Positions 1 through 64,000 of a DNA stretch of 64,000 nucleotides are shown here, piece by piece (positions within the stretch are counted from its first letter, which is position 1; each line of letters starts with the position of its first letter). The stretch spans positions 682,001 to 746,000 of the forward strand of contig NZ_JAAOIR010000002.1 of NCBI RefSeq assembly GCF_011440375.1. Reading direction: 5' to 3'. The stretch comes from Halorubellus sp. JP-L1. GTDB lineage: Archaea > Halobacteriota > Halobacteria > Halobacteriales > Natrialbaceae. The notes under the pieces are model-generated. The model was not told the DNA's origin and did not search any database. It was given only the letters and a program-made list of their open reading frames with translations. Made by a program: the position numbers and the translations under genes.

Positions 1-1723
1 CGACGACGAGGACGACGCTGACCCCGATGCCCGTCCGCAGGTCGACCGATTCGCGACTCGCGACGGCGCCGAGGAACTCGTCGGGTCGGTCGACCGCCGC
101 GGCCGTGCCGTCGGCCACTGCGACCGCGCCGCGGTCGACTGCGGCGTACAGTTCGGTGACGCCGACGACGAGGTAGCGCGTGCCGGACAGCGCGAGCGGG
201 TTGTAGAGGTCGTCGACGTCGGGGACCCTCCCGAGTCCCTCGAGTGGCTTCTTGATGACGACGAACCCGAGCAGGCCGATGGTGGCGAGCGCGAGGCCTT
301 CCACGACGTGGTCCACGGTGTAGGTGACGTAGGCGTGCGAGACGACTGCCTCGGAGGTGACGTCGAAGGGAAGCAACGCGAACAGCGCGGTGTCGAAGAC
401 GCCGAAGCCGACGCAGAGCGCGGCGACGGATACCATCGCGACGGTCTGTCCCCGGTTGGCGTCGGGGACGGTTCCGTCGTACTCGCCGTTGAGGAACGCG
501 TAGTAGCCGAACTTGATGAACGAGAGGAACGTCCCGACGCCGCCGGCGAGCAGGAGGATCTCGAGCGTGGTGAAGCCGCCGACCGCGAGCGGGCCCTTCG
601 GGAAGTCGTAGTGACTGGCCGAGACGACGATTCCCTTGCTGACGAACCCGTTGAACAGCGGGAAGCCGGCGATCGAGAGTGCGGCGACGGAGAACGTCGC
701 GGCCGTGATCGGCATCTCGCGGGCGAGTCCGCCGAGCTTCTTCAGGTCGGATTGCTTCGTCCGGTAGATGATGACGCCGGCGGTCATGAAGAGCAGTGCC
801 TTGTAGAGGATGTGGTTGAAGACGTGCGCCATCGCGCCGGCTTGCGCGAGCGTCGACCCGATGCCGACGCCGGCGACCATGTAGCCGACCTGCGACTGGA
901 TGTGGTACGATAGCAGGCGGCGCATGTCGTTCTGGAAGAGGGCGTACGTGGCGCCGAAGACGGCCATGATACCGCCCATGTACGCGATCGCGAGTTCGCC
1001 CTCGGGGAACGCGCGGTACATCCCGTAGACGCCGGTCTTCGTGGTGTACACGCAGAGGAAGACGCTCGCGGCGACGTGCGGACGCGGGTACGTATCGGGG
1101 AGCCACGCGTGGAGGCCGACGAACCCGACGTTGACGCCGATGCCGAGCGCGGCGAGGACGGGTGCGACCGCGCCAGCCATTCCACTGGGGGACGCGGTGA
1201 ACAGGAACGACCCGACCTCGACGTACTGCCAGACGACGGCGCCGAGCAGGAGCGTCCCGCCGACCCCGTGCAGGAGCGCGTACCGGTAGCCGGCGCGCAC
1301 GGCCCGACCGCGGTAGTGCCAGACGAGGAGCGTGCTGGTGACGGCCATCAGCTCCCAGAAGAACACGAGCGTCAGCCAGTCGCCGCCGAAGACGGCGCCG
1401 AGGCTGGTCGCGACGTACGAGAGCGCGAACGCCGTTTGGAGCGCCGACGCCTCGGTGTAGTACGAGTACAGCACCGCGATCGCGCCGATGAACCCGAAGA
1501 TGACGCCCATCAGGGTCGAGAACGGGTCGACGTTGAACAGGACGACGTCGAACCCGAACAGCAACACGTCGCCGTGCTGGCCGGCGTCGACCAGCCAGAC
1601 GTAGGGAACGACGACGGCGGTGGCGACGACGCCGAGCGCGTGCCCGACGCGTCGACCGACGAACGGGAGCAGTATCGCGGCGAGCGCCACGGGGAGGAAC
1701 GGCGGAACGAGGGGTTCGACCAT
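1..1723 (-). CDS. Mrp/Mnh antiporter D-like ion-translocating subunit (3' end outside window)
   Basis: Proton-conducting membrane subunit of the multisubunit Na+/H+ antiporter, related to NuoL/M/N and MrpA/MrpD. The frame opens with ATG at 1723, directly after the TAG of the preceding antiporter gene, and stays open to the window edge, so the C-terminus is missing. The 574 visible residues are almost all hydrophobic helices. They contain the family hallmarks of a conserved Lys/His helix (around AHVFNHILYKALLFM) and the sequence GLHAWLPDTYPRPH typical of the proton channel core. It is the last visible gene of the minus-strand operon and the third D-like paralogue in a row, so it may play the role that MrpA's large domain has in bacteria. 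Confidence 0.85.
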   Translation of the reverse strand, partial: MVEPLVPPFLPVALAAILLPFVGRRVGHALGVVATAVVVPYVWLVDAGQHGDVLLFGFDVVLFNVDPFSTLMGVIFGFIGAIAVLYSYYTEASALQTAFALSYVATSLGAVFGGDWLTLVFFWELMAVTSTLLVWHYRGRAVRAGYRYALLHGVGGTLLLGAVVWQYVEVGSFLFTASPSGMAGAVAPVLAALGIGVNVGFVGLHAWLPDTYPRPHVAASVFLCVYTTKTGVYGMYRAFPEGELAIAYMGGIMAVFGATYALFQNDMRRLLSYHIQSQVGYMVAGVGIGSTLAQAGAMAHVFNHILYKALLFMTAGVIIYRTKQSDLKKLGGLAREMPITAATFSVAALSIAGFPLFNGFVSKGIVVSASHYDFPKGPLAVGGFTTLEILLLAGGVGTFLSFIKFGYYAFLNGEYDGTVPDANRGQTVAMVSVAALCVGFGVFDTALFALLPFDVTSEAVVSHAYVTYTVDHVVEGLALATIGLLGFVVIKKPLEGLGRVPDVDDLYNPLALSGTRYLVVGVTELYAAVDRGAVAVADGTAAAVDRPDEFLGAVASRESVDLRTGIGVSVVLVV

Positions 1724-3481
1724 CTACACGCTCACCCCCGTCACGGCTTCGACGACGAAGCGGACGATCTCGAGGAAGACCGCGGTGTCGGGGACGATCC
1801 CGAGGACGACCGAGCCGGCGGCGGCGAACAGTATCGGGCCGAGCATGAACCACGTGGACTCCTCGCCGTTCCACCGTCGATCCTCCCACGCGAGACTCGG
1901 GTCGTGCCCGTGGTCCGGGTCGATGTGCGCGGCCGCTTCCAGGCGGTCGCGCGGTCCCTGTCCCTCGTGGTCGTCGGCGAACCCGTGGTCGTCGCGCTCG
2001 ATCGTCGGTCGATCGTCGACGTCGACATCGTCGGCCAGGGTCTCGTCGGCCGGAGTCTCGTCGGCGTCGCGGCCGCCGTCCGCCGCCGTCTCCGGGCGGC
2101 CGTAGCGGCCGCCGAGGACGTGCTCGACGACGGGCTTCGGGTCCCCCGTGCCGGGCGACTCGAAGAACGCCGTGTACACGACCGGCCAGAAGTACGCGAC
2201 GTTGAGGACGCCGGATAGCAACAGTGCGGCCGTGAACACGATGTCGCCGGTCGACACGGTCCCGAGGAGGATGAAGTACTTGCTGACGAACCCGGCGACG
2301 AGCGGGATGCCCGCCATCCCGAGCGCCGCCACCCCGAACGCGGTCATCGTCAGTGGCATCCGCTCGCCGATACCGGCCATGTTGCTGATGTCGTCGGTGT
2401 GCGTCTCGACGTGGAGTGCGCCCGCACAGAAGAACAGCGTGAGCTTCATGAACGCGTGCGCGGGGATGTGCAAGAGCCCGCCCGTGATCGAGAGCGGGTG
2501 GAGGACGGCGATCCCGAGCACGATGTAGGAGAGCTGGCTCACCGTCGAGAACGCGAGGCGGCGCTTGAGGTTGTCCTGCCGGAGTGCGATGACGCTCGAG
2601 ATGACGAGCGTGAACGCCGCGATGCCCGCGAGGGGCAGGCCCATCCCGAGGTCGCCGACGGCGACCGGCCCGTACACGTCGAGGACGACGCGCGCGATAC
2701 CGAACACGCCGGACTTCACGACCGCGACCGCGTGCAGGAGCCCGGAGACGGGGGTCGGCGCGACCATCGCGTCCGGGAGCCACGAGTGCATCGGCATGAG
2801 CGCGGCTTTCACGCCGAATCCGGCGATGAGGAGCGCGAACGCGGCGCGAGCGAACAGCGGTTGCGCGGTCGCGAGTTCGGCGATGCCGCCGGCCGTGAAC
2901 GCCGTCGTGCCAGTCAGCCAGAACACGAGGAGGGACCCGGCGAGGACGGCGACGCCGCCGCCGAACGTGTACGCGAGGTACTTCCGGCCCGCCGCGCGCG
3001 CCTCCGGGGTCTCGTCGTGAGCGACGAGCGGGTACGTCGCGACCGTGAGTAACTCGTAGAACACGAACAGCACCAGGAGGTTCGACGCGAACGCGACGCC
3101 GATTGCCGCGGAGAGACTGCCCGCGAACGCCGCGAAGTACCGCGTCTGACTGTGCTCGTCGAGCCCGCGCATGTACCCGATGCTGTAGAAGCTCGTCACG
3201 AGCCAGAGGAGGCTCGCGAGCAGTCCGAAGAGGACGCCGAGCGCGTCCGCGCGGAGCGCGAACTCGACGCCGGGGACGAGCTGGCCGAACTCGGTCACGT
3301 ACACGTCTCCGGCGAGGACGCCCGGGACCATGCTCGCCACGAGCCCGAGCTTCGTCACGGCCGCGAGCACCGTCCAGCACTCCCGGAGGTTCGGTCGGCC
3401 GCGCGACAGGAGGATCGGAGCGATGGCTATCGCCGATACGAGCACCGCAGCGACCGGCCGGAGGGATGTAATCTCTGTCAT
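1724..3481 (-). CDS. Mrp/Mnh antiporter D-like ion-translocating subunit (second paralogue)
   Basis: A 585-residue membrane protein of the proton-antiporter-M (NuoM/MrpD) family, predicted to carry ions in the Mrp complex. About 14 hydrophobic helices are visible. The channel motif MPMHSWLPDAMVAPTPVSGLLHA-type region lies near residues 245-270 and a conserved Lys helix follows. Odd feature: a long acidic insertion (about residues 455-540, rich in D, E and H) separates the last helices, probably a cytoplasmic loop adapted to high salt. The start ATG at 3481 overlaps the TGA of the upstream D subunit (ATGA), which argues against the much longer upstream reading of this frame. Adjacent genes supply the other Mrp subunits. 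Confidence 0.92.
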   Translation of the reverse strand: MTEITSLRPVAAVLVSAIAIAPILLSRGRPNLRECWTVLAAVTKLGLVASMVPGVLAGDVYVTEFGQLVPGVEFALRADALGVLFGLLASLLWLVTSFYSIGYMRGLDEHSQTRYFAAFAGSLSAAIGVAFASNLLVLFVFYELLTVATYPLVAHDETPEARAAGRKYLAYTFGGGVAVLAGSLLVFWLTGTTAFTAGGIAELATAQPLFARAAFALLIAGFGVKAALMPMHSWLPDAMVAPTPVSGLLHAVAVVKSGVFGIARVVLDVYGPVAVGDLGMGLPLAGIAAFTLVISSVIALRQDNLKRRLAFSTVSQLSYIVLGIAVLHPLSITGGLLHIPAHAFMKLTLFFCAGALHVETHTDDISNMAGIGERMPLTMTAFGVAALGMAGIPLVAGFVSKYFILLGTVSTGDIVFTAALLLSGVLNVAYFWPVVYTAFFESPGTGDPKPVVEHVLGGRYGRPETAADGGRDADETPADETLADDVDVDDRPTIERDDHGFADDHEGQGPRDRLEAAAHIDPDHGHDPSLAWEDRRWNGEESTWFMLGPILFAAAGSVVLGIVPDTAVFLEIVRFVVEAVTGVSV

Positions 3482-5007
3482 GCCAGGAGTCGTTCGATCG
3501 TTGGTTCGAGGAGCTGTCCGTACTCGAAGGCCGCCAGGCCGAGGACGACCGCGAGGACGGCCGCGGCGACGACGGTCGCCCGCATACCGGCGGACACCGC
3601 CGCCGGATCGGGCTCCCGACCGGGGCCGGTTCCGTCGGCTGCGACCTCGCCCGTCGCCGCCCGTTCGGACGTCTCGACGTCGGTCGCGAGCGTAGTTGGC
3701 TCGCGGAAGAACATCCGTTCGAGGACGCGCGCGAAGTACGCGAGCGTCAGGAGCGTGCTCGCGAGGATGACGACGGCGAGCGGCCACGCGGCCGCCTCGA
3801 CCGCGCCGAGCGCGATGTACCACTTCCCGACGAACCCGACCGCGGGCGGGACGCCCACCATCGCCAGCGCGAGAACGGCGAACGCACCCGCGCCGACGGG
3901 GAGGCGTTCGACGAGCCCCTCGTACTCGTCGACGGTGCGAGCGCCGGTCGCGGTCGCGATGAGCCCGCACGTCAGGAAGAGGCCGCCCTTCATCACGCCG
4001 TGGCCAACGAGGTGGATCATCGCGCCCGTCAGCGCGGTCCCGTTCCCGATCGCGACCGCACCGACGACGAGCCCGAACTGCGAAATCGAGGAGTACGCGA
4101 GCATGCGCTTGAGGTCGCGTTGCGTGACCGCGAGGACGCTCCCGACGACGATGCTGACGGCCGCGGCCGCGACGAGCACCGTCCGGGCGAACGCGTTCGC
4201 GACCAGGAAGTCGACCGTGAAGACGGTGAACACGATGCGGACGAGCGCGTACGCGGCGACGGTCGAGACGAGCGCGGAGATGAGCGCACTCACCGAATCG
4301 GCCGCGTTCGCGTACGCGTCCGGCTGCCACGTGTGCACTGGGAACACCGCGACCTTCACGAACAGCCCAACGACGAGCAACCCGAACGCCGCCTGGACGA
4401 GCGGACTCCCGTACCCGACGGCTTCGAGTTGCATCGCGAGGTCTGCCATGTTGAGCGTGCCTGTGGCGACGAACGCGTACCCGATGCCGAGGAGGAACAG
4501 CGACGCGCCGACGGTCCCGACGAGCAGGTACTTCAGGGCGGCGAGCGCGGACTCGCCGCCTTCGCCGGTCGCGACGAGCGCGTACGCCGCCAGCCCCGTG
4601 ATCTCGAGGAACACGTACATGTTGAACACGTCGCCCGTGAGGCTCATCCCCGTCAGGCCGGCGACGAGGAGGAGGTACGTCGCGTAGAACGTGTTCGACC
4701 GCGGCCCCGCTCGGCGCGCGTACCCGAGGATGCCGAGCGCGACGAACGCGATCAACACGACCATCGTCGCGGAGGCGCCGTCGACGACGAGTTCGATGCC
4801 GAACGGCGCCGTGAACCCGCCGACGACGTACCGAACGGGTTCGTCGCCGAACGCGAGCGCGGCGAGTGCGACCGCACCAGCGAGCTGGACGACGCTCGCG
4901 AGCACCGCGAGCGGCCACCCGGTCCGACGCCGCAGGAGCCCGACGAGGAGCACCGTGACGGACGCCAGGATGGGGGCGGCGACGAGTAACGCCGGCAGGT
5001 CAGTCAC
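3478..5007 (-). CDS. mnhD: Mrp/Mnh antiporter subunit D (first paralogue)
   Basis: A 509-residue polytopic protein of the NADH dehydrogenase ND5/NuoN/MrpD superfamily. Visible motifs include KVAVFPVHTWQPDAYANA and the paired LVGHGVMKGG helix carrying the conserved His and Lys of ion channels in this family. It should form the main antiport channel together with MnhC. The GTG start at 5007 overlaps the end of mnhC by 8 nt, and the stop overlaps the next D-like gene by ATGA, so translation is probably coupled. The C-terminal 60 residues include an acidic, low-complexity loop before a last helix. Confidence 0.92.
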   Translation of the reverse strand: MTDLPALLVAAPILASVTVLLVGLLRRRTGWPLAVLASVVQLAGAVALAALAFGDEPVRYVVGGFTAPFGIELVVDGASATMVVLIAFVALGILGYARRAGPRSNTFYATYLLLVAGLTGMSLTGDVFNMYVFLEITGLAAYALVATGEGGESALAALKYLLVGTVGASLFLLGIGYAFVATGTLNMADLAMQLEAVGYGSPLVQAAFGLLVVGLFVKVAVFPVHTWQPDAYANAADSVSALISALVSTVAAYALVRIVFTVFTVDFLVANAFARTVLVAAAAVSIVVGSVLAVTQRDLKRMLAYSSISQFGLVVGAVAIGNGTALTGAMIHLVGHGVMKGGLFLTCGLIATATGARTVDEYEGLVERLPVGAGAFAVLALAMVGVPPAVGFVGKWYIALGAVEAAAWPLAVVILASTLLTLAYFARVLERMFFREPTTLATDVETSERAATGEVAADGTGPGREPDPAAVSAGMRATVVAAAVLAVVLGLAAFEYGQLLEPTIERLLA

Positions 5008-5356
5008 GGTCGATCACCCGTTCGATGGACTCCTCGTCCAGCGTCCCGTACTCGTGGTAGATGCGGACCACGAGCCCGAGCGCGACCGCCGTCAGGCTGA
5101 CGCCGACGACGATCGCGGTGAGGATGAGGACGTGCGGGAGCGGACTCACGTACGGCGCTGGCGCCGTCAACAGCGGCGGACTTGCGCCGTCGACGAACGC
5201 GGTCACGACGAAGAACAGGAAGATCCCCGTCTGGAACACGTTCATCCCGATCACCTTCTTCACGAGGTTGGTGTTCCCGACGAGCATGTACGTGCCGACG
5301 CCGAGGAGCAGGAAGGCGACGACGTAGTACAGTCGCGTCGAGAGCAGTTCCATCAT
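5000..5356 (-). CDS. mnhC: Mrp/Mnh antiporter subunit C (NuoK-like)
   Basis: A 118-residue, three-helix protein of the MnhC/MrpC/NuoK family, a small subunit that packs against the D channel. The helices lie near residues 8-27, 33-52 and 73-98. The motif NLVKKVIGMNVFQTGIFLFF, with its partly buried charged residues, is characteristic. Two tandem ATG codons (5356 and 5353) are present, and the first overlaps the stop of the upstream subunit B gene as ATGA. Length matches bacterial MrpC. Confidence 0.93.
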   Translation of the reverse strand: MMELLSTRLYYVVAFLLLGVGTYMLVGNTNLVKKVIGMNVFQTGIFLFFVVTAFVDGASPPLLTAPAPYVSPLPHVLILTAIVVGVSLTAVALGLVVRIYHEYGTLDEESIERVIDRD

Positions 5357-5844
5357 TCGAGGTCACCTCCGTCCTCGCCGTTCATCCCTGCAGCGATGAT
5401 GAAGAACAGGCCCGTCACGATGCCCGCGACGATGAGACCGATCGCGAGTTCGACGAGCTCGATGCCGTACTTCGACGCGTGCGGGACGCCGTAGTCGGCG
5501 TAGACGGCGTACTCGAGGAAGCCTCCGCCGAGCAGAACGGATCCGACGCCGACGAGGAGGAACGCGAGAACGCCGAACCCGACGAATCCGACCGCCAACT
5601 GCGGGCCGATCCACTCGCGCGTCATCTCGATACCGAACGCGATGCCGAGCATGACGACGACGGTGCCGACGATGACGCCACCCTGAAATCCGCCGCCCGA
5701 GGAGTCCGCGCCGTGGAACATCACGAACAGTCCGAGCGTGAACACGAACGGCGTGATGACGCGAACCGTCGCCATGATGATCGGGCTCTCGACGTACAGC
5801 GTGCGCTCGTCGTCTGCCGCCGCGTCGTTCGATTCGCCGATCAT
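5353..5844 (-). CDS. mnhB: Mrp/Mnh antiporter subunit B (MnhB domain)
   Basis: A 163-residue membrane protein with the MnhB/MrpB domain. A hydrophilic N-terminus of about 20 residues is followed by four helices. The loop GADSSGGGFQGGVIVG (about 46-61) is the family signature. Start ATG 5844 overlaps the stop of the DUF4040 gene (ATGA), and its own stop overlaps mnhC in the same way. In bacteria this domain is a separate subunit; here it is kept apart from the DUF4040 protein, which gives the operon two B-type small genes. Confidence 0.92.
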   Translation of the reverse strand: MIGESNDAAADDERTLYVESPIIMATVRVITPFVFTLGLFVMFHGADSSGGGFQGGVIVGTVVVMLGIAFGIEMTREWIGPQLAVGFVGFGVLAFLLVGVGSVLLGGGFLEYAVYADYGVPHASKYGIELVELAIGLIVAGIVTGLFFIIAAGMNGEDGGDLE

Positions 5845-6377
5845 CCGCTTACCTCCCTCCCGAGGACGAGGAGCAGACTGATCCCGGCCGCGTACACCAC
5901 GACCGCCTCGCCGAGCGTGTCGAAGCCGCGGTACGCCGCGAGGACCGCCGTCACCGCGTTCTTCACCTCGGTCTCCTCGTACGCGTTCTCGAGGTAGTAC
6001 TGCGTGACGTCGTCGGTCGCGACGGCGGAGTCGCTCACGCCGACGGGCGGGAGCGCGAACAGCGTCGTCGAGAGCACGGCGACGAGACCGACCGCGACCG
6101 CGAGCGCTTTGACGTCGACGCGTTCGAGCGTTCGCTCGCCGGGCGGCCGAACGGTCTTCGCTATCGTCAGCAGGAAGAGGACGGTCATGATTCCCGCGCC
6201 GACCGCGGCCTCCGTCAGTCCCACGTCCGGCGCGCGGAGGAACACCCAGATGACCGCGATGCCGAGGCTGTACGCGCTGAACGCGATGATCGAGCTGAGG
6301 ACGTCCCGGAGGAGCGCCGTCGCGACGGCGGTCGCCAGGACGAACGCCAGCAGCGCGAACTCGATGGCGGCCGTCAT
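5841..6377 (-). CDS. Mrp/Mnh antiporter DUF4040-type subunit (MrpA C-terminal/MbhD-like)
   Basis: A 178-residue membrane protein. Residues 1-75 match the DUF4040/MbhD-like module: a first helix, then LRDVLSSIIAFSAYSLGIAVIWVFLRAPDVGLTEAAVGAGI-type sequence with the buried acidic residue, then a third helix. In bacterial Mrp this module is the C-terminal part of MrpA. A second hydrophobic segment near 88-110 and a soluble region of about 60 residues follow, similar to MrpA/MbhE tails. ATG 6377 overlaps the mnhG stop. It is often annotated as a second MnhB in haloarchaea. Confidence 0.88.
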   Translation of the reverse strand: MTAAIEFALLAFVLATAVATALLRDVLSSIIAFSAYSLGIAVIWVFLRAPDVGLTEAAVGAGIMTVLFLLTIAKTVRPPGERTLERVDVKALAVAVGLVAVLSTTLFALPPVGVSDSAVATDDVTQYYLENAYEETEVKNAVTAVLAAYRGFDTLGEAVVVYAAGISLLLVLGREVSG

Positions 6378-6688
6378 CGCTCTTCGTCCTCCGTCGTCCA
6401 CGGTTCGATGCCCTGTTCGGCTGCTGCACGAGCGATGGCGTGCGCGGCGGTCGGATTGGTGATGAACATGAATACGAGTAACAATGCGACCTTGACCGTC
6501 GACACCCCAGCGTCGAGCGTGAGTGCGACCGCTGCGAGCGTCAACATCGCGCCGAGCGTCTCGCTCTTCGACGCGCCGTGTGCGCGCGTGTAGAGGTCCG
6601 GGAGGCGGACGAGACTCACGGCGGCGACGACCGCGAAGAAGATTCCGCCGACTGCGAGCACGAGCACGACCGCTTCCAGTGGCGTCAT
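6374..6688 (-). CDS. mnhG: Mrp/Mnh antiporter subunit G
   Basis: A 104-residue protein of the MnhG/PhaG family with three helices. The diagnostic LVRLPDLYTRAHGASKSETLG segment lies near residues 26-46. It is a small accessory subunit of the Na+/H+ antiporter. The start at 6688 overlaps the mnhF stop by one base (TGATG) and the end overlaps the DUF4040 gene, which places it firmly inside the operon. Confidence 0.93.
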   Translation of the reverse strand: MTPLEAVVLVLAVGGIFFAVVAAVSLVRLPDLYTRAHGASKSETLGAMLTLAAVALTLDAGVSTVKVALLLVFMFITNPTAAHAIARAAAEQGIEPWTTEDEER

Positions 6689-6963
6689 CAGAGGACCCCT
6701 CCGCGTTCGACGGAGAACTTCGAGATGGCGATACTCAACAGGAAGTTGAGGAGTGCGTACACGAGCGCGATGTCGAGCGCTCCCGGTTCGCCGATCGCGG
6801 CCGCGAGCAACGCGATGACGATGACCACGTTCGACCCGATGACGTTGATCGCGATGACGCGGTCGGGCATCGTCGGGCCGCGAACGATCCGGTACACGCC
6901 GACCAGCGACGCCACGACGAACGCCGCGGCCGTCGCCAACAGGATGCTTTCGACGAGCGTCAT
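6688..6963 (-). CDS. mnhF: Mrp/Mnh antiporter subunit F
   Basis: A 91-residue three-helix protein of the MnhF/PhaF family. The motif VRGPTMPDRVIAINVIGSN (around 28-46) is the family signature. ATG 6963 overlaps the TGA of mnhE (ATGA). Longer upstream readings of the same frame lie inside mnhE and have no support. Confidence 0.93.
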   Translation of the reverse strand: MTLVESILLATAAAFVVASLVGVYRIVRGPTMPDRVIAINVIGSNVVIVIALLAAAIGEPGALDIALVYALLNFLLSIAISKFSVERGGVL

Positions 6964-8099
6964 TCGTCCCCCTCGCTGCGTTCGGCGCGCTCCGCGGGCG
7001 ACGGGATCCGCGAGGCCGCTCGCCCGTAGAACACGAACCGGACCGCGCGCTCTAGCTTCCCCTCGAACAGGGCGTCGCGCGCATTCCCCGTGAGCGTGTG
7101 GACAGTGAAGTGGCGTCGCGAGACGTCCACCGTCAGCGTCCCCGGGGTGAGCGTGATGCTGTTCGCGAGCGTCGTCACCGGCAGCGCCGACCACACGGCG
7201 GCGTCGAACTCGACGACCTCCGGGTCGATCGGGAGCGACGGATGCAGGACGACGTACGCGATCTGGACGTTCGCCACGACGATCTCCCAGAGGAGGTACG
7301 GCACGTACACCGCGAATCGGGCGAGCTGCCGGCCCATCCGACCGACCTTCACGGGTGTCGTGAGCGAGATCCCCCAGAGGGAGACCGCGACGATGCCCGC
7401 GCTGATCGCGCCCGTTGCGAGTTCGAACGTCGCGACGGACCCGGCGAGCAAGAGGTAGAACAGGAAGGAGACGCCGAACAGCGCGAGGAACTGCGCGATC
7501 GTCCCGGAGCGCACCAGGAGCGGGCTTCGTCGCTCGCGCTGTACCGGTGCTTTCTGCACTTCGAGCCCTGCGCGTTCGACTTCCGCTTCCAGGGGTGGGA
7601 GGAGCGGCGTCGTCCCGAGCGGGTTGAACCCGGGGTCGAATACGGCCAGCGAGAGGTCGTGCGCGGTCGCGTACTCGGCGAGCACGCCCGCGTAGTCGCC
7701 GGGACTGAACAGGTACTCGCGGGTCCCGACGAGTGCGGTCTCGACGGCGACCGACGCTGCGTCGTCGCCGAGGTCCTCCTCGGCCCAGACCGTCACTCGG
7801 TCGAGGAGGTCACGAGCCTCCCTCGTTTCGGTCGTCTCGACGTCGTACGTGAGTCGCTCGGAGACGGGATAGACGAAGTGAACCGTCGGGCGGTCATCGC
7901 CGTTCTTGCTGACGCCGCTATCCTTACGACCGTCGGTATCCTCCCGGACGTCGGTCTCCTCAGGGCCATCAGTTTTCTCGGGACGACCGCTATCCCCACG
8001 GTCCTTACTGTCCTCGAGACACAGGTCTATCGCGTGCGCGACCGTGTTCCGGAGCGTCGTCGATTCCGAGACCGGAACGAGTATCCGCGCACTGCTCAC
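6960..8099 (-). CDS. mnhE: Mrp/Mnh antiporter subunit E with N-terminal universal-stress-like domain
   Basis: A 379-residue protein, first gene of the antiporter operon. Residues 1 to about 180 resemble a Usp/ATP-binding fold (ARILVPVSES start, and an acidic low-complexity loop at about 30-70). Residues about 195-360 are the MnhE domain with three helices and the motifs YLLWEIVVANVQIAYVVL and SITLTPGTLTVDV. Bacterial MrpE is only about 160 residues and lacks the extra domain. The GTG at 8099 is chosen because GAGGTG lies 6 nt upstream; an in-frame GTG at 8108 is possible. The Usp-like part could link antiport to energy or stress status, which is inference. Confidence 0.9.
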   Translation of the reverse strand: MSSARILVPVSESTTLRNTVAHAIDLCLEDSKDRGDSGRPEKTDGPEETDVREDTDGRKDSGVSKNGDDRPTVHFVYPVSERLTYDVETTETREARDLLDRVTVWAEEDLGDDAASVAVETALVGTREYLFSPGDYAGVLAEYATAHDLSLAVFDPGFNPLGTTPLLPPLEAEVERAGLEVQKAPVQRERRSPLLVRSGTIAQFLALFGVSFLFYLLLAGSVATFELATGAISAGIVAVSLWGISLTTPVKVGRMGRQLARFAVYVPYLLWEIVVANVQIAYVVLHPSLPIDPEVVEFDAAVWSALPVTTLANSITLTPGTLTVDVSRRHFTVHTLTGNARDALFEGKLERAVRFVFYGRAASRIPSPAERAERSEGDE

Positions 8100-8152
8100 C
8101 GGGACCACCTCGATGGCGAGGAATCCACGGTTCGAACCAGAGGAGAGGACAT
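8096..8152 (-). CDS. Possible 18-codon leader ORF overlapping the mnhE start
   Basis: ATG at 8152 opens MSSPLVRTVDSSPSRWSR, ending in a TGA that overlaps the mnhE GTG (GTGA). A TTTAAA box at 8183-8188 would place transcription start near 8160, so this would be the first ORF on the message. The mnhE ribosome binding sequence lies inside it. The perfect palindrome GGTTCGAACC at 8130-8139 is also within. Translation is unproven, and in this GC-rich DNA such frames arise easily by chance. Confidence 0.35.
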   Translation of the reverse strand: MSSPLVRTVDSSPSRWSR

Positions 8153-8182
8153 GGCTACTCGCCTAGTGCTTTGGCTGCACTC

Positions 8183-8188
8183 TTTAAA
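8183..8188 (-). promoter_or_regulatory. TATA box of the Mrp antiporter operon
   Basis: TTTAAA read on the minus strand, the only AT-rich hexamer in the 8110-8330 divergent region facing mnhE. A start of transcription about 25 nt downstream would fall near 8160. Confidence 0.55.
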
Positions 8189-8333
8189 GGATTTCTTTCC
8201 CGTCTTCCACTGTCTCTTCCGGTTCCGTCCCTCGGTTTCTCGCGTTCGCGGAGTCGGACGCCGTCTCTGAGCAGGGACGGCAAGCACCGCCACAGAATAG
8301 TTATGGTGTCCGCGGCGTGAGTGTGGAGCAAGC

Positions 8334-8390
8334 ATGTGTGGTGGTCCTGTATTTCTCGCGTTCGCGGAGGGTGAGCCGTGGGCGTCTTGA
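8334..8390 (+). CDS. Possible 18-codon leader ORF overlapping the DUF7344 gene start
   Basis: ATG at 8334 opens MCGGPVFLAFAEGEPWAS, ending at 8390 and overlapping the GTG start of the downstream gene by 13 nt in another frame. The GGAGG binding site for that gene sits within this ORF (8366-8370). An AT-rich stretch, AATAGTTATG, near 8296-8305 could serve as a promoter about 25-30 nt upstream. Expression is not shown. Confidence 0.3.
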   Translation: MCGGPVFLAFAEGEPWAS

Positions 8391-8956
8391 ACTCGTCGCA
8401 GGCGTCGTCGAAGGACCTCTCGAAGGGGGAGATCTTCGACGTCCTCCGGAACCAGCGTCGCCGGTTCGTCCTCCAGTACCTCAAGCGCCGGAACGAACCG
8501 GTCGAACTCGGCGAGCTGGCGACGCAGGTCGCTGCCTGGGAGTACGAGACGACGTGCGAGAACGTGTCCGCCGAACAGCGAAAGCGCGTGTACACGACCC
8601 TCCAGCAGACGCACTTGCCGCGGCTCGCCGAGGTGAACATCGTGCACTACGACGCCGACGACGGCGTCATCGAGGCGACCGATCGCGCGAACGACCTCGC
8701 GATCTACCTCGAGATCGTCCCCGGCCACGAGTTGCCGTGGCGCGAGATCTACCTGTCGATGGGCGCGGTCGCGATCGCGCTCTGCGTCGCGGTGTGGGCG
8801 GAGGTCCCGCTCTCGGGCGTCCTCGACGGCATCGGGTGGGCGTTCGTCATCTCGCTCGCGTTCACGATTACCGCGGCCGTCCACGTCTACCACGAGCGGA
8901 ACATGCGGCTCGCGGACCTGGATTCGCCGTCCGAGATCGAACTCGGCGAAAACTGA
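8378..8956 (+). CDS. DUF7344-type winged-helix membrane protein
   Basis: A 192-residue protein. The N-terminal half (about 18-100) is a winged-helix domain of the haloarchaeal DUF7344 type: IFDVLRNQRRRFVLQYLKRR at the start, a central ENVSAEQRKRVYTTLQQTHLPRL segment, and a wing ending in IVHYD. Two hydrophobic helices follow (about 126-142 and 150-168) with a short tail. Members of this family are putative membrane-anchored transcription regulators; the target is unknown. The GTG start at 8378 is supported by GGAGG 8 nt upstream. It is divergent from the Mrp operon, so regulation of that operon is a plausible guess only. Confidence 0.8.
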   Translation: MGVLNSSQASSKDLSKGEIFDVLRNQRRRFVLQYLKRRNEPVELGELATQVAAWEYETTCENVSAEQRKRVYTTLQQTHLPRLAEVNIVHYDADDGVIEATDRANDLAIYLEIVPGHELPWREIYLSMGAVAIALCVAVWAEVPLSGVLDGIGWAFVISLAFTITAAVHVYHERNMRLADLDSPSEIELGEN

Positions 8957-9101
8957 AGCGGCCGAACGGTGGTCTCGCGTCGCTCGGTTCCGCTGCTGGA
9001 CGGCTCCTTACCGGTCGCTGGTCGGTTTCCTGACCGGTCACTGGTCGGCCCTGGCCGGGCCCGCTCGTCCGTGCCAGTCCGTCCCTTCGACGGCCGCACG
9101 C

Positions 9102-9107
9102 TTTAAA
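9102..9107 (+). promoter_or_regulatory. TATA box for leaderless pilin gene
   Basis: TTTAAA centred 28 nt before the ATG at 9133, the distance expected for a leaderless haloarchaeal transcript. Confidence 0.6.
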
Positions 9108-9132
9108 GGACTCCACGCTCAACCCTGGGTTC

Positions 9133-9588
9133 ATGACCGACATCCACGGGCTGCTGACCGACGACGACGCGGTGTCGCCCGTCATCGGCGTCGTCCTGAT
9201 GGTGGCCGTCACCGTCATCCTCTCCGCGGCCGTGGGTGCGTTCGTCCTCGACATCGGGAGCGCAGTCACGGAGCAGCAGCCGACCGCAGTCATCGAGTTC
9301 GAGTTCGACGAGTCCGCAAGTCCGAGCACGGTGACGCTCCGGCACAACGGCGGCGACGAACTGGAGACGAGCACGCTCCGCGTGGCGATCGACGGTGCCG
9401 TCGCGTGGGAGGACGGCAGTGCGGTCTCCACTAGTCCATACGGTGAAAAATCGTCGGAATGGGGCGACGACGTGACGAGCGGCGACGAACTGGTGTTGGA
9501 AGACTCGACCATCTCGGAGTCGTCGACGGTGCAGGTGATCTGGCAGAAGGGCCAGCAGTCCTCGATCATCGCGACGTCGGACCGCTAG
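9133..9588 (+). CDS. Type IV pilin-like protein (archaeal pilin N-terminal domain)
   Basis: A 151-residue secreted filament subunit or adhesin. The N-terminus is a class III signal: a short acidic leader, then DDDAVSPVIGVVLMVAVTVIL at residues 12-32, the conserved haloarchaeal SPVIG motif in which prepilin peptidase cuts before the hydrophobic helix. The rest is a beta-rich acidic domain (about 50-151) with the STVTLRHNGGDEL motif common to this family. It appears monocistronic with its own TATA box. The next gene is a divergent relative on the same strand. Confidence 0.88.
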   Translation: MTDIHGLLTDDDAVSPVIGVVLMVAVTVILSAAVGAFVLDIGSAVTEQQPTAVIEFEFDESASPSTVTLRHNGGDELETSTLRVAIDGAVAWEDGSAVSTSPYGEKSSEWGDDVTSGDELVLEDSTISESSTVQVIWQKGQQSSIIATSDR

Positions 9589-9655
9589 GGCCGTCGCGTC
9601 GAGCTGTTGGCTGCCAGAAGCTTCTCGTACTCTCGAGGCGAGTGTTCGTCGTGAC

Positions 9656-10159
9656 ATGGTGGGGGTACGTGCCGGCGGGACGAACGCGCTGCACGCGCTC
9701 GCGATGACGGTGCTCGTCGTCGTGACGGCGTTCGTCGTCGGGTTCGTCGTCTTCGACCTGGAGGGCGCGGTCGTGCCGACGGAGCGCCAGCCGGACGCGG
9801 CGTTCGAGTTCGCGTACGACGCGGACGCGGAGCGGCTCGCGGTCACGCACCAGGGGGGCAGCACGCTCGACGCCGAGCGCGTCGTCCTCGCGAACCGGGC
9901 GTTCGAGGAGGTAGGTCGCTGGCCCGCGGGCGACGCCATCACCGCCGGCGACGCCACCACCATCGAGGGCGTCGCGGCCGACGACACCGTCTACGTGGCC
10001 TGGCGAACGGACGACGGCACGTACGTCGTGCTCGCGTCGTGGAACGACGGCGCGCCCGACGCGAGTCCCGCGTCGTCCATCCTCAGGCGAGTCGACGCCC
10101 CGCCAGTCGACTCGGCGGCGAACGCACGGACCGCCACCTTTTTGCCTCGCATTGAGTAG
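9656..10159 (+). CDS. Divergent type IV pilin-like protein
   Basis: A 167-residue protein with one N-terminal helix (about 10-35), followed by a soluble domain that parallels the pilin upstream: [11 protein letters not shown] then [18 protein letters not shown]. The canonical SPVIG cleavage motif is absent; the sequence before the helix is [11 protein letters not shown]. It may therefore be processed poorly or be a minor pilin. The ATG at 9656 is the first good start after the upstream pilin stop. It ends 7 nt before the purine phosphoribosyltransferase gene. Confidence 0.7.
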
Positions 10160-10166
10160 TTCCGGC

Positions 10167-10736
10167 ATGGACCGACTGCAGGAGTCCCTGCTGGAGTGCC
10201 CGATCGTCGAGAAGGACGGCTATCACTACTTCGTCCACCCCATCTCGGACGGCGTCCCGCAGCTCGACCCCAGGCTCCTCCGCGAGATCGTCATCCGCAT
10301 CATTCGCAAGGCCGAACTCGAGGAGGTGGACAAGATCGTCACGCCCGCGGCGATGGGCATCCACATCTCCACCGCCGTCTCCCTGATGACTGACATCCCG
10401 CTGACGGTCATCCGAAAGCGCGAGTACGGCCTCGACGGCGAGACCGCGCTCCACCAGACGACGGGGTACTCCGAGAACGAGATGTACATCAACGACGTCC
10501 GCGAGGGCGACCGCGTCCTCGTCCTCGACGACGTGCTCTCCACGGGCGGGACGCTCGCCGCCGTCCTCGGCGCGCTCGACGAGATCGGCGCGGAGGTCGT
10601 CGACACCGTCGCCGTCATCAAGAAGGTCGGCGGCGAGAACGCGATCGAGGACGCGGGCTACGACGTGAAGACGCTCGTGAACGTCGACGTCGTCGACGGC
10701 GAGGTCGTCATCGTCGACGCGGACGGCGACGACTGA
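10167..10736 (+). CDS. hpt: Hypoxanthine/guanine phosphoribosyltransferase (HGPRTase-like)
   Basis: A 189-residue cytoplasmic purine salvage enzyme that transfers phosphoribosyl from PRPP to a purine base. The type I PRTase fold is clear: the PRPP-binding motif [13 protein letters not shown] at residues 117-129, and a base-proximal [11 protein letters not shown] region near 82-92 typical of the archaeal HGPRTase-like family. The ATG at 10167 gives the family's usual length; an in-frame TTG at 10152 would add only five residues. A T-rich stretch before 10145 could be its promoter, inside the end of the previous gene. Confidence 0.9.
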
Positions 10737-10968
10737 CGCTCAGATCCCGAAGTTCCCGTAGACGAACTCGGATCTCTCTTGACGCACAGGATCCGGAAAT
10801 CGATAGATGCAGGAGAACGAAGTGCCGCTGTGCTCAGCGACCTACCCATGGCCTGTCAAGAGCCGCGTGCTGAATACAGCGGCTACGTTCAGCACGGTGG
10901 GAACATTCTATTCATGGTCGCATGTACGAACCGGCCGTACAGGTGTGGCTCGATCATTGAGGCCAGGG
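10737..10968. other. Lower-GC intergenic segment, possible mobile-element remnant
   Basis: 232 bases with visibly more A+T than the surroundings and no frame with halophilic composition. Minus-strand frames give short peptides ending in a SEFVYGNFGI-like tail that could be decayed coding sequence. The 12-mer TGCTGAATACAG at 10869-10880 recurs as its reverse complement near 11713-11724. Confidence 0.35.
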
Positions 10969-11526
10969 TTACCGCAGGCGGTCCGGTGCCCTGACCGCTT
11001 GGACCGGGCCGCCGGCATCCGCCCATGCACGGATTCCTCCCTCAACGTGGGCAACCTGGAAGAACCCCGTTTCCGTGGACCGCTGCGCAGCGACCGCCGA
11101 CCGTCTGCCTGACGCGCAGTAGAACACGATTTCCGCGGCGTCGTCGAATGCCGCGTTGTAAGAGGGACTGTCGGGATCGATGGCAGTTTCCACCCGTTCG
11201 AGGGGGACATGCATGGCGCCGGGAATGACACCCTCGGCCACCTCGTGGGCTTCACGGACATCGACGAAGAGGACGCCGGTCTCATCCCGTCGATCGAGCG
11301 CTTCCTCTGATGGGTACGTCCTGACTGCGGGGGCTTCCGCGACCGGTCTGTGATCGATCGAGGTAACCTCTTCGACCCCATCAGGCCCGGGATAGGGCTC
11401 GGAGACTGAAGAATCGCGCCGGCTGTCGTCGTCTTCACTGTTCGCGGGGCCCTGATTGCCCTCGGTAACGAGTTCTTCCGGAATTTGACGCGATTCCTCC
11501 TCGATTTCAGATCCCGTCGTTGGCAT
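10969..11526 (-). CDS. Rhodanese-domain protein
   Basis: A 185-residue protein. Residues about 80-180 form one rhodanese domain: LFVDVREAHEVAEGVIPGAMHVPLE, then the active-site loop FYCASGRRSA with catalytic Cys (about 145), then VEGGIRAWADAGGPV. It could transfer sulfane sulfur; the acceptor is unknown. The first 75 residues are acidic and without a recognised domain. ATG 11526 is chosen because AGAGAGGTG lies just upstream; the longer frame to 11661 has basic, non-halophilic composition. A GGAGC-GGTA-GCTCC hairpin (11543-11556) sits in the leader. Codon and base composition differ from neighbours, which suggests recent transfer. Confidence 0.82.
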   Translation of the reverse strand: MPTTGSEIEEESRQIPEELVTEGNQGPANSEDDDSRRDSSVSEPYPGPDGVEEVTSIDHRPVAEAPAVRTYPSEEALDRRDETGVLFVDVREAHEVAEGVIPGAMHVPLERVETAIDPDSPSYNAAFDDAAEIVFYCASGRRSAVAAQRSTETGFFQVAHVEGGIRAWADAGGPVQAVRAPDRLR

Positions 11527-11860
11527 GTGGATGCACCTCTCTGGAGCGGTAGCTCCACTCGCCAGTTCTCGGCGGCGAGTCTTCGAGTTATCTAGTGCCA
11601 AATTTTCACTGGGTGCTTCGTTGTCACGGCGTGAACACGGTGGAATCAACAGGTGCTGCACCCGCCAGATTCTCAGTCGGGTTTCCGACTGTCCGATCGA
11701 TGAATACGAACCCTGTATTCAGCATAGCCGTTTCGACACTATCGCAATCTGTTAGAACTTGAGGCGTTACGTTCGCAAGTGCACGGAGCAGTGGGTTCGG
11801 CGTCGAGTCTGTGAATGCAACGAGGCTCGAGCCGAGAGACGACGCCGTCGACGTCGTGCT
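11527..11860. other. Non-coding stretch between rhodanese and ABC permease
   Basis: 334 bases without a credible gene. It holds the probable rhodanese promoter (AGATAAC near 11592-11598 on the minus strand), a perfect hairpin CAGTCGG-GTTT-CCGACTG at 11674-11691, and the motif CTGTATTCAGCA at 11713-11724 that is inverted relative to 10869-10880. GC rises to the regional level after about 11770. Confidence 0.5.
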
Positions 11861-12880
11861 TCACTCGGCGTCGCTGCCGACTCTGGGGTCGAGGACGGTG
11901 TAGGCCATGTCCTGGAGGAAGTTCCCGAACACGCCGACGAGCGCGATTACCATCGTCATGCCGAGGATGAGCGGGAGGTCGCGGGCGGTGATGGCGTTCA
12001 TGCTGACCTGCGCGAACCCGGGGATGGCGAACGCGAATTCGATGACGAAGATGTTCAGCACGAGCACGCTGAGCATGTCGGTGAAGAACAGCGCGACGAG
12101 CGGGATGGCGGCGTTCCGGAGGATGTGCAGCGACACCCGGATCGGGCCGGCGCCCTTGGCCTTCGCGATCTTCACGAAGTCTGCGTCGACGTACTCGAGG
12201 GATTCGGCGCGCGCGTACCGGAGTTGGCCGGCGAGGAGGACGGTCGTGAGCGTGAGGACGGGGAGCGTGTAGTACTTGAGGACGTCCTGCTTCAGCAGCG
12301 GGACGTCGGGGAGTAGCGGTATCGCGAGCGACCCGCCCCAGATGTCGAAGCTGGCGGGCATGTAGAGGTACGGCACCCAGTCCATCTGCGTGATTGCGAC
12401 GACGAACAGGATCTGGGCGAGCCAGAAGTTCGGCGTGCCGAGACTGAAGTACGCGGCGGCGGTCGCGAGTTTGTCCGAGAGCGAGTGCTGGTTGAGCGCG
12501 GAGAACAGGCCGACGCTCACGCCGATGCCGAGCGAGAGCACCATCGACGGAATCAGGTACAGGAGCGTGAACGGGAGGGCGTCCCCGAGGACGGAGAGGA
12601 CGGGCTGGCCGGTGCTGTAGGAGATCCCCCAGTCGAGCGTGACGACGCTCACCATCCAGTTCCCGTATCGCTCGAGGACGGGATCGTTCAGGTTCCGTGC
12701 TTCGCGGTACGCCTCGACGGCCTCGGCCGGATCGCCGCCGGTGTTCGACGCCTCGTAGGCGACCGCGCCGACGTTCGGGTCCTCGGTGAGTGCGATGAAC
12801 GCGAACGCGGTCGTCAGGATGACGAACATCGACAGGACGGCGAACGCGGCGCGTCGCGCCACCTTCATCTGGAAGCTCAC
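11861..12880 (-). CDS. dppB: Peptide/nickel-type ABC transporter permease (DppB family)
   Basis: A 339-residue inner permease of an oligopeptide/dipeptide/nickel importer. An N-terminal helix (about 9-30) precedes the binding-protein-dependent transport domain with five or six helices. The EAA-like coupling loop reads SLEYVDADFVKIAKAKGAGPIRVSLHILRNA (around 215-245). The GTG at 12880 has GGAGG 7 nt upstream; an internal ATG at 12868 is less likely. It is transcribed away from the second permease and both ATPases, an unusual split of a normally single operon. Confidence 0.9.
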   Translation of the reverse strand: MSFQMKVARRAAFAVLSMFVILTTAFAFIALTEDPNVGAVAYEASNTGGDPAEAVEAYREARNLNDPVLERYGNWMVSVVTLDWGISYSTGQPVLSVLGDALPFTLLYLIPSMVLSLGIGVSVGLFSALNQHSLSDKLATAAAYFSLGTPNFWLAQILFVVAITQMDWVPYLYMPASFDIWGGSLAIPLLPDVPLLKQDVLKYYTLPVLTLTTVLLAGQLRYARAESLEYVDADFVKIAKAKGAGPIRVSLHILRNAAIPLVALFFTDMLSVLVLNIFVIEFAFAIPGFAQVSMNAITARDLPLILGMTMVIALVGVFGNFLQDMAYTVLDPRVGSDAE

Positions 12881-12915
12881 GGGTGGCCCTCCGCGTCGTC
12901 GCGAGTCTCGGTCAT
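12877..12915 (-). CDS. Possible 12-codon leaderless ORF coupled to dppB
   Basis: ATG 12915 opens MTETRDDAEGHP and its TGA overlaps the dppB GTG (GTGA). The TATA-like GGTTTTATT (12941-12949 read on the minus strand) predicts transcription start near 12919, about 4 nt before this ATG. The dppB GGAGG site is inside the ORF. Composition is acidic like real haloarchaeal protein. Translation is inferred from position only. Confidence 0.45.
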   Translation of the reverse strand: MTETRDDAEGHP

Positions 12916-12940
12916 CGCAACCAACTCCCCGATGACCGGT

Positions 12941-13040
12941 AATAAAACCGGGTGGGTGTTCCCGTTCATTTCACCGAAACCACAACACTGCGTCGAGGTG
13001 GTTACTAAAGTCACCCTTTGACAATATGGTATCTATTTAG
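12941..13040. promoter_or_regulatory. Divergent promoter region of the split dpp operon
   Basis: AT-rich window between two divergent starts. On the minus strand GGTTTTATT (12941-12949) faces dppB; on the plus strand CTATTTAG (13033-13040) faces dppC. Between them lies an inverted repeat AACCAC (12978-12983) and GTGGTT (12998-13003) with a 14-nt spacer, suitable for a shared regulator. This is motif spotting without experimental backing. Confidence 0.5.
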
Positions 13041-13064
13041 TCGTGGGGGTGAATCGTCTTCTCG

Positions 13065-13121
13065 ATGCTGATGCGTCTCGCTACCGTGGGCGACGAGGTG
13101 ACCGTCGATGGCGATGGGTGA
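13065..13121 (+). CDS. Possible 18-codon leaderless ORF coupled to dppC
   Basis: ATG 13065 opens MLMRLATVGDEVTVDGDG and stops at 13121, overlapping the dppC start region in a different frame. The promoter-like CTATTTAG lies about 28 nt upstream of the ATG, the leaderless distance. The GAGGTGA binding site for dppC (13095-13101) is inside the ORF. Not shown to be translated. Confidence 0.45.
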   Translation: MLMRLATVGDEVTVDGDG

Positions 13122-14745
13122 CCGTCGGGAGCTCGCGGCGTTCGAGCGAGTTGACTGGGACGAGATCTCCGAACCGGACGCGGTCGGCGTCCGCCGCGGC
13201 GCGCTCTCTGCGCTCCTCGCTGGCGTCCTCGCGCTCTTCGCCTACACCGTCTTCGGTGGATCCGGCACGCAGGTGCCGACGGTCGACGTCGCCGCGCGGT
13301 CGATCAGGTGGGTAACTCCGACGCCCCTCGACGTCGCGTACGTCGTGCTCGCGGTCTGTTACGTGTTCCTGTTCGCGCTCCCGGTCGTCGAGAACTGGTC
13401 GCGGACGAAGCTTCGGACGAAGCTGTTCGGCGTCCTGACGACAGTCCTCGGGGTCGCGTTCGCGTACGACTACTACTACATCGCGCCGCAGCCGACGTTT
13501 GACAGCGTCTCGATCCCCGTGTACGGCTACCTCTACTGGGACGTCTACGGCGTCGAGTGGGTGTTCGTGTTCTCGCTGCTCGTGTTCGTATGCTTCGTGC
13601 TCGGGCGATTGTTCGACGACCTCGACCGGACGCGGACGTACCTCTCGCGGCTCCGGAAGCATCCGACGGGCGCGCTCGCGCTCGGGTACGTGTCGTTCTT
13701 CGTCCTCGGGGGTGCGTTCGGGAACGCGATCGTCGGGATGCCGACGACGTTCAAACAGGTGGAGGGGAGCTACGAGACGTTCTCGCACCAGCCGCCGGTG
13801 CCGGTGTGGACGCCGTTCGGGCAGACCGACCTGTTCACGCTCGTGCTCGCGGCCGCCATCGCGCTCGGCGTCGTCCTCGCGGCGTACAACCGAATCGACG
13901 CGCTCCAGCGGCCGCTCGCGCTCGCGGCGACCGGCGTCGTCGTCGGCCTCGGGACGCTGCTTGCCGTCCGGTTCACGATGTACGAGTTCCTCGAGTTCGG
14001 GCCCGCCATCGGCGTGAGTGCCGCGGACTCCTGCGCGGGCCGGATGACAGCGGACGGCTGCCTGGGGACGTGGGAGAACCCGCTCGGCACGAACTACGTC
14101 GGGAAGGGCGTCCTCCCGCTCCTGTTCGTCGGGTTCCGCGTAAGTCTCGAGGTCGCGCTCATCACGTCCATGATCATGCTTCCCATCGCGACGCTCGTCG
14201 GGACGTTCGCGGGCTACACGGGCGGACTCGTCGACGACACCCTCACGGGCTACATCGACATCCAGCAGACGATCCCCGCGTTCGTCGCGTACATCGTCCT
14301 GAGTCACGTGTTCGGTCGGAGCCTGTTCTTGCTCATCCTCGTGTTCGGCCTCCTCTCGTGGGGTGGCGCCGCAAGACTCGTCCGTTCGGAGGTCGTACAG
14401 CGACGCGAAGCGGAGTTCATCACGGCCGCCCGGTCCGCCGGCGCGGACGACCGACGCATCATGCGCGACCACGTCCTCCCGAACGTCTCGAACACCGTCC
14501 TGACGAGCGTCACGCGCCGCATCCCGATGCTCATCCTCGCCGAGGCCGCGATCGCGTACCTGAGCCTGAACGACATCATGGTGATCTCGCTCGGCGAATC
14601 GATCGCGAACGGCCTCGAGAACTTCCCGACCGCCTGGTGGGTGTCGACCGAGCTGACGCTCGCGCTCGCGCTCACCGTCCTCTCGTTCAGTCTGCTCGGG
14701 GACGCGCTCCGCGACGTCCTCGACCCCAGAGGTGATTCCCAATGA
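13108..14745 (+). CDS. dppC: Peptide/nickel-type ABC transporter permease with long N-terminal membrane extension (DppC family)
   Basis: A 545-residue permease, almost twice the usual DppC length. The C-terminal part (about 340-545) is a standard DppC domain with coupling loop RREAEFITAARSAGADDRRIMRDHVLPN and the ending LLGDALRDVLDPR. The first 300 residues add about seven hydrophobic helices with no substrate signature. ATG 13108 has GAGGTGA 6-7 nt upstream; ATG 13114 is an alternative. Its TGA overlaps the ATPase gene. No substrate-binding protein is encoded nearby. Confidence 0.88.
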   Translation: MAMGDRRELAAFERVDWDEISEPDAVGVRRGALSALLAGVLALFAYTVFGGSGTQVPTVDVAARSIRWVTPTPLDVAYVVLAVCYVFLFALPVVENWSRTKLRTKLFGVLTTVLGVAFAYDYYYIAPQPTFDSVSIPVYGYLYWDVYGVEWVFVFSLLVFVCFVLGRLFDDLDRTRTYLSRLRKHPTGALALGYVSFFVLGGAFGNAIVGMPTTFKQVEGSYETFSHQPPVPVWTPFGQTDLFTLVLAAAIALGVVLAAYNRIDALQRPLALAATGVVVGLGTLLAVRFTMYEFLEFGPAIGVSAADSCAGRMTADGCLGTWENPLGTNYVGKGVLPLLFVGFRVSLEVALITSMIMLPIATLVGTFAGYTGGLVDDTLTGYIDIQQTIPAFVAYIVLSHVFGRSLFLLILVFGLLSWGGAARLVRSEVVQRREAEFITAARSAGADDRRIMRDHVLPNVSNTVLTSVTRRIPMLILAEAAIAYLSLNDIMVISLGESIANGLENFPTAWWVSTELTLALALTVLSFSLLGDALRDVLDPRGDSQ

Positions 14746-15815
14746 CCGAAGCCCAACCACTTCTCTCCGTCCGAAACCTGAGCGTCGACTTCCACACCGA
14801 GAGCGGTACCGTCCGAGCGGCCAGCGACGTGTCGTTCGACGTCGACCGCGGCGAGACCGTCTGCATCGTCGGCGAGTCCGGGAGCGGGAAGACCGTGACG
14901 AGCGAAGCCATCACGCGACTCGTCCCCCAGCCACCCGGCGAGATCCGTGCGGACACGGTCTCGTTCGAGGGCGAGGACCTGCTGACGGTTCCGGACAAGC
15001 GCCTCCGAAAGCTCCGCGGCGGGAGCATCGGGCACGTCTTCCAGAACCCCCAGAGCGCACTCAACCCCGTCTATACGGTCGGCCGGCAGGTCGCGGAGGC
15101 CGTGCGCCTGCATCGCGACGTTACGAAATCCGAAGCCAGGGAGGTCGCCGTCGACCTCCTGGATCGCGTCGGCATCCCGAAGGCTGCGGAACGCTACGAC
15201 GACTACCCTCACGAGTTCTCGGGCGGGCAGACCCAGCGGGTCGTCATCGCGATGGCGATCGCGGGCGAACCCGACCTCCTCATCGCGGACGAACCGACGA
15301 CCGCGCTCGACGTCACGATACAGGCCCAGATACTGCGCCTGCTCGGCGACATCCAGGAGGAGTTCGGGATGGGCATCCTCCTCATCACGCACGACCTCGG
15401 CGTCGTCGCGGAGGTCGCGGACCGCGTCGTCGTGATGTACGCGGGGAAGGTAATGGAGAAGGGGAGCGTCTTCGACGTGTTCGAGAACCCGTCGCATCCG
15501 TACACGAAGGCGCTCCTCGAGTGCCTGCCCGGTCGCCGGAACGCCGCTGAAGGCATCGGCGGGACGCTCCCGGACCCGACGGACCCACCCGACGGCTGCC
15601 GGTTCGCGCCCCGGTGCCCGTACGCGGTCGAGGAGTGCCGCGAGGGCGAGCAGCCACCGGCCGTGAACGTCGAGGGCGCCGACGACCACGTCGCCTCGTG
15701 CGTCTACTACCAGGCGGGCTACGACGCGAGCACGGTCCGGAACTCGTCGGTCGCGGCGGCGAGAGCGGCACTGGACGACGATGCCGCACGAACTGACGGA
15801 GGTGAACGCGAATGA
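14742..15815 (+). CDS. dppD: Peptide/nickel-type ABC transporter ATPase (DppD family)
   Basis: A 357-residue cytoplasmic ATPase. Walker [10 protein letters not shown] lies at about 44-52, the Q-loop and PQSALNPV typical of oligopeptide ATPases near 108-115, signature SGGQTQR near 163, and Walker [13 protein letters not shown] near 181. The C-terminal oligopeptide-transporter region has the Cys motif [16 protein letters not shown] (about 286-301), which in this family can bind an iron-sulfur cluster. Start overlaps dppC (ATGA) and stop overlaps dppF (ATGA). Confidence 0.94.
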
Positions 15816-17374
15816 CAGAGACGGACGCCACGACGGACGCGGACGCAACGACGGACGCGGACGCAACGACGGACCAGACGCTATCGGACGGACGACGGGC
15901 AGACGACGACGGGTCGAGTCGGCGAACGAACGAGGCCGACGGCGGCCCGGCGCGGCGGGGGACCGACGGCGAGGCGCTCGTCACCGTCGACGGCCTGCAG
16001 AAGCACTACCCGATCACCAAGGGCGTCCTCCGTCGACAGGTCGGGACGGTGAAGGCCGTCGACGGCATCGACTTCACGCTCCACCGCGGGGAGACGCTCG
16101 GCCTCGTCGGCGAATCCGGGTGCGGGAAGTCCACGGCCGCGACGTCGCTGCTCCGACTGGAGGAACCGACCGCCGGCGAGATACGCTACCACGGCGAGAT
16201 CCCCGACGACGACGAGGACGTCGGGTTCCTCGAACGGTTCCTCGACGGCGTCCGCGGCGACGACGACGTCGACCGCGATCCCCGCGACGTCGCCGGGTTC
16301 TCCAGCGCGCAACTCAAGCGCTTCCGGCGGCAGGCCCAGATGATCTTCCAGGATCCGACGAGCAGCTTCGACCCGCGGATGACCGTCGGCGACAGCGTCG
16401 CCGAACCGCTCCAGATCCACGGACTCACGGACGACGACCGCCAGCGCGAGATCGTCGAGGACCTCCTCGAGCGCGTCGGCCTGGAGGCGAGCGACGCCGA
16501 CCGCTACCCCCACGAGTTCTCCGGCGGCCAGAAGCAACGCATCGCGCTCGCGAGAGCGCTCGTCGTCAACCCCGAGCTCGTCGTCGCGGACGAACCCGTC
16601 TCGGCGCTCGACGTCTCCATTCAGGCGGAGATCCTCAGCCTCATCAACGACCTCCAGGATCGCTTCGGGCTGTCGATGCTGTTCATCAGTCACGACCTCG
16701 GCGTCGTCAAGGACGTCTGCGACCGCGTCGCCGTCATGTACCTCGGCGAGATCGTCGAGGTCGCACCGACCGAGGAGCTGTTCGCGGACCCACAGCATCC
16801 GTACACGCAAGCGCTGCTGTCGTCGATCCCGAACCCGGACCCGCGCCAGCGCGGGCTCGGCGTCGAACTCACGGGCGACGTGCCCAGCCCCGAGAACCCA
16901 CCGTCGGGCTGCCGGTTCCACACGCGCTGCCCGAAGGTCATCCAGCCCGACGACTACGAGTTCGACCAGGACGTCTGGCGGCGCGTCCTCGACTTCCGCC
17001 ACCAGGTCGAAACCGGCGAACTCGACGACGCGGCCGTCCACGAACTCGCGCGCTCGCACGCCGACGTCGACGACGCCGCGAACGTCCCCGGGAGCGCGTA
17101 CGTCGACGCCATCCGCACCGAGTACGACCTCCCCGACTCGCTCGCCGACGAGGACGCCGAAGCCGTGCTCGACGAAGCACTGGAACTCCTCGCGAACGGT
17201 AGCCCCGAACAGGCCGCGGATCTCCTCGGCCGCGAATTCACGACGCCCTGCGAAGCGAGCGCGCCGAAGACCCGCGACGTCGGCGACGACCACGACGCCG
17301 CCTGCCACCTCCTCGACGACCACGACGTCGCCGACGACCGCGCCACCATCGCGGGCGAAGCCACCGACGACTGA
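15812..17374 (+). CDS. dppF: Peptide/nickel-type ABC transporter ATPase with C-terminal extension (DppF family)
   Basis: A 520-residue ATPase. After an acidic N-terminus with tandem ATTDAD repeats come Walker [10 protein letters not shown] (about 97-105), signature FSGGQKQR and Walker [13 protein letters not shown]. The oligopeptide C-terminal Cys motif GCRFHTRCP is near 365-373. About 145 further residues follow, acidic and ending in a second Cys (TPCEAS) and a DHDAAC segment, a tail seen in haloarchaeal DppF proteins. Loop inserts rich in D occur around 130-150. It closes the dppCDF operon. Confidence 0.92.
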
Positions 17375-17438
17375 GCGACGATCGTCGCTTTCCGAGCCGA
17401 CACGCACTACTTCGGCCCTGGGTGTCCACAGTCGACGC

Positions 17439-17876
17439 ATGTTCGACGCCGACGAACGCGCGTACCTCGCCGCCGCCCGCGTCGCACGCCTCGCTACCGC
17501 CGACGCCGACGGCCGGCCGCACGCCGTCCCCATCTGCTTCGCGCTCCACGACGACGCGATCGTCACAGCAATCGACGAGAAACCGAAAGCGAACGCGCCT
17601 GATGCCCTCCGCCGCGTCCGCGACGTCACCGAGAACCCGCACGTCGCCATCGTCGTCGACCACTACCACGAGAACTGGGACCGCCTCGGCTGGCTCGAGG
17701 TGCTCGGTACCGCCACCGTCCGCCAGCCCGACCACGACGACCACCACGGCGCCGTCACCGCACTCCGAGACAAATACGAACGATACCACGACCACGACCT
17801 CGACGACCGCCCACTCGTCCACGTCATCCCCGGCAGCGTCCACCACTGGGGCACCCTCGAACATCCAGATAATTGA
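17439..17876 (+). CDS. PPOX-class F420-dependent oxidoreductase (TIGR03668-like)
   Basis: A 145-residue split-barrel flavin/F420-binding protein. The start MFDADERAYLAAARVARLATADADGRPHAVPICFAL is typical of the actinobacterial and archaeal F420-binding group. Residues KPKANAPDALRRVRDVTENPHVAIVVDHY match the cofactor-contacting segment, and the end HVIPGSVHHWG resembles the TIGR03668 terminus. The substrate is unknown. It appears monocistronic, with its ATG 65 nt after the ABC operon. Confidence 0.85.
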   Translation: MFDADERAYLAAARVARLATADADGRPHAVPICFALHDDAIVTAIDEKPKANAPDALRRVRDVTENPHVAIVVDHYHENWDRLGWLEVLGTATVRQPDHDDHHGAVTALRDKYERYHDHDLDDRPLVHVIPGSVHHWGTLEHPDN

Positions 17877-18089
17877 CCGCGAAACCCAAAAACAGCGTTC
17901 GAACTACTTGCTCAGACTGATAGATGAATAATCCGAGCCGCCAGAAGTAGCGGGAGGTAGATTCGAACCACGGTCGCACGCTCGCTCACTGCGTTCACGA
18001 GGCGTGCTCCCTGGTTCAAATCTCCTCGATGCTACCTTCGACGCTCACGACACTCATCGCTCCGCTCCTCGTGTTGTTCGCGTCAAAAG
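17877..18089. repeat. tRNA-derived T-arm/acceptor repeats next to initiator tRNA-Met
   Basis: A copy of the 3' part of the adjacent tRNA gene occurs at about 17946-17970 (AGTAGCGGGAGGTAGATTCG and on), in the same orientation as the intact tRNA at 18090 and about 143 bp away. A third, degenerate copy in opposite orientation lies at about 18013-18035 (GGTTCAAATCTCC...GCTACC). No complete second tRNA can be folded. The layout resembles the attachment-site scar of an element that uses the tRNA 3' end. Confidence 0.6.
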
Positions 18090-18164
18090 TAGCGGGAGGT
18101 AGATTTGAACTACCGATCTGCGGGTTATGAGCCCGCCGGAATCTCCTGGCTATCCCATCCCGCT
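18090..18164 (-). tRNA. tRNA-Met (CAU), initiator type
   Basis: 75 nt on the minus strand without encoded CCA. The acceptor stem is AGCGGGA paired with TCCCGCT, giving the A1-U72 pair of archaeal initiators, with discriminator A. The anticodon stem-loop is GCGGG-CTCATAA-CCCGC, with the three G:C pairs that mark initiator tRNA. The T-arm is CGGTAGTTCAAATCTACC-like. No intron is seen. Confidence 0.93.
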
Positions 18165-18223
18165 ACATCCACGTACCCGGCTTCGCTAGTTAAGGGTTGT
18201 GATTGTGGCGCCGTGTGGCAATT

Positions 18224-18748
18224 TTACTCGTGGACGCGCCAGGTGAAGAGGCTCTCGGCGACGTAGTTGACGAGGAGGCCGGCGGCGATGCCGGCGCCGT
18301 TCGCGAAGACGAGCCAGAGGTCGAAGTCGAGGACGGGGATGGAGACGTCGACGTAGGCGTCGAGGGCGGTGACGACGCCGGTTGCGACGAGGACGCCGCC
18401 GACGCGGACGAGGTTGGATTTTGCGAGTCTGACGGGCCACTTGTCGGGGTCGCCTTCGCCGGCGAACGTCCAGCGTTCGTTGACGGCGAACATGAGGAGG
18501 ATGGCGGCTTCGGCTGATGCGAGTTTCGAGAGCCACGTCGCGACGCCGAGGGGGCCGGTGAGGACGAGGAGGAGGGTGGTGTCCAGGACGGCGCCGACGG
18601 CGCCGACGGACGCGAATTCGGCGAACCGGACGCCGGAGAGGAGTGCGCGGAATCGGTCGAGGACGCTCCGATCGTCGGTCGTCGACGGTCGCGTGGTCGT
18701 GGAGGTTGCGGGATTCGAGGTGTCGTCGGCGGGGGCGTCGTCGTCCAT
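18224..18748 (-). CDS. GtrA-family membrane protein
   Basis: A 174-residue protein with four helices (about 45-65, 74-92, 113-132, 143-163) after a Thr/Asp-rich N-terminus. FAEFASVGAVGAVLDTTLLLVL and the NERWTFAGEG motif are the GtrA signature; the end NYVAESLFTWRV also fits. GtrA proteins are thought to help move lipid-linked sugars across the membrane. Its ATG overlaps the stop of the glycosyltransferase gene (TGATG), so the two are probably functionally linked. Confidence 0.9.
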   Translation of the reverse strand: MDDDAPADDTSNPATSTTTRPSTTDDRSVLDRFRALLSGVRFAEFASVGAVGAVLDTTLLLVLTGPLGVATWLSKLASAEAAILLMFAVNERWTFAGEGDPDKWPVRLAKSNLVRVGGVLVATGVVTALDAYVDVSIPVLDFDLWLVFANGAGIAAGLLVNYVAESLFTWRVHE

Positions 18749-19539
18749 CAGTGATCCTCGAGGTCGCCGTGGGCCTGGTCGACGAGCGCGATGCGGCCCG
18801 TGCGGCGGTCCGCGATCGCTTCGTGGACGCTACTCCCGTCGAGTTCCTTCATGCGGTGGCGGCTCCGGACGAGGCAGCGGCCGAGTTCGAGGGCGGTCGA
18901 CACGGGCGACACCGTGGAGTCGGGCTGATCCTCCCACGTGACGGGGACTTCCGCGATCGAGAGCGAGTGCGCGGCGGCGACCGCGAGCAGTTCGACGTCC
19001 CACGCGAACCCGGGCTCGTAGAGGTGCGCGCGCACGCGCTGCCAGCCGTCGCTCGTGATGGCCTTCGCGCCGCACTGGAAGTCGTACAGGTGGATCCCGA
19101 GTGCGCGGCGGGCGAGGAACGCGAACCCGTCGCCGAGGTAGCGGCGCGCGAACGTCTGGTGGCTGCGGACGTCCGCGTCCGGGTGGCGCCTGGAGCCGAC
19201 CGCGAGGTCCGCGCCGCGCTCCGTGACGGCGGCGACGACGTCTGCGATGGAGGCCGCGGGCGTCGCGCCGTCGGCGTCCGCGAACGCGAGCACGTCCACG
19301 TCGTCGGCGAGCGCCTCGAACCCGGACGTGATCGCGGCGCCCTTCCCGCGGCGGGCGTCGACCGCGTTCACGGTCGCGTTCACGTCCTCGAGCGCGGCGA
19401 GGGTCGCCGCGTCCGGCGCGTCCAGTTCGATGCGGACGACCGACGGCGCGAGCGCTCCGTGGAGGGCGTCGACGTACGCGGCGAGGGTGTCCACCGCGGG
19501 GTCGTACGCGGGCAGGACGACACCGAGGGACTGCGACAT
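18748..19539 (-). CDS. Glycosyltransferase family 2 (dolichyl-phosphate sugar synthase-like)
   Basis: A 263-residue cytoplasmic-face GT2. Visible elements are the start LGVVLPAYDP, DARRGKGAAITSGFEAL (nucleotide-sugar region), the acid triad FADADGATP at about 93-101, and GSRRHPDADV followed by the RYLGDGFAFLARRALGI segment of polyprenyl-phosphate glycosyltransferases. It probably makes a lipid-linked sugar for surface glycosylation. A T-rich box near 19567 fits a leaderless start at 19539. GtrA follows with overlap. Confidence 0.9.
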   Translation of the reverse strand: MSQSLGVVLPAYDPAVDTLAAYVDALHGALAPSVVRIELDAPDAATLAALEDVNATVNAVDARRGKGAAITSGFEALADDVDVLAFADADGATPAASIADVVAAVTERGADLAVGSRRHPDADVRSHQTFARRYLGDGFAFLARRALGIHLYDFQCGAKAITSDGWQRVRAHLYEPGFAWDVELLAVAAAHSLSIAEVPVTWEDQPDSTVSPVSTALELGRCLVRSRHRMKELDGSSVHEAIADRRTGRIALVDQAHGDLEDH

Positions 19540-19716
19540 CTACTCTACGTCGCTCGGCGCGTGGTGTAAAATCGTTCGCTTCGGGACGGTCACGAGCGCT
19601 CGCGGAGGGGCGGGCGTGCCGTCCGCGAATTCGATGACGGAAGCGTCGACGGGGTCTTCTCTCGGAGCCTGCGAGCAGAAAGGGTTTAGCCGCCGCGCTC
19701 GCCAACGTCGTGGTAG

Positions 19717-22683
19717 ATGGAGTACTCGCTGGTCCTCGTCTGGCTGGCGGTGTTCGCCGCGCTCGCCGCGGCGGCCACCCCGCTCGCCGGCCTCCTCCTC
19801 GCGCCGCTGCCCGACCGCGGGAGCGCACTCGGGCTGCCCGTCGCCGTCGCCGTCCTCGGCGTCGCGAGCTACTGGGTCGGCCAGGTGGCGTTCGGCTGGC
19901 CGGGTATCGTCGTCGCGCTCGTCGCGATCCTCGGCGGGTCCGCGTACGCGATCTCTCGCGGGCACGCGCCAGAGCGGACGCCGGCGGTCGAGGCGTTCGT
20001 CGTCTTCGTCGTCGGATTCTTCCTCGTCGTCGCCATCCGGGCGGCGGACGCGGCCGCGGACCCGTACGCGGGCGAGAAGATGCTCGACCTCGGCCTGCTC
20101 GCGACGCTGTACCGTGCGCCCGCGCTCCCGCCGGAGGACATGTGGTTCGCGGGCGAACGTCTCCAGTACTACTACGGCGGGCACATGATCGCCTCGCAGT
20201 TCGGGCGCCTCACGAGCACGCCGCCCGCGTACGCGTACAACCTCGCGCTAGCGGCGTACTACGGGCTCACGGTCGCGGCGGCGTACGGGCTCGCGCGGTC
20301 GATCGCGGTCGCTCGCGACGTCTCGCCGCGGCGCGCCGGCGTCCTCGGCGCGTTCCTCGTCGGCGTGGCGAGCAACCTGTCGACGCCCGCACGCGGGCTC
20401 ATCCTCCTCGCCCAGCACCTCCAGCAACCGATCACGCTGAACGGTCCGGTCGACGTCCTGCTCGCCCCGGGCCGACTCGTCTTCCTGCTCGTCCCGGACG
20501 ACGCGATCCGGGTCGTCACCGAGGAGGGCGGCGGGAAGTTCGTGGAGGTACTGGGCTACCAGTTCTCGGGGCTGGCGGTCTCCGTGGACGGGTTCGGGTA
20601 CTGGGCGGCGAGTCGCGTCATCCCGTGGACGATAAACGAGTTCCCGCTGTTCGCCTACCTGAACGGCGACCTGCACGCGCACATGATGAGTCCGCCCCTC
20701 CTGCTGGTCGCCGCTGCGATATCGTTCGCGTACTGGCGGACGCCCGCGGCGGCGGTGTGGCGGCGGCGCGCGTACCTGTTCGTCGCCGCGCCCGCGCTCG
20801 GCGGCCTGCTCGCGGTCGTGAACACGTGGTCGTTCCCGTCGGTCGCGGGCATCGTCGCGCTGGCGACCGCGTTCGCCGCGACCCATCCCGCGACGGTGTT
20901 GCCGGGACCGGTCGCGGATCGCGTGCTCCGCGTCGCCGAGCGCTCGCGCACGAACCTCGAGGTGTCGCGACTCGTCGTCGCGGGCGTCGTCGCGGCCGCG
21001 GTCGGCGTGCTCTCGGTCGTCTTCGCCGTCCCGTTCTTCTCGGGGGCGACGAGCGGCCAGCACCCGGCCCTGCTCCCGGACCGATCCTCGCTCGTCGGCC
21101 TCCTGCTCGTCCACGGCGCGTTCCTGCTCGTGACGGTCGCGTACTTCCTCGACCGATCGCGCGTCGACCGGGACGCCCTCGAGACGGGCGCGCTCGTCGC
21201 GGTGCTCGCGCTATTGGCGGTCGCGAACCTCGTTGTCGGCTGGGTCGGCGCGTCCCTGGTCGTCGTCGCCGTCGCGGGCATCATTGGCGCGGTCGCGCTC
21301 GGTGCGCCGTGGCGGGACCGCGGGTTCGTCGCGGTCGGCGTTCTCGCGCTCGTCGGATTCGCGGCGTTCCACGGCTCGGCGGTCGCGTTCGTCGCCGCCG
21401 GCGGCGCTGCGCTGTTCGCGCTCGTCGCCGCCGCGTTCCGGAGCGAGCCCGCGACTCGGCAGGTCGCCGCGGGAGTCGCCGTCGGCGTCGCCGTGCTCGC
21501 TGGCGTAGCGTGGGTGCTGGAGGCGACGGTCCTCGTCGCGGTCGTCCCCGTCCTCCTCGTCGGGATGGGCCTCCTCCGCCTGGAGCGCGACGTCGGGTTC
21601 GAGGCGGTGCTCGTCCTCGGTGCGACCGGCCTCGTGACGCTCGTCGAGTTCGTGTACGTCGCCGAGCGCGCCGGTCCGGGCCGAATGAACACGGTGTTCA
21701 AGCTCTACTGGCAGGTGTGGGTGCTGTGGGGCGTCGCGGGCGGCGTGATGCTCGCGGACGTCGCCGCACCGTCGTGGCCGCGGTGGCTCGTCCGCCCGCG
21801 GCTCTCGCGGGTGCGTGCGGCCGTCGGGAGCGAGACGGCCGCGGACGGCGGAACCGACGAGGTGACTGCAGACGCCGGGACCGGTGACGGCACCGACACC
21901 GTCGAGGGAACCGACCAGTCCACGGACGGCGTCGACTGGGGGCGGATCGCGCGCGTCGGATCGACGGTCGCCGCGGTCGCGCTCGTCGCATCGCTCTCGC
22001 TGTACGCCGGGTTCGCGCTCGCCGGCCACTTCGAGGCGAACCCGAGCCAGCACTGGATCTGTGGCCAGAGCGGCGAGCGCGGCGAGGGCGAGTGGACGCT
22101 CGACGCGACGGACTGGAGCGAGGAGTGCTATCCCGACCAGGCCGCCGCCATCGACTGGCTGAACGACCACGACGGTCGACCCGTGGTCGTCGAGGCGCCG
22201 ACGACCGGGCAGTACCTCTACGGGGACAATTCGCCGGCGTCCGGGCTCGTAAGCGGCGTCTCCAGTCACACCGGCCTGCCGACGATTGCGGGGTGGGCGC
22301 ACGCCGCGAACTACCACACGCAGGCGGGCTGGGAGGCCAGGCTCGACGACGTCCGGACGGTGTACGAGGCCGCCGACGCGAGCGAGCGCGCGACCGTGCT
22401 CCGACAGTACGACGTCGCGTACGTCTACGTCGGCCCGAACGAGCGCTCGCGCTACGACGTCGCGCGCCTCGCGGACGACCCCGGTATCAGCGTCGCACAA
22501 CGGTGGGGTGACGCCGTCGTGTACGCCGTCGACCGGGACGCACTCGCCGCGAACGCCACGGCCGCGTCGGTCGAGGGCGTCGACGCCAGCGCGAACGCCA
22601 CGGCCGCGAGTGACGACGAGCGCGACGAGTTTCGACGATCGAAGCGCGAACCACGAGCGAGCGACGCGCTTCCGGCGATCTGA
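19717..22683 (+). CDS. DUF2298-family membrane protein (possible surface glycosylation enzyme)
   Basis: A 988-residue polytopic protein, about 20 helices. The DUF2298 hallmark WTINEFPLFAYLNGDLHAHMMSPPLLL lies near residues 304-330, and WFAGERLQYYYGGHMIASQF near 144-163 is another conserved part. A distal conserved acidic soluble segment with Cys residues occurs at about 780-900. Family members are believed to act on polyprenyl-linked glycans but the reaction is not established. Divergent from the GT2/GtrA pair, which fits a shared surface-polymer role. GTTTAG near 19693 suggests a leaderless start. Confidence 0.88.
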   Translation: MEYSLVLVWLAVFAALAAAATPLAGLLLAPLPDRGSALGLPVAVAVLGVASYWVGQVAFGWPGIVVALVAILGGSAYAISRGHAPERTPAVEAFVVFVVGFFLVVAIRAADAAADPYAGEKMLDLGLLATLYRAPALPPEDMWFAGERLQYYYGGHMIASQFGRLTSTPPAYAYNLALAAYYGLTVAAAYGLARSIAVARDVSPRRAGVLGAFLVGVASNLSTPARGLILLAQHLQQPITLNGPVDVLLAPGRLVFLLVPDDAIRVVTEEGGGKFVEVLGYQFSGLAVSVDGFGYWAASRVIPWTINEFPLFAYLNGDLHAHMMSPPLLLVAAAISFAYWRTPAAAVWRRRAYLFVAAPALGGLLAVVNTWSFPSVAGIVALATAFAATHPATVLPGPVADRVLRVAERSRTNLEVSRLVVAGVVAAAVGVLSVVFAVPFFSGATSGQHPALLPDRSSLVGLLLVHGAFLLVTVAYFLDRSRVDRDALETGALVAVLALLAVANLVVGWVGASLVVVAVAGIIGAVALGAPWRDRGFVAVGVLALVGFAAFHGSAVAFVAAGGAALFALVAAAFRSEPATRQVAAGVAVGVAVLAGVAWVLEATVLVAVVPVLLVGMGLLRLERDVGFEAVLVLGATGLVTLVEFVYVAERAGPGRMNTVFKLYWQVWVLWGVAGGVMLADVAAPSWPRWLVRPRLSRVRAAVGSETAADGGTDEVTADAGTGDGTDTVEGTDQSTDGVDWGRIARVGSTVAAVALVASLSLYAGFALAGHFEANPSQHWICGQSGERGEGEWTLDATDWSEECYPDQAAAIDWLNDHDGRPVVVEAPTTGQYLYGDNSPASGLVSGVSSHTGLPTIAGWAHAANYHTQAGWEARLDDVRTVYEAADASERATVLRQYDVAYVYVGPNERSRYDVARLADDPGISVAQRWGDAVVYAVDRDALAANATAASVEGVDASANATAASDDERDEFRRSKREPRASDALPAI

Positions 22684-22728
22684 CCGGATGCCACTCGACG
22701 GGAGAAGCGGGAAAGAGAGTCGGTTCGC

Positions 22729-22998
22729 TCAGACGCTGAGCGGGTTCTTCTCGGAGAGGACGTCGACGGCATCGGCGTCGACGCGGTCGACCTCGAGGTG
22801 GTGCGGGATGTAGTCCCGCGTCTGGTACGTCTCCAGTTCGTCCTCGTCGCCGACCGTGCACCAGAGCTGGACGCGCTCGGGGCCGTGCCACTCGCCCTGG
22901 CGGTTGATGCCGAAGACGTGGACCGACTCCTCGTCGCCGTAGGAGATGGTCGCATCCTTCCGAATGCCGGGGTCTCCGTCGATGATGAGTCGCTTCAT
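22729..22998 (-). CDS. HAH_0734-family protein
   Basis: An 89-residue conserved haloarchaeal protein of unknown function. It begins MKRLIIDGDPGIRKDATI and contains the HVFGINRQGEWHGPERVQLWCTVGDEDE core. No membrane segment or catalytic motif is seen. ATG 22998 is preferred because a GCTTAATGG box lies about 27 nt upstream; the open frame upstream is shadow sequence. Divergent from the L44e operon. Confidence 0.85.
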   Translation of the reverse strand: MKRLIIDGDPGIRKDATISYGDEESVHVFGINRQGEWHGPERVQLWCTVGDEDELETYQTRDYIPHHLEVDRVDADAVDVLSEKNPLSV

Positions 22999-23156
22999 GC
23001 TCTGCGCTTCGGATACACCGCCATTAAGCGTGTCGAAGCCACGCCCACCGACGTCGGCGTGGCGGTCCGCTATGGCATCGAGCCAGGCGGCGAGCGCGGC
23101 GAGCGTCGCAGTCGTCGGATTCCCGACAGCGGAGCCGTCGCCGTGAACCGTACCGG

Positions 23157-23163
23157 TTTTAAG
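23157..23163 (+). promoter_or_regulatory. TATA box of the L44e-S27e-aIF2alpha operon
   Basis: TTTTAAG, giving a predicted transcript start near 23186 and a short leader of about 13 nt with AAGGTAGAT before the L44e ATG. Unlike most units here this gene appears to have a leader. Confidence 0.55.
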
Positions 23164-23198
23164 CGCCCGCGAACAAACCAACCTCAAGGTAGATATCT

Positions 23199-23483
23199 AT
23201 GAAGATGCCACGCCGGTTCAACACGTACTGTCCGTACTGTAACGAACACAACGAGCACGAAGTGGAGAAGGTTCGTGGCGGTCGCCCGACGGGCATGACG
23301 AAGGTCCAGGGTCGACAGCGCGAGCGCGCCATCTCCTCGATCGGGAACTCCGGCAAGTTCTCGAAGGTGCCGTCCGGCGAGAAGCCGACGAAGAAGACCG
23401 ACCTCAAGTACCGCTGCGGCGACTGCGGGAAAGCCCACCTCCGCGAAGGATGGCGGACGGGCCGTCTGGAGTTCCAGGAGTAA
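23199..23483 (+). CDS. rpl44e: 50S ribosomal protein L44e
   Basis: A 94-residue zinc-binding large-subunit protein. The start [22 protein letters not shown] has the first CxxC pair (11, 14), and [10 protein letters not shown] near 72-82 has the second. Full family length. First gene of a translation operon; rps27e begins 2 nt after its stop. ATG 23199 has an AAGGTAG sequence upstream; ATG 23205 is a two-codon shorter option. Confidence 0.96.
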
Positions 23484-23485
23484 CC

Positions 23486-23659
23486 ATGGCGGGAAGTTTC
23501 ATTACTGTCGCCTGCCCGGACTGTGAGAGCGAACAGGTCGTCTACGAGAAGGCCTCCAGCGAGGTCGCCTGCGCCGTCTGTGGGCACACGCTCGCCCACC
23601 CGACCGGCGGCAAGGCGGACCTCGAGGGCGAGGTCACGGGCGTCGTCGAGGCACGATGA
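23486..23659 (+). CDS. rps27e: 30S ribosomal protein S27e
   Basis: A 57-residue zinc-ribbon protein of the small subunit. Two CxxC knuckles are visible, CPDC (10-13) and CAVC (29-32). The ATG at 23486 gives the normal S27e length. Its TGA overlaps the aIF2alpha ATG (ATGA), so the two are probably translationally coupled. Confidence 0.95.
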
Positions 23660-24459
23660 AGTACAGCGGGTGGCCCGAGAACGGCGAACTCGTCGTCGGC
23701 AAGATAGACGAGATCGAGGACTTCGGCGTCTTCGTCGACCTCGAGGAGTACGAGGACAAGCGCGGGCTCATCCACATCAGCGAGGTTGCGAGCGGCTGGA
23801 TCAAGAACGTTCGCGACCACGTCAACCCGGGAATGACCGTCGTCTGCAAGGTCCTCGATGTGGACGAGTCCTCTCAACAGATCGACCTGTCGCTGAAGGA
23901 CGTCAACGACCACCAGCGTTCGGACAAGATCCAGGAGTGGAAGAACGAGCGGAAGGCGGACAACTGGATGCTGCTCGCGTTCGGCGAGGACGTCAGCGAC
24001 GAACAGTACCAGAGCGTCGCGACGGAGCTCCTCGGGCAGTTCGGGAGTCTGTACGACGGGTTCGAGGAGGCCGCGATCCACGGCGAGGAAGCGCTGGACT
24101 CGACGGACCTGGACGACGACGAGGTGGCGGCGCTCGTCGAGACTGCTCGGGATAACGTGTCGGTGCCGTACGTGAACGTCACGGGCTACGTCGACCTGGA
24201 ATCCCCGAATCCGGACGGCGTGGACGACGTGAAGGAAGCGATGCAGGCGGCCGAGGGCGACGACGGCGACGTCCCGGACGAGGTCGACCTCGGCGTGACG
24301 TACGTCGGTGCGCCCGAGTACCGCATCAAGGTGCAGGCGCCGAACTACAAGACCGCGGAGTCCGAGCTGGAGGCGAGCGCGGGTCGTGCCCGGGAGGCCA
24401 TCGAGGCGGTCGGTGGCGAGGGCGCGTACCACCGCGAGCGTCACACCGACGACGAGTAG
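23656..24459 (+). CDS. eif2a: Translation initiation factor aIF2 subunit alpha
   Basis: A 267-residue subunit of the factor that carries initiator Met-tRNA to the small ribosomal subunit. Residues 1-85 are the S1/OB domain ([22 protein letters not shown] ... [20 protein letters not shown]). A helical middle domain (about 90-170) and the C-terminal alpha-beta domain (about 175-267) follow. Lies between rps27e and nop10, the conserved archaeal order. Confidence 0.96.
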
Positions 24460-24642
24460 ATGCACTCGGACATCCGCGTCTGTTCGGCGTGGGCGTCCGC
24501 GCACGACCGGCCGGTCTATACGTTCTCCGAGTCCTGTCCGGAGTGTGGTGCCGACGCGGTGAACTCGGCGCCGGCGCCGTTCTCGCCCGAGGACCGCTGG
24601 GGCGAGTACCGACGCAAACTTAAGCGACGCGAACGCGAGTAG
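24460..24642 (+). CDS. nop10: H/ACA RNP protein Nop10
   Basis: A 60-residue protein of the pseudouridylation guide complex that binds Cbf5. It contains a partial zinc-ribbon: SCPECGAD near 25-32 with the first knuckle reduced to VCSAW. The PFSPEDRWGEYRRKLKRR tail is the conserved Nop10 helix. It starts immediately after the aIF2alpha stop codon. Confidence 0.94.
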   Translation: MHSDIRVCSAWASAHDRPVYTFSESCPECGADAVNSAPAPFSPEDRWGEYRRKLKRRERE

Positions 24643-24647
24643 CGGGT

Positions 24648-25406
24648 ATGGACGCACTCGACATCGAGGTTGTTGCGGACGTCGAACTCGACGATCCGGT
24701 GTTCCTCGAGGGCCTGCCCGGGGTCGGGCACGTCGGGAAGCTCGCAGCGGAGCACCTCCTGGAGGAGCTCGAGTCGACGCTCGTTCGGCGCGTGTACTCG
24801 AACGACCTACCGCCGCAGGTCGACGTCGGCGACGACGGTGTGGCGGAGTTGACGCACGCGGAGTTCCACGCGGTGGAGGCCGACGGCCGGGACCTCCTGA
24901 TTCTGACTGGCGATCATCAGGCCCAGAGCAACGAGGGCCACTATCGGATGGCGGACGCGTTCCTCGACCTCGCGGCGGAGTTCGGGTGCGAGTCGGCGTA
25001 CGCGCTCGGTGGCGTGCCGACGGGCGAACTCATCGAGGAGTACTCGGTCCTGGGTGCGGCGACGAGCGAGTCCCGCGTCGAGGCCCTGCAGGACGTGGGC
25101 GTGGAGTTCCGCGAGGACGAACCGGCCGGCGGCATCGTCGGCGTGTCAGGGCTCGTGCTCGGGCTCGGTGGCCGTCGCGGGTTCGACGCGGCGTGCCTGA
25201 TGGGGGAGACTTCCGGGTACCTCGTCGACCCGAAGAGCGCGCGAGCGGTACTCGAGGTGCTCGTCGAGCTGTTCGAGATCGAGATCGAGTACGAGTCTCT
25301 GGAGGAGCGCGCGGACGAGATGGAGGACGTCATCGAGAAGATCCAGCAGATGGAGCAACAGCAGACGCCCCAGATGGCGGACGACGACCTCCGGTACATC
25401 GGGTGA
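24648..25406 (+). CDS. Proteasome assembly chaperone (PAC2) family protein
   Basis: A 252-residue PAC2-like protein. The start region FLEGLPGVGHVGKLAAEHLLEEL and the ALGGVPTGELIEEYSVLGAATS core match the archaeal family; GETSGYLVDPKSARAVLEVLVELFEI follows and a coiled coil (about 218-243) ends the chain. Archaeal members are linked to proteasome assembly by homology only. Five nucleotides separate it from nop10, so it belongs to the operon. Confidence 0.9.
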   Translation: MDALDIEVVADVELDDPVFLEGLPGVGHVGKLAAEHLLEELESTLVRRVYSNDLPPQVDVGDDGVAELTHAEFHAVEADGRDLLILTGDHQAQSNEGHYRMADAFLDLAAEFGCESAYALGGVPTGELIEEYSVLGAATSESRVEALQDVGVEFREDEPAGGIVGVSGLVLGLGGRRGFDAACLMGETSGYLVDPKSARAVLEVLVELFEIEIEYESLEERADEMEDVIEKIQQMEQQQTPQMADDDLRYIG

Positions 25407-25476
25407 GCGGTCGCCAGCGACTTGTTCGCTGTCGAGCGGTCGCGGTCGTGGACTGTTTCTTCGCCGTTCGCGCTCG

Positions 25477-25908
25477 CTACTGGGGCGCGAACGTGTCGAC
25501 GGTGACGCCGTCGTCGGTGATGGTGACGCGAACGCTCTCGGTGTCCGTGTAGAAGCCGCGGGCGGTGGCGTCGTCGTCGTCGAGGGCTGCGAGGACTTCG
25601 TACGTGCCGTCCTCGGGGAGGACGTTCGAGTTCTCGCGGGTGCTGCCGGCGGGGACGTCGTACTGGAAGTCGACGACGAAGCGCTGGCTGGTCCCGGGCG
25701 TGGTCGTCGCGTCGGTCGTCGTCGTTTCGGTGCCTTCGGGTGCGCGACGGACGGTGATCGTCACGCTCCGTGCGCTGTCGGTCTCGTTCTCGACGACGAG
25801 CAGGTGCGCGTCCTGCGTGAGCGTCTGGCAGCCTGCTGTGGCGACGATGCTCGCGAGTCCGGCCGTCGCGCCGACCGACCGCAGGACGCGTCTTCGCGGG
25901 GCGTTCAT
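25477..25908 (-). CDS. Tat-exported lipoprotein of unknown function
   Basis: A 143-residue surface lipoprotein. The N-terminus RRRVLRSVGATAGLASIVATAGC has a twin-arginine signal and a lipobox, with lipid-modified Cys at about 27. The mature part is a small beta-rich domain (ARSVTITVRRAPEG ... TYEVLAALDDD) similar to many haloarchaeal surface proteins of unknown role. A CCTTTTGAGG box 28 nt upstream supports a leaderless ATG at 25908. Confidence 0.82.
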   Translation of the reverse strand: MNAPRRRVLRSVGATAGLASIVATAGCQTLTQDAHLLVVENETDSARSVTITVRRAPEGTETTTTDATTTPGTSQRFVVDFQYDVPAGSTRENSNVLPEDGTYEVLAALDDDDATARGFYTDTESVRVTITDDGVTVDTFAPQ

Positions 25909-26011
25909 GCCTCCCCGTACGCCCGGGGGGCCTCAAAAGGCGTCGGATGCCGTCGGACCGCCGACGGCGTGGGACATTAGTGCGCGCACGCCCTAGGGGG
26001 AGGCGAGTACA

Positions 26012-26683
26012 GTGAACGGGGTTGGCGTGCCGGACGTGGTCGCGGGAGTGCCGCCGTGGGTCGGACTCGGTCTGGTCCTCGCAGCGGCGTTCACGGTCGT
26101 CGCGGCGTGCGTGTTCGTGCTCGCGGAACTCCGGTTCGACGACGCGGGCCGGGCGAGTGCGGCTGGCGGGCGGTCGGTGTCGAGCGAGAGCCGGCGGCGC
26201 GTCGAGATTCGCGAGTACCTGGACGCCATCGGCGAGCGGTACGTGGAGGACGAGGTCGTCGACGGCTACGCGGTCGCGTTCTACCTCCCGGAGCGAGCGG
26301 TGGCGGTGACGTTCGACGCGGAGGCGTACTTCGGCCTGGAGTCGACGGGGACGACGGCGGTCCTCTGCGAGCACGAGATGCACGGGCACCACCTCGGGCC
26401 GCGACTGCCGTTCGAGGTCCCGGAGGTCCGCGTGTACGACGACTCTTCGCCGGAGGCAGTCGCGGAGCGGGCGTTCGACGCGCTCGGCCTCCAGCCGTCG
26501 GCGGACGCCGAGGCCGTCCGGTCCGCGTACCGCGACCGCGTGAAGGAAGCGCACCCGGACCACGGCGGGACCGAGGAGTCGTTCAGGCGCGTCCGGGAGG
26601 CGTACGCGACGGCGATGGCGCACGCAGACGGCGACGGCGCGGACCCTGCCTCGACGGCGTCGCCGCGCTCGGGGACGCCCTGA
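26012..26683 (+). CDS. Membrane-anchored J-domain protein
   Basis: A 223-residue protein with one N-terminal helix (about 16-38) and a C-terminal J domain (about 158-210) carrying the HPD tripeptide in VKEAHPDHGGTEESFRRVREAYATA. The middle (about 60-150) is a conserved haloarchaeal region with no named fold. It should stimulate an Hsp70 at the membrane. The GTG at 26012 follows GGGGGAGG by about 8 nt. It precedes archaeosortase A by 126 nt. Confidence 0.85.
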   Translation: MNGVGVPDVVAGVPPWVGLGLVLAAAFTVVAACVFVLAELRFDDAGRASAAGGRSVSSESRRRVEIREYLDAIGERYVEDEVVDGYAVAFYLPERAVAVTFDAEAYFGLESTGTTAVLCEHEMHGHHLGPRLPFEVPEVRVYDDSSPEAVAERAFDALGLQPSADAEAVRSAYRDRVKEAHPDHGGTEESFRRVREAYATAMAHADGDGADPASTASPRSGTP

Positions 26684-26781
26684 CCGCGACCGTCGCTGGC
26701 GGAACATTGGGAGGGGCGGGGGCGGGCAACGGAGAGGACGGACAGCGGTCGTGAGCGGCTTCGGCACGAGGGCGTCAAGTC

Positions 26782-26786
26782 TTTAA
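26782..26786 (+). promoter_or_regulatory. TATA box for archaeosortase A
   Basis: TCTTTAAC-type box centred about 26 nt before the ATG at 26810, consistent with a leaderless transcript separate from the J-domain gene. Confidence 0.5.
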
Positions 26787-26809
26787 CGCGACGCTACCTC
26801 CTTGCAGGT

Positions 26810-27757
26810 ATGTCGCTGCCGCTGTCCGTCGAGTCCGTCACCCTCGGCGGCGTCACCGTCGGGTCGGACCTCCTCGGATGGCTCGTCCTCGCCGCGTTCC
26901 TCCTCGGGGCCGTCCTCGACGTGACGGGCCGGGTGGACGTCGCCAGGCGCGCTTACGCCGGCGCGTGGGCGCTGTTCGCGGCGTTCTGGGCGGTCGTGTT
27001 CCCGCACTTCCTGTTCACGAAGGCCTCCGCCGTCGAGGGCGTGCTGGCGCTCGTCGCGGTCCCCGCCTGCCTGTACACGGGCTATCTGCTCTGGAACGGC
27101 CGGGATGGCTTGCACGTCCTCTCCCGGGCGGTCCTGTTGATGGGCGTCGTCTACTATCCGACGCAGGCGATTCCGTTCGTCCGCGAGTTCCTGATCGAAC
27201 TGGTCGCCGACCAGACGCACTGGGGCATCCAGTTGCTGGGGTACAGTCCCGAGTACACGACCGGCCCAGAGTACGGCTACCAGAACATGTTCGTGTTCAG
27301 CGAGTTCGCGACGTACATCGTGTACGCGTGCACGGGCATCGGGTCGATCGCGATATTCGGCGGCCTCATCGCCGCCGTGGACGCTCCGCTCCGCCGGAAG
27401 CTGAAGTCGTTCGCGCTCGCGATCGGCATCATCTGGGTGCTGAACCTCGTCCGGAACGTGTTCGTCGCGGTCGCCGCCGGCAAGGGCTGGTTCCAGCATC
27501 AGGCGGTACTGGACTTCGCGGCACTCGCCGGTATCGAGGCGTCGCACGCGTCGTTCTGGTTCGCGCACAACGTCCTCTCGCAGACGGCGTCGGTGTTCGC
27601 ACTCGTCGGCATCACGTGGATCGTCGTGCAGGAACTCCCCGAGATGCTCGGCGTCCTCGAGGAGGTCCTGTTCGTCGCGACCGGGAGCGAGTACGACCTC
27701 GAGAGCGCGCTCGACGTGGACGCGAACCCCGCGATGCGGGCCGACGGCGGGGAATGA
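26810..27757 (+). CDS. artA: Archaeosortase A
   Basis: A 315-residue membrane transpeptidase that cuts the C-terminal PGF-CTERM tripartite signal of surface glycoproteins and attaches lipid. Seven to eight helices are visible. The catalytic Cys sits in VYACTGIGSIAIFGG (Cys 174), the conserved Arg in LNLVRNVF (Arg 215), and the third conserved position in ASFWFAHNVL (His 253). Length and motif order match ArtA. Its stop TGA overlaps a 9-codon ORF leading to the next gene. Confidence 0.94.
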   Translation: MSLPLSVESVTLGGVTVGSDLLGWLVLAAFLLGAVLDVTGRVDVARRAYAGAWALFAAFWAVVFPHFLFTKASAVEGVLALVAVPACLYTGYLLWNGRDGLHVLSRAVLLMGVVYYPTQAIPFVREFLIELVADQTHWGIQLLGYSPEYTTGPEYGYQNMFVFSEFATYIVYACTGIGSIAIFGGLIAAVDAPLRRKLKSFALAIGIIWVLNLVRNVFVAVAAGKGWFQHQAVLDFAALAGIEASHASFWFAHNVLSQTASVFALVGITWIVVQELPEMLGVLEEVLFVATGSEYDLESALDVDANPAMRADGGE

Positions 27758-27783
27758 CGACGCTCCCCGCGCTCGTGCGATGA
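27754..27783 (+). CDS. Possible 9-codon bridging ORF between artA and phosphoesterase
   Basis: ATG 27754 overlaps the artA stop (ATGA), the ORF reads MTTLPALVR, and its own TGA overlaps the phosphoesterase ATG (ATGA). It could relay ribosomes by stop-start reinitiation. Too short for composition tests. Confidence 0.3.
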   Translation: MTTLPALVR

Positions 27784-28478
27784 TCGGTCGCGAGGACCTC
27801 GCGTTCCGCGACCGCGCGGTCTACCTCCCGTCGCTCGACGTGCTCGTGCTCTCGGACCTCCACGTCGGTCGGGCCGAGGCGAGCGACGTCGCGTTCCCCG
27901 TCGGCGAACGCGACCACCTCCACGGTCGCCTCGCGGCGCTTCTCGACGCGTTCGACCCGGAGACGGTCGTCTTCGCGGGCGACGTCCTCCACAGCTACGG
28001 GCACGTGCCGGTGGTCGCTCGCGACACGCTATCGGACCTCGTCGCGCTCGTCGACGACGCCGGTGCCGACCTCGTGGCGACGCCCGGGAACCACGACCCC
28101 CAACTGGCTGACGTCCTGGACGCGCCGACGCCTGCAGCGTACGCCGACGGGGACCTCGTGGTCTGTCACGGCCACGAGGAACCCGACGCGGAGGGTGGCC
28201 TGTACGTCGTCGGCCACGACCATCCGACCATCGACATCGAGGGCCAGCGACGCCCGGCGTACCTCTACGGCACGCGCTCGTTCCGAAACGGTGACGTCCT
28301 CGTGCTCCCGTCGTTCACCGAGCTGGCGGCCGGCGTCGAGGTGAACCGGATGCGGACGCGGGACTTCGCGTCGCCGCTGGTCACGGACGCGAACGCGCTC
28401 CGGCCCGTCGTGTACGACGCCGACGTCGACGAAGCGCTCTGGTTCCCGCCACTGGGCGACCTCCAAGCGTACCTCTGA
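27780..28478 (+). CDS. Metallophosphoesterase
   Basis: A 232-residue calcineurin-like phosphoesterase. Metal motifs in order are LSDLHVG (about 24-30), FAGDVLHSYG (61-70), GNHD (102-105), VCHGHE (130-135) and VGHDHPTI (146-153). It belongs to the archaeal group that is often linked to helicase or nucleic-acid genes; the substrate is not known. Likely co-transcribed with artA because only 22 nt separate them. Confidence 0.88.
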   Translation: MIGREDLAFRDRAVYLPSLDVLVLSDLHVGRAEASDVAFPVGERDHLHGRLAALLDAFDPETVVFAGDVLHSYGHVPVVARDTLSDLVALVDDAGADLVATPGNHDPQLADVLDAPTPAAYADGDLVVCHGHEEPDAEGGLYVVGHDHPTIDIEGQRRPAYLYGTRSFRNGDVLVLPSFTELAAGVEVNRMRTRDFASPLVTDANALRPVVYDADVDEALWFPPLGDLQAYL

Positions 28479-28513
28479 GCTGGACCTTTCGGGCGGGAGA
28501 CGCCCCGGACTCC

Positions 28514-29785
28514 TCAGCTATCGGCGGCGACGGCCTCGGCGGCGACGCGCCCGCTCTCGAGGGCGCCCTGGATGCTCGACCAGCGCGTGTAGTCGCCGGC
28601 GAGGTAGACGCGACCGTCGGGGTCGCGGACGCCCGGCAGCCCCTCCCTGAATCCGGGCGGCTGTGCGAACTGCGCGAACTCGATGCGATCGGCGCGACGC
28701 AGGTCGAGGCCGTCGACGCGTCGCTCCGGGTACCAGGCGGCGAGCGCGTCTCGAACCTCGTCGGCGAGTGCCGCGTCGGACGCGTCCTGCTCGCCGAGGA
28801 ACGTCGCGGACAGGACGTCCGCGTCCGAGTCCGCGGGCGCGTACTCGGGCGCGACCTCGGTGTGGTGGACGACCTGGTTCGGGCGGTCGTCCGCGGAATT
28901 CAGGAGGATGCGGCCCTTCGTCCCGAGTTCCAGGCCGTCCGGGGCGACGAACCACGAGGTGACGCAGGCCCTCCCCTCGGTCGGCGTGCTCGCGCCGGTG
29001 AGGTCGCGGGCGGTCCGCGGATCGGTGGCGACGACCACCGCGTCCGCGTCGACGGTCTCGCCGCCAACCTCGACGGTCGCGCCGTCGTCCTCGCCGGCGA
29101 CCGCATCGACGCGCTCGCCGGTCCGCACGTCCACGCCGGCCCCTCGTGCGCGCTCGCCGAGCTGGGCTGCGATGGCACCCATGCCGTCGGCGGGGACGGC
29201 GGTCCGGCCGCGAGCGAGCATCGCGAACGTGTACTCGAAGACGTGCGCGCTCGTCTCCAGGGACCTGTCGAGCGTGATGCCGCCGTAGAACGGCGCGGCG
29301 AAGTTCCGGACGAACTTCTCGGAGAACCCGCGCTCGTCGAGGAACGCCCGCGTCGACCGGTCGGGGCCGTCGAACAGCGTCGCCGGGTCCTCGCCCGCGA
29401 GCTCTCGACGGAGCGCGAGCGTGCGGAGCTTGTCCCCGAGAGTTACGTCCCGGTTCAGTGCCGACTCGACGATCGCCTCCGGGTCCCCCAGCGGGTCCGA
29501 GAGAACCGCTCGGTGGCCGTCGCGAGCGACGATCGCACCCGGCCGAAAGTCACGCAGGTCGAGCGCGCCCAGGTCGAGTTCTCGTCGAACCGCGGGGTAC
29601 GCGGTGAACAGCACCTGGAATCCGCGGTCGAACGTGAACCCGTCCTCGCGACGCGATCGGACGCGACCGCCGACCGCGTCGGATTCCTCGAACAACCGCA
29701 CGGTCGCGCCGCGTCCGGCGAGCCGACGTGCGGCGACGAGCCCCGCCAGCCCTCCCCCGACCACGACGACGTCCTCGTCGTTCAT
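28514..29785 (-). CDS. FAD-dependent amine oxidase/phytoene-desaturase-like protein
   Basis: A 423-residue flavoprotein. The dinucleotide-binding motif VVVVGGGLAGLVAARRLAGRG is at residues 5-25, followed by SDAVGGRVRS. The C-terminal FAD contact reads RVYLAGDYTRWSSIQGALESGR (near 392-413). Resembles protoporphyrinogen oxidase and carotenoid desaturases; the substrate cannot be told. ATG 29785 is chosen over an upstream in-frame start because GCGTTATGCC lies 27 nt away. Confidence 0.87.
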   Translation of the reverse strand: MNDEDVVVVGGGLAGLVAARRLAGRGATVRLFEESDAVGGRVRSRREDGFTFDRGFQVLFTAYPAVRRELDLGALDLRDFRPGAIVARDGHRAVLSDPLGDPEAIVESALNRDVTLGDKLRTLALRRELAGEDPATLFDGPDRSTRAFLDERGFSEKFVRNFAAPFYGGITLDRSLETSAHVFEYTFAMLARGRTAVPADGMGAIAAQLGERARGAGVDVRTGERVDAVAGEDDGATVEVGGETVDADAVVVATDPRTARDLTGASTPTEGRACVTSWFVAPDGLELGTKGRILLNSADDRPNQVVHHTEVAPEYAPADSDADVLSATFLGEQDASDAALADEVRDALAAWYPERRVDGLDLRRADRIEFAQFAQPPGFREGLPGVRDPDGRVYLAGDYTRWSSIQGALESGRVAAEAVAADS

Positions 29786-29817
29786 GCGCCGCCATACGGC
29801 CACCGACGGCATAACGC

Positions 29818-29893
29818 CCCGGGAAACGAATCACCAGCACTCGGCCCGGGAAACGAATCACCCGCAACTGCGCCGGGAATCGAGTCACCCGCG
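29818..29893. repeat. Three tandem 27-bp repeats between divergent genes
   Basis: Copies of GGGAAACGAATCAC begin at 29821 and 29848, with a variant (GGGAATCGAGTCAC) at 29875, an exact 27-nt period. They lie between the FAD protein and threonine synthase, upstream of both starts, so could affect either promoter. Confidence 0.8.
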
Positions 29894-29932
29894 ATGGACA
29901 GGGATTAGTCCCGGCCCGTCCAAGCGCCGCGC

Positions 29933-31126
29933 ATGGACACCACGGACGCCTTCGTCGGCCTCGAGTGCGTCGACTGCGGCGAGCGGTTCGACGCCGACGC
30001 CGCCACGCATCAGTGCCCGGATTGCGACGGCATCCTCGACCCCGCGTACGACTACGACGCCGTCGACCTCACGCGCGAGGACCTCCGTGAACGACCGTTC
30101 GACTCGATGTGGCGCTACGAGGAACTGCTCCCGTTCCCGCGCGAGACAGCGGTGTCGATGCACGAGGGCGCGACGCCGCTCGTCGACTGCCCGACGCTCG
30201 CGGCCGAACTCGGCGTCGAGCGCGTGCTCATCAAGGACGAGGGCCAGAACCCGACGGGGACGTTCAAGGACCGCGGGCAGTCCCCTGCGATCACTGCCGC
30301 CGTCCAGCACGGCGCGACCGACGTCGCGCTCGCCTCGGCGGGGAACGCCGGCCAGGCCGCGAGCGCGTACGCGGGTCGCGCCGGCCTGGACTCGCACGTC
30401 TTCCTCCCCGCCAGGTCTGGGTTCACGAACAAGGCGATGGTGAACGTCCACGGCGGCGACATGACCGTCGTCGGCGGCCGCATCGGCGACGCCGGCGAGG
30501 CGTACGCGGACGCGATCGCCGACCACGACGACTGGTACTCCGTGAAGACGTTCGTCACGCCGTACCGCCACGAGGGCAAGAAGACGATGTACTGCGAGAT
30601 CGCCGAACAGCTCGACTTCGAGGCCCCGGACCACGTCGTCTACCCGACCGGCGGCGGTGTCGGCCTCGTCGGCATGCACAAGGCCGCTCGCGAGTTCCGC
30701 GACCTCGACCTCCTCGACGGCGAGACAGCGTTCCACGCGGCACAGGCCGAGGGCTGCGCGCCCATCGTGAAGGCGTTCGAGGACGGCGCGGACCGCCACG
30801 AGCCCTGGGACGTCCCCGACACCATCTGCGGCGGCATCGAGATCCCGGACCCGGGCGCGAGCCACCTCATCCTCGACGCGATCCGCGAGTCCGGCGGACG
30901 CGCGGTCGCGACGAGCGACGACGAGATCCTCGACGCCGCCGTCACCGTCGCCCAGGAGGAGGGCGTCGAGATGGCGCCGACGTGCGCCGCCGCCGCCTCG
31001 GGCGCGTGGGCGCTCGCCCAGGACGACGCGTTCGACGCGGACGACACCGTCGTCATCGTCAACACCGGAACCGGGAACAAGGAGGCGGACGTCCTCCGCA
31101 GTCACCTGATGGGCAAAGGAATCTGA
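29933..31126 (+). CDS. thrC: Threonine synthase
   Basis: A 397-residue PLP enzyme converting O-phosphohomoserine to threonine. An N-terminal zinc-ribbon-like part has Cys 12, 15, 28 and 31. The PLP lysine lies in NPTGTFKDRG (Lys 112), the phosphate loop is TGGGVGLVGM (about 241-250) and SAGNAGQAASAYA is the substrate-binding loop. Length matches short archaeal threonine synthases. It stands alone, and a regulator converges from downstream. Confidence 0.93.
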   Translation: MDTTDAFVGLECVDCGERFDADAATHQCPDCDGILDPAYDYDAVDLTREDLRERPFDSMWRYEELLPFPRETAVSMHEGATPLVDCPTLAAELGVERVLIKDEGQNPTGTFKDRGQSPAITAAVQHGATDVALASAGNAGQAASAYAGRAGLDSHVFLPARSGFTNKAMVNVHGGDMTVVGGRIGDAGEAYADAIADHDDWYSVKTFVTPYRHEGKKTMYCEIAEQLDFEAPDHVVYPTGGGVGLVGMHKAAREFRDLDLLDGETAFHAAQAEGCAPIVKAFEDGADRHEPWDVPDTICGGIEIPDPGASHLILDAIRESGGRAVATSDDEILDAAVTVAQEEGVEMAPTCAAAASGAWALAQDDAFDADDTVVIVNTGTGNKEADVLRSHLMGKGI

Positions 31127-31165
31127 ACGCGAGACGAGAAGCGCCCGCTACGATTCGGTAGTCGG

Positions 31166-31543
31166 TCAGTCCGCGAACGTTGGGATCTGTGCGGGCTCGC
31201 TGGCAGTGCTCTCGGCGTGCACTTCGACGCTCGCGCCCGCACCCACCGAGATGGTGAGGTCGGCGGTTCCCGGCACGTACTCGCGTTCGTGCGATCCGGA
31301 CGCGGCGAGCCTGAGGCGCTCGTCGAGGAGTGCGGCGTCCGTGAGCGTGTCCACCTTCCGGTACGTCGTCGACAGCGGGAGGTCGCAGCGCTCGGCGAGT
31401 TCGCTCGCGGACAGCGCCTCCTCGGATACTGCCTCGACGATGGTGCGACAGTCGTCGTCCTGGAGCGCCGTCAGAAGCGCGTCCTCGTCGACCTCGGTCG
31501 TACCGTCGATACCTGCCGTCTCGGGAGCGTTGGGTGCGGACAT
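31166..31543 (-). CDS. Winged-helix (ArsR-like) regulator
   Basis: A 125-residue DNA-binding protein. The HTH core is DEDALLTALQDDDCRTIVEAVSEEALSASELAERCDLPLSTTYRKVDTLTDAALLDE (about 20-75), followed by a beta extension, probably a dimerisation part. No ligand residues are obvious. ATG 31543 has AGGTGAG upstream. It shares an AT-rich promoter with the bat-type regulator on the other strand. Confidence 0.82.
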   Translation of the reverse strand: MSAPNAPETAGIDGTTEVDEDALLTALQDDDCRTIVEAVSEEALSASELAERCDLPLSTTYRKVDTLTDAALLDERLRLAASGSHEREYVPGTADLTISVGAGASVEVHAESTASEPAQIPTFAD

Positions 31544-31609
31544 GGCGTCGTTCTCACCTGTACCTACTGGCGGGAGCCTCACGTCTTCACACCCATCAAA
31601 AGAGGGGTG

Positions 31610-31617
31610 TTTAAATA
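31610..31617. promoter_or_regulatory. Shared TATA element of two divergent regulators
   Basis: TTTAAATA, whose palindromic core TTTAAA can be read both ways. To the right, a start near 31637 would give a 25-nt leader to the bat-type gene. To the left, a start near 31587 would give a leader of about 44 nt to the ArsR-like gene. Confidence 0.45.
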
Positions 31618-31661
31618 CTAGTGGGGAAGGGATTACGTGATCCGGCCCCGACGGTCCGAGC

Positions 31662-32369
31662 ATGACCGACGGCATCCGCGCCGAGATCCGCGTCGACGGT
31701 CCGACCGGCTGTCCGGTCACGCACGTCGTCGACCGAACCGGCATCGCCGCCACGGACGTCCGCCGCGCCGTCTCCACCGACGGCCGGTGCGTCACCGAGG
31801 AGTTCCTGCTCGCCGACCCGCTCGGCATCGACCTGGCGGAGACCGGCCTCGAGGACCAGGAGACCGGCGCCAGCGAGGAGATCGGCGCCAGCGAGGAGAG
31901 CGACGTCGAGTTCCAGCGCGTCTTCGACTACGGCGACCACGTCACGTACCGCTTCGAGCGCGATCGCGACGTCGCCTGCCCGTGCGAGACCGTCGAGGCC
32001 CACGGCAGCCCCGTCACCGACGTCGACGTCCGCGACGACGGCGTTCACGTCGCCTTCCACGTCGCCGACATGGCCGCACTCCAGGCGCTCGTCGCCGACC
32101 TCCGGGACGCCTTCCCGTCGCTCGACGTCAAACGCCTCCTGCGCTCGGAGGGCGAACCCGGCACGCACACGCTCGTGTTCGTCGACCGCGGTCGCCTCAC
32201 CGCCCGCCAGCTCGAAGTCCTCGAGACCGCCCACGACATGGGGTACTTCTCGCACCCGAAGGGCGCGAACGCCGGCGAGGTCGCCGAGGCCCTCTCGATC
32301 ACGCGCGCGACGTTCAGTGAGCACCTCGCGGCCGCCCAGTCGAAGCTCCTCGACGCCATCCTCGACTGA
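31662..32369 (+). CDS. Bat-type HTH regulator with Cys-containing sensor domain
   Basis: A 235-residue regulator. The C-terminal HTH_10 (bat) domain (about 175-230) shows LTARQLEVLETAHDMGYFSHPKGANAGEVAEALSITRATFSEHLAAAQSKLLD. The N-terminal domain (1-150) has two Cys patches, TGCPVTHV near 16-22 and ACPCETVE near 106-113, together with His, which could bind metal or sense redox state. The target genes are unknown. Confidence 0.87.
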   Translation: MTDGIRAEIRVDGPTGCPVTHVVDRTGIAATDVRRAVSTDGRCVTEEFLLADPLGIDLAETGLEDQETGASEEIGASEESDVEFQRVFDYGDHVTYRFERDRDVACPCETVEAHGSPVTDVDVRDDGVHVAFHVADMAALQALVADLRDAFPSLDVKRLLRSEGEPGTHTLVFVDRGRLTARQLEVLETAHDMGYFSHPKGANAGEVAEALSITRATFSEHLAAAQSKLLDAILD

Positions 32370-32459
32370 CCGGCCAGCGGCCCGGGCGGACCGCCCTCGC
32401 GCTCTCGGCGCCGATGCGTCCCGCGGGTTTTACGTGCGGCAGGGCCAGAGTACGTCTCA

Positions 32460-32936
32460 ATGGCCGACGTCCGTAGCGTCTCGCTGACGGCGACAGAGAT
32501 CGAGGGGTTCCTCGGCGACGGAGGTACCGGCGTCCTCGCGGTCGCGCGCGACGACGAACCGTACGCGTTCCCGGTCTCGTACGGGTTCGACGCCGACGAC
32601 GGCGAGTTCTATCTGCGTCTCGGGTACGACGACGACAGCGCGAAGGCGGCGTTCGTCGACGAACCCTGTCCCGCACAGCTCGTCGTCTACGAGGAAGCGA
32701 CTGACGGCGACGGGTCGCTAGACATCAAGAGCGTCGTCGCGACCGGCGACCTCGTCCGGATTCCGAAGGACGAACTCACGCCCGAGGACGTCGAGCGGCT
32801 CGGGAAGGCGCGGACGCCCGAGTTCGAGGTGTGGGAGCAGGCCAAGGCAGACATCGAGTTCACCGTGAACAAGCTCGTCCCGGAGTCGATCACGGGCCGT
32901 CGGAACGTCTCCGAGCGAGCGGACAGCAGCGTCTAG
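32460..32936 (+). CDS. Pyridoxamine 5'-phosphate oxidase family protein
   Basis: A 158-residue split-barrel flavin-binding protein. GGTGVLAVARDDEPYAFPVSYGFDADDGEFYLRLG (about 20-55) is the cofactor-binding core, and VVATGDLVRIP near 91-101 is another family element. It is found in haloarchaea as a general stress or nitroreductase-like protein; the substrate is unassigned. GGTTTTACG 27 nt upstream fits a leaderless start. Confidence 0.87.
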   Translation: MADVRSVSLTATEIEGFLGDGGTGVLAVARDDEPYAFPVSYGFDADDGEFYLRLGYDDDSAKAAFVDEPCPAQLVVYEEATDGDGSLDIKSVVATGDLVRIPKDELTPEDVERLGKARTPEFEVWEQAKADIEFTVNKLVPESITGRRNVSERADSSV

Positions 32937-32969
32937 AAGGGACGACGACGGGGCGGGGTCGGAATCCAG

Positions 32970-33116
32970 TTACTGCGCTCGGAACGCGTCGTCGGGGGCT
33001 GGCGTCCCGCAGACGACGCAGCCGTGAGCCTGGATGGCCTCCTTCATCGACTCGTTGACGTCGATGGATTCGGCGCACTCCGGGCACTCGAACCGGAACT
33101 CGACTGTCTGACTCAT
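32970..33116 (-). CDS. Small zinc-ribbon protein (DUF7560-like)
   Basis: A 48-residue protein with two knuckles, CPEC (11-14) and CVVC (33-36), flanked by an acidic helix NESMKEAIQAHG. Ends in an alanine- and acid-rich tail. Very common, uncharacterised haloarchaeal micro-protein, likely zinc-binding and possibly a regulator or partner of nucleic-acid enzymes. ATG 33116 follows AAGGTAGGTA, and a TTTATTTGG box lies about 30 nt upstream. Confidence 0.78.
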   Translation of the reverse strand: MSQTVEFRFECPECAESIDVNESMKEAIQAHGCVVCGTPAPDDAFRAQ

Positions 33117-33208
33117 CTCGTCTGTACCTACCTTGCCACGGCCAAATAAAGGACACTCCTCGTTTGCCGTTCGGTGAGAACGCCCGACAGGGGTCTTCTG
33201 GCCGGCAC

Positions 33209-33931
33209 TCAGTTCGTCCCGATCGGTTCCCCGTCTCGGGTTTTCGCGGCCTCGGAGTCGTGCACGACGACGTCCTCGTCGGGCGCGTCGACGCGCTCGT
33301 AGTTGTCGCGGACGCCGATCGCTTCCTCGAGCTCGCGGACGGCGCGCTCCTTGAGTGCGTCGGCGAGTTCCTCGGCGTGCTCGCGGTCGATGTCGCGACC
33401 GAGGCCCTCGCACTCGTGCGCGCGAACCATCCCGGCCTCGTCGACGGCCTCGCCCATCGGTTGACTGGTGCCGCCGAGCGCGACGCTGAACGGGTACGTC
33501 TCGCAGATGAGCGGCCGGTCGTCGTGGACGGTGCACGCGCCGGTGCCGTCCGCGGCCTCCTCGTAGAACGTGCAGTTCCCGCACGCGTCCGTCTGGAGCG
33601 CCCACTCGAACGTCTCCCCGGTCTGGGTCCCGTCGGCGTCCGTCTCCAGCCCGTATGGCATCGGGCGGGCAACGTCGCGCCAGTCGTACTTTTCACCGTC
33701 GTCGCCGTCGTGGTCATCGCCGTCCGCGTTCGCGGCTTGCAGCGTCCGGACCTCGTCCGGGAACACCGTCGCCGTATGCGGGTCGTCGGCCTCACTCTTG
33801 CAGCACGCGCCACAGCGCGTGCACTCGAACCCGATCGTCTCGATGGCGTCGGCGAGCGCGCTCGCGTCGAGGTCGCGGGCGCGGGCGAGTTCCGTCTCGA
33901 GGGAGTCCACGTCGTCGTCGTGGGGGCGCAC
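33209..33931 (-). CDS. YkgJ-family cysteine cluster protein
   Basis: A 240-residue protein with the Fe-S or zinc cysteine cluster. Motifs are FECTRCGACCKS (about 35-46), then DACGNCTFYEEAADGTGACTVHDDRPLICETYPF with the C-x2-C, C-x-VH, C pattern. The middle is acidic low complexity. Function is unknown; relatives occur near flagellar and radical enzymes. GTG 33931 is chosen; an in-frame TTG at 33937 is possible. Confidence 0.85.
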   Translation of the reverse strand: MRPHDDDVDSLETELARARDLDASALADAIETIGFECTRCGACCKSEADDPHTATVFPDEVRTLQAANADGDDHDGDDGEKYDWRDVARPMPYGLETDADGTQTGETFEWALQTDACGNCTFYEEAADGTGACTVHDDRPLICETYPFSVALGGTSQPMGEAVDEAGMVRAHECEGLGRDIDREHAEELADALKERAVRELEEAIGVRDNYERVDAPDEDVVVHDSEAAKTRDGEPIGTN

Positions 33932-34127
33932 GGACAAAAGGCGCTCGTCGCGCGGTCGCGATGGCCGAGGCTCGGGAGGGTCGGTGGCGAACAGGCGGAC
34001 CGCCGCGCGCGGGTCGAAGTGACCGTCACCGGGTGGGTGGTCTACGCTCCCGTCGAGGCCGCACCCGGGGCGTCTTCACGTCACGCTCCGCGGTTGCCGC
34101 GCCCTCCGGTTTGAACGTTCGGCGCGC

Positions 34128-34895
34128 TCAGGCGACCGGGTGGACGCGGCCGTCCTGCCAGCGGACGCGGCCCTCGTGGACGAGCTTCTGGACGTGGGCG
34201 TGCACGGTCGCTTCGGCGAGGTCGCGGACGCCAGCGAGGTCCTTGTCGTAGGCCGCGTCGGTGACGGCGGCGACGGTGTCCGCGCCGTCGCGGACGGCGG
34301 CGAGTACGCGACGTTCCCGGTCGAGGCGGTGCGCGAGCAGGCGCTCGCACGCCTCGCGCGGCGACTCGATAGCGGGCCCGTGACCGGGGTGGAGGACGGA
34401 CGGCGATTGCGCGTGGAGGCGACGGAGCGACGTGAGGTACGCGCGCAGGTCGCCCTCGGGGTGGCCGACGACGACGCTCCCCTCTGCGACGGCGAGGTCG
34501 CCGCAGAGGACGGCGTCGTCGGCGCGGAACGCGAGGTGGTCGACGGCGTGCCCGGGCGTCTCGATGGCCGTGAGGCCGGCGACGTCGTCGCCATCGCGGA
34601 GCTCCCGGTCGGGGACGACGCCGGTCGCCGACTCGAACGGGCGAGTGCGGCCGTAGCGCGCCCACGTCGTCGCGTGGCAGGCGTCGGCGTAGTGCGCGAG
34701 CGCGCCGACGTGGTCGGGGTGGGTGTGCGTCGCGACGACGTGCTCGACGCCGCGGTCGGCGACGGCGTCGTCGAGCGCGTCCGAGCGGGCGGCGGGGTCG
34801 ACGAGGACGGCCGGGTCCTGGCCGACGACGTACGCGTTCGTCGCCCCGGTCGGTGCTCGCGTCGGCACGTCGACGCTGACGCGCGTGACTTTCAT
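34128..34895 (-). CDS. MBL-fold metallo-hydrolase (LACTB2/glyoxalase II-like)
   Basis: A 255-residue hydrolase. The zinc motif THTHPDHVG lies at 56-64, the downstream His in TPGHAVDHLAF (113-123), the Asp in VLCGDLAV (128-135) and the last His in LHPGHGP (169-175). The C-terminus from about 200 is a winged-helix-like tail (VAAVTDAAYDKDLAGVRDLAEATVHAHVQKLVHEGRV), typical of LACTB2 relatives. Substrate unknown. A CGTTTTTCG box supports a leaderless start. Confidence 0.87.
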   Translation of the reverse strand: MKVTRVSVDVPTRAPTGATNAYVVGQDPAVLVDPAARSDALDDAVADRGVEHVVATHTHPDHVGALAHYADACHATTWARYGRTRPFESATGVVPDRELRDGDDVAGLTAIETPGHAVDHLAFRADDAVLCGDLAVAEGSVVVGHPEGDLRAYLTSLRRLHAQSPSVLHPGHGPAIESPREACERLLAHRLDRERRVLAAVRDGADTVAAVTDAAYDKDLAGVRDLAEATVHAHVQKLVHEGRVRWQDGRVHPVA

Positions 34896-35038
34896 GTCTC
34901 AGCGTTGGGAGAGGGCGGCGAAAAACGATGTCGGTCGCCTCGACGCGGCCGCACTCGATCCGTCGACTGTCGAGTCGTCGTCGAGCGAGCGCTGTCGGTG
35001 GCTGTGGCGGGTCGAGAAGGGTCGCTACCGGACGGCGG

Positions 35039-35317
35039 TCAGACGTTGAGGTAGTAGACCTGCTTCCGGGCGTCCTGGAACGAGTACCGGGAGTTCACGA
35101 GTTCCTCGTCCTCGAGGCGGTTGAGGGCGTAGCGGACGGTACGGTCGGGGAGCAGCGATTCCTCGGCGAGCTGGCCCTGGGAGAGCGGGGATTCCCCTTC
35201 GAGGACCTTCGACACGAGCTTCGCGCTCGGGGGGAGTTCGCGGAGGCGGTCGCGGTATTCGCCGTCGGAGAGTACGTCGTCGTTGTTGGCACGCTCGTCT
35301 GCGGTACTCATGCTCAT
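35039..35317 (-). CDS. MarR-type winged-helix regulator
   Basis: A 92-residue DNA-binding protein. ELPPSAKLVSKVLEGESPLSQGQLAEESLLPDRTVRYALNRLEDEELVNSRYSFQDARKQVYYLN forms a complete winged helix. It is a conserved haloarchaeal single-domain regulator. ATG 35317 lies 28 nt from CTTTAAC (35341-35347) and is preferred; ATG 35311 is two codons shorter. Confidence 0.85.
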   Translation of the reverse strand: MSMSTADERANNDDVLSDGEYRDRLRELPPSAKLVSKVLEGESPLSQGQLAEESLLPDRTVRYALNRLEDEELVNSRYSFQDARKQVYYLNV

Positions 35318-35533
35318 ACCACGCACAGAGCGAACGTCGGTGTTAAAGGTTGGCTACAGGGTGATACATACAGTACGAACAATATTAGGTGTATTATTAC
35401 CATGGAAGGTCGGGTCGTTCGTGGCGTCGCTCCGCCGTGCCGTGGGCGCTCTCGGTCTCCCTGGTTCTGGTCGCTCGTCGCCGGTCCTGCCGCTTCGCCG
35501 TCCCTTTTCGGGCTGGCGAGAGAGCGGGGACGC

Positions 35534-35938
35534 ATGGTGGAGATTCCGGCTTCGTTCCGCGACCTGTTCGAGAAGAAGTCGTTCGCGCACTTCGCGACGG
35601 TGATGCCCGACGGGACGCCACAGGTGACGCCCGTCTGGGTAGACTACGACGCGGAGCGCGGGCACGTCCTCGTGAACACGGCCCGCGGGCGTCGGAAGGA
35701 ACGGAACGTCCGGTCGAACCCGAAGGTCGGCATCGAGATCACGGACCCCGACGACCCGTACCGGTACGTGTCCGTACGCGGCGAGGTGGTCGAGGTGACG
35801 GAGGACGGTGCCGTCGAGCACATCGACGAACTCACGCGCCGGTACTTCGAGCAGGACGAGTACCCGAACAAGGGCGAGGAACGCGGCCCTCGCGTCGTCG
35901 TTCGGATCGCGCCCGAACACGTCGCGACGAGCGGGTAG
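35534..35938 (+). CDS. PPOX-class F420-dependent oxidoreductase
   Basis: A 134-residue split-barrel protein. IPASFRDLFEKKSFAHFATVMPDGTPQVTPVWVDYD (4-39) and the RKERNVRSNPKVGIEITDPDDPYRYVSVRGEVVEV segment are typical of the Rv1155-like F420-binding family. The reaction is unknown. The ATG at 35534 fits the family length. An in-frame ATG at 35402 lies behind an AT-rich promoter-like stretch and would add 44 basic residues that do not look halophilic. Confidence 0.87.
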   Translation: MVEIPASFRDLFEKKSFAHFATVMPDGTPQVTPVWVDYDAERGHVLVNTARGRRKERNVRSNPKVGIEITDPDDPYRYVSVRGEVVEVTEDGAVEHIDELTRRYFEQDEYPNKGEERGPRVVVRIAPEHVATSG

Positions 35939-35970
35939 CTGACGCCGGCGACGAAGACGGTCGTGCGCAG

Positions 35971-36108
35971 CTAGTCCCCGGCGGGGTCGCGGTACGCGCC
36001 GAGGAGGCCCTCGCACTCGGGGCAGTGGACGCGGAGCAGGCCGTCGGTCTCGTGCCTGACGAGTGCCTCCACGTCGACGTCGGCGTCGCAGTATCTGCAG
36101 TGAGCCAT
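35971..36108 (-). CDS. Tiny zinc-ribbon protein (45 residues)
   Basis: An ORF of 45 residues beginning MAHCRYCDADVDVEALVRHE, with knuckles CRYC (4-7) and CPEC (29-32) flanking an acidic hairpin, and ending YRDPAGD. The Cys spacing, acidity and halophilic codon use make it a likely real gene. TATTTG near 36134-36140 is about 28 nt upstream. No function can be assigned. Confidence 0.75.
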   Translation of the reverse strand: MAHCRYCDADVDVEALVRHETDGLLRVHCPECEGLLGAYRDPAGD

Positions 36109-36196
36109 GTTCTGAGGTACGGTACCATGGAACAAATACGTGCGTGGCGAAAGTTCAGTACCGTTTTATCCCCACGGCGGCCTACCCGAGCATACA

Positions 36197-36901
36197 GTGA
36201 AGGGACAGGAGTGGTACCAGGCCGACGACGTGGCCGCGGAGTACGACGACAAGCGCTTCTCGAAGGGCGGCCGGCTCATCGACCGGCGGGAGAAAGCGGC
36301 CGTGCTGGACGCGCTGGGGCCGCTCGAGGACAAGCGCGTGCTCGAGGTCGCGTGCGGGACCGGCCGGTTCACGGTGATGCTCGCCGAGCGCGGCGCCGAC
36401 ATCGTCGGCGTCGACATCTCCGCGGCGATGCTCGAGGAGGGCCGCGAGAAGGCGAAGGCGGCGGGCGTCTCCGACACGCTCGAGTTCATGCGCGGTGATG
36501 CCGCACGCCTGCCGTTCCCGGACGATCACTTCGATAGCGTGATCGCAATGCGATTCTTCCATCTCGCGGACACCCCGAAGTCGTTCCTCTCGGAGATGCG
36601 TCGCGTCTCGAAGGACCAGGTGTTCTTCGACACGTTCAACCGGTTCTCGGCGCGCTCGATCTACAACTGGGCGCTCCCGATGGGATCGCGGCTCTACTCG
36701 CGGTACGAGATCGACTCGCTGCTGGAGAAGGCCGACCTCGAGCTCGTCGACGCCCAGCACGACTTCGCGTTCCCGTACGGGTTCTACCGGGAGATCCCCG
36801 ACGACGTCGCGAGCGCGTTCCGGTCGCTCGACACCAAGATCGTCTCGATCGCCGGCCTGGATCGGCTCGCATCGGTGTCGTACTGGGACACGCGCGTCTG
36901 A
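36197..36901 (+). CDS. Class I SAM-dependent methyltransferase
   Basis: A 234-residue methyltransferase. Motif I VLEVACGTGRFT at about 48-59, the acidic ribose contact GVDISAAM (74-81) and motif II-IV DAARLPFPDDHFDSVIAMRFFHL (102-124) are seen. Similar to the UbiE/arsenite class with unknown substrate. The GTG at 36197 is supported by CGTTTTATCC (36163-36172) at leaderless distance; an upstream in-frame ATG at 36140 lies before this box. Confidence 0.85.
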   Translation: MKGQEWYQADDVAAEYDDKRFSKGGRLIDRREKAAVLDALGPLEDKRVLEVACGTGRFTVMLAERGADIVGVDISAAMLEEGREKAKAAGVSDTLEFMRGDAARLPFPDDHFDSVIAMRFFHLADTPKSFLSEMRRVSKDQVFFDTFNRFSARSIYNWALPMGSRLYSRYEIDSLLEKADLELVDAQHDFAFPYGFYREIPDDVASAFRSLDTKIVSIAGLDRLASVSYWDTRV

Positions 36902-37106
36902 CCGCTCTCTCCGGAGTTCCCTCCCGTCCCCGTTCCCGAACCGTTCGTCACGTCCCTGTCCCGGACTCGTCTCTGCGGTCTCGGTCGGGTCTCGTTCTCG
37001 CTTTCGCTTCAGTTCCTTGCGGCCGAGCGCGAAATCAGATTCGAATCGTTGCCTGGGGTCCGTCTCTTCTTTCGATTCCTCTCCTGGCGTGGTCGAGACA
37101 CGACGA

Positions 37107-37114
37107 TTTTTATA
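37107..37114 (+). promoter_or_regulatory. TATA box for the GT2 gene
   Basis: TTTTTATA centred 26 nt before the ATG at 37137, the strongest such box in this part of the window. Confidence 0.65.
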
Positions 37115-37136
37115 CGAGACAGTCGTTCGTTGGGGC

Positions 37137-38039
37137 ATGCACCTCTCGGTCGTCGTCCCGACACTCAACGGGCGGGAGCAACTCGGTCGTGCGCTCGACG
37201 CGCTCGCCGAGGATGCGCCCGACGCCGAGGTCGTGGTCGTCAACGGCCCGTCCTCGGACGGGACGACCGGGATGGTTCGCGAGCGCGAGGACGTCGACGT
37301 GCTCGTCGAGATCTCCGAACGGAACCTGAACGTCGCGCGGAACGCGGGCGCGCAGGTCGCGTCCGGGGACGTCGTCGCGTTCCTCCGGTACGACCTCGTG
37401 GTCGAGGCGGGCTGGGCGGACGCCATCGAGACGGCGATCGAAGGCGGTTCGGACGTCGTGACGGGGCCGACGCATCGGTCGGTTCGAGCGGGCGTGACGA
37501 CGGAGGCCCGCGAGACGTGGACGGTCGGTGGGCGCGAGGTGACGTTCGTGAACGGCGACAACGGCGCGTTCACGCGCGCCGCGCTGGAGGCGGTCGACGG
37601 CTTCGACGAGTACCTGGAGACGGGTGGGTCGCGGGACGTCTCCCATCGCGTCGCCGCGAACGACTTCGAGGTGGCGTGGGACGCGGGCGTCTGCGTTCGC
37701 GGCGAAGTCCACGCCGACGGTGGGCGGGCGCCGGCGGACTGGGGGTCGAAGTACCGGTCGCTCGCGTACCGGCTCTCGAAGAACTACGGCGTCAGGCCGT
37801 CGCCAGTCTACCACACGGCGAAGACGGCGATCGTCGACGGCGCGCGTGCGCTCCGGGACGTCGTCGGTGGGGCGAGTACGCCGTCCGTGTGGCTGGAGAA
37901 CGGCAAGCGCGTGTTCTCCGGGATCGCCGTCGGGACGAAGGACGGGCTGGCGGCGCGCAAGCGAGCGGCCGCCGGGTCGCAGAATCCGAACGGGCTCTCC
38001 TCGCGTGCAGACCGAGCGGTCACGAAGTACGAGCAGTAG
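37137..38039 (+). CDS. Glycosyltransferase family 2
   Basis: A 300-residue GT2. HLSVVVPTLNGREQLGRALDAL (2-23), NVARNAGAQVASGDVVAFLRYD (65-86) and TFVNGDNGAFTRAALEAVDGFDEYLETG are standard. The metal-binding DxD position reads RYD (84-86), so the usual first Asp is missing. The C-terminal third is basic and may touch membrane. It stands alone behind a strong TATA box and could act in surface glycan or lipid modification. Confidence 0.85.
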   Translation: MHLSVVVPTLNGREQLGRALDALAEDAPDAEVVVVNGPSSDGTTGMVREREDVDVLVEISERNLNVARNAGAQVASGDVVAFLRYDLVVEAGWADAIETAIEGGSDVVTGPTHRSVRAGVTTEARETWTVGGREVTFVNGDNGAFTRAALEAVDGFDEYLETGGSRDVSHRVAANDFEVAWDAGVCVRGEVHADGGRAPADWGSKYRSLAYRLSKNYGVRPSPVYHTAKTAIVDGARALRDVVGGASTPSVWLENGKRVFSGIAVGTKDGLAARKRAAAGSQNPNGLSSRADRAVTKYEQ

Positions 38040-38088
38040 CGGACTGGTTCTCCGGTCGGTTCGAGCGGTGTCGCTCCGACTCACGCGG

Positions 38089-38910
38089 TCAGGCGTGGTC
38101 GGAGGCGAGTTCGGGGACGATCCTTGTGGCGTTCTTCGAGAACGCGCGACGCATCTTGTCCTCGCTGACGTCGAGCGTGAGGACTTCCATGATGGCGACG
38201 TTCGGGTGCGCGGTCGGGGCGCCGCTCCCGAAGAGGACGCGGTCGGGGTGCTCCATGAGCGCGCGCTCGAGGGGATCGCGGAAGCGGACGTGGCTCGTGT
38301 CGAGGTAGCAGTCGTCGTGGTCGTCGAGGAGGGAGACGGCGTCGTGCATGAGGTCGCGCTGGAGCGGATAGCCGCCGAATCCGGCGAGGACAACGGTCAC
38401 CTCGCGGTCGAGGAGCGCGGTCTCGACGACAGACGGCGGGCACGCCGCACCGGCCTGGACGACGACAGGGAGGTCGACGTCCTCGAGCGCGTCGAGTACG
38501 GCGTCGTCCGGGAGGCCGTCGCTACCGGGGTCGAGCACGAACCCGTGGAAGCGGTCGTCGTACGCGTACTGTTCGACGGTCTCGGGGTCGGTGTGGTGGT
38601 CGCGGCGGCGCGCGGCGAGGTTCCGGAGTTTGCTCGTCGCGGCCGTCCCCGGGTCGCGGGGGCCGGTGAGGCGCGCGAACGCCACGAATGGACGTTCGAC
38701 GCTCTTGCGTGCGACGCCGTTGTTCGCGGCGACGTAGTCGGTCGCCGCCTCTTGGGTCCGCGGGAAGACGAGGCTCCGGACGATCCCGGCCTGGTGCATC
38801 TCTCGTTCGAGCTGGTCCGGGCCGACGACGGACTCGCCGCCGGGGGCGTCCTCGGGCGAGAGCGTGGCGTGAACGTCGACCACGCGGAACCGATGTTCCA
38901 GTTCCAGCAT
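38089..38910 (-). CDS. Amidohydrolase-like TIM-barrel protein
   Basis: A 273-residue protein similar to the TatD/ACMSD amidohydrolases. It starts MLELEHRFRVVDVHATLSPED, the first motif having VDVHA instead of the classical HxH. Later parts are VVVQAGAACPP, VTVVLAGFGGYPLQRDL and DRVLFGSGAPTAHP (the last metal Asp position reads GSG). Several metal ligands appear lost, so it may be non-hydrolytic or use another site. An in-frame GTG at 38988 is an alternative start. Confidence 0.72.
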   Translation of the reverse strand: MLELEHRFRVVDVHATLSPEDAPGGESVVGPDQLEREMHQAGIVRSLVFPRTQEAATDYVAANNGVARKSVERPFVAFARLTGPRDPGTAATSKLRNLAARRRDHHTDPETVEQYAYDDRFHGFVLDPGSDGLPDDAVLDALEDVDLPVVVQAGAACPPSVVETALLDREVTVVLAGFGGYPLQRDLMHDAVSLLDDHDDCYLDTSHVRFRDPLERALMEHPDRVLFGSGAPTAHPNVAIMEVLTLDVSEDKMRRAFSKNATRIVPELASDHA

Positions 38911-39092
38911 CTCTCTGAGCGTTCCATCGCCTGCATCAAGGCTGTACCGGCCCGTCCGGTCGGCCAACACCTCGCCTGGAGTCCCCACGGAGGCGTTCGA
39001 TCCACGGGCGAGCGTCGGTTTCTGGAGAACTCACTTCGGGAGCATGCCGACATCATCGCCGCAAAGGAGGCGACCCCGAACCGTCTCCGCGG

Positions 39093-39725
39093 TCAGCCGA
39101 CCGTGGGGAGGTGCCAGTCGAACCGGATCGCGAGCACGCGCAGCACGAACGCGAGCCCGACGCACGCGGCGATCCCGATCGGTGCTGGTGCGCCCGCGGT
39201 ACGGAGCAGCCAGAACGCGACGGCGCCGACGAGCGCGCACGTCGCGTAGAAGTCCTCGACGAGGATGCCCGGTGTCCGACCGACGAGGAGGTCCCGGATC
39301 GCGCCACCACCGGTTCCGGTGAGCATCGCGCACACGAGCACGCCGAACGCGGACAGGCCGGCGTCCCACGCGACGATCGCGCCGGTCGCCGCGAACGCCG
39401 CCAGCCCGACCGCGTCCGGGACCTGGACCGCGGGCGACGCCGTGCCGATCGACGGTCCTCGCCTGACGAGGAGCACCGCGACGACGACGCCGACCATGAC
39501 GACGGCGACGTCCGCGGTCGCGGTGAGCGCGACCGGCGTCCGGTCCACGAGCAGGTCGCGCGTGATGCCGCCACCGAGCGCCGTCACGACCCCGAGGACG
39601 ACGACGCCGAGGGCGTCCAGGCCCTCGTCCGCGCCGTCGAGCGATCCCGCGAGCGCGAACGCGAGCAACCCCAGCCAGTTCAGGGCGTCGAACGCGCTCA
39701 CCGAGAGTACCGGACCGGCCGTCAT
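39093..39725 (-). CDS. TRIC-like/UPF0126 membrane protein (YicG family)
   Basis: A 210-residue protein of seven helices with the family's internal duplication. GVVTALGGGITRDLLVDRTPVAL (about 46-68) and AMLTGTGGGAIRDLLVGRTPGIL (about 133-155) are the two copies of the GGGxxRDxL motif. Bacterial and archaeal members behave as trimeric cation channels or glycine-linked transporters. ATG 39725 overlaps the stop of the upstream DUF62 gene (ATGA). Confidence 0.92.
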   Translation of the reverse strand: MTAGPVLSVSAFDALNWLGLLAFALAGSLDGADEGLDALGVVVLGVVTALGGGITRDLLVDRTPVALTATADVAVVMVGVVVAVLLVRRGPSIGTASPAVQVPDAVGLAAFAATGAIVAWDAGLSAFGVLVCAMLTGTGGGAIRDLLVGRTPGILVEDFYATCALVGAVAFWLLRTAGAPAPIGIAACVGLAFVLRVLAIRFDWHLPTVG

Positions 39726-40489
39726 TCGTCGACCTCGAGGACGACCTCGTCGCCCGACGACAGGTCGAACGCGCGGTCGCCCCGTCCCTGGTTCACGTCG
39801 CACTCGACGTAGCCGTGACTCCCGACCGTCGCCAGCCACTGCCCGACCGGGACTTCGGCGAACGTCGCCACCGCCGGCACCTCGCGGTCGTTCACGCGCA
39901 CCGACTCGACGCCCTCGAGCGCGCGTCCCGGGACGTTCGTGATGACGTTCCCGAAGTCGTCGACCGTCATCACTTCCCCCACCGCACGCGACGCCGTCAC
40001 GTCGGCCTCCGGCAACTCGAGGGACTCGAAGGAGTCGAGTCGCGTCACGTCCGAGCGATCCGTGAACTCGCCGAACCCGACCCGATGCAGGTCGCCCGCC
40101 GCCGGCGCGAACACGTCCCGCCCGTGGAACGTCGACGACGCCGCATCCGCGTCGTCGATCCGCCACGCCCGAATCGACTCGTCGTCCCCCGCGAGCGCTC
40201 GCGCCGCCGGCACCACGACGCCGTTGTCCGGCGCCACGAACGCGTGCTCGCCGGCCCGCACCGCCAGCGCCGCCCGATCCGTCCCGACGCCCGGGTCGAC
40301 CACGACCAGATGCACCGCCGGCGGGAAGTGCGGCAACAGCTCGCGCAACCAGAACGCCGCCGCACGCACGTCCTGGCGCGGGAACTCGTGACTCACGTCC
40401 ACCAGTCGCGCGTCCGGGTCCCGCCGCAACAACACTCCCCGCATCGCCGCCGGATACGGCGACCCGAAGTCGGACGACAGCGTGATCAT
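39722..40489 (-). CDS. SAM hydroxide adenosyltransferase (DUF62/SAM hydrolase) family protein
   Basis: A 255-residue enzyme related to fluorinase, but of the class that hydrolyses S-adenosylmethionine to adenosine and methionine. ITLSSDFGSPYPAAMRGVLL (2-21) includes the conserved Asp, VDPGVGTDRAALAVRAGEHAFVAPDNGVV (63-91) the second motif, and STFHGRDVFAPAAG (118-131) the Arg-Asp-His triad. TGATAAG about 27 nt upstream supports ATG 40489; GTG 40495 is possible. Operon partner is the TRIC-like protein. Confidence 0.91.
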   Translation of the reverse strand: MITLSSDFGSPYPAAMRGVLLRRDPDARLVDVSHEFPRQDVRAAAFWLRELLPHFPPAVHLVVVDPGVGTDRAALAVRAGEHAFVAPDNGVVVPAARALAGDDESIRAWRIDDADAASSTFHGRDVFAPAAGDLHRVGFGEFTDRSDVTRLDSFESLELPEADVTASRAVGEVMTVDDFGNVITNVPGRALEGVESVRVNDREVPAVATFAEVPVGQWLATVGSHGYVECDVNQGRGDRAFDLSSGDEVVLEVDE

Positions 40490-40559
40490 ACGCACCCTTG
40501 ACGCACCCCTCGCTTATCAATTCCCTCTCAGAACGCCACACGCGCACCCAGCAGAACCA

Positions 40560-40850
40560 CACCGCACCGCCCGGCAGAAACGGCGGCCGGGCGACTCTCA
40601 ACGGCCGCGATCGCACCGCTCAGCGGGAAACGGCGGCCGGGCGACTCTCAACGGCCGCGATCGCACCGCTCAGCGGGAAACGGCGGCCGGGCGACTCTCG
40701 GCGGCTGCGACGGCATCGCCCGGCAGAAACGGCGGCCGGGCGACTCTCGGCGACTGCGACGGCATCGCCCGGCAGAAACGGCGGCCGGGCGACTCTCGGC
40801 GACTGCGACGGCATCGCCCGGCAGAAACGGCGGCCTGGAGGCCGCCGTAT
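40560..40850. repeat. 49/50-bp tandem repeat array (five full copies and a partial sixth)
   Basis: The unit begins AAACGGCGGCCGGGCGACTC, with copies at 40578, 40628, 40678, 40727 and 40776 and a truncated copy at 40825. The first three are 50 bp with a CGATCGCACCGCTCAGCGG tail, the later ones 49 bp with CGACGGCATCGCCCGGCAG. Length not a multiple of three, so the array is not coding. It ends with a perfect hairpin CGGCGGCC-TGGA-GGCCGCCG (40829-40848) just downstream of the nadM stop, which could act as its terminator. The full gene-free stretch is 40490-40865. Confidence 0.92.
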
Positions 40851-40865
40851 GCTCGTGCGGGCAGT

Positions 40866-41384
40866 TCACCCCCCGTTCGAATCGGTTTCGGCGACCTGCT
40901 GGATGCGCTGGACGCCGTCGATCTCGTCGATAACCTCCGCCGTCGGTGCGGGGACGAGTCCCTTCCAGTCGTCGCCCTCGATCATGCGCTCGCGGACCTC
41001 CGAGCCCTCCAGTACTTCGCGGTTGAACATCGGCGACTGACGGACCTCGATGCCGGCCTCCTGGAACAGTCGGATGACGAGCGGGTTGTTCGAGTACGCG
41101 ACGTCGAACGTCGGACTCATCGACTGGACGTGACTCACCCAGACGGAGTTCCGGTCGAGGTCCTCGATCGGGACGACGTACGTCGTCACGTCGAACTCGC
41201 GCAGGGACTTCGTGAGCATCATGATGCGTTCCCCGGCGGTGAACGGGTCGTGCGTCGAGTGGGAATCACCGGCGCTCCCGATGCCGAGGACGAGCTCGTC
41301 GACGTCCTCCGCGATCTTCGCGACCATGCTGTGGTGGCCGTCGTGGTAGGGTTGGAAGCGACCGATGTAGAAACCCCGCGTCAT
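40866..41384 (-). CDS. nadM: Nicotinamide-nucleotide adenylyltransferase
   Basis: A 172-residue enzyme of NAD synthesis that joins ATP and NMN. The nucleotidyltransferase signature RGFYIGRFQPYHDGHHSMV (3-21, with the HxGH-type motif) and the ISSTxxR-like NREVLEGSEVRERMI segment (about 118-132) are seen, with GSAGDSHSTHDPFTAGER between. Length is normal for archaeal NMNAT. CTTATGC about 27 nt upstream supports ATG 41384, not the in-frame start at 41411. Confidence 0.94.
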   Translation of the reverse strand: MTRGFYIGRFQPYHDGHHSMVAKIAEDVDELVLGIGSAGDSHSTHDPFTAGERIMMLTKSLREFDVTTYVVPIEDLDRNSVWVSHVQSMSPTFDVAYSNNPLVIRLFQEAGIEVRQSPMFNREVLEGSEVRERMIEGDDWKGLVPAPTAEVIDEIDGVQRIQQVAETDSNGG

Positions 41385-41460
41385 GGCCGAGTCGTCGCGC
41401 CAATCGTGCATAAGAGTGGCTAATCGGTCCAGTGACCGCTGTATCGGAACCCGGTCGGAG

Positions 41461-42354
41461 CTAGGTCGCCTGCGGCGGCGATTCGACGTCCGTCTCGGGT
41501 CCGTCGGCGTCGCCGGACCGGAGCGAGCGGCCGTACACGACGAACACGCCGAGAGCGAAGAGACACACGACCCCGGCGAACACCCAGTGGAGTTCGCCGG
41601 TGACGGTCTGAACGCCGGGGAGCAGCAACGTCGAACTGTTGTAGCTGGCGTGCAAGATCATCGCCAGCAGCACGCTCCGGCCGGTGCTGCGGTACAGCCA
41701 CGTGAACAGGACCGACAGCCCGAGGAGCGAGACCACGTACGGGGCGAAGGACGAACCGTACTGGCCCGATCCCTCTAATGCGAACAGCGGGAGGTGCCAG
41801 CTCGCCCACACGAGGCCGATCAGGACGCTCGCGGTAACGGCGTCGAACCGTTCGAGCAGTCGTGGCAGGGCGAACCCGCGCCAGCCGAGTTCCTCCTGGC
41901 CACCGCCCACGAGGAAGACGGTCACCATGTTGAGAACGAAGATCAGCGGCAACACGAACAGCGGGACCTGCGCGAGGATCTCCGGCCCCTCGAACGAGTA
42001 GCCGATGGCGACGGTGACGACGCTCACGAGTGCGACCACGGCGATCGGGAGCCCGACGGCGACGACGTACCATCGCGGGCGAACGCGCCATCGCAGCACC
42101 TGGCTGGCCCACGCTCGCACGGAATCGCCGACGAGCCACGTGACGAACGCGGCCGCGAGCAGAGGGCCGAAGCCGCCGACGACGACAGCGGGGAACACGA
42201 ACGGCCCGTAGTCGACGATGCCGATCGCCCCCGGAACCCACGCGGCCCACGAGAAGGCGATGGTCAGACCGAAGAACGCGAGCACTTCACGGGTGGCGAC
42301 GAACGAGCCGACCGGTCCGAGGCGGGACGGATGGGCAGCGGTGTCTCTGGTCAT
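41461..42354 (-). CDS. CPBP-family intramembrane metalloprotease
   Basis: A 297-residue protease or immunity protein of the Rce1/CAAX family with about eight helices. Motif 1 is GGGQEELGWRGFALPRLLERF (around 150-170, with the EE pair), motif 2 WASWHLPLF with its His, and motif 3 ILHASYNSSTLL with the last His/Asn. It starts at ATG 42354. It is divergent from the membrane protein and HTH gene to its right and shares an operator-like region, so the three form a module. Confidence 0.88.
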   Translation of the reverse strand: MTRDTAAHPSRLGPVGSFVATREVLAFFGLTIAFSWAAWVPGAIGIVDYGPFVFPAVVVGGFGPLLAAAFVTWLVGDSVRAWASQVLRWRVRPRWYVVAVGLPIAVVALVSVVTVAIGYSFEGPEILAQVPLFVLPLIFVLNMVTVFLVGGGQEELGWRGFALPRLLERFDAVTASVLIGLVWASWHLPLFALEGSGQYGSSFAPYVVSLLGLSVLFTWLYRSTGRSVLLAMILHASYNSSTLLLPGVQTVTGELHWVFAGVVCLFALGVFVVYGRSLRSGDADGPETDVESPPQAT

Positions 42355-42391
42355 CGGTTGCGAGTGGACCACTGCGACGGAGCACCATAGC

Positions 42392-42432
42392 ACTTTGCAC
42401 TACAAAGTGACTTTGTAACAGAAAGTATTTTG
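42392..42432. promoter_or_regulatory. Operator-like inverted and direct repeats between CPBP and HTH modules
   Basis: ACTTTG (42392-42397) and CAAAGT (42403-42408) form an inverted repeat with a 5-nt spacer. ACTTTG occurs again at 42410-42415 and ATTTTG at 42427-42432. A TATA-like TATTTTG (42426-42432) faces right, 25-29 nt before ATG 42455. The HTH encoded in the same module is the natural candidate binder. Confidence 0.5.
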
Positions 42433-42454
42433 TGAAGGAGGTCAGATATGGGGT

Positions 42455-42601
42455 ATGTCAATGGAGACGATCGTCGATTCGACGGCCTTCGACGAGCGCG
42501 TTGGTGGCGGCAGTCCGATCGAATCCGAATCGGCGTCCGTCGACCGCTTCACCAGCCATACGAAACGTTCTCCAGCACGGGAGGTCTACCCCACGACATG
42601 A
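42455..42601 (+). CDS. Possible 48-residue first ORF of the membrane protein-HTH operon
   Basis: ATG 42455 opens a frame of 48 codons beginning MSMETIVDSTAFDERVGGG, acidic and serine-rich like genuine haloarchaeal protein. Its TGA overlaps the ATG of the membrane protein (ATGA at 42598). The competing frame from ATG 42448 is Arg-rich and looks like a shadow. No homologue is recognised. Confidence 0.5.
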   Translation: MSMETIVDSTAFDERVGGGSPIESESASVDRFTSHTKRSPAREVYPTT

Positions 42602-43215
42602 GCGAGACAGAGGTCGACCCAGAGTCCCTGCAGGAGGAACTCGGCCAGATCAAGGAGGCGTTGGGGCTGGCGGAGGAGCACCCCTACTGGTGGCGCTTCT
42701 GGCTCCTCGAAGGCGTCGGATTGGGGGTCACACTCCCGGTCGTCCAGGTCGGACTCCGGGATGGGTTCTCTCCACCACTCCTCGCTCTCGCGATCGGGCT
42801 GTTTCTGGCCCACCAGTTCCTGACGTGGCGAGCCCTCGAACGATACGACCGACCGACGGGCGGCGTCCCCAGCTGGAGAGCCTGGAACGTCACGTACGGT
42901 GCAGGAGCAGTGGCGGCGGCTATCGGACTGCTGCCGGTTCTGGAACGGCTCGCGACCGACGACATGTTCGTGACGGCATTCGTCGTCGCCACGGCAATCA
43001 GCGGCGTCGCATACCTCTACATGGGCCAGCTGCTCGCGTCCTACAACATCAGAGCACCGGATTGCTATGCGTTCTACACCGGCGGTGTCTGGCTGCTCGT
43101 CCTGGCCGCTGTCGTCCCGCACATTCCCCCGCTGTTGGGATGGGAGTTCGCCGTCCTCGGTATCGGTCTCGCTGCACACAACGTCGGAGCATACGTCGTC
43201 CTCTCACGGGTATAG
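42598..43215 (+). CDS. Polytopic membrane protein of unknown function
   Basis: A 205-residue protein. A soluble acidic N-terminus (1-30) with EELGQIKEALGLAEEHPYWWRFW is followed by five or six helices. No family motif is recognised. The ATG at 42598 is preferred to the in-frame start at 42448, whose extension is Arg-rich. The following HTH gene starts 1 nt after its stop. Together with the CPBP protease it resembles transporter-immunity style modules. Confidence 0.72.
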   Translation: MSETEVDPESLQEELGQIKEALGLAEEHPYWWRFWLLEGVGLGVTLPVVQVGLRDGFSPPLLALAIGLFLAHQFLTWRALERYDRPTGGVPSWRAWNVTYGAGAVAAAIGLLPVLERLATDDMFVTAFVVATAISGVAYLYMGQLLASYNIRAPDCYAFYTGGVWLLVLAAVVPHIPPLLGWEFAVLGIGLAAHNVGAYVVLSRV

Positions 43216-43216
43216 C

Positions 43217-43504
43217 ATGGAGTTCGACAAGCTGGTGCATCAGCCTACGCGGTTGCGGATCTTCGCCCATCTCTACGCGAACGGCGAGGTCAGCTTCACG
43301 GACCTCAAGTCCGAACTCGATATCACCGAGGGGAACCTCGCCAGTCACATCCAGAGGATGGAGGACGCCGATTGCGTGAGCGTCAGAAAGCAGTTCGTCG
43401 ACGGGTCTCCTCGGACGAGCTACCGATTGACCGACCGGGGCGAGGAACTGATCGAAGCCCACGTTCAGACGCTCGAATCGCTCATCGACAAACTCGACGA
43501 GTAA
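43217..43504 (+). CDS. Winged-helix regulator (ArsR/MarR-like)
   Basis: A 95-residue regulator. LVHQPTRLRIFAHLYANGEVSFTDLKSELDITEGNLASHIQRMEDADCVSVRKQFVDGSPRTSYRLTDRGEELIEAHVQTLESLID is a complete HTH_27-type winged helix with a C-terminal dimer helix. ATG 43217 follows the membrane protein stop by 1 nt. It likely controls the divergent CPBP and membrane genes through the ACTTTG repeats. Confidence 0.88.
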   Translation: MEFDKLVHQPTRLRIFAHLYANGEVSFTDLKSELDITEGNLASHIQRMEDADCVSVRKQFVDGSPRTSYRLTDRGEELIEAHVQTLESLIDKLDE

Positions 43505-43765
43505 GAATACGGACGATCGCTCTGCAGGGGGAGATCGGGCCGTGGATCGTGCGGGGATTACCGGCGGTCTCGATGCCGAGGACGAGTTCGTCGACGTCGT
43601 CCACGAACTCCTCGACCCGGATTTATAACGATGCTTGATTCCGGCCAGTTCGAATACCGACCGTAGAGGCCGCCTGTCCTGCGAAAAGTCCGAGCGGGTG
43701 GCGAGTTCTGTAGGAGGAAAGTATATCAGTCGCAATCCCTTCGGTTCGGATACCGAATCACTTCT
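43505..43765. other. Intergenic region with nadM-derived fragment and lonB promoter
   Basis: 261 bases. About 58 bp (43560-43617) match nadM at 41270-41327 with roughly 86% identity in the same orientation, giving a minus-strand peptide with DVDELVLGIETAG. Right of it lie two near-identical 12-mers, TTCGAATACCGA (43649) and TTCGGATACCGA (43745), and the TATA-like GTATATCA (43721-43728). Confidence 0.65.
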
Positions 43766-45904
43766 ATGAGCAAAGACAGCGACACCACCGACGGACGCCC
43801 CGAAACGGCCGACGAGGCCGAGGACGGGAGCGGCCAGCCGGACCCCGAGGTCCCACGGGACGAGCACCCGGACCTCGGCGTTCCGGGCGGCCCAGAATCC
43901 GGAGCGGACGACTCCGGGAAGTCCGACGATGGCTCCGACGACGCCCCCGCACAGGAGATCGATCGGCTCGGGAGCGACGTCGAAGTCGAGGCGGAGATCG
44001 ACGAGTCGGTCGCGGAAGACGACCTGCTTGGCGGCCTCCAGATCGAGAGTACGGACGCGATCGAGGTTCCGGACCGGCTCGTCGATCAGGTCATCGGGCA
44101 GGACGAGGCCCGCGACATCGTGAAGAAGGCGGCGAAGCAGCGACGGCACGTGATGATGATCGGCTCCCCGGGGACGGGGAAGTCGATGCTGGCGAAGGCG
44201 ATGAGTCAACTCCTCCCGAAGGAGGACCTCCAGGACATCCTCGTCTACCACAACCCCGACGACGGGAACGCACCGAAGGTGCGGACGGTGCCGGCGGGGA
44301 AGGGCGACCAGATCATCGAGGCGCACAAGGAGGACGCCCGCAAGCGCAACCAGATGCGGCAGTTCCTCATGTACATCATCGTCGCGGTCGTCCTCGGGTA
44401 CGCGCTCATCCAGGGCAACCTCCTGCTCGGCATCCTCGCGGCCGGGATCGTGTTCCTCGCGTTCCGGTACTCGAGTCGGTCGACGGACTCGATGATCCCG
44501 AACCTCGTCGTGAACAACGCCGACCAGCAGACCGCGCCGTTCGAGGACGCGACGGGCGCGCACGCCGGTGCGCTCCTCGGTGACGTCCGGCACGACCCGT
44601 TCCAGAGCGGTGGGATGGAGACGCCGAGTCACGACCGCGTCGAACCCGGCGCGATCCACAAGGCGAACAAGGGCGTGCTGTTCCTCGACGAGATCAACAC
44701 GCTCGACATCCGGAGCCAGCAGAAGCTCATGACGGCGATCCAGGAGGGGAAGTTCTCCATCACGGGCCAGAGCGAGCGTTCCTCGGGTGCGATGGTGCAG
44801 ACGGAGCCGGTGCCGTGTGACTTCATCATGGTCGCGGCCGGGAACCTGGACGCGATGGAGAACATGCATCCCGCGCTCCGCTCGCGCATCAAGGGGTACG
44901 GGTACGAGGTGTACATGGACGACACCATCGAGGACACCCCGGAGATGCGCCGGAAGTACGCGCGCTTCATCGCGCAAGAGGTCGAGAAGGACGGGCGACT
45001 CCCGCACTTCACGCGCTCGGCGGTCGAGGAGATCCTCCTCGAAGCCCGCCGTCGTGCGGGCCGCAAGGAGCACCTCACGCTCAAGCTCCGCGACCTCGGC
45101 GGGCTCGTTCGCGTCTCCGGCGACATCGCTCGCGCCGAAGACCGCGAGCACACGACCCGGGAGGACGTGCTGCGCGCGAAGCGCCGCAGTCGCTCCATCG
45201 AACAGCAGCTCGCGGACGACTACATCGAGCGCCGGAAAGACTACGAGCTCACGGTGTCCACCGGCGACGTCGTCGGTCGCGTGAACGGTCTGGCGGTCAT
45301 GGGCGAGGACTCCGGTATCGTCCTGCCCGTGATGGCGGAGGTCGCGCCCTCGCAGGGCCCCGGTCAAGTTATCGCGACCGGGAAGCTCCAGGAGATGGCG
45401 GAGGAGGCGGTGCAGAACGTCTCCGCGATCATCAAGAAGTTCAGCGACGAGGACATCAGCGAGAAGGACATCCACATCCAGTTCGTGCAGGCCGGCCAGC
45501 AGGGCGTGGACGGCGACTCCGCGAGTATCACGGTCGCGACCGCCGTCATCTCCGCGCTCGAGGAGGTACCCGTCGATCAGAGTCTCGCGATGACGGGCTC
45601 GCTGTCGGTCCGCGGCGACGTGCTCCCCGTCGGCGGGGTCACGCACAAGATCGAGGCGGCGGCGAAGGCCGGCCTCGACACGGTCGTCATCCCGGCCGCG
45701 AACGAGCAGGACGTGATGATCGAGGACGAGTACGAGGAGATGATCGAAGTCATCCCCGTGAACCACATCAGCGAGGTGCTGGAGATCGCGTTGACGGGCG
45801 AGACGGAGAAGGACTCGCTCGTCGACCGCCTGAAGAACATCACCGGGAAGGCCCTGGAGCAGAAGGTCGGCCGGACCGGTAGCGGGAAGCCGAGTCCGCA
45901 GTAA
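43766..45904 (+). CDS. lonB: Membrane-anchored ATP-dependent protease LonB
   Basis: A 712-residue AAA+ serine protease of archaeal membrane quality control, essential in studied haloarchaea. After an acidic 90-residue N-terminus come Walker A GSPGTGKS (133-140), two membrane helices (about 200-216 and 218-233) inserted in the ATPase, Walker B VLFLDEIN (304-311) and the protease domain with Ser 585 in DGDSAS and Lys 628 in GVTHKIE. Length and order match LonB. A TATA-like box at 43721-43728 gives a short leader. Confidence 0.96.
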   Translation: MSKDSDTTDGRPETADEAEDGSGQPDPEVPRDEHPDLGVPGGPESGADDSGKSDDGSDDAPAQEIDRLGSDVEVEAEIDESVAEDDLLGGLQIESTDAIEVPDRLVDQVIGQDEARDIVKKAAKQRRHVMMIGSPGTGKSMLAKAMSQLLPKEDLQDILVYHNPDDGNAPKVRTVPAGKGDQIIEAHKEDARKRNQMRQFLMYIIVAVVLGYALIQGNLLLGILAAGIVFLAFRYSSRSTDSMIPNLVVNNADQQTAPFEDATGAHAGALLGDVRHDPFQSGGMETPSHDRVEPGAIHKANKGVLFLDEINTLDIRSQQKLMTAIQEGKFSITGQSERSSGAMVQTEPVPCDFIMVAAGNLDAMENMHPALRSRIKGYGYEVYMDDTIEDTPEMRRKYARFIAQEVEKDGRLPHFTRSAVEEILLEARRRAGRKEHLTLKLRDLGGLVRVSGDIARAEDREHTTREDVLRAKRRSRSIEQQLADDYIERRKDYELTVSTGDVVGRVNGLAVMGEDSGIVLPVMAEVAPSQGPGQVIATGKLQEMAEEAVQNVSAIIKKFSDEDISEKDIHIQFVQAGQQGVDGDSASITVATAVISALEEVPVDQSLAMTGSLSVRGDVLPVGGVTHKIEAAAKAGLDTVVIPAANEQDVMIEDEYEEMIEVIPVNHISEVLEIALTGETEKDSLVDRLKNITGKALEQKVGRTGSGKPSPQ

Positions 45905-45910
45905 CGCGCC

Positions 45911-46732
45911 GTGACGGCGTGGACGGCGTTCGCGTCGGTCGCGGGCGTCGTCACGGTTCTCTTGCTCGCGCTCTCGCACGCGACGAGCCAGCGCTTCGAC
46001 GGACCGTCGGCGGACGACTCGGTCGACGCGGTCGGCGAGCGCGTGGACGCAGTCGGCGAGCACGTCGACGCGGTCGGGGAGTGCGAGGACGTCGCAGACG
46101 ACAGCGTCGCCGAAGGCGGCGAGATGGGCGAGGTGCCGCGGCTCTCGCAGCCGCTGCTCCTTTTGAACGTCGCGCTCTCGCAGGGGGCGTTCGGGGTCGT
46201 GCTGGTCGTGGCGGCGGTGCTGGCGTCCGTGCCGCGTACGGCGCTGGGGGTCGCGGACCAGCACTTCTCGGTGCTCGCGGTCGTCCTCGGCGTCGCGTTC
46301 GGAACGGTACTGTACGCGGCGAACGAGGTTGGGGGGTCGGTCGCGGACGCGTACGGGTTCGGTCGCGGCGACGAGCTCCGCGAGTTGCTGGCGCCGGCGT
46401 CCCGAACGGGGTGGGTGATCCTCCTCGGTGGCGTGCTCCCGGTCGTCGCGACGTTCGAGGAACTGCTCTTTCGCGGTGTGCTCGTCGGGGCGTTCGCGGC
46501 CGGCGCGGGCGTGTCGCCGTGGCTGCTCGTCGTTCCGGCCTCGATCCTGTTCGGGCTCGGACACGGCACTCAGGGCCGGATGGGCGTCGTCGTCACGACT
46601 GCGCTCGGGGCGGTGCTCGCGGCCGCCTTCGTCGTCACGGGGAGCCTGCTGGTCGTCGTCGTCGCGCACTACCTCGTGAACGCCCTGGAGTTCGTCGTCC
46701 ACGAGCACGAGCTCGGCCACGCGAGCGGTTGA
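45911..46732 (+). CDS. CPBP-family intramembrane metalloprotease
   Basis: A 273-residue protein with six to eight helices. The acid pair is in ATFEELLFRGVLVGAF (near 182-197), the first His in FGLGHGTQGR and the last in VVAHYLVNALEF. A loop at about 35-60 carries three VDAVGE repeats, encoded by 21-bp DNA repeats near 46020-46085. GTG 45911 lies 6 nt after the lonB stop, so both are probably co-transcribed, which links membrane proteolysis by two systems. Confidence 0.85.
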   Translation: MTAWTAFASVAGVVTVLLLALSHATSQRFDGPSADDSVDAVGERVDAVGEHVDAVGECEDVADDSVAEGGEMGEVPRLSQPLLLLNVALSQGAFGVVLVVAAVLASVPRTALGVADQHFSVLAVVLGVAFGTVLYAANEVGGSVADAYGFGRGDELRELLAPASRTGWVILLGGVLPVVATFEELLFRGVLVGAFAAGAGVSPWLLVVPASILFGLGHGTQGRMGVVVTTALGAVLAAAFVVTGSLLVVVVAHYLVNALEFVVHEHELGHASG

Positions 46733-46787
46733 GAGCGGTCGACCTCGAACCGACGGGTTGACGCCGCCGGCGTTCGCAGCACGGACC

Positions 46788-47207
46788 ATGGCCGAGGACC
46801 GGACCGAGAGCGGCGACGGGGGCGACGGCGACGCGACCGCCGATACTGGGGGCGATCCGGCGGCTGCGGAACCGACGGCGGCGACCGAGTCCGGTGGGTG
46901 GCTGGTACTCGCCGTGCTCGTGGTCGGCGTCGTCTCGATGCTGCTCGTCGGCGCGCTCCTGGACGCGCCGATCGCCGAACAGACGACGGAGTTCGCGATC
47001 GGGTTCGTCTGGCTGCTCGCGGCGGCGTACGTCGGGTTCCGGCTGGAGGATCGACCGGGGCGCCGGCTGCTCGGTGCGATGGCGTTCGTCGCCGCGGCGG
47101 TCGCGCGCTTCGTCGGACTCCTGTTCCCGTCCGGCGTGCTCGACGTCGCGAGCATCGCGTTCCTCCTCGTCGGCGCCGCCGTCCTGCTGTCGGTCGCGCG
47201 GACGTGA
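46788..47207 (+). CDS. Small membrane protein of unknown function
   Basis: A 139-residue protein. After an acidic N-terminus (1-35) there are four helices (about 36-56, 64-80, 91-110, 115-135). No motif is recognised. ATG 46788 is preferred to an in-frame TTG at 46758. It follows the CPBP gene by 55 nt and may belong to the lonB operon. Confidence 0.7.
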   Translation: MAEDRTESGDGGDGDATADTGGDPAAAEPTAATESGGWLVLAVLVVGVVSMLLVGALLDAPIAEQTTEFAIGFVWLLAAAYVGFRLEDRPGRRLLGAMAFVAAAVARFVGLLFPSGVLDVASIAFLLVGAAVLLSVART

Positions 47208-47265
47208 GCGTCGGCGGACGCGGACGGTGGCGGGTTTCAGCCGGCCGGCAATCGCGTCGCCGGCT

Positions 47266-48486
47266 TCAGTCGGCGGTGACGGCGTCCTCGGCCGTGGCGT
47301 CGTCGGTCGCGCTCTCGTCGCCGGTCGAGCGGACGGGGTCGACGGCGAACCAGAGAAGTGCGCCGACGCCGGCGAGGACGACGCTCGCGGTGGCGACGCC
47401 GTCGATCGGGCCGATGGCGTCCGTAACGCGACCGTTGACGATCTTCCCGAGACCGGAGACGACGGAGAGCGCCATCGATGCGCCCGAGAGGACGGTGGCG
47501 CGCCCGACGTCGTCGAGGCGGTCGTTGAGGTACTTGTTCCGGATGGGGCGGACGGCGGTGTTGATCGCGCGGTTCAGGAACACGACCGGGACGATGGCGA
47601 CGGGGACGACGTAGACGACCGCGAACGCGAGCGCGTACACCGCGGGGAGGACGGCGAACGTGCCGCGGACGCCGAGGCGCTCCTCGAGGTATCCGGAGGT
47701 TGACGCGGCGCCGGCGGACACGAGCTTGAACGCGGCGTAGAGGACGCCGAGGCCCGCGATGGGGACGCCGACGGCCCGGAGCATCGGCTGCTCGAACGGG
47801 CGGGTGGCGGCGAACGCGGTGGCGAAAACGGCGGCGTACGCGACGAACCAGCGGACCTCCGGGCGTCGGGCTTGAGCGCGCAGGAGCACGACGGCGTCCC
47901 GGACGCCGAAGGCCTGTTCGTCGGCGTCGGTCTCGATCGGGGGGAACGTGTAGAGGATCGGGAGGCCGACGAGTGCGAGCGCGGCATTCGCGAGGAACGG
48001 CGCGGCGGGTTCGACGGTGTACATGAGACCGCCGAGGACGGCGGCGACCGCGCTCGTGCCGAGGACGAGCGTGTTCGCGCGGCCGTCGACGCGAGCGTAC
48101 TCGTCCTCGTCGCACGTCGACTGGAGGACCTCGTACAGCCAGGCGTCCTGGGTGCCCGAGCGGAACGCCCACCCGATCGCCCAGACTCCGAACAGCGCGA
48201 GGTACGCGGGTTTCGAGGGGAGGAACGGGAACGACGCCATGACCGCCGCGCGGACGACGGCGCCGACCGCGAGGCTCCCGCGGCGCCCGACGAGGTCTCC
48301 GAGGTAGCCCGTCGGGATCTCGACGGCGACGAGCGAGAGCGAGAACGTTGCGGAGAGCAGGCCGAGGAACGCGAGGTCGAACCCCTTGTCCTGCAGGAAC
48401 ACGAAGTAGATGGGGAGGTAGAACCCCGACGCGTTCGTGACCTTGAACGCGTAGAACCGAAGTACGAGTCCGTTCGGTCGCTTCAT
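47266..48486 (-). CDS. MFS transporter
   Basis: A 406-residue major-facilitator protein with twelve helices. VEIPTGYLGDLVGRRGSLAVG (54-74) is the loop 2-3 signature (GxLxDxxGRR), and the sixth to seventh helix junction holds a soluble ETDADEQAFGVRDAVVLLRAQARRPEVRW loop. The last 25 residues are acidic. Drug or metabolite export cannot be distinguished. The start at 48486 is the only good ATG. Confidence 0.88.
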   Translation of the reverse strand: MKRPNGLVLRFYAFKVTNASGFYLPIYFVFLQDKGFDLAFLGLLSATFSLSLVAVEIPTGYLGDLVGRRGSLAVGAVVRAAVMASFPFLPSKPAYLALFGVWAIGWAFRSGTQDAWLYEVLQSTCDEDEYARVDGRANTLVLGTSAVAAVLGGLMYTVEPAAPFLANAALALVGLPILYTFPPIETDADEQAFGVRDAVVLLRAQARRPEVRWFVAYAAVFATAFAATRPFEQPMLRAVGVPIAGLGVLYAAFKLVSAGAASTSGYLEERLGVRGTFAVLPAVYALAFAVVYVVPVAIVPVVFLNRAINTAVRPIRNKYLNDRLDDVGRATVLSGASMALSVVSGLGKIVNGRVTDAIGPIDGVATASVVLAGVGALLWFAVDPVRSTGDESATDDATAEDAVTAD

Positions 48487-48716
48487 ATCTAGACTGTGGA
48501 CCGACGGGACCGTGAACGTTCCCGGAAACTGACTTTTGTAAGCTCCCTTCCGTTAACTCGTTTTGGTAGTGGTTCTGACTATTCTACGTCGTCTTCCTCA
48601 CCTGAATCTCTCGCCGAGCGGGTCAGCTGAAACTAGAACCGACGCTCGTCGCCACGGCTATCTACTAGAAGCGACACAGGTAGGGCGGGTGCGTGCTGGC
48701 TCGTTCGGTCGGCGAC

Positions 48717-49187
48717 TCAGAGGTCCTCGAGCGACCGGAGCTGCTGTTCGACCTGTGGCGGGAGCGCGCTCGGGCCGTCCCGGACGCGGTGGTCGGGGAC
48801 GAGCACCGGCAGTGGGTTCTCCGCGAGCGCCTCGCGTACCGTTATCACGTCCTGCTCGTCGTCGGGGTCGAGCGTCGGCGTCATGTTCGCCAACTGGGCG
48901 ACGCTCACCTGTTCGCCGTACCCGACCTGTCGGAGCGTCTCGAGGACCTTCCGTTCGCCCGTCGGGACCGTCAACCCGACCTCGACGTCGGCGAAGTCCT
49001 CCTCGCTGATGCCCTCGCAGTATCGCTCGAAGCGGTCGAGGAGGTCGTAGGTATCGCTCGCGTCCTCGGGCGCCGTCTCGGGGAACGAGACGGAGATGAC
49101 GCGACCGCTCGCCACGCCGAACTGGACGTACCGTTCGAGGTAGTCGATCTCTCGGGCGTAGATGCCTGCGGTGTCCGCGTCGTCCAT
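48717..49187 (-). CDS. MGMT-domain protein lacking the acceptor cysteine
   Basis: A 156-residue protein of the O6-alkylguanine alkyltransferase DNA-binding fold. VGLTVPTGERKVLETLRQVGYGEQVSVAQLANMT is the winged-helix part and ALAENPLPVLVPDHRVRDGPSALP (121-144) the active-site region. The family's PCHRV reads PDHRV, Asp 132 replacing the alkyl-accepting Cys. It cannot be a normal repair methyltransferase and resembles alkyltransferase-like proteins, which usually have Trp or Ala there. CTTCAAGG 27 nt upstream supports ATG 49187. Confidence 0.83.
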   Translation of the reverse strand: MDDADTAGIYAREIDYLERYVQFGVASGRVISVSFPETAPEDASDTYDLLDRFERYCEGISEEDFADVEVGLTVPTGERKVLETLRQVGYGEQVSVAQLANMTPTLDPDDEQDVITVREALAENPLPVLVPDHRVRDGPSALPPQVEQQLRSLEDL

Positions 49188-49246
49188 GCACGACCCGTCG
49201 CCCACCACGACCTTGAAGGTTCCTCGTCGCCGGTCGCATCGACGCC

Positions 49247-49375
49247 CGACGCTCCGCGGTCGTCGCCGGGTGCGCCAACGGCCGACGCTCCGCGGTCGTC
49301 GCCGGCTACAACGGCCGACGCTCCGCGGTCGTCGCCGGCTACGCCAACGGCCGGCGCTCGCGTCGGTCGGCGACG
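49247..49375. repeat. Tandem 33/36-bp repeats
   Basis: CGACGCTCCGCGGTCGTCGC occurs at 49247, 49283 and 49316, with a decayed fourth copy near 49352 (periods 36, 33, 36). They lie between the hydrolase stop and the MGMT-like gene, upstream of its promoter. Confidence 0.85.
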
Positions 49376-50338
49376 TCACCAGTCGCCGTCGTCGAGGCGA
49401 CGGAGGAACGCACGGACCTCGGCGAGCGCGACCTCGGGTTCGTCGCGGACGACGGCGTGTCCGGCGTCGGGGACGTGCACGAGCCGACCGTCCGGGAGGT
49501 CGGCCGCGACGTCGAGGTCGCGCGCTCGGTCCCGAACGGGTGCGCGCTCGGTCGCTTCCGCCTCGACTGCGTCGGGGTCGCGCTTCAGGACCAGCGCGGG
49601 CGCGTCGACGTCCGGGAAGACGCCGGCGAGTGGCGGGTACCCCTGGCGGGGAACGTTCTCGATGTGCACGCTCATGCACTGGTCGGCGCGCGCGAGCCAG
49701 TCCGCCGTCTCGGGGTGCTCCTCGACGTACTGCTCGCGGAGTTCGTCGAGGGACTTCTCGTGCTCCGCTCGAACCTGCTCGCGGACGTACTCCGCCATCG
49801 CGTCCGGGTCCTCGTCGGGGAGGCCGTACATCGCCGCCGGGTCCTCCATGACGACGGCGCGGACGCGCTCGGACTGCCTCGCAGCTGTCGTCGCGACGGT
49901 GTGCCCGCCCATCGAGTGCCCGTAGAGGACTGGGTCCGCGAGGTCGAGTGCGTCGAGGACGCCGACGAGGTCGGCGACCCGGTCCGCGATCGCGTAGCCC
50001 GCTTCGGGCGCGTCGGTGTGACCGTGGCCGCGGGCGTCGTACGCGACGACGTCGAACCCGTCCGCGGCGAGCGCGTCCACGACCGGACGCATGCAGCGGG
50101 CGTCATCGTAGAAGCCGTGCGCTGCGACGACCGGCTGCCCGTCGCGGTCGCCGACGCGGTAGTACGAGACCTCGATGCCGTTGGCGCGGACGCTCCCTTG
50201 CGTCCAGCCGTCTGGCGTCGGTCGGTCCTCGTTGCGCGCGACGCCGCGGTCGGTGTCGACTCTCCCGTCTTGATCGACGGCGGCGGATTCGCCGTCGGTT
50301 CCGCCGCCCTCGCCTCCGCCGTTCGTCTCGGGGACCAT
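49376..50338 (-). CDS. Alpha/beta hydrolase
   Basis: A 320-residue serine hydrolase. The nucleophile elbow is YGHSMGGH (139-146), the oxyanion region VAAHGFYDDARCM (71-83), and the catalytic His is in VPDAGHAVVRDEPE (near 294). The N-terminal 45 residues are acidic low complexity. Substrate is unknown. CCCTTAGGC near 50370 would give a near-leaderless start. Confidence 0.87.
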   Translation of the reverse strand: MVPETNGGGEGGGTDGESAAVDQDGRVDTDRGVARNEDRPTPDGWTQGSVRANGIEVSYYRVGDRDGQPVVAAHGFYDDARCMRPVVDALAADGFDVVAYDARGHGHTDAPEAGYAIADRVADLVGVLDALDLADPVLYGHSMGGHTVATTAARQSERVRAVVMEDPAAMYGLPDEDPDAMAEYVREQVRAEHEKSLDELREQYVEEHPETADWLARADQCMSVHIENVPRQGYPPLAGVFPDVDAPALVLKRDPDAVEAEATERAPVRDRARDLDVAADLPDGRLVHVPDAGHAVVRDEPEVALAEVRAFLRRLDDGDW

Positions 50339-50463
50339 ACTCGAAGGGGTCCTGTGAGCCGCCTAAGGGTTCCGGAACGGCACTGAATCACGATGCCAGG
50401 GTGGGGGGTCAGTTCGAGCGGGAAAAGGGCCTGGAGCGCGTTCCAGGGGTACGATGACGCAAG

Positions 50464-50470
50464 CCTTATG
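50464..50470 (+). promoter_or_regulatory. Putative TATA box of the trp operon
   Basis: CCTTATG, centred 31 nt before the trpC ATG, predicting a start near 50493 and a leader of only a few bases. No attenuator-like terminator or Trp-rich leader peptide is visible. Confidence 0.45.
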
Positions 50471-50497
50471 TACGAATGAGTCCGTCGATGCACAATA

Positions 50498-51340
50498 ATG
50501 AACACTAGAGATGGGCGAGGGCTCGCGCCAGCCGTCGAGGCCATCCTCGACGCGGCGCGCGACCGCGAGGTGCCGACGAGCGAGCGCGTCGACGTCGACG
50601 CTCGATCCCTCCCCGACGCCTTCGACGCGGCCGAGGCCGACGGTCGGACGCCGATCATCGCCGAGGTCAAGCCGACGAGTCCGACGACCGACGGGACCCG
50701 CGAGGACGACCCCGTGGCACTGGCGCGCGAGATGGTCGACGGCGGCGCCGCCGCCCTCAGCGTCCTCACCGAACCCGAGCACTTCGGCGGGAGCACCGAC
50801 GCGCTCGCCGCCGTCCGCGACGCCGTCGACGTCCCCGTCCTCCGGAAGGACTTCCTCCTCCGCGAGCGCGACCTCGACGCCGTCGAGGCCGACGTCGTCC
50901 TCCTCATCGCACGGTTCTTGGGAAGCAGTGGCGACGACGACACCGGGGTCGAGGGCGCGGCCGGCCTCGAGACGATGCTCGACGCGGCGCGCGACCGCGG
51001 GTTCCAGGCGCTCGTCGAGGTCCACACCGAAGCGGAACTCGAGCGCGCGCTCCTGGCCGGTGCGACCCTCGTCGGCGTGAACAACCGCGACCTCGCGCGA
51101 CTCGAGGTCGACCTCGGGACGTTCGAGCGCGTCGCGGACGCGGTCCCGGCAGGAGACCGCGACGGCGTCACCCTCATTGCGGAGAGCGGCGTAGGTTCGA
51201 CCGAGGACGTCGCACGGATGCGGCGAGCGGGCGCGGACGGACTCCTCGTCGGGAGCGCGATCATGGACGGGGACGTCCGCGCGAACACGCGACGACTGAC
51301 GGCCGGGAGTGCGGCTGACCCCACGGAGAATACACGATGA
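50498..51340 (+). CDS. trpC: Indole-3-glycerol phosphate synthase
   Basis: A 280-residue TIM-barrel enzyme that closes the indole ring from carboxyphenylamino-deoxyribulose phosphate. [14 protein letters not shown] (53-66) has the catalytic Lys region, [10 protein letters not shown] (113-122) the second Lys, LVGVNNRDL (189-197) and the phosphate loop IAESGVGS (225-232) and LVGSAIM are normal. First gene of the trpCBA operon; its stop overlaps trpB by ATGA. Other trp genes must be elsewhere. Confidence 0.95.
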
Positions 51341-52572
51341 CAGCGACGGACACGAAATTCGGAGAGTACGGCGGACAGTACGTCCCGGAGGCACTGATGC
51401 CGGCGATCGAGGAACTCACCGAGGCCTACGAGCGGTACGTCCTCGAGAACGAGGACGGCTTCATGGACGAGTTCCGCGATCGACTCCGGGACTTCGGCGG
51501 GCGGCCCACGCCGCTCCAGTACGCCGAGCACCTCAGCGAGCGCTACGACGCGGACGTCTACCTGAAGCGCGAGGACCTCGTGCACGGCGGTGCGCACAAG
51601 CTGAACAACGCGCTGGGGCAGGTCTTGCTCGCGAAGTACATGGGGAAGGAGCGCATCGTCGCGGAGACCGGTGCCGGCCAGCACGGCACCGCGACCGCGA
51701 TGGCCGCGGCGCACCTCGGGCTGCCCTGCGAGATCTACATGGGCGAGCGCGACATCAACCGCCAGCGCCCGAACGTCTTCCGCATGAAGCTCAACGGGAG
51801 CGACGTGAACCCCGTGACGACGGGTCGGGGGACGTTGAAGGAGGCGATCTCGGAGACGATGCGTGACTGGGCGACGAACGTCGAGGACACGCACTACGTC
51901 ATCGGGAGCGTCGTCGGGCCGGCGCCGTTCCCGGCGATGGTCCGGGACTTCCAGGCCGTCATCAGCGAGGAGGCTCGCGAGCAATCGCTCGAGAAGACCG
52001 GCGGCCTCCCGGACACCGTCGTCGCCTGCGCGGGCGGTGGCTCGAACACGATGGGTGCGTTCGCAGAGTTCGTCGGAGATACTGATACCGACCTCGTCGC
52101 CGTGGAGGCGGGCGGGTCGTCGCTCGACGTCGACGAGGACGCCGGCGTCGCGCCGAACTCGGCGTCGCTGTCGACGGGCGAGGAGGGCGTCCTGCACGGC
52201 GCGCGGACGAAGCTCCTCCAGGACGGCGACGGCCAGATTCTCGAATCGCACAGCGTCTCCTCGGGCCTGGACTACGCTGGCGTCGGTCCGGAACTCGCGC
52301 ACCTCGTGGACGAGGGGCGCGTGCGAGCGGCGAACGTGGACGACGACGCCGCGCTCGCGGCCTTCCACCGGCTGTCGCGACTCGAGGGGATCATTCCGGC
52401 GCTGGAGACGGCGCACGCGTTCGCGTGGGCCGAGGAGCACCCCGAGGAACTCGGTGACGTGTCGGTGATAAACGTCTCGGGACGCGGCGACAAGGACCTC
52501 GAGTCCGTCGTCGAGGAGACCGAGAAGCGCGACGTCGACGGTGCGGTCGACGTCGGGGAGGTGTTCGAGTAG
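51337..52572 (+). CDS. trpB: Tryptophan synthase beta chain
   Basis: A 411-residue PLP enzyme joining indole and serine. The PLP lysine is in [12 protein letters not shown] (Lys 88), the serine-binding [10 protein letters not shown] loop at 109-118, and the phosphate loop [10 protein letters not shown] at about 229-238. Length fits TrpB1 type, which pairs with TrpA. Stop TAG shares a base with the GTG of trpA. Confidence 0.96.
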
Positions 52573-53483
52573 TGGCCGACGAGGAACCACGTTCCTCGAA
52601 CCGGTCGAGCGGGCGAAGCCCGCGAGACGTAGAGAACCAGGCGCTGAAGGAGGCATTCGCGGGCGAGCCGGCGTTCGTGCCGTACCTCGCGGCGGGCGAT
52701 CCGAACTACGAGGCGAGCATCGAGTACGTCGAGGCGCTCGAACGCGGCGGTGCGGACGTCATCGAACTCGGCCTCCCGTTCAGCGAGCCGATCGCGGAGG
52801 GGCCGACGATCCAGGAAGCGGTCGTCCGGTCGCTCGAGGGCGGGATGACGCCCGAGCGGTTCTTCGAGTTCGTCGAGGACCTCGACGTGGCGGTCCCGCT
52901 CGTCTGCATGACGTACTACAACCTCATCTATCAGTATGGAGAGGGTGAGGGCCCGGAGCCGTTCGTCGAGCGTGCCGCGGAGGTCGGCATCTCGGGGTTC
53001 GTGGTGCCGGACTTGCCGGCGGAGGAGGCCGACCCGTTGCGGGAAGCGTGCGACGCGTACGGTCTCGACCTGGTGTTCATCGTCGCGCCGACGACGGCGG
53101 GCGACCGCCTGGAGCGCATCATGGACCAGGTGTCGGGCTACGTGTACGTGCAGGCGCGACTGGGCGTGACGGGCGCGAAGGACGACGTGAGCGACCAGAC
53201 GGGCGCGAGCCTGGAGCGCCTGCGCGAGTGGGACGTGCCGAAGGCGGTCGGGTTCGGCATCAAGACCGGCGAGCACGCGGCGTCGGTCGTGGAAGCGGGC
53301 GCGGACGGCGTCATCGTCGGGAGCGCGCTCGTCGACATCGTTGCCGAAGGACACGAGAACGAGACGTCGGTGACGGCGACGGCGGAACGGCTGGAGACGA
53401 AGGCCCGCGAGCTGAAGCGCGGCGCGCTCGACGCCGGGGACCGGCGGTCCGGCGAAAGCATGCCGGAATCGGAACCGACATAA
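52572..53483 (+). CDS. trpA: Tryptophan synthase alpha chain
   Basis: A 303-residue TIM-barrel enzyme that releases indole from indoleglycerol phosphate. The catalytic Glu is in [11 protein letters not shown] (62-72); the usual acidic residue after PFSEP-x-A-E-GPTIQ is present, and the second catalytic Asp region [11 protein letters not shown] appears. The phosphate loop [11 protein letters not shown] and VIVGSALV close the barrel. The GTG at 52572 overlaps the trpB stop. N-terminal 25 residues and the last 20 are extra, acidic. Confidence 0.95.
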
Positions 53484-53489
53484 CCAGCC

Positions 53490-53534
53490 ATGGCAAGGTC
53501 TAACACACTAACGGACGCCGATTCACGCACATGA
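53490..53534 (+). CDS. Possible 14-codon bridging ORF between trpA and ADH synthase
   Basis: ATG 53490 opens [14 protein letters not shown]; its TGA overlaps the downstream ATG (ATGA at 53531). It starts 6 nt after the trpA stop. The composition is unremarkable and existence is inferred only from overlap. Confidence 0.3.
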   Translation: MARSNTLTDADSRT

Positions 53535-54346
53535 CACGCGACACAACATACGTCGGAGTGGGGAAGCGCACACGACTGGACCGCATCTCGACGGACGGCA
53601 AGTTCCTCGTCGTCCCGATGGACCACGGCATCACCATGGGCGCCGTCAAGGGACTGAAGGACGTCGAGGCGACCATCGACGGCGTCACGCGCGGCGGCGC
53701 CGACGCCGTCCTCACCCAGAAGGGCATCGCGCCGCGCGTCCACGACAACAAGAACGACGCCGGCTACGTCGTCCACCTGAACGGCTCCACGACCATCGGC
53801 CCGGACGAGGCCGACAAGCGCGTCACCGGCACCGTCGAGGAGGCCGTTCGCGCCGGCGCCGACGCCGTCTCCTTCCACATCAACGTCGGCAGCGAACACG
53901 AGCCCGACCAGATCGAGGACCTCGCCGAACTGACGCGGGACGCCGACCGCCTCGGCATGCCCGTGCTCGCGATGGCGTACGCCCGCGGCGAAGGCGTCGA
54001 CTCCACCGACCCCGAATCGCTCGGGCACGCGGTCCGACTCGCGGAAGAACTCGGCGCGGACGTCGTCAAGACCGGGTACTCCGGGGACGCCGCGAGCTTC
54101 GAGCACGTCGTCGAGTCCACGCGCCTCCCCGTCGTCATCGCCGGCGGCGCGAAGGGCACCGACCGCGAGACCGTCGACGCCGTCCGCGGCGTCATGGACG
54201 CCGGCGGCGCCGGCGTCTCCATGGGCCGTAGCATCTTCCAGCACGACGACCCCGAAGCCATCGCGACCGCGATCAGCGCCGTCGTCCACGACGACGCGAC
54301 CGTCGACGAGGCGCTCGACCGCGCCGGCCTCCTCGTCGAGGCCTGA
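53531..54346 (+). CDS. aroA': 2-amino-3,7-dideoxy-D-threo-hept-6-ulosonate synthase
   Basis: A 271-residue class I aldolase-type enzyme that starts the archaeal DHQ route to aromatic amino acids from aspartate semialdehyde and a sugar phosphate. [20 protein letters not shown] (25-44) includes the conserved Asp-His, the Schiff-base Lys is in [12 protein letters not shown] (about 176-187), and the phosphate motif GGAKGTD and [10 protein letters not shown] follow. Placement after trpCBA supports a shared aromatic pathway. Confidence 0.94.
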
Positions 54347-54388
54347 GGACCGTACCGCTTTTCCCGTCGTCGCTCCTGCCAGCTACTC

Positions 54389-54946
54389 GTGCAGAGTGGG
54401 ACGCCCGACCCGGACACGCCACGCGACCTCCTGTCGTACGCTCGCATCTACGCCGAGAGCGTCGACGTCGACGTCGATCACGACCGCATCGACTGGGAGA
54501 TCTCGAAGCGAGCGCGCCGCCGCGCCGGTGCGTGCTCGTACGACGCCGAATCGGGCGACGTCACGATCCGGTTGACGTGGCAGGCGTACCGCGAGCACGG
54601 CTGGCGGCAGTTCACGGCCACCATCCGGCACGAGCTCGTGCACGCCTGGGAGTTCCAGGAGTTCGGCGAGGCCGGCCACGGCGAGCGCTTCCGCGAGAAG
54701 GCGGCGTCGGTGGACGCGCCCAGGCACTGCGAGTCGTTCGCCGCTCCGCGACTGTCGCTCGCGTGCAGCGATGGCTGCGAGTGGTCCGCGGGCCGGCATC
54801 GCGCCTCCCGGCCCGTGAAGGACCCGGGCGCGTACCGGTGCCCGGACTGCGGCGGCGACGTCGTCGTCGCGCACCGCGAGAGCGGTGTCACGTGGACGGA
54901 CGCCGCCGGCTACGAGCGCGCTCGATCCGTCGTCGACGACTGGTAG
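54389..54946 (+). CDS. SprT-like zinc metalloprotease-domain protein
   Basis: A 185-residue protein. The HExxH-type motif is [26 protein letters not shown] (about 76-101) with the third His in AGHGERF. A zinc ribbon follows: CSDGC (about 128-132) and CPDCGGD (about 151-157). The SprT/Spartan fold cuts DNA-protein crosslinks in eukaryotes; archaeal roles are not proven. CTTTTCCC 27 nt upstream supports the leaderless GTG at 54389. Confidence 0.88.
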
Positions 54947-54995
54947 CGACGGCAGTCGAGCCGCTGCCCATCGAGAGTCCCCGATTTCTCCGCGT

Positions 54996-55685
54996 TCAGA
55001 GCACGTCGCGGACGCCGTCGGGCGCGTCGAACGTGTGGTGGGGGTCGTGGTCGCCGTCGTCGCTCGCCGCCTCGTAGGGAACCCAGGCGGACCGTGCGCC
55101 GGCGGCGTGCGCGCCGGCGACGTCCGACGCCTTCGAGTCGCCGACGTGCAGCGTCGCCGCCGGGTCGACGTCGAGCGCGTCGACGGCGGTCCGGATGGGC
55201 TTCGGGTCTGGCTTTGGTGGCATCCCCGCGCTCGGGTCGCAGAACACGGTCGCGTCGAACGCGTCGGCGATGCCGAGCGCCTCCAGTTTCGTCGTCTGCG
55301 TCTCTCGGCCGCCGTTCGTGACGAGCGCGACCGGGCCGTGGTCGCGGGCGGCTTCGAGCGCGGCCTCGGCGCCGTCGCGGAACCGGACCTGCGAGTGGTC
55401 GACGAGGTCGTCGTGCGCGAGGGCGAGGTCGTCGACCGGAACGCCGTCGGGGTCGACGCCGTCGACGCGTTCGGCGGCGAGTTCGAAGAGCACGACGAAG
55501 AACTCGTGGTCGGACGAGACCTCGGGGACCTGCGGTGCAACCGCTGCCAGGTCCGCGACCCCGCAGTACTGATCGACGCCGACGCGATCGAACGTACCCG
55601 ACAGGACCTCGCTCCGGTCCTGGGTCGTCTCGCACAGCGTCAGGTCGAGGTCGAAGAGGACGGCATCCGGGGACGTCGCATGCAT
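54996..55685 (-). CDS. HAD-superfamily hydrolase
   Basis: A 229-residue phosphatase-like protein. Motif I VLFDLDLTLCE has nucleophile Asp 12 and Asp 14, motif II VALVTNGGRET (109-119), motif III Lys in PPKPDPKPI (about 146-154), and motif IV LHVGDSKASDVAGA (about 169-182). The helical cap is the phosphoglycolate-phosphatase type. Substrate unknown. It begins 25 nt after the pabC-like gene, possibly as the last operon gene. Confidence 0.88.
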   Translation of the reverse strand: MHATSPDAVLFDLDLTLCETTQDRSEVLSGTFDRVGVDQYCGVADLAAVAPQVPEVSSDHEFFVVLFELAAERVDGVDPDGVPVDDLALAHDDLVDHSQVRFRDGAEAALEAARDHGPVALVTNGGRETQTTKLEALGIADAFDATVFCDPSAGMPPKPDPKPIRTAVDALDVDPAATLHVGDSKASDVAGAHAAGARSAWVPYEAASDDGDHDPHHTFDAPDGVRDVL

Positions 55686-55710
55686 GAACGAACCGGTTCG
55701 ACGGCCGACG

Positions 55711-56661
55711 TCAAGAACCTTCGGCGTCGCCGCGGTCGACGACGTCGCCGGTTCCGTCGTCAGCCGTCGTCGTCTCGTCAGCGTCGCCCCCGCCGTCCGC
55801 GCCGTAGTGGCGTTGCTCGACCAGTCGGTCGTAGAGGCGAGCGAGGAGGTCGGTGACGGGGCCGCCGCCGACGTCGATGCCGTCGACGCTCGCGACCGGC
55901 CGGAGCTCCCACGTCGAGTTCGTGAGGAAGCACTCGTCGGCCGCCCTGACCGCGTCGAGCGCGTACTCGCCGGTGTGGACGGGGACGCCGGCCTGCTCGC
56001 GGGCGAGGTCGAGGACGACCGAGCGCGTGATGCCGGGCAGCAGGTCGAGGTCGGCGGCGGGCGTGTGCAGGCCATCGTCGTCCACCCAGAAGACGTTCGA
56101 CGCCGCGCCCTCCGCGACGCGGTCGTCCTGATCGCGCAAGAGCGCCTCGTCGGCGTCCGCGACGAGCTCGTCGCGGGCGAGGATCGAGTTCAGGTAGTTG
56201 TGGGTCTTCGCGCCCGGCGGGAGCGCGTTCGCGGGCGGCTTCCGCGTCTTCGCGGTCTGGAGGACCGCCGGCGCGTCCCAGACGGACTCGCCGTCGAGCC
56301 CACCGCGCGGGAGCGGCTTCGCGTACACGACGACCGTCGGGTCCACGTCCGGCCGGGGCGTGACCGTTCCGGGCTGGCTGCCCCTGGTCATCGAGAGCTT
56401 CGCGTACGCGTCCTCGAGGTCGTTCGCCGCGAGCGTCTCCACGACGCGCTCGCGGAGGTCCTCGCGACCGAGCCCGTGGTCGAGCCCGATCGCGTCGCAC
56501 GAGCGCTCCAGGCGGTCGAGGTGCGCGTCGAACGCGAAGACGTCGCCGCCGTACGCGCGCATCGTCTCGAAGACGCCGTCGCCGTACTGGAACCCGCGGT
56601 CGTCGACGCTCACGGCCGCCTCGCTCGCGTCGACGAGCGCGCCGTCTACGTGGTACTGCAC
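55711..56661 (-). CDS. pabC: Class IV aminotransferase (aminodeoxychorismate lyase-like)
   Basis: A 316-residue PLP enzyme. VSVDDRGFQYGDGVFETMRAYGG (18-40) is the family start, the PLP lysine is in LPPGAKTHNYLNSILARDEL (near 151), and EGAASNVFWVDDDGLHTP (about 185-202) binds cofactor phosphate. It follows pabB and pabA, so cleavage of aminodeoxychorismate to p-aminobenzoate is likely; branched-chain aminotransferase activity cannot be excluded. It overlaps pabA by 16 nt. Confidence 0.87.
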   Translation of the reverse strand: MQYHVDGALVDASEAAVSVDDRGFQYGDGVFETMRAYGGDVFAFDAHLDRLERSCDAIGLDHGLGREDLRERVVETLAANDLEDAYAKLSMTRGSQPGTVTPRPDVDPTVVVYAKPLPRGGLDGESVWDAPAVLQTAKTRKPPANALPPGAKTHNYLNSILARDELVADADEALLRDQDDRVAEGAASNVFWVDDDGLHTPAADLDLLPGITRSVVLDLAREQAGVPVHTGEYALDAVRAADECFLTNSTWELRPVASVDGIDVGGGPVTDLLARLYDRLVEQRHYGADGGGDADETTTADDGTGDVVDRGDAEGS

Positions 56662-57365
56662 AGGAAGTTCCTCACGAGTCGCTTGCCGACGCGCAGATCC
56701 GGACGCGCACCGGCTCGGGGATCAGTCCCCTCGTTGGCAGTCGATTCGTCGCTTGCTTCGGTAGTCGTCCCGTCCCCAGTGAGGATGCTCTCCGGGTGGA
56801 ACTGGACGCCGACGTGGGGCTTCTCGCGGTGCCGGACCGCCATCAGCGTCGCGCCCTCGTCCGTCGCCGTCGCCGCCGTCTCCGAGAGCGACGCCGGGAG
56901 GTCCCCGCGTTCGACGGCGAGCGAGTGATAGCGCCCGACGTGCAGGCGCTCGGGGAGGCCCTCGAAGACGCCCGCGCCGTCGTGCGCGATTATCGAGGGC
57001 TTCCCGTGCACGACCTCTGGGGCGTGCCCGACTCGTGCGCCGTTGGCTGCACAGAGCGCCTGGTGGCCGAGGCAGACGCCGAGCGCCGGCAGGTCGAGTT
57101 CCTCGAATACGGACATCGAAACGCCCGCGTCCGCCGGCGTTCCCGGGCCGGGGGACACCACGATGCCGTCCGGGTCGAGTCGCCGAACCCCCTCGACGTC
57201 GATCGCGTCGTTCCGGCGGACGACGACCTCGCCCGCGAACTCGCCGACGTACTGCACGAGGTTGTACGCGAACGAATCGTAGTTGTCCACGACCAGCACC
57301 CGCGGCTCGCCCGGCACCGGGTCGAGCGATGCAGGTTCGGTCGCGGCGCCGTCCTTCGCTGGCAT
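56646..57365 (-). CDS. pabA: Glutamine amidotransferase subunit (PabA/TrpG)
   Basis: A 239-residue class I amidotransferase. VLVVDNYDSFAYNLVQY (23-39) is the typical start, the nucleophile Cys is in LGVCLGHQALC (Cys 98), and His-Glu is in VQFHPESILTG (near 189-199). It supplies ammonia to the chorismate-binding partner. The last 35 residues include an acidic insert. It overlaps the pabB stop by one base. Confidence 0.93.
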   Translation of the reverse strand: MPAKDGAATEPASLDPVPGEPRVLVVDNYDSFAYNLVQYVGEFAGEVVVRRNDAIDVEGVRRLDPDGIVVSPGPGTPADAGVSMSVFEELDLPALGVCLGHQALCAANGARVGHAPEVVHGKPSIIAHDGAGVFEGLPERLHVGRYHSLAVERGDLPASLSETAATATDEGATLMAVRHREKPHVGVQFHPESILTGDGTTTEASDESTANEGTDPRAGARPDLRVGKRLVRNFLCSTT

Positions 57366-58969
57366 CAGTCTTGCACCTCCACGGCGGCGTCCGCCGCGAG
57401 CGCGTCGTCGACCGCGTTCAGGAGCGCGCGCGCCTTCGCGAGCGTCTCGTCGTACTCGCGCTCGGGGTCCGAGTCGTGCACGATGCCCGCGCCGACGCGC
57501 AGGTGATACTCGTCGTCGTGGCGGACGAGCGTCCGGATGACGATGTTCAGGGTCGCGCGGTCGTCGAACCCCAGGGCGGCCATCGCGCCCGTGTACGGGC
57601 CGCGGCGCGTCGACTCGAGTTCCTCGATTATCTCCATCGTCCGCGGCTTCGGCGCGCCCGTGATGGTGCCGCCGGGGAACATCGCACCGACAGCGTCCGC
57701 GAGTCCGACGCCCTCACGCAGCCGCCCGGTCACGTCCGAGACGAGGTGCATCACCTCGCTGTAGCGGTCGACGCGCCGGTACTCCGCGACATCGACGGAC
57801 CCGTACGCGCAGACCTTCCCGAGGTCGTTCCGTTCGAGGTCGACGAGCATCGCGTGCTCGGCGCGCTCCTTCTCGTCGCTCGCCAACTCGGTCTCGAGTG
57901 CGGCGTCCGCGTCCGCGTCGTCGCCGCGCGGTCGCGTCCCCGCGATGGGTTCCGTGCGGACGACGTCGCCGTCGCGCTCCAAGAGCAACTCGGGGCTGGC
58001 GGAGACGAGATCGACGCCGGGGAACTCGAGGTACCCCGAGTACGGCGCGGGGTTGACGCGCCGGAGCGCGTCGTACGCCGCGACGGGGTGCACGGCCGCG
58101 GGGGCGCGCAGTCGGTGCGAGACGTTCGCCTGGAACGTGTCGCCCTCGCGAACGTACGCCTTCACCGCGCGGACGCGGTCGGCGTACGCCTCGCGGCCGG
58201 TGTCGCTCCGGAACGCCGCCGCGCTCGCGTCCCCGGCCGGTGCGGGTCCGTGTTCGGGGTCGCCCGAGAGCGCGCGCGCAGCGAGCGCCTTCGCGCGCTC
58301 GACGCCCTCCTCGTAGCACGCGTCGACGACGGCCTCGTCGAGGTCGCCGTCGTCCGCCCAGGCGTCCGCGGGGAGTTCCGGGCACGCGGTCACGCGGAGC
58401 GTCGTCTCGCCCTCGGTCGCCGCGTCCGCCGTCGTCCACGCCGCGACCGCGTCGTAGACGCCCACCTGGACGTGCGGGAGTCCGCGGTCGTCGACGGTCG
58501 ACTCCGGCAGCGATTCGAGCTCGCGCGCGAGGTCGTAGGAGAGCCAGCCGAACGCGCCACAGGGGTACGGGACGTCGCAGTCGCCGCGCTCCAGGTCGAA
58601 CCCGCCGAGGAGTCCCTCGAGGGCCTGCAGCGACGGCGAGGCCGCGCCCGGGTGCGCCGGCTCGCGGTCGTCGACCGGTGTCGCGTCCGGGCGCGCCGTG
58701 AATCGCTCGATGGGATCGACCGCGAAGTACCCCCAGCCCTCGCGCTCGCCGGCACCGTCAGAGTGAGCCGCGGAACTCCCGGCGCCGTCCAGCCCCGTCG
58801 TCTCGAGGAACGCGCCCCACTCGCCGTGGCCGCGGCGAGCGCGACGGTACGCCACCCACGGGTCGTCGACGGCCACGCGCAACTCGACGGGCACTCGCGT
58901 CCCCGGCGTCGCGTCCCGCGCGGCCGATCGGAACGCGCTCGCGTCGGTCACCACCCGCGGCGAATCCAT
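57365..58969 (-). CDS. pabB: Chorismate-binding subunit (PabB/TrpE-like aminase)
   Basis: A 534-residue chorismate-utilising enzyme. [14 protein letters not shown] (274-287), [24 protein letters not shown] (326-349), and [22 protein letters not shown] are conserved. Neighbouring pabA and pabC argue for aminodeoxychorismate synthase. However, the residue that is Lys in E. coli-type PabB (PIKGT) is Ala here (PIAGT, 341-345), as in anthranilate synthase. CGTTTAGC about 27 nt upstream supports a leaderless ATG at 58969. Confidence 0.88.
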
Positions 58970-59038
58970 ACCCGACAGGTCGAACCCGGTGCTAAACGGT
59001 GTTACGGTGTCGGCGGAGAGCGCGGTCGGCGACGAGCG

Positions 59039-59815
59039 CTACTGGCGCGCGTTCGCGCGGTCGACCCACTGCTTCACTCGCCCCGGCGCCAGGTCGGCCT
59101 CCTCGGCGATTGCGTCGGGGTCCGCGGCCGCGAGCTCCGCGACCGTCGAGATGCCGACCGCAGCGAGCCGGTCGGCGTACGCCGGCCCGATCCCCTTGAT
59201 GTCCTGCACGTCCTCCCCCGCGGCCGCCTCGGCGTCGGCACTGGGTTCGGCTTCGGTCGCTTCGGCGCTGGGTTCGGCTTCGGTCGCTTCGGCGCTGGGT
59301 TCGGCTTCGGTCGCTTCGGCGCTGGGTTCGGCTTCGGTCGCTTCGGCACTGGGTTCGGCTTCGGTCGCTTCTGTGTCAGCGTCCGCTTCGGCGGCGTCGT
59401 CGTCGGATCCGGCGTCGGCAGCAGATTCTTTCGTCGACTCGGCTTCGGCAGCGTCCGCCGGCTCGTCCGAAGCGGCCTCGGCGGCCGCTTCGGTCGCCGC
59501 CCGGGCCGTCGCGTCGTCGTGGTCGGTCGGTTCGGTCGTCGCGTCGTCGGTCGGTTCGGTCGTCGCGTCGTCGGTCGGTTCGGTCGAGTCCGTCGACGTG
59601 CTCCCTTCGTCGGTCGATGGCGATGTCGCATCGTCGGTCCCGGCCGTGGACGCGGCTCCTTCGTCGACGCCCTTCACGGTCGCCTCGTTCGCGGCGTCCG
59701 CGTCGTCGCGTTCGCGTTCGACGGTCACGCCGACGTCGTCGCCCCGTCGCCCCGAGCGGTCCTCGTCGCCATCGTCGAGTCCGAGTACCGACTTCAACTT
59801 CGATAGCAGTCCCAT
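59039..59815 (-). CDS. Helix-hairpin-helix protein with acidic repeat linker
   Basis: A 258-residue protein. A short N-terminus MGLLSKLKSVLGLDD and a long disordered acidic linker (15-200) lead to a helix-hairpin-helix domain, VQDIKGIGPAYADRLAAVGISTVAELAAADPDAIAEE (about 203-239), which should bind DNA or a protein partner. The linker has five copies of a 9-residue EATEAEPSA unit and TEPTDDAT repeats. TTTTAAG about 26 nt upstream supports ATG 59815. Confidence 0.87.
   Translation of the reverse strand: MGLLSKLKSVLGLDDGDEDRSGRRGDDVGVTVERERDDADAANEATVKGVDEGAASTAGTDDATSPSTDEGSTSTDSTEPTDDATTEPTDDATTEPTDHDDATARAATEAAAEAASDEPADAAEAESTKESAADAGSDDDAAEADADTEATEAEPSAEATEAEPSAEATEAEPSAEATEAEPSAEATEAEPSADAEAAAGEDVQDIKGIGPAYADRLAAVGISTVAELAAADPDAIAEEADLAPGRVKQWVDRANARQ
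59241..59375. repeat. Five in-frame 27-bp repeats in the HhH gene
   Basis: CTGGGTTCGGCTTCGGTCGC starts at 59241, 59268, 59295, 59322 and 59349, exact 27-nt period, encoding nine-residue units rich in Glu and Ala. Near-identity of the copies suggests recent expansion by slippage. Confidence 0.95.
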
Positions 59816-59898
59816 TATGGAATAGTGGAACCCCGCCGGACTTAAAAGCCGCTGCCCGCGCGCTTCCTGCCACCTCGCCCGCCCCCGGTAAGCGAGGC

Positions 59899-60726
59899 TT
59901 ACTGGGAGAGGCCGTTCCGAAGCGCGTCGTTCATCGCGTCGACGGGCGCGGGCTCGTCGGTCCAGCGTTCGAACGCGGCTGCGCCCTGGTAGAGCAGCAT
60001 CCACGCGCCGTCGACGGTCCGCGCGCCCGCCGCGGTAGCGTCCCGAAGGAGTCGCGTCTCCAGGGGCGCGTACACCGCATCGAGGACCACGAGGCCGCCG
60101 TGCAGGGCCGCGGCTGGGACCGGCGTCTCGTCTTCCTCCATCCCGACGCTCGTCGCGTTCACGAGGACGTCCGCGTCCGCCAGCGCCCCGACGAGGTCGT
60201 CCAGTCCGCGGGCACCGACGGTCGCGCCGTCGACCGCCCGCGAGACGTCGGCGGCGAGCGACTCCGCGCGCTCGACCGTCCGGTTCGCGACGCGAACGCT
60301 CGCGCCAGCGTCCGCCAGTCCGAACGCGACCGCTCGCCCCGCGCCGCCCGCGCCGACGACGACCGCCGTCGAACCCTCGAGTTTCGCGTCCGCCTGCTCG
60401 CGGAGCGCACGGACCGCCCCCTCCACGTCCGTGTTGTGTCCCGTCACCGTCTCTCCGGAGAAGTCGAGCGTGTTCACCGCACCGACCGCCGACGCCAGGT
60501 CGTCCGTCTCGACCGCAGCGGCGACGTCGCGCTTGAACGGCACCGTCACGTTCAATCCCGCGACGCCGAGCGCGTCCGCGCCAGCGACTGCGTCGACGGC
60601 CGCGTCCTCGTCCGGCTCGAACGTCACGTACCGCGCGTCGAGCCCGAGCGCGTCGTACGCAGCCTCGTGCATCGGCGGCGACAGCGAGTGCCCGACCGGA
60701 TTCCCGATTAGTCCGTACACGTCCAT
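59899..60726 (-). CDS. aroE: Shikimate dehydrogenase
   Basis: A 275-residue NADP enzyme of the shikimate route. [22 protein letters not shown] (3-24) binds shikimate, [11 protein letters not shown] holds the catalytic Lys, VNTL-DF and GHNTD are substrate contacts, and [15 protein letters not shown] (122-136) with ANRTVERA is the NADP site. The end [14 protein letters not shown] is conserved. GGCTTTTGG 27 nt upstream supports ATG 60726. Confidence 0.95.
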
Positions 60727-60817
60727 ACGCGGGGCGTCGGGACCGCCGACCAAAAGCCATGCGTCACCGGGAACGCCCCCTGGTGCTCGTACTTGCGTGG
60801 ACGGAATCCGATGCCGC

Positions 60818-61663
60818 TCACTCGTCGGGTCGAACGACGAGCACCGGGACGTCCACCTGCTTGAGCACGCGGTCGGTCGTACTGCCGAGCAACTGGCCGG
60901 CGAACGACCCCTCGCCGCGGGACGCCATCGCGACGAAGTCCACGCCCGCGTCGTCGACGTACGCCGTTATCTCCGCCGATGGCGACCCCGTCCGAACCGA
61001 CCGCGTGGGGTCGAGCGCGCCGTCGCCCGCAGCTTCCTCGCAGGCCGCCGCGAACGCGTCCAGTTCCTCGGTGGCCTCGGCGACCAGTCCGTCGACGTAC
61101 TCCTCGCTCACTCCCCCGGCGTTGAACGGCCCCGCCTCGCGAGCGACGTCCACGACCGACAGCACGTGCATCGTCGCGTCGTACGTCGTCGCGACGCTCG
61201 CACCCGCCGGTATCGCTGCCCGCGCCGCGTCGCTGCCGTCCGAGGTCACCAGCACGTCCTCGTAGTCGCCCACGCCCTGACCCTGCTCGGGGACCGTCAA
61301 CACCGGCCGGTCGGTCGATCGCAGCACGCGCTCCGTGACGCTTCCGAGGAACCGCTCCCTGAGGCCCGCGTGTCCGTGCCGCCCCATCGCGATCACGTCC
61401 GCGTCCGCGTCCACGGCCGTCTCGACGATCGCCGACCGCGGGTCGTCCTCCAAGACTCGCGTCCGCACCGTCAACTGGTTCGCCGCGCCGATCTCCGATA
61501 CGTCGTCCGCGATCGACCGCGCGTCCGCCGTCGACAGCTCGCCGTCTGCGGCGACGACGACCGTGGCCGACGCGTCGTACGTCGCCGCCAGTTCGACGCC
61601 GACGCGCGCCGCTCGCATCCCGCAGTCGCTCCCATCGGTCGCGACGACTACCTCCTCGAACAT
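60818..61663 (-). CDS. Universal stress protein with two Usp domains
   Basis: A 281-residue tandem Usp. The first domain (1-140) ends with [35 protein letters not shown], where the G-2x-G-9x-G(S/T) ATP motif is [17 protein letters not shown]. The second (145-281) ends with [35 protein letters not shown], with the same motif. A stress-linked ATP-binding role is likely; partners are unknown. ATG 61663 is preferred to the upstream in-frame start. Confidence 0.9.
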
Positions 61664-61804
61664 GTGTCGACTGAACGATAGGGGAACCCGGCACAAAAAC
61701 CCGCGGCTGCCGCGGCGACCAATTCGATGCTACGTGAGAGGATTCCACGCAGCACTACCTCCGGAAATCGCAAGGGTTACTTGTACCTTGGCGGACCTTC
61801 AGAT

Positions 61805-63208
61805 ATGCTCAAAGACCGGCTCCGGCACCCGCTGGTCGCCCTCGCGCTCGCCGCCCTCCTCACGGCTCCATGGGTGACGGTAGAACTCGTGGGTGGCCCG
61901 GACGCGGTGGGTCTCGGGAACCTCTCGACAGTCGCAGTGAGCGGCGTGGCGGTCCTCGGCGCGTCGTTCATGCTCGCGTGGGGCGCGGAGACCGCGGAGA
62001 AGGACGTCCCGCGAGCGTTCGCGATCGCGGTGCTCGCGGTGCTCGCGGTCGCGCCCGAGTACGCCGTCGACGCGCTCTACGCGTGGCAGGCCGGGAGCGG
62101 CGGTGCGACCGAGGCCGCCTGTAGCGCGAGCAACCTCCCCTCGCAGACGCAGGCCGTGAAGGACGCGTGTCACGACGCGAACCTCGCGATCGCGAACATG
62201 ACGGGCGCGAACCGCATCCTCATCGGACTGGGCTGGTCAGGCATCGCGCTGTTCACCGTCTACCGCGCCGGCAGCGAACGCGACTCGTCCGTCGAACGGA
62301 GCGACGGGTTCCTCGCGAGCAAGGTCCACCTCGACCGCGACATCGGCCTCGAGATCGCGTTCCTGCTCGTCGCGACCGTGTTCGCGTTCACCGTCCCGTT
62401 CCTCGGCGGCATCGACGTCATCGATACCGTCGTCCTCCTCGGACTGTACGTCGCGTACATCGCGATCATCGTGCGCGGCGACGTTGAGGAGCACGAGGAA
62501 CAGGTCGGCGTGCCAGCGTACCTCCAGCGGCGACCGTTCCCGGTCCGGGCGCTGACGTCCATCACGCTGTTCGCGTACTCCGGTCTGATGATCTACACCG
62601 CCGTGCATCCGTTCGCGCACGGCCTCGAAGAGGTCGGGCTCGCGTACAACATCCCCGAGTTCTTCATGATCCAGTGGGTCGCGCCGCTCGCGAGCGAGAG
62701 CCCGGAGCTGATCGTCGTCGCGTACCTCGTGAACAAGGCGCGCTCGACGGCGGGGTTCAACGCGCTCATCTCCTCGAAGCTCAACCAGTGGACGCTCCTG
62801 GTCGGCACGCTCGCGGTCGTCTACTCGATCGCGTCCGGGAGCATCGGCACGCTGCCGTTCGACGAGAAGCAGGCCGCCGAGATCTGGATCACGGCCGCCC
62901 AGAGCCTGTTCGCGATCGCGATCATCACGAACTTCGAGATCTCGGTCCGGGAGGCGGTGATGCTCCTCGTCCTGTTCGTCTCGCAGGTGGCCATGGAGTA
63001 CGTCGTCATCATCACGACGACGTCCGTCGCGCGAGAGACGGAGCTGAGCATCGCCATCCTGTACGCGTACACGGTGCTCTACCTCGCCATCTCGCTCGGG
63101 CTGTTCTGGTACCGGCGCCGGGAGCTCGCCGCCATCTTCGTTCGGAGCGCGCGGACCGCCCGGTACGCGCTCGGCAACGGGACGGCACCCGCCGAGGGCG
63201 CCGACTGA
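61805..63208 (+). CDS. Sodium/calcium exchanger family protein
   Basis: A 467-residue cation antiporter with about 12 helices in two inverted halves. The two acidic ion-binding repeats are VLAVAPEYAVDALYAW (first half) and APLASESPELIVVAYLVNK (second half), shifted from the usual GxSxPE form in repeat one. A soluble segment with two Cys lies after the first motif. The ATG at 61805 is preferred; an upstream in-frame start at 61727 adds 26 basic residues. Divergent from the Usp gene. Confidence 0.88.
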   Translation: MLKDRLRHPLVALALAALLTAPWVTVELVGGPDAVGLGNLSTVAVSGVAVLGASFMLAWGAETAEKDVPRAFAIAVLAVLAVAPEYAVDALYAWQAGSGGATEAACSASNLPSQTQAVKDACHDANLAIANMTGANRILIGLGWSGIALFTVYRAGSERDSSVERSDGFLASKVHLDRDIGLEIAFLLVATVFAFTVPFLGGIDVIDTVVLLGLYVAYIAIIVRGDVEEHEEQVGVPAYLQRRPFPVRALTSITLFAYSGLMIYTAVHPFAHGLEEVGLAYNIPEFFMIQWVAPLASESPELIVVAYLVNKARSTAGFNALISSKLNQWTLLVGTLAVVYSIASGSIGTLPFDEKQAAEIWITAAQSLFAIAIITNFEISVREAVMLLVLFVSQVAMEYVVIITTTSVARETELSIAILYAYTVLYLAISLGLFWYRRRELAAIFVRSARTARYALGNGTAPAEGAD

Positions 63209-63286
63209 CGGGTCCGGGCGATACGGGACCGAAGCAGCCGACGCGGAATCGACTCATTCTTGCCGGCGAGTCCGCAACCGACTGTC

Positions 63287-64000
63287 GTGATCGCAATCGT
63301 CGTCAGTCGTGCGGACGAGGCGTCCGAGCACGTCGGCGAACGCCTGCTCGACCGCGTCGACTGGGAGCGGACGGTCGACGAGTCCCGCCCCGACGCCGCC
63401 GGCGGTGGCGACGTCTACGTCCACGACCCCTTCGAGCTGCGGACGTTCGACGACCTCCACCTGGAACTCGACGACGCGGCGGAGGCGTTCTCGACGACCC
63501 CCGGACTGCTGGCGTTCGCGTCCCGACACTCCGGCGACACGGGACCGCTCCTGACCGCGCACTTCACGGGGAACTTCGGGCCAGCGGAGTACGGCGGCGA
63601 CGACGACGCGCTCGCGACCGCCGCCCCCGGCGCGCAGGCCGCGCTCGTCGACTCGTTCGTCGAGTACGCGCCCGAAGGGTACGAGGTCGGGATGGAGTGC
63701 ACGCACCACGGCCCGAGTGCCGTCGGCTGTCCGTCGCTGTTCGTCGAACTCGGGAGCGGCGAGACCGAGTGGCGCGACCCCGACGGCGCGAGCGCGGTCG
63801 CGAAGGCGATCCTCGACCTCGCGGCGCTCGCCGAGTCGGGGAACGAGCGGTCGGACGGCGAGCGGTCGGTGATGGGCGAGCGGTCGGTGATGGGCGAGCG
63901 GTCGGGCAGCGAGCGCTCGGTGACGGGCGACCGCACCGTCGTCGGGTTCGGCGGCGGCCACTACGTGCCGCGGTTCGAGCGCGTCGTCCGGGAGACGCCG
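63287..64000 (+). CDS. dtdA: D-aminoacyl-tRNA deacylase (3' end outside window)
   Basis: The first 238 residues of the archaeal DtdA enzyme, which removes D-amino acids from mischarged tRNA. VYVHDPFELRTFDDL, FASRHSGDTGPLLTAHFTGN (with conserved His), MECTHHGPSAVGCPSLFVELGSGETEWRD and the later VVGFGGGHYVPRF are the expected blocks in order. The GTG at 63287 is about 27 nt after CATTCTTG. An extra loop of GERSVM repeats (about 187-214) is encoded by 15/18-bp repeats at 63845-63920. The frame is open at the window edge. Confidence 0.92.
   Translation, partial: MIAIVVSRADEASEHVGERLLDRVDWERTVDESRPDAAGGGDVYVHDPFELRTFDDLHLELDDAAEAFSTTPGLLAFASRHSGDTGPLLTAHFTGNFGPAEYGGDDDALATAAPGAQAALVDSFVEYAPEGYEVGMECTHHGPSAVGCPSLFVELGSGETEWRDPDGASAVAKAILDLAALAESGNERSDGERSVMGERSVMGERSGSERSVTGDRTVVGFGGGHYVPRFERVVRETP

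Follow-up and report, generated by a model that had tools for sequence, protein, structure and literature searches.

What kind of genetic unit is formed when a gene for a CPBP-type protease faces, across one control region, an operon of a very small ORF, a polytopic membrane protein (MP) and a winged-helix regulator (HTH)? The question is raised by a locus of Halorubellus sp. JP-L1 situated within the 64,000-nt stretch of DNA analysed here (the window; 682001-746000 of contig NZ_JAAOIR010000002.1). The original prediction described the locus as a self-regulated unit, inserted between nadM and lonB and matching no named system. We find that the parts of the unit belong to known kinds. Judged by comparison of related loci, its core is MP and HTH behind a palindromic operator and not the CPBP protease. 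The features of the locus are listed in Table 1.

Table 1. Features of the CPBP and MP–HTH locus (positions in the window)
Feature	Position	Strand	Evidence or remark
CPBP (Rce1-like) intramembrane protease gene	41461..42354	minus, divergent	Pfam PF02517, E 2.3e-17
TATA-like box of the CPBP promoter, GCTATGG (ACTATGT in relatives)	42383..42391	minus	Adjoins operator site 1
Operator site 1, ACTTTGCACTACAAAGT	42392..42408	no strand	PWM score 26.6; conserved in 36/36 MP–HTH loci
Operator site 2, ACTTTGTAACAGAAAGT	42410..42426	no strand	Spacing to site 1 exactly 18 bp
TATA-like box TATTTTGT of the MP–HTH promoter	42426..42433	plus	Adjoins operator site 2; same element after the operator in ABC-type operons
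48-codon ORF, probable leader/relic of lost ABC genes	42455..42601	plus	Stop overlaps the MP start (ATGA)
MP, 205-aa membrane protein	42598..43215	plus	AlphaFold pLDDT 85.7: N-terminal helix and six TM helices
HTH_34 (PF13601) winged-helix regulator, 95 aa	43217..43504	plus	Pfam E 9.8e-21
nadM fragment	43526..43616	plus	Scar on the side facing lonB; 80% identical to nadM gene part 41235-41325

Proteins encoded at the locus

The divergent arrangement of the CPBP, MP and HTH genes was confirmed, with Pfam matches for CPBP and HTH and no family for MP. The CPBP translation scores 63.5 bits against PF02517 (gathering score 22.4 bits) and contains all of the motifs EELGWR, WASWHLPLF and HASYN; against the NCBIfam MmRce1 equivalog it reaches 57 bits, below the cut-off of 425. 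HTH scores 74.1 bits with the PF13601 profile (gathering score 27 bits), and its closest solved structure is that of Pyrococcus PH1061 (1ub9; PDB profile match with E 7e-14). For MP, profile and sequence searches returned no Pfam or NCBIfam family, SdpI included, and no sequence relative in the PDB; a fold search against the PDB gave no match below E 0.3. The AlphaFold model of MP, built with 26 relatives in the alignment, has a pTM of 0.78 and six long helices; its N-terminal helix (residues 8-22) is probably cytoplasmic. All three genes evolve under purifying selection (dN/dS ~0.06-0.33). Elsewhere in the window, an ORF downstream of lonB (45911-46732) looks by eye like another membrane protein of the CPBP type (EELLFRG, LGHGTQG, HYLVNALEF).

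The conserved pair and its CPBP neighbour

MP was detected in 32 of 149 related genomes and HTH lies immediately 3′ of it at each match; the scattering that would speak against a unit was not seen for this pair. The CPBP gene behaves otherwise. The check originally suggested was a search for the pair beside CPBP genes; the pair does recur, but a divergent CPBP gene adjoins it in only 2 of the 35 related MP–HTH loci. Three other CPBP homologues (56–62% identity) sit amid unrelated genes with the operator absent. On these grounds CPBP was ruled out as the core of the unit. In the three CPBP loci, including that of the window, the CPBP proteins are 60–66% identical (dN/dS ~0.26-0.33), and linkage of CPBP, MP and HTH has been kept in three genera despite differing flanking genes.

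We use the term ‘MP–HTH_34–operator module’, coined in the present analysis, for an MP gene directly before an HTH_34 gene with a palindromic operator ahead of the operon; the window has both of these traits. HTH homologues with neither MP nor operator occur in Salinadaptatus (L077/L120) and Halopiger djelfimassiliensis (L097/L148) and are candidates for orphan or repurposed regulators.

A palindromic operator shared by two promoters

The ACTTTG repeats earlier noticed in the shared control region proved to be two copies of a palindromic 17-mer of the form ACTTTG-N5-CAAAGT, located 37 bp from the CPBP ATG. The chance expectation for this operator in the window is 0, and the rest of the 3.76-Mb genome has just two further, weak sites when up to two mismatches are allowed. 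An operator-like site is present upstream of the operon in 36 of 36 haloarchaeal loci and in none of 36 equally long downstream regions, the position weight matrix (PWM) having been derived from haloarchaea, in part from the same loci. Thus, no haloarchaeal MP–HTH pair lacked the site, i.e. we saw no pair whose regulator is conserved without the repeats. Where two sites were resolved, their spacing is exactly 18 bp (14 of 14 loci). Among the 149 relatives, nine places match ACTTTGYRNYRCAAAGT exactly, every one ahead of an MP–HTH operon; with one mismatch, the operator was found in 19 of the 32 MP-positive genomes vs 7 of the 117 MP-negative ones (p 2e-10).

The TATA-like box on the CPBP side is present in all three CPBP loci; visual inspection of ABC-type operons did not reveal it. 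Autoregulation of the unit, as originally proposed, is well supported.

The operator and the pair in bacteria

The archaeal matrix was built partly on its own loci; therefore, bacterial loci constitute an independent test. Among 42 bacterial HTH_34 loci, from Hymenobacter, Saprospiraceae, Thermaceae, Spirochaetales, Phycisphaerae and Sulfurovum among others, the archaeal PWM (score above 12) placed an operator before the gene upstream of HTH in 36; shuffled regions gave 8 of 840. In about half of the bacterial loci a second operator follows HTH, mostly ~300 bp past the HTH start and ahead of the next gene; nearly all loci of this kind are from Bacteroidota. In the five such loci that we read, this next gene codes for CreD in three (E < 1e-137) and for DUF4153 in two from Hymenobacter. 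These Bacteroidota loci (L153, L176, L179, L161 and L171), with an operator between HTH and the CreD or DUF4153 gene, may represent an HTH_34 regulon of uncharacterised membrane proteins. The gene that follows HTH in Thermaceae and Spirochaetales codes for an ABC ATPase.

The haloarchaeal MP has near full-length profile similarity to the MP type of Thermaceae, Spirochaetales and SAR86 (hhalign probability 94%, E 1e-7). In the profile comparison with the ‘SSRFISLSGLSG’ type of Bacteroidota, the N-terminal helix alone aligns. All MP types have in common their position, size and N-terminal helix as well as the operator and the regulator. Homology of all of them is likely; for the Bacteroidota type it rests on position, operator and the N-terminal helix. 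HTH relatives from distant lineages of the same phylum (L239-L242, L245-L248) are preceded by a membrane protein of another family (MTAQIDLNKIEQKAYRDSQQDGLMELMMG...), and strong operators exist at some of the distant same-phylum HTH loci (L246, L248). A search of viral contigs found no relative.

We tentatively propose that archaea and bacteria share an undescribed one-component signalling module in which an HTH_34 repressor, acting at a palindrome that hardly varies, is under the control of a six-TM sensor with a cytoplasmic N-terminal helix, and in which the membrane effector served by this operator can be an ABC-2 exporter, CreD, DUF4153 or CPBP, although this generalization is somewhat more doubtful than not.

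Exchange of an exporter for a protease

The usual haloarchaeal operon encodes an ABC-2-like permease (~285 aa) and an ABC ATPase (~300 aa, with C-terminus ...YTDLFNYYT...), followed by MP and HTH as genes three and four. The permease and ATPase genes are absent from the operon of the window, and a search with a single query found no homologue of the permease in its genome. The same layout, in which CPBP is divergent and the ABC genes are lacking, was found in two relatives only: on a plasmid of Natronosalvus halobius (G065, NZ_CP099998.1) and in Saliphagus infecundisoli (G027). The MP tree groups the MPs of the three CPBP loci in a single clade (support 99/97) that falls within the ABC-bearing operons; therefore, ABC loss and CPBP gain are derived. 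The tree and gene content thus show an exchange of effector, exporter for protease, that probably happened once. In another family, an MP–HTH locus without ABC genes (L081, genome G140) has its own operator and lies ~3 kb from nadM–lonB beside a TenA-like gene (identified by eye); this is possibly an independent ABC loss near the same neighbourhood.

The small ORF has a bearing on this history. It had been described as an acidic ORF of 48 codons; its reading frame is indeed open, but we rejected it as a conserved protein, as it has no homologues and the Natronosalvus and Saliphagus sequences differ by 6/12/3 at the three codon positions. In the three CPBP loci its lengths are 48, 27 and 27 codons, and each copy ends in an ATGA overlap with the start codon of MP; the N. 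halobius copy has no annotation. The start is 25 nt from the centre of the TATA-like box in the window and 26 nt in both relatives, i.e. at the position of a leaderless start.

Comparison of the N. halobius ORF with the 3′ end of the ATPase gene gave a DNA score of 31 (shuffled mean 18.9, maximum 27) and a protein p of 7e-4. For the window, the tail of the ORF matches the ATPase C-terminus marginally (protein p 0.02), and at the DNA level the best score of 27 is not significant (shuffled mean 21.3, maximum 30); in Saliphagus, the match to the ATPase C-terminus is absent. Therefore, the case for a relic rests on N. halobius, position and phylogeny, which together make the ORF a probable remnant of the deleted ABC genes, possibly retained as a translated leader coupled to MP. 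Its start might conceivably derive from the permease start, which it resembles by eye only.

Loss of the ABC genes, a non-conserved leader ORF and the existence of solitary CPBP homologues could also indicate that the whole locus is a decaying relic, in which the exporter was lost and the unrelated CPBP gene happens to lie nearby without being functionally linked to it. We hold this to be quite improbable given the purifying selection on CPBP, MP and HTH in three genera, the linkage kept amid differing flanks and the intact operator that adjoins both promoters.

Insertion between nadM and lonB

In 8 of 8 nadM-bearing genomes examined, nadM and lonB are direct divergent neighbours; these include a congener (G001) whose lonB is 95.6% identical. 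Since the pair is intact elsewhere and an 80% identical piece of nadM is present on the lonB side of the unit, the proposed insertion is supported. The fragment itself and the tandem array reported beside nadM are both real; the array (40564-40835; 5.5 copies of 49 bp, 93% match) lies between the gene for SAM hydroxide adenosyltransferase and nadM. The plasmid location of the N. halobius unit, with an IS5 transposase nearby, fits mobility of the unit.

A model of regulation

We favour, as probable but by no means certain, an autoregulated envelope-response unit composed of HTH–operator autorepression, an MP sensor and an exchangeable effector. The HTH_34 protein would bind the two 17-bp palindromes spaced by 18 bp and, to judge from operator position alone, would most likely repress both CPBP and MP–HTH, because the TATA-like boxes of the two divergent promoters each touch an outer half-site. 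Upon envelope disturbance, MP would free the operator by keeping HTH at the membrane, as SdpI does with SdpR; this putative sensing role is drawn from the analogy and from the constant pairing of MP with HTH.

A different division of labour is conceivable. HTH could be a cytoplasmic one-component repressor with a ligand of its own, and MP a mere effector, such as a transporter or channel, that sends no signal to HTH. One repressor governing several membrane effectors is a common type of operon, HTH_34 is a compact stand-alone winged helix, and the MP families diverge highly across phyla while HTH and operator are conserved. We consider this the less plausible arrangement: a protein of 95 aa offers little outside the winged helix for ligand binding, and MP with its conserved N-terminal helix is constant while ABC, CreD, DUF4153 and CPBP vary.

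In the favoured model, the effector gene is exchangeable, the ancestral ABC-2 exporter having given way here to a CPBP protease presumed to act on membrane substrates. The swap of exporter for protease suggests that the effectors answer the same signal. This signal may be envelope disturbance, given that ABC-2 exporter, CreD and CPBP, the effectors found linked, are all membrane proteins; the link to CPBP was seen in three genomes only and is probably of single origin. The small ORF would be what is left of the deleted ABC genes and would probably still be translated, passing ribosomes on to MP via the ATGA overlap.

The unit may have an immunity or envelope-stress role. Immunity in the narrow sense would mean that CPBP and MP guard against a membrane-active peptide, a bacteriocin or halocin, as SdpI does against SdpC. 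ABC-2 exporters and CPBP proteins recur in peptide resistance and maturation, which fits this idea, as does the plasmid-borne copy in N. halobius. The layout, too, is like that of sdpRI (PMC1626106). Yet no obvious precursor-peptide gene was seen adjoining the three CPBP loci, PADLOC matches neither CPBP nor MP and finds HTH only weakly, at the wHTH level, and so wide a distribution in bacteria points to a general signal more than to a specific one; specific immunity is thus unlikely, and the envelope-response unit is the reading that we retain.

Archaea and bacteria use different basal promoters, and still the operator and HTH_34 have been kept from haloarchaea to several bacterial phyla. The unit thereby provides a testable regulatory logic for MP and its effectors, in which the operator is a ready-made reporter for the stress that MP may sense. 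Archaeal CPBP proteases also become more accessible to study through it; a review gives their roles in Haloferax as largely unknown (PMC9263693).

Comparison with known systems

The statement that no known system matches held as far as names are concerned, but the same unit recurs, unnamed, across haloarchaea and in several bacterial phyla. A literature search, conducted mostly outside subscription journals, found no description of the module, of the operator and its conservation in two domains or of the effector exchange. Among known anti-phage defence systems, PADLOC left CPBP and MP unmatched and gave for HTH a weak wHTH similarity to Csa3/CARF.

As for single components, HTH is by sequence a member of the PF13601 HTH_34 regulators typified by PH1061 (1ub9; E 1e-20), a family whose model is silent on operator, partner and effector. 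The CPBP protein belongs, with the expected motifs, to the superfamily of Rce1-like proteases (MmRce1 type); it differs from MmRce1 proper in falling under the equivalog cut-off.

In the two-gene SdpI–SdpR operon of Bacillus subtilis, SdpI is both receptor and regulator trap (PMC1626106). Like this operon, the unit in the window pairs a small HTH autorepressor with a polytopic membrane protein encoded by two adjoining genes. The differences are that SdpR is of ArsR type and the order is sdpR–sdpI, whereas the regulator of the window is of PF13601 and follows MP; that HTH scores 17 bits with the SdpR family (NF033789, cut-off 100); that MP has no SdpI match in Pfam; and that the unit has no toxin gene. 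The ABC-2 exporter operons under a small wHTH regulator are the ancestral haloarchaeal form of the unit, from which the window differs by the loss of both ABC genes and by a divergent CPBP gene.
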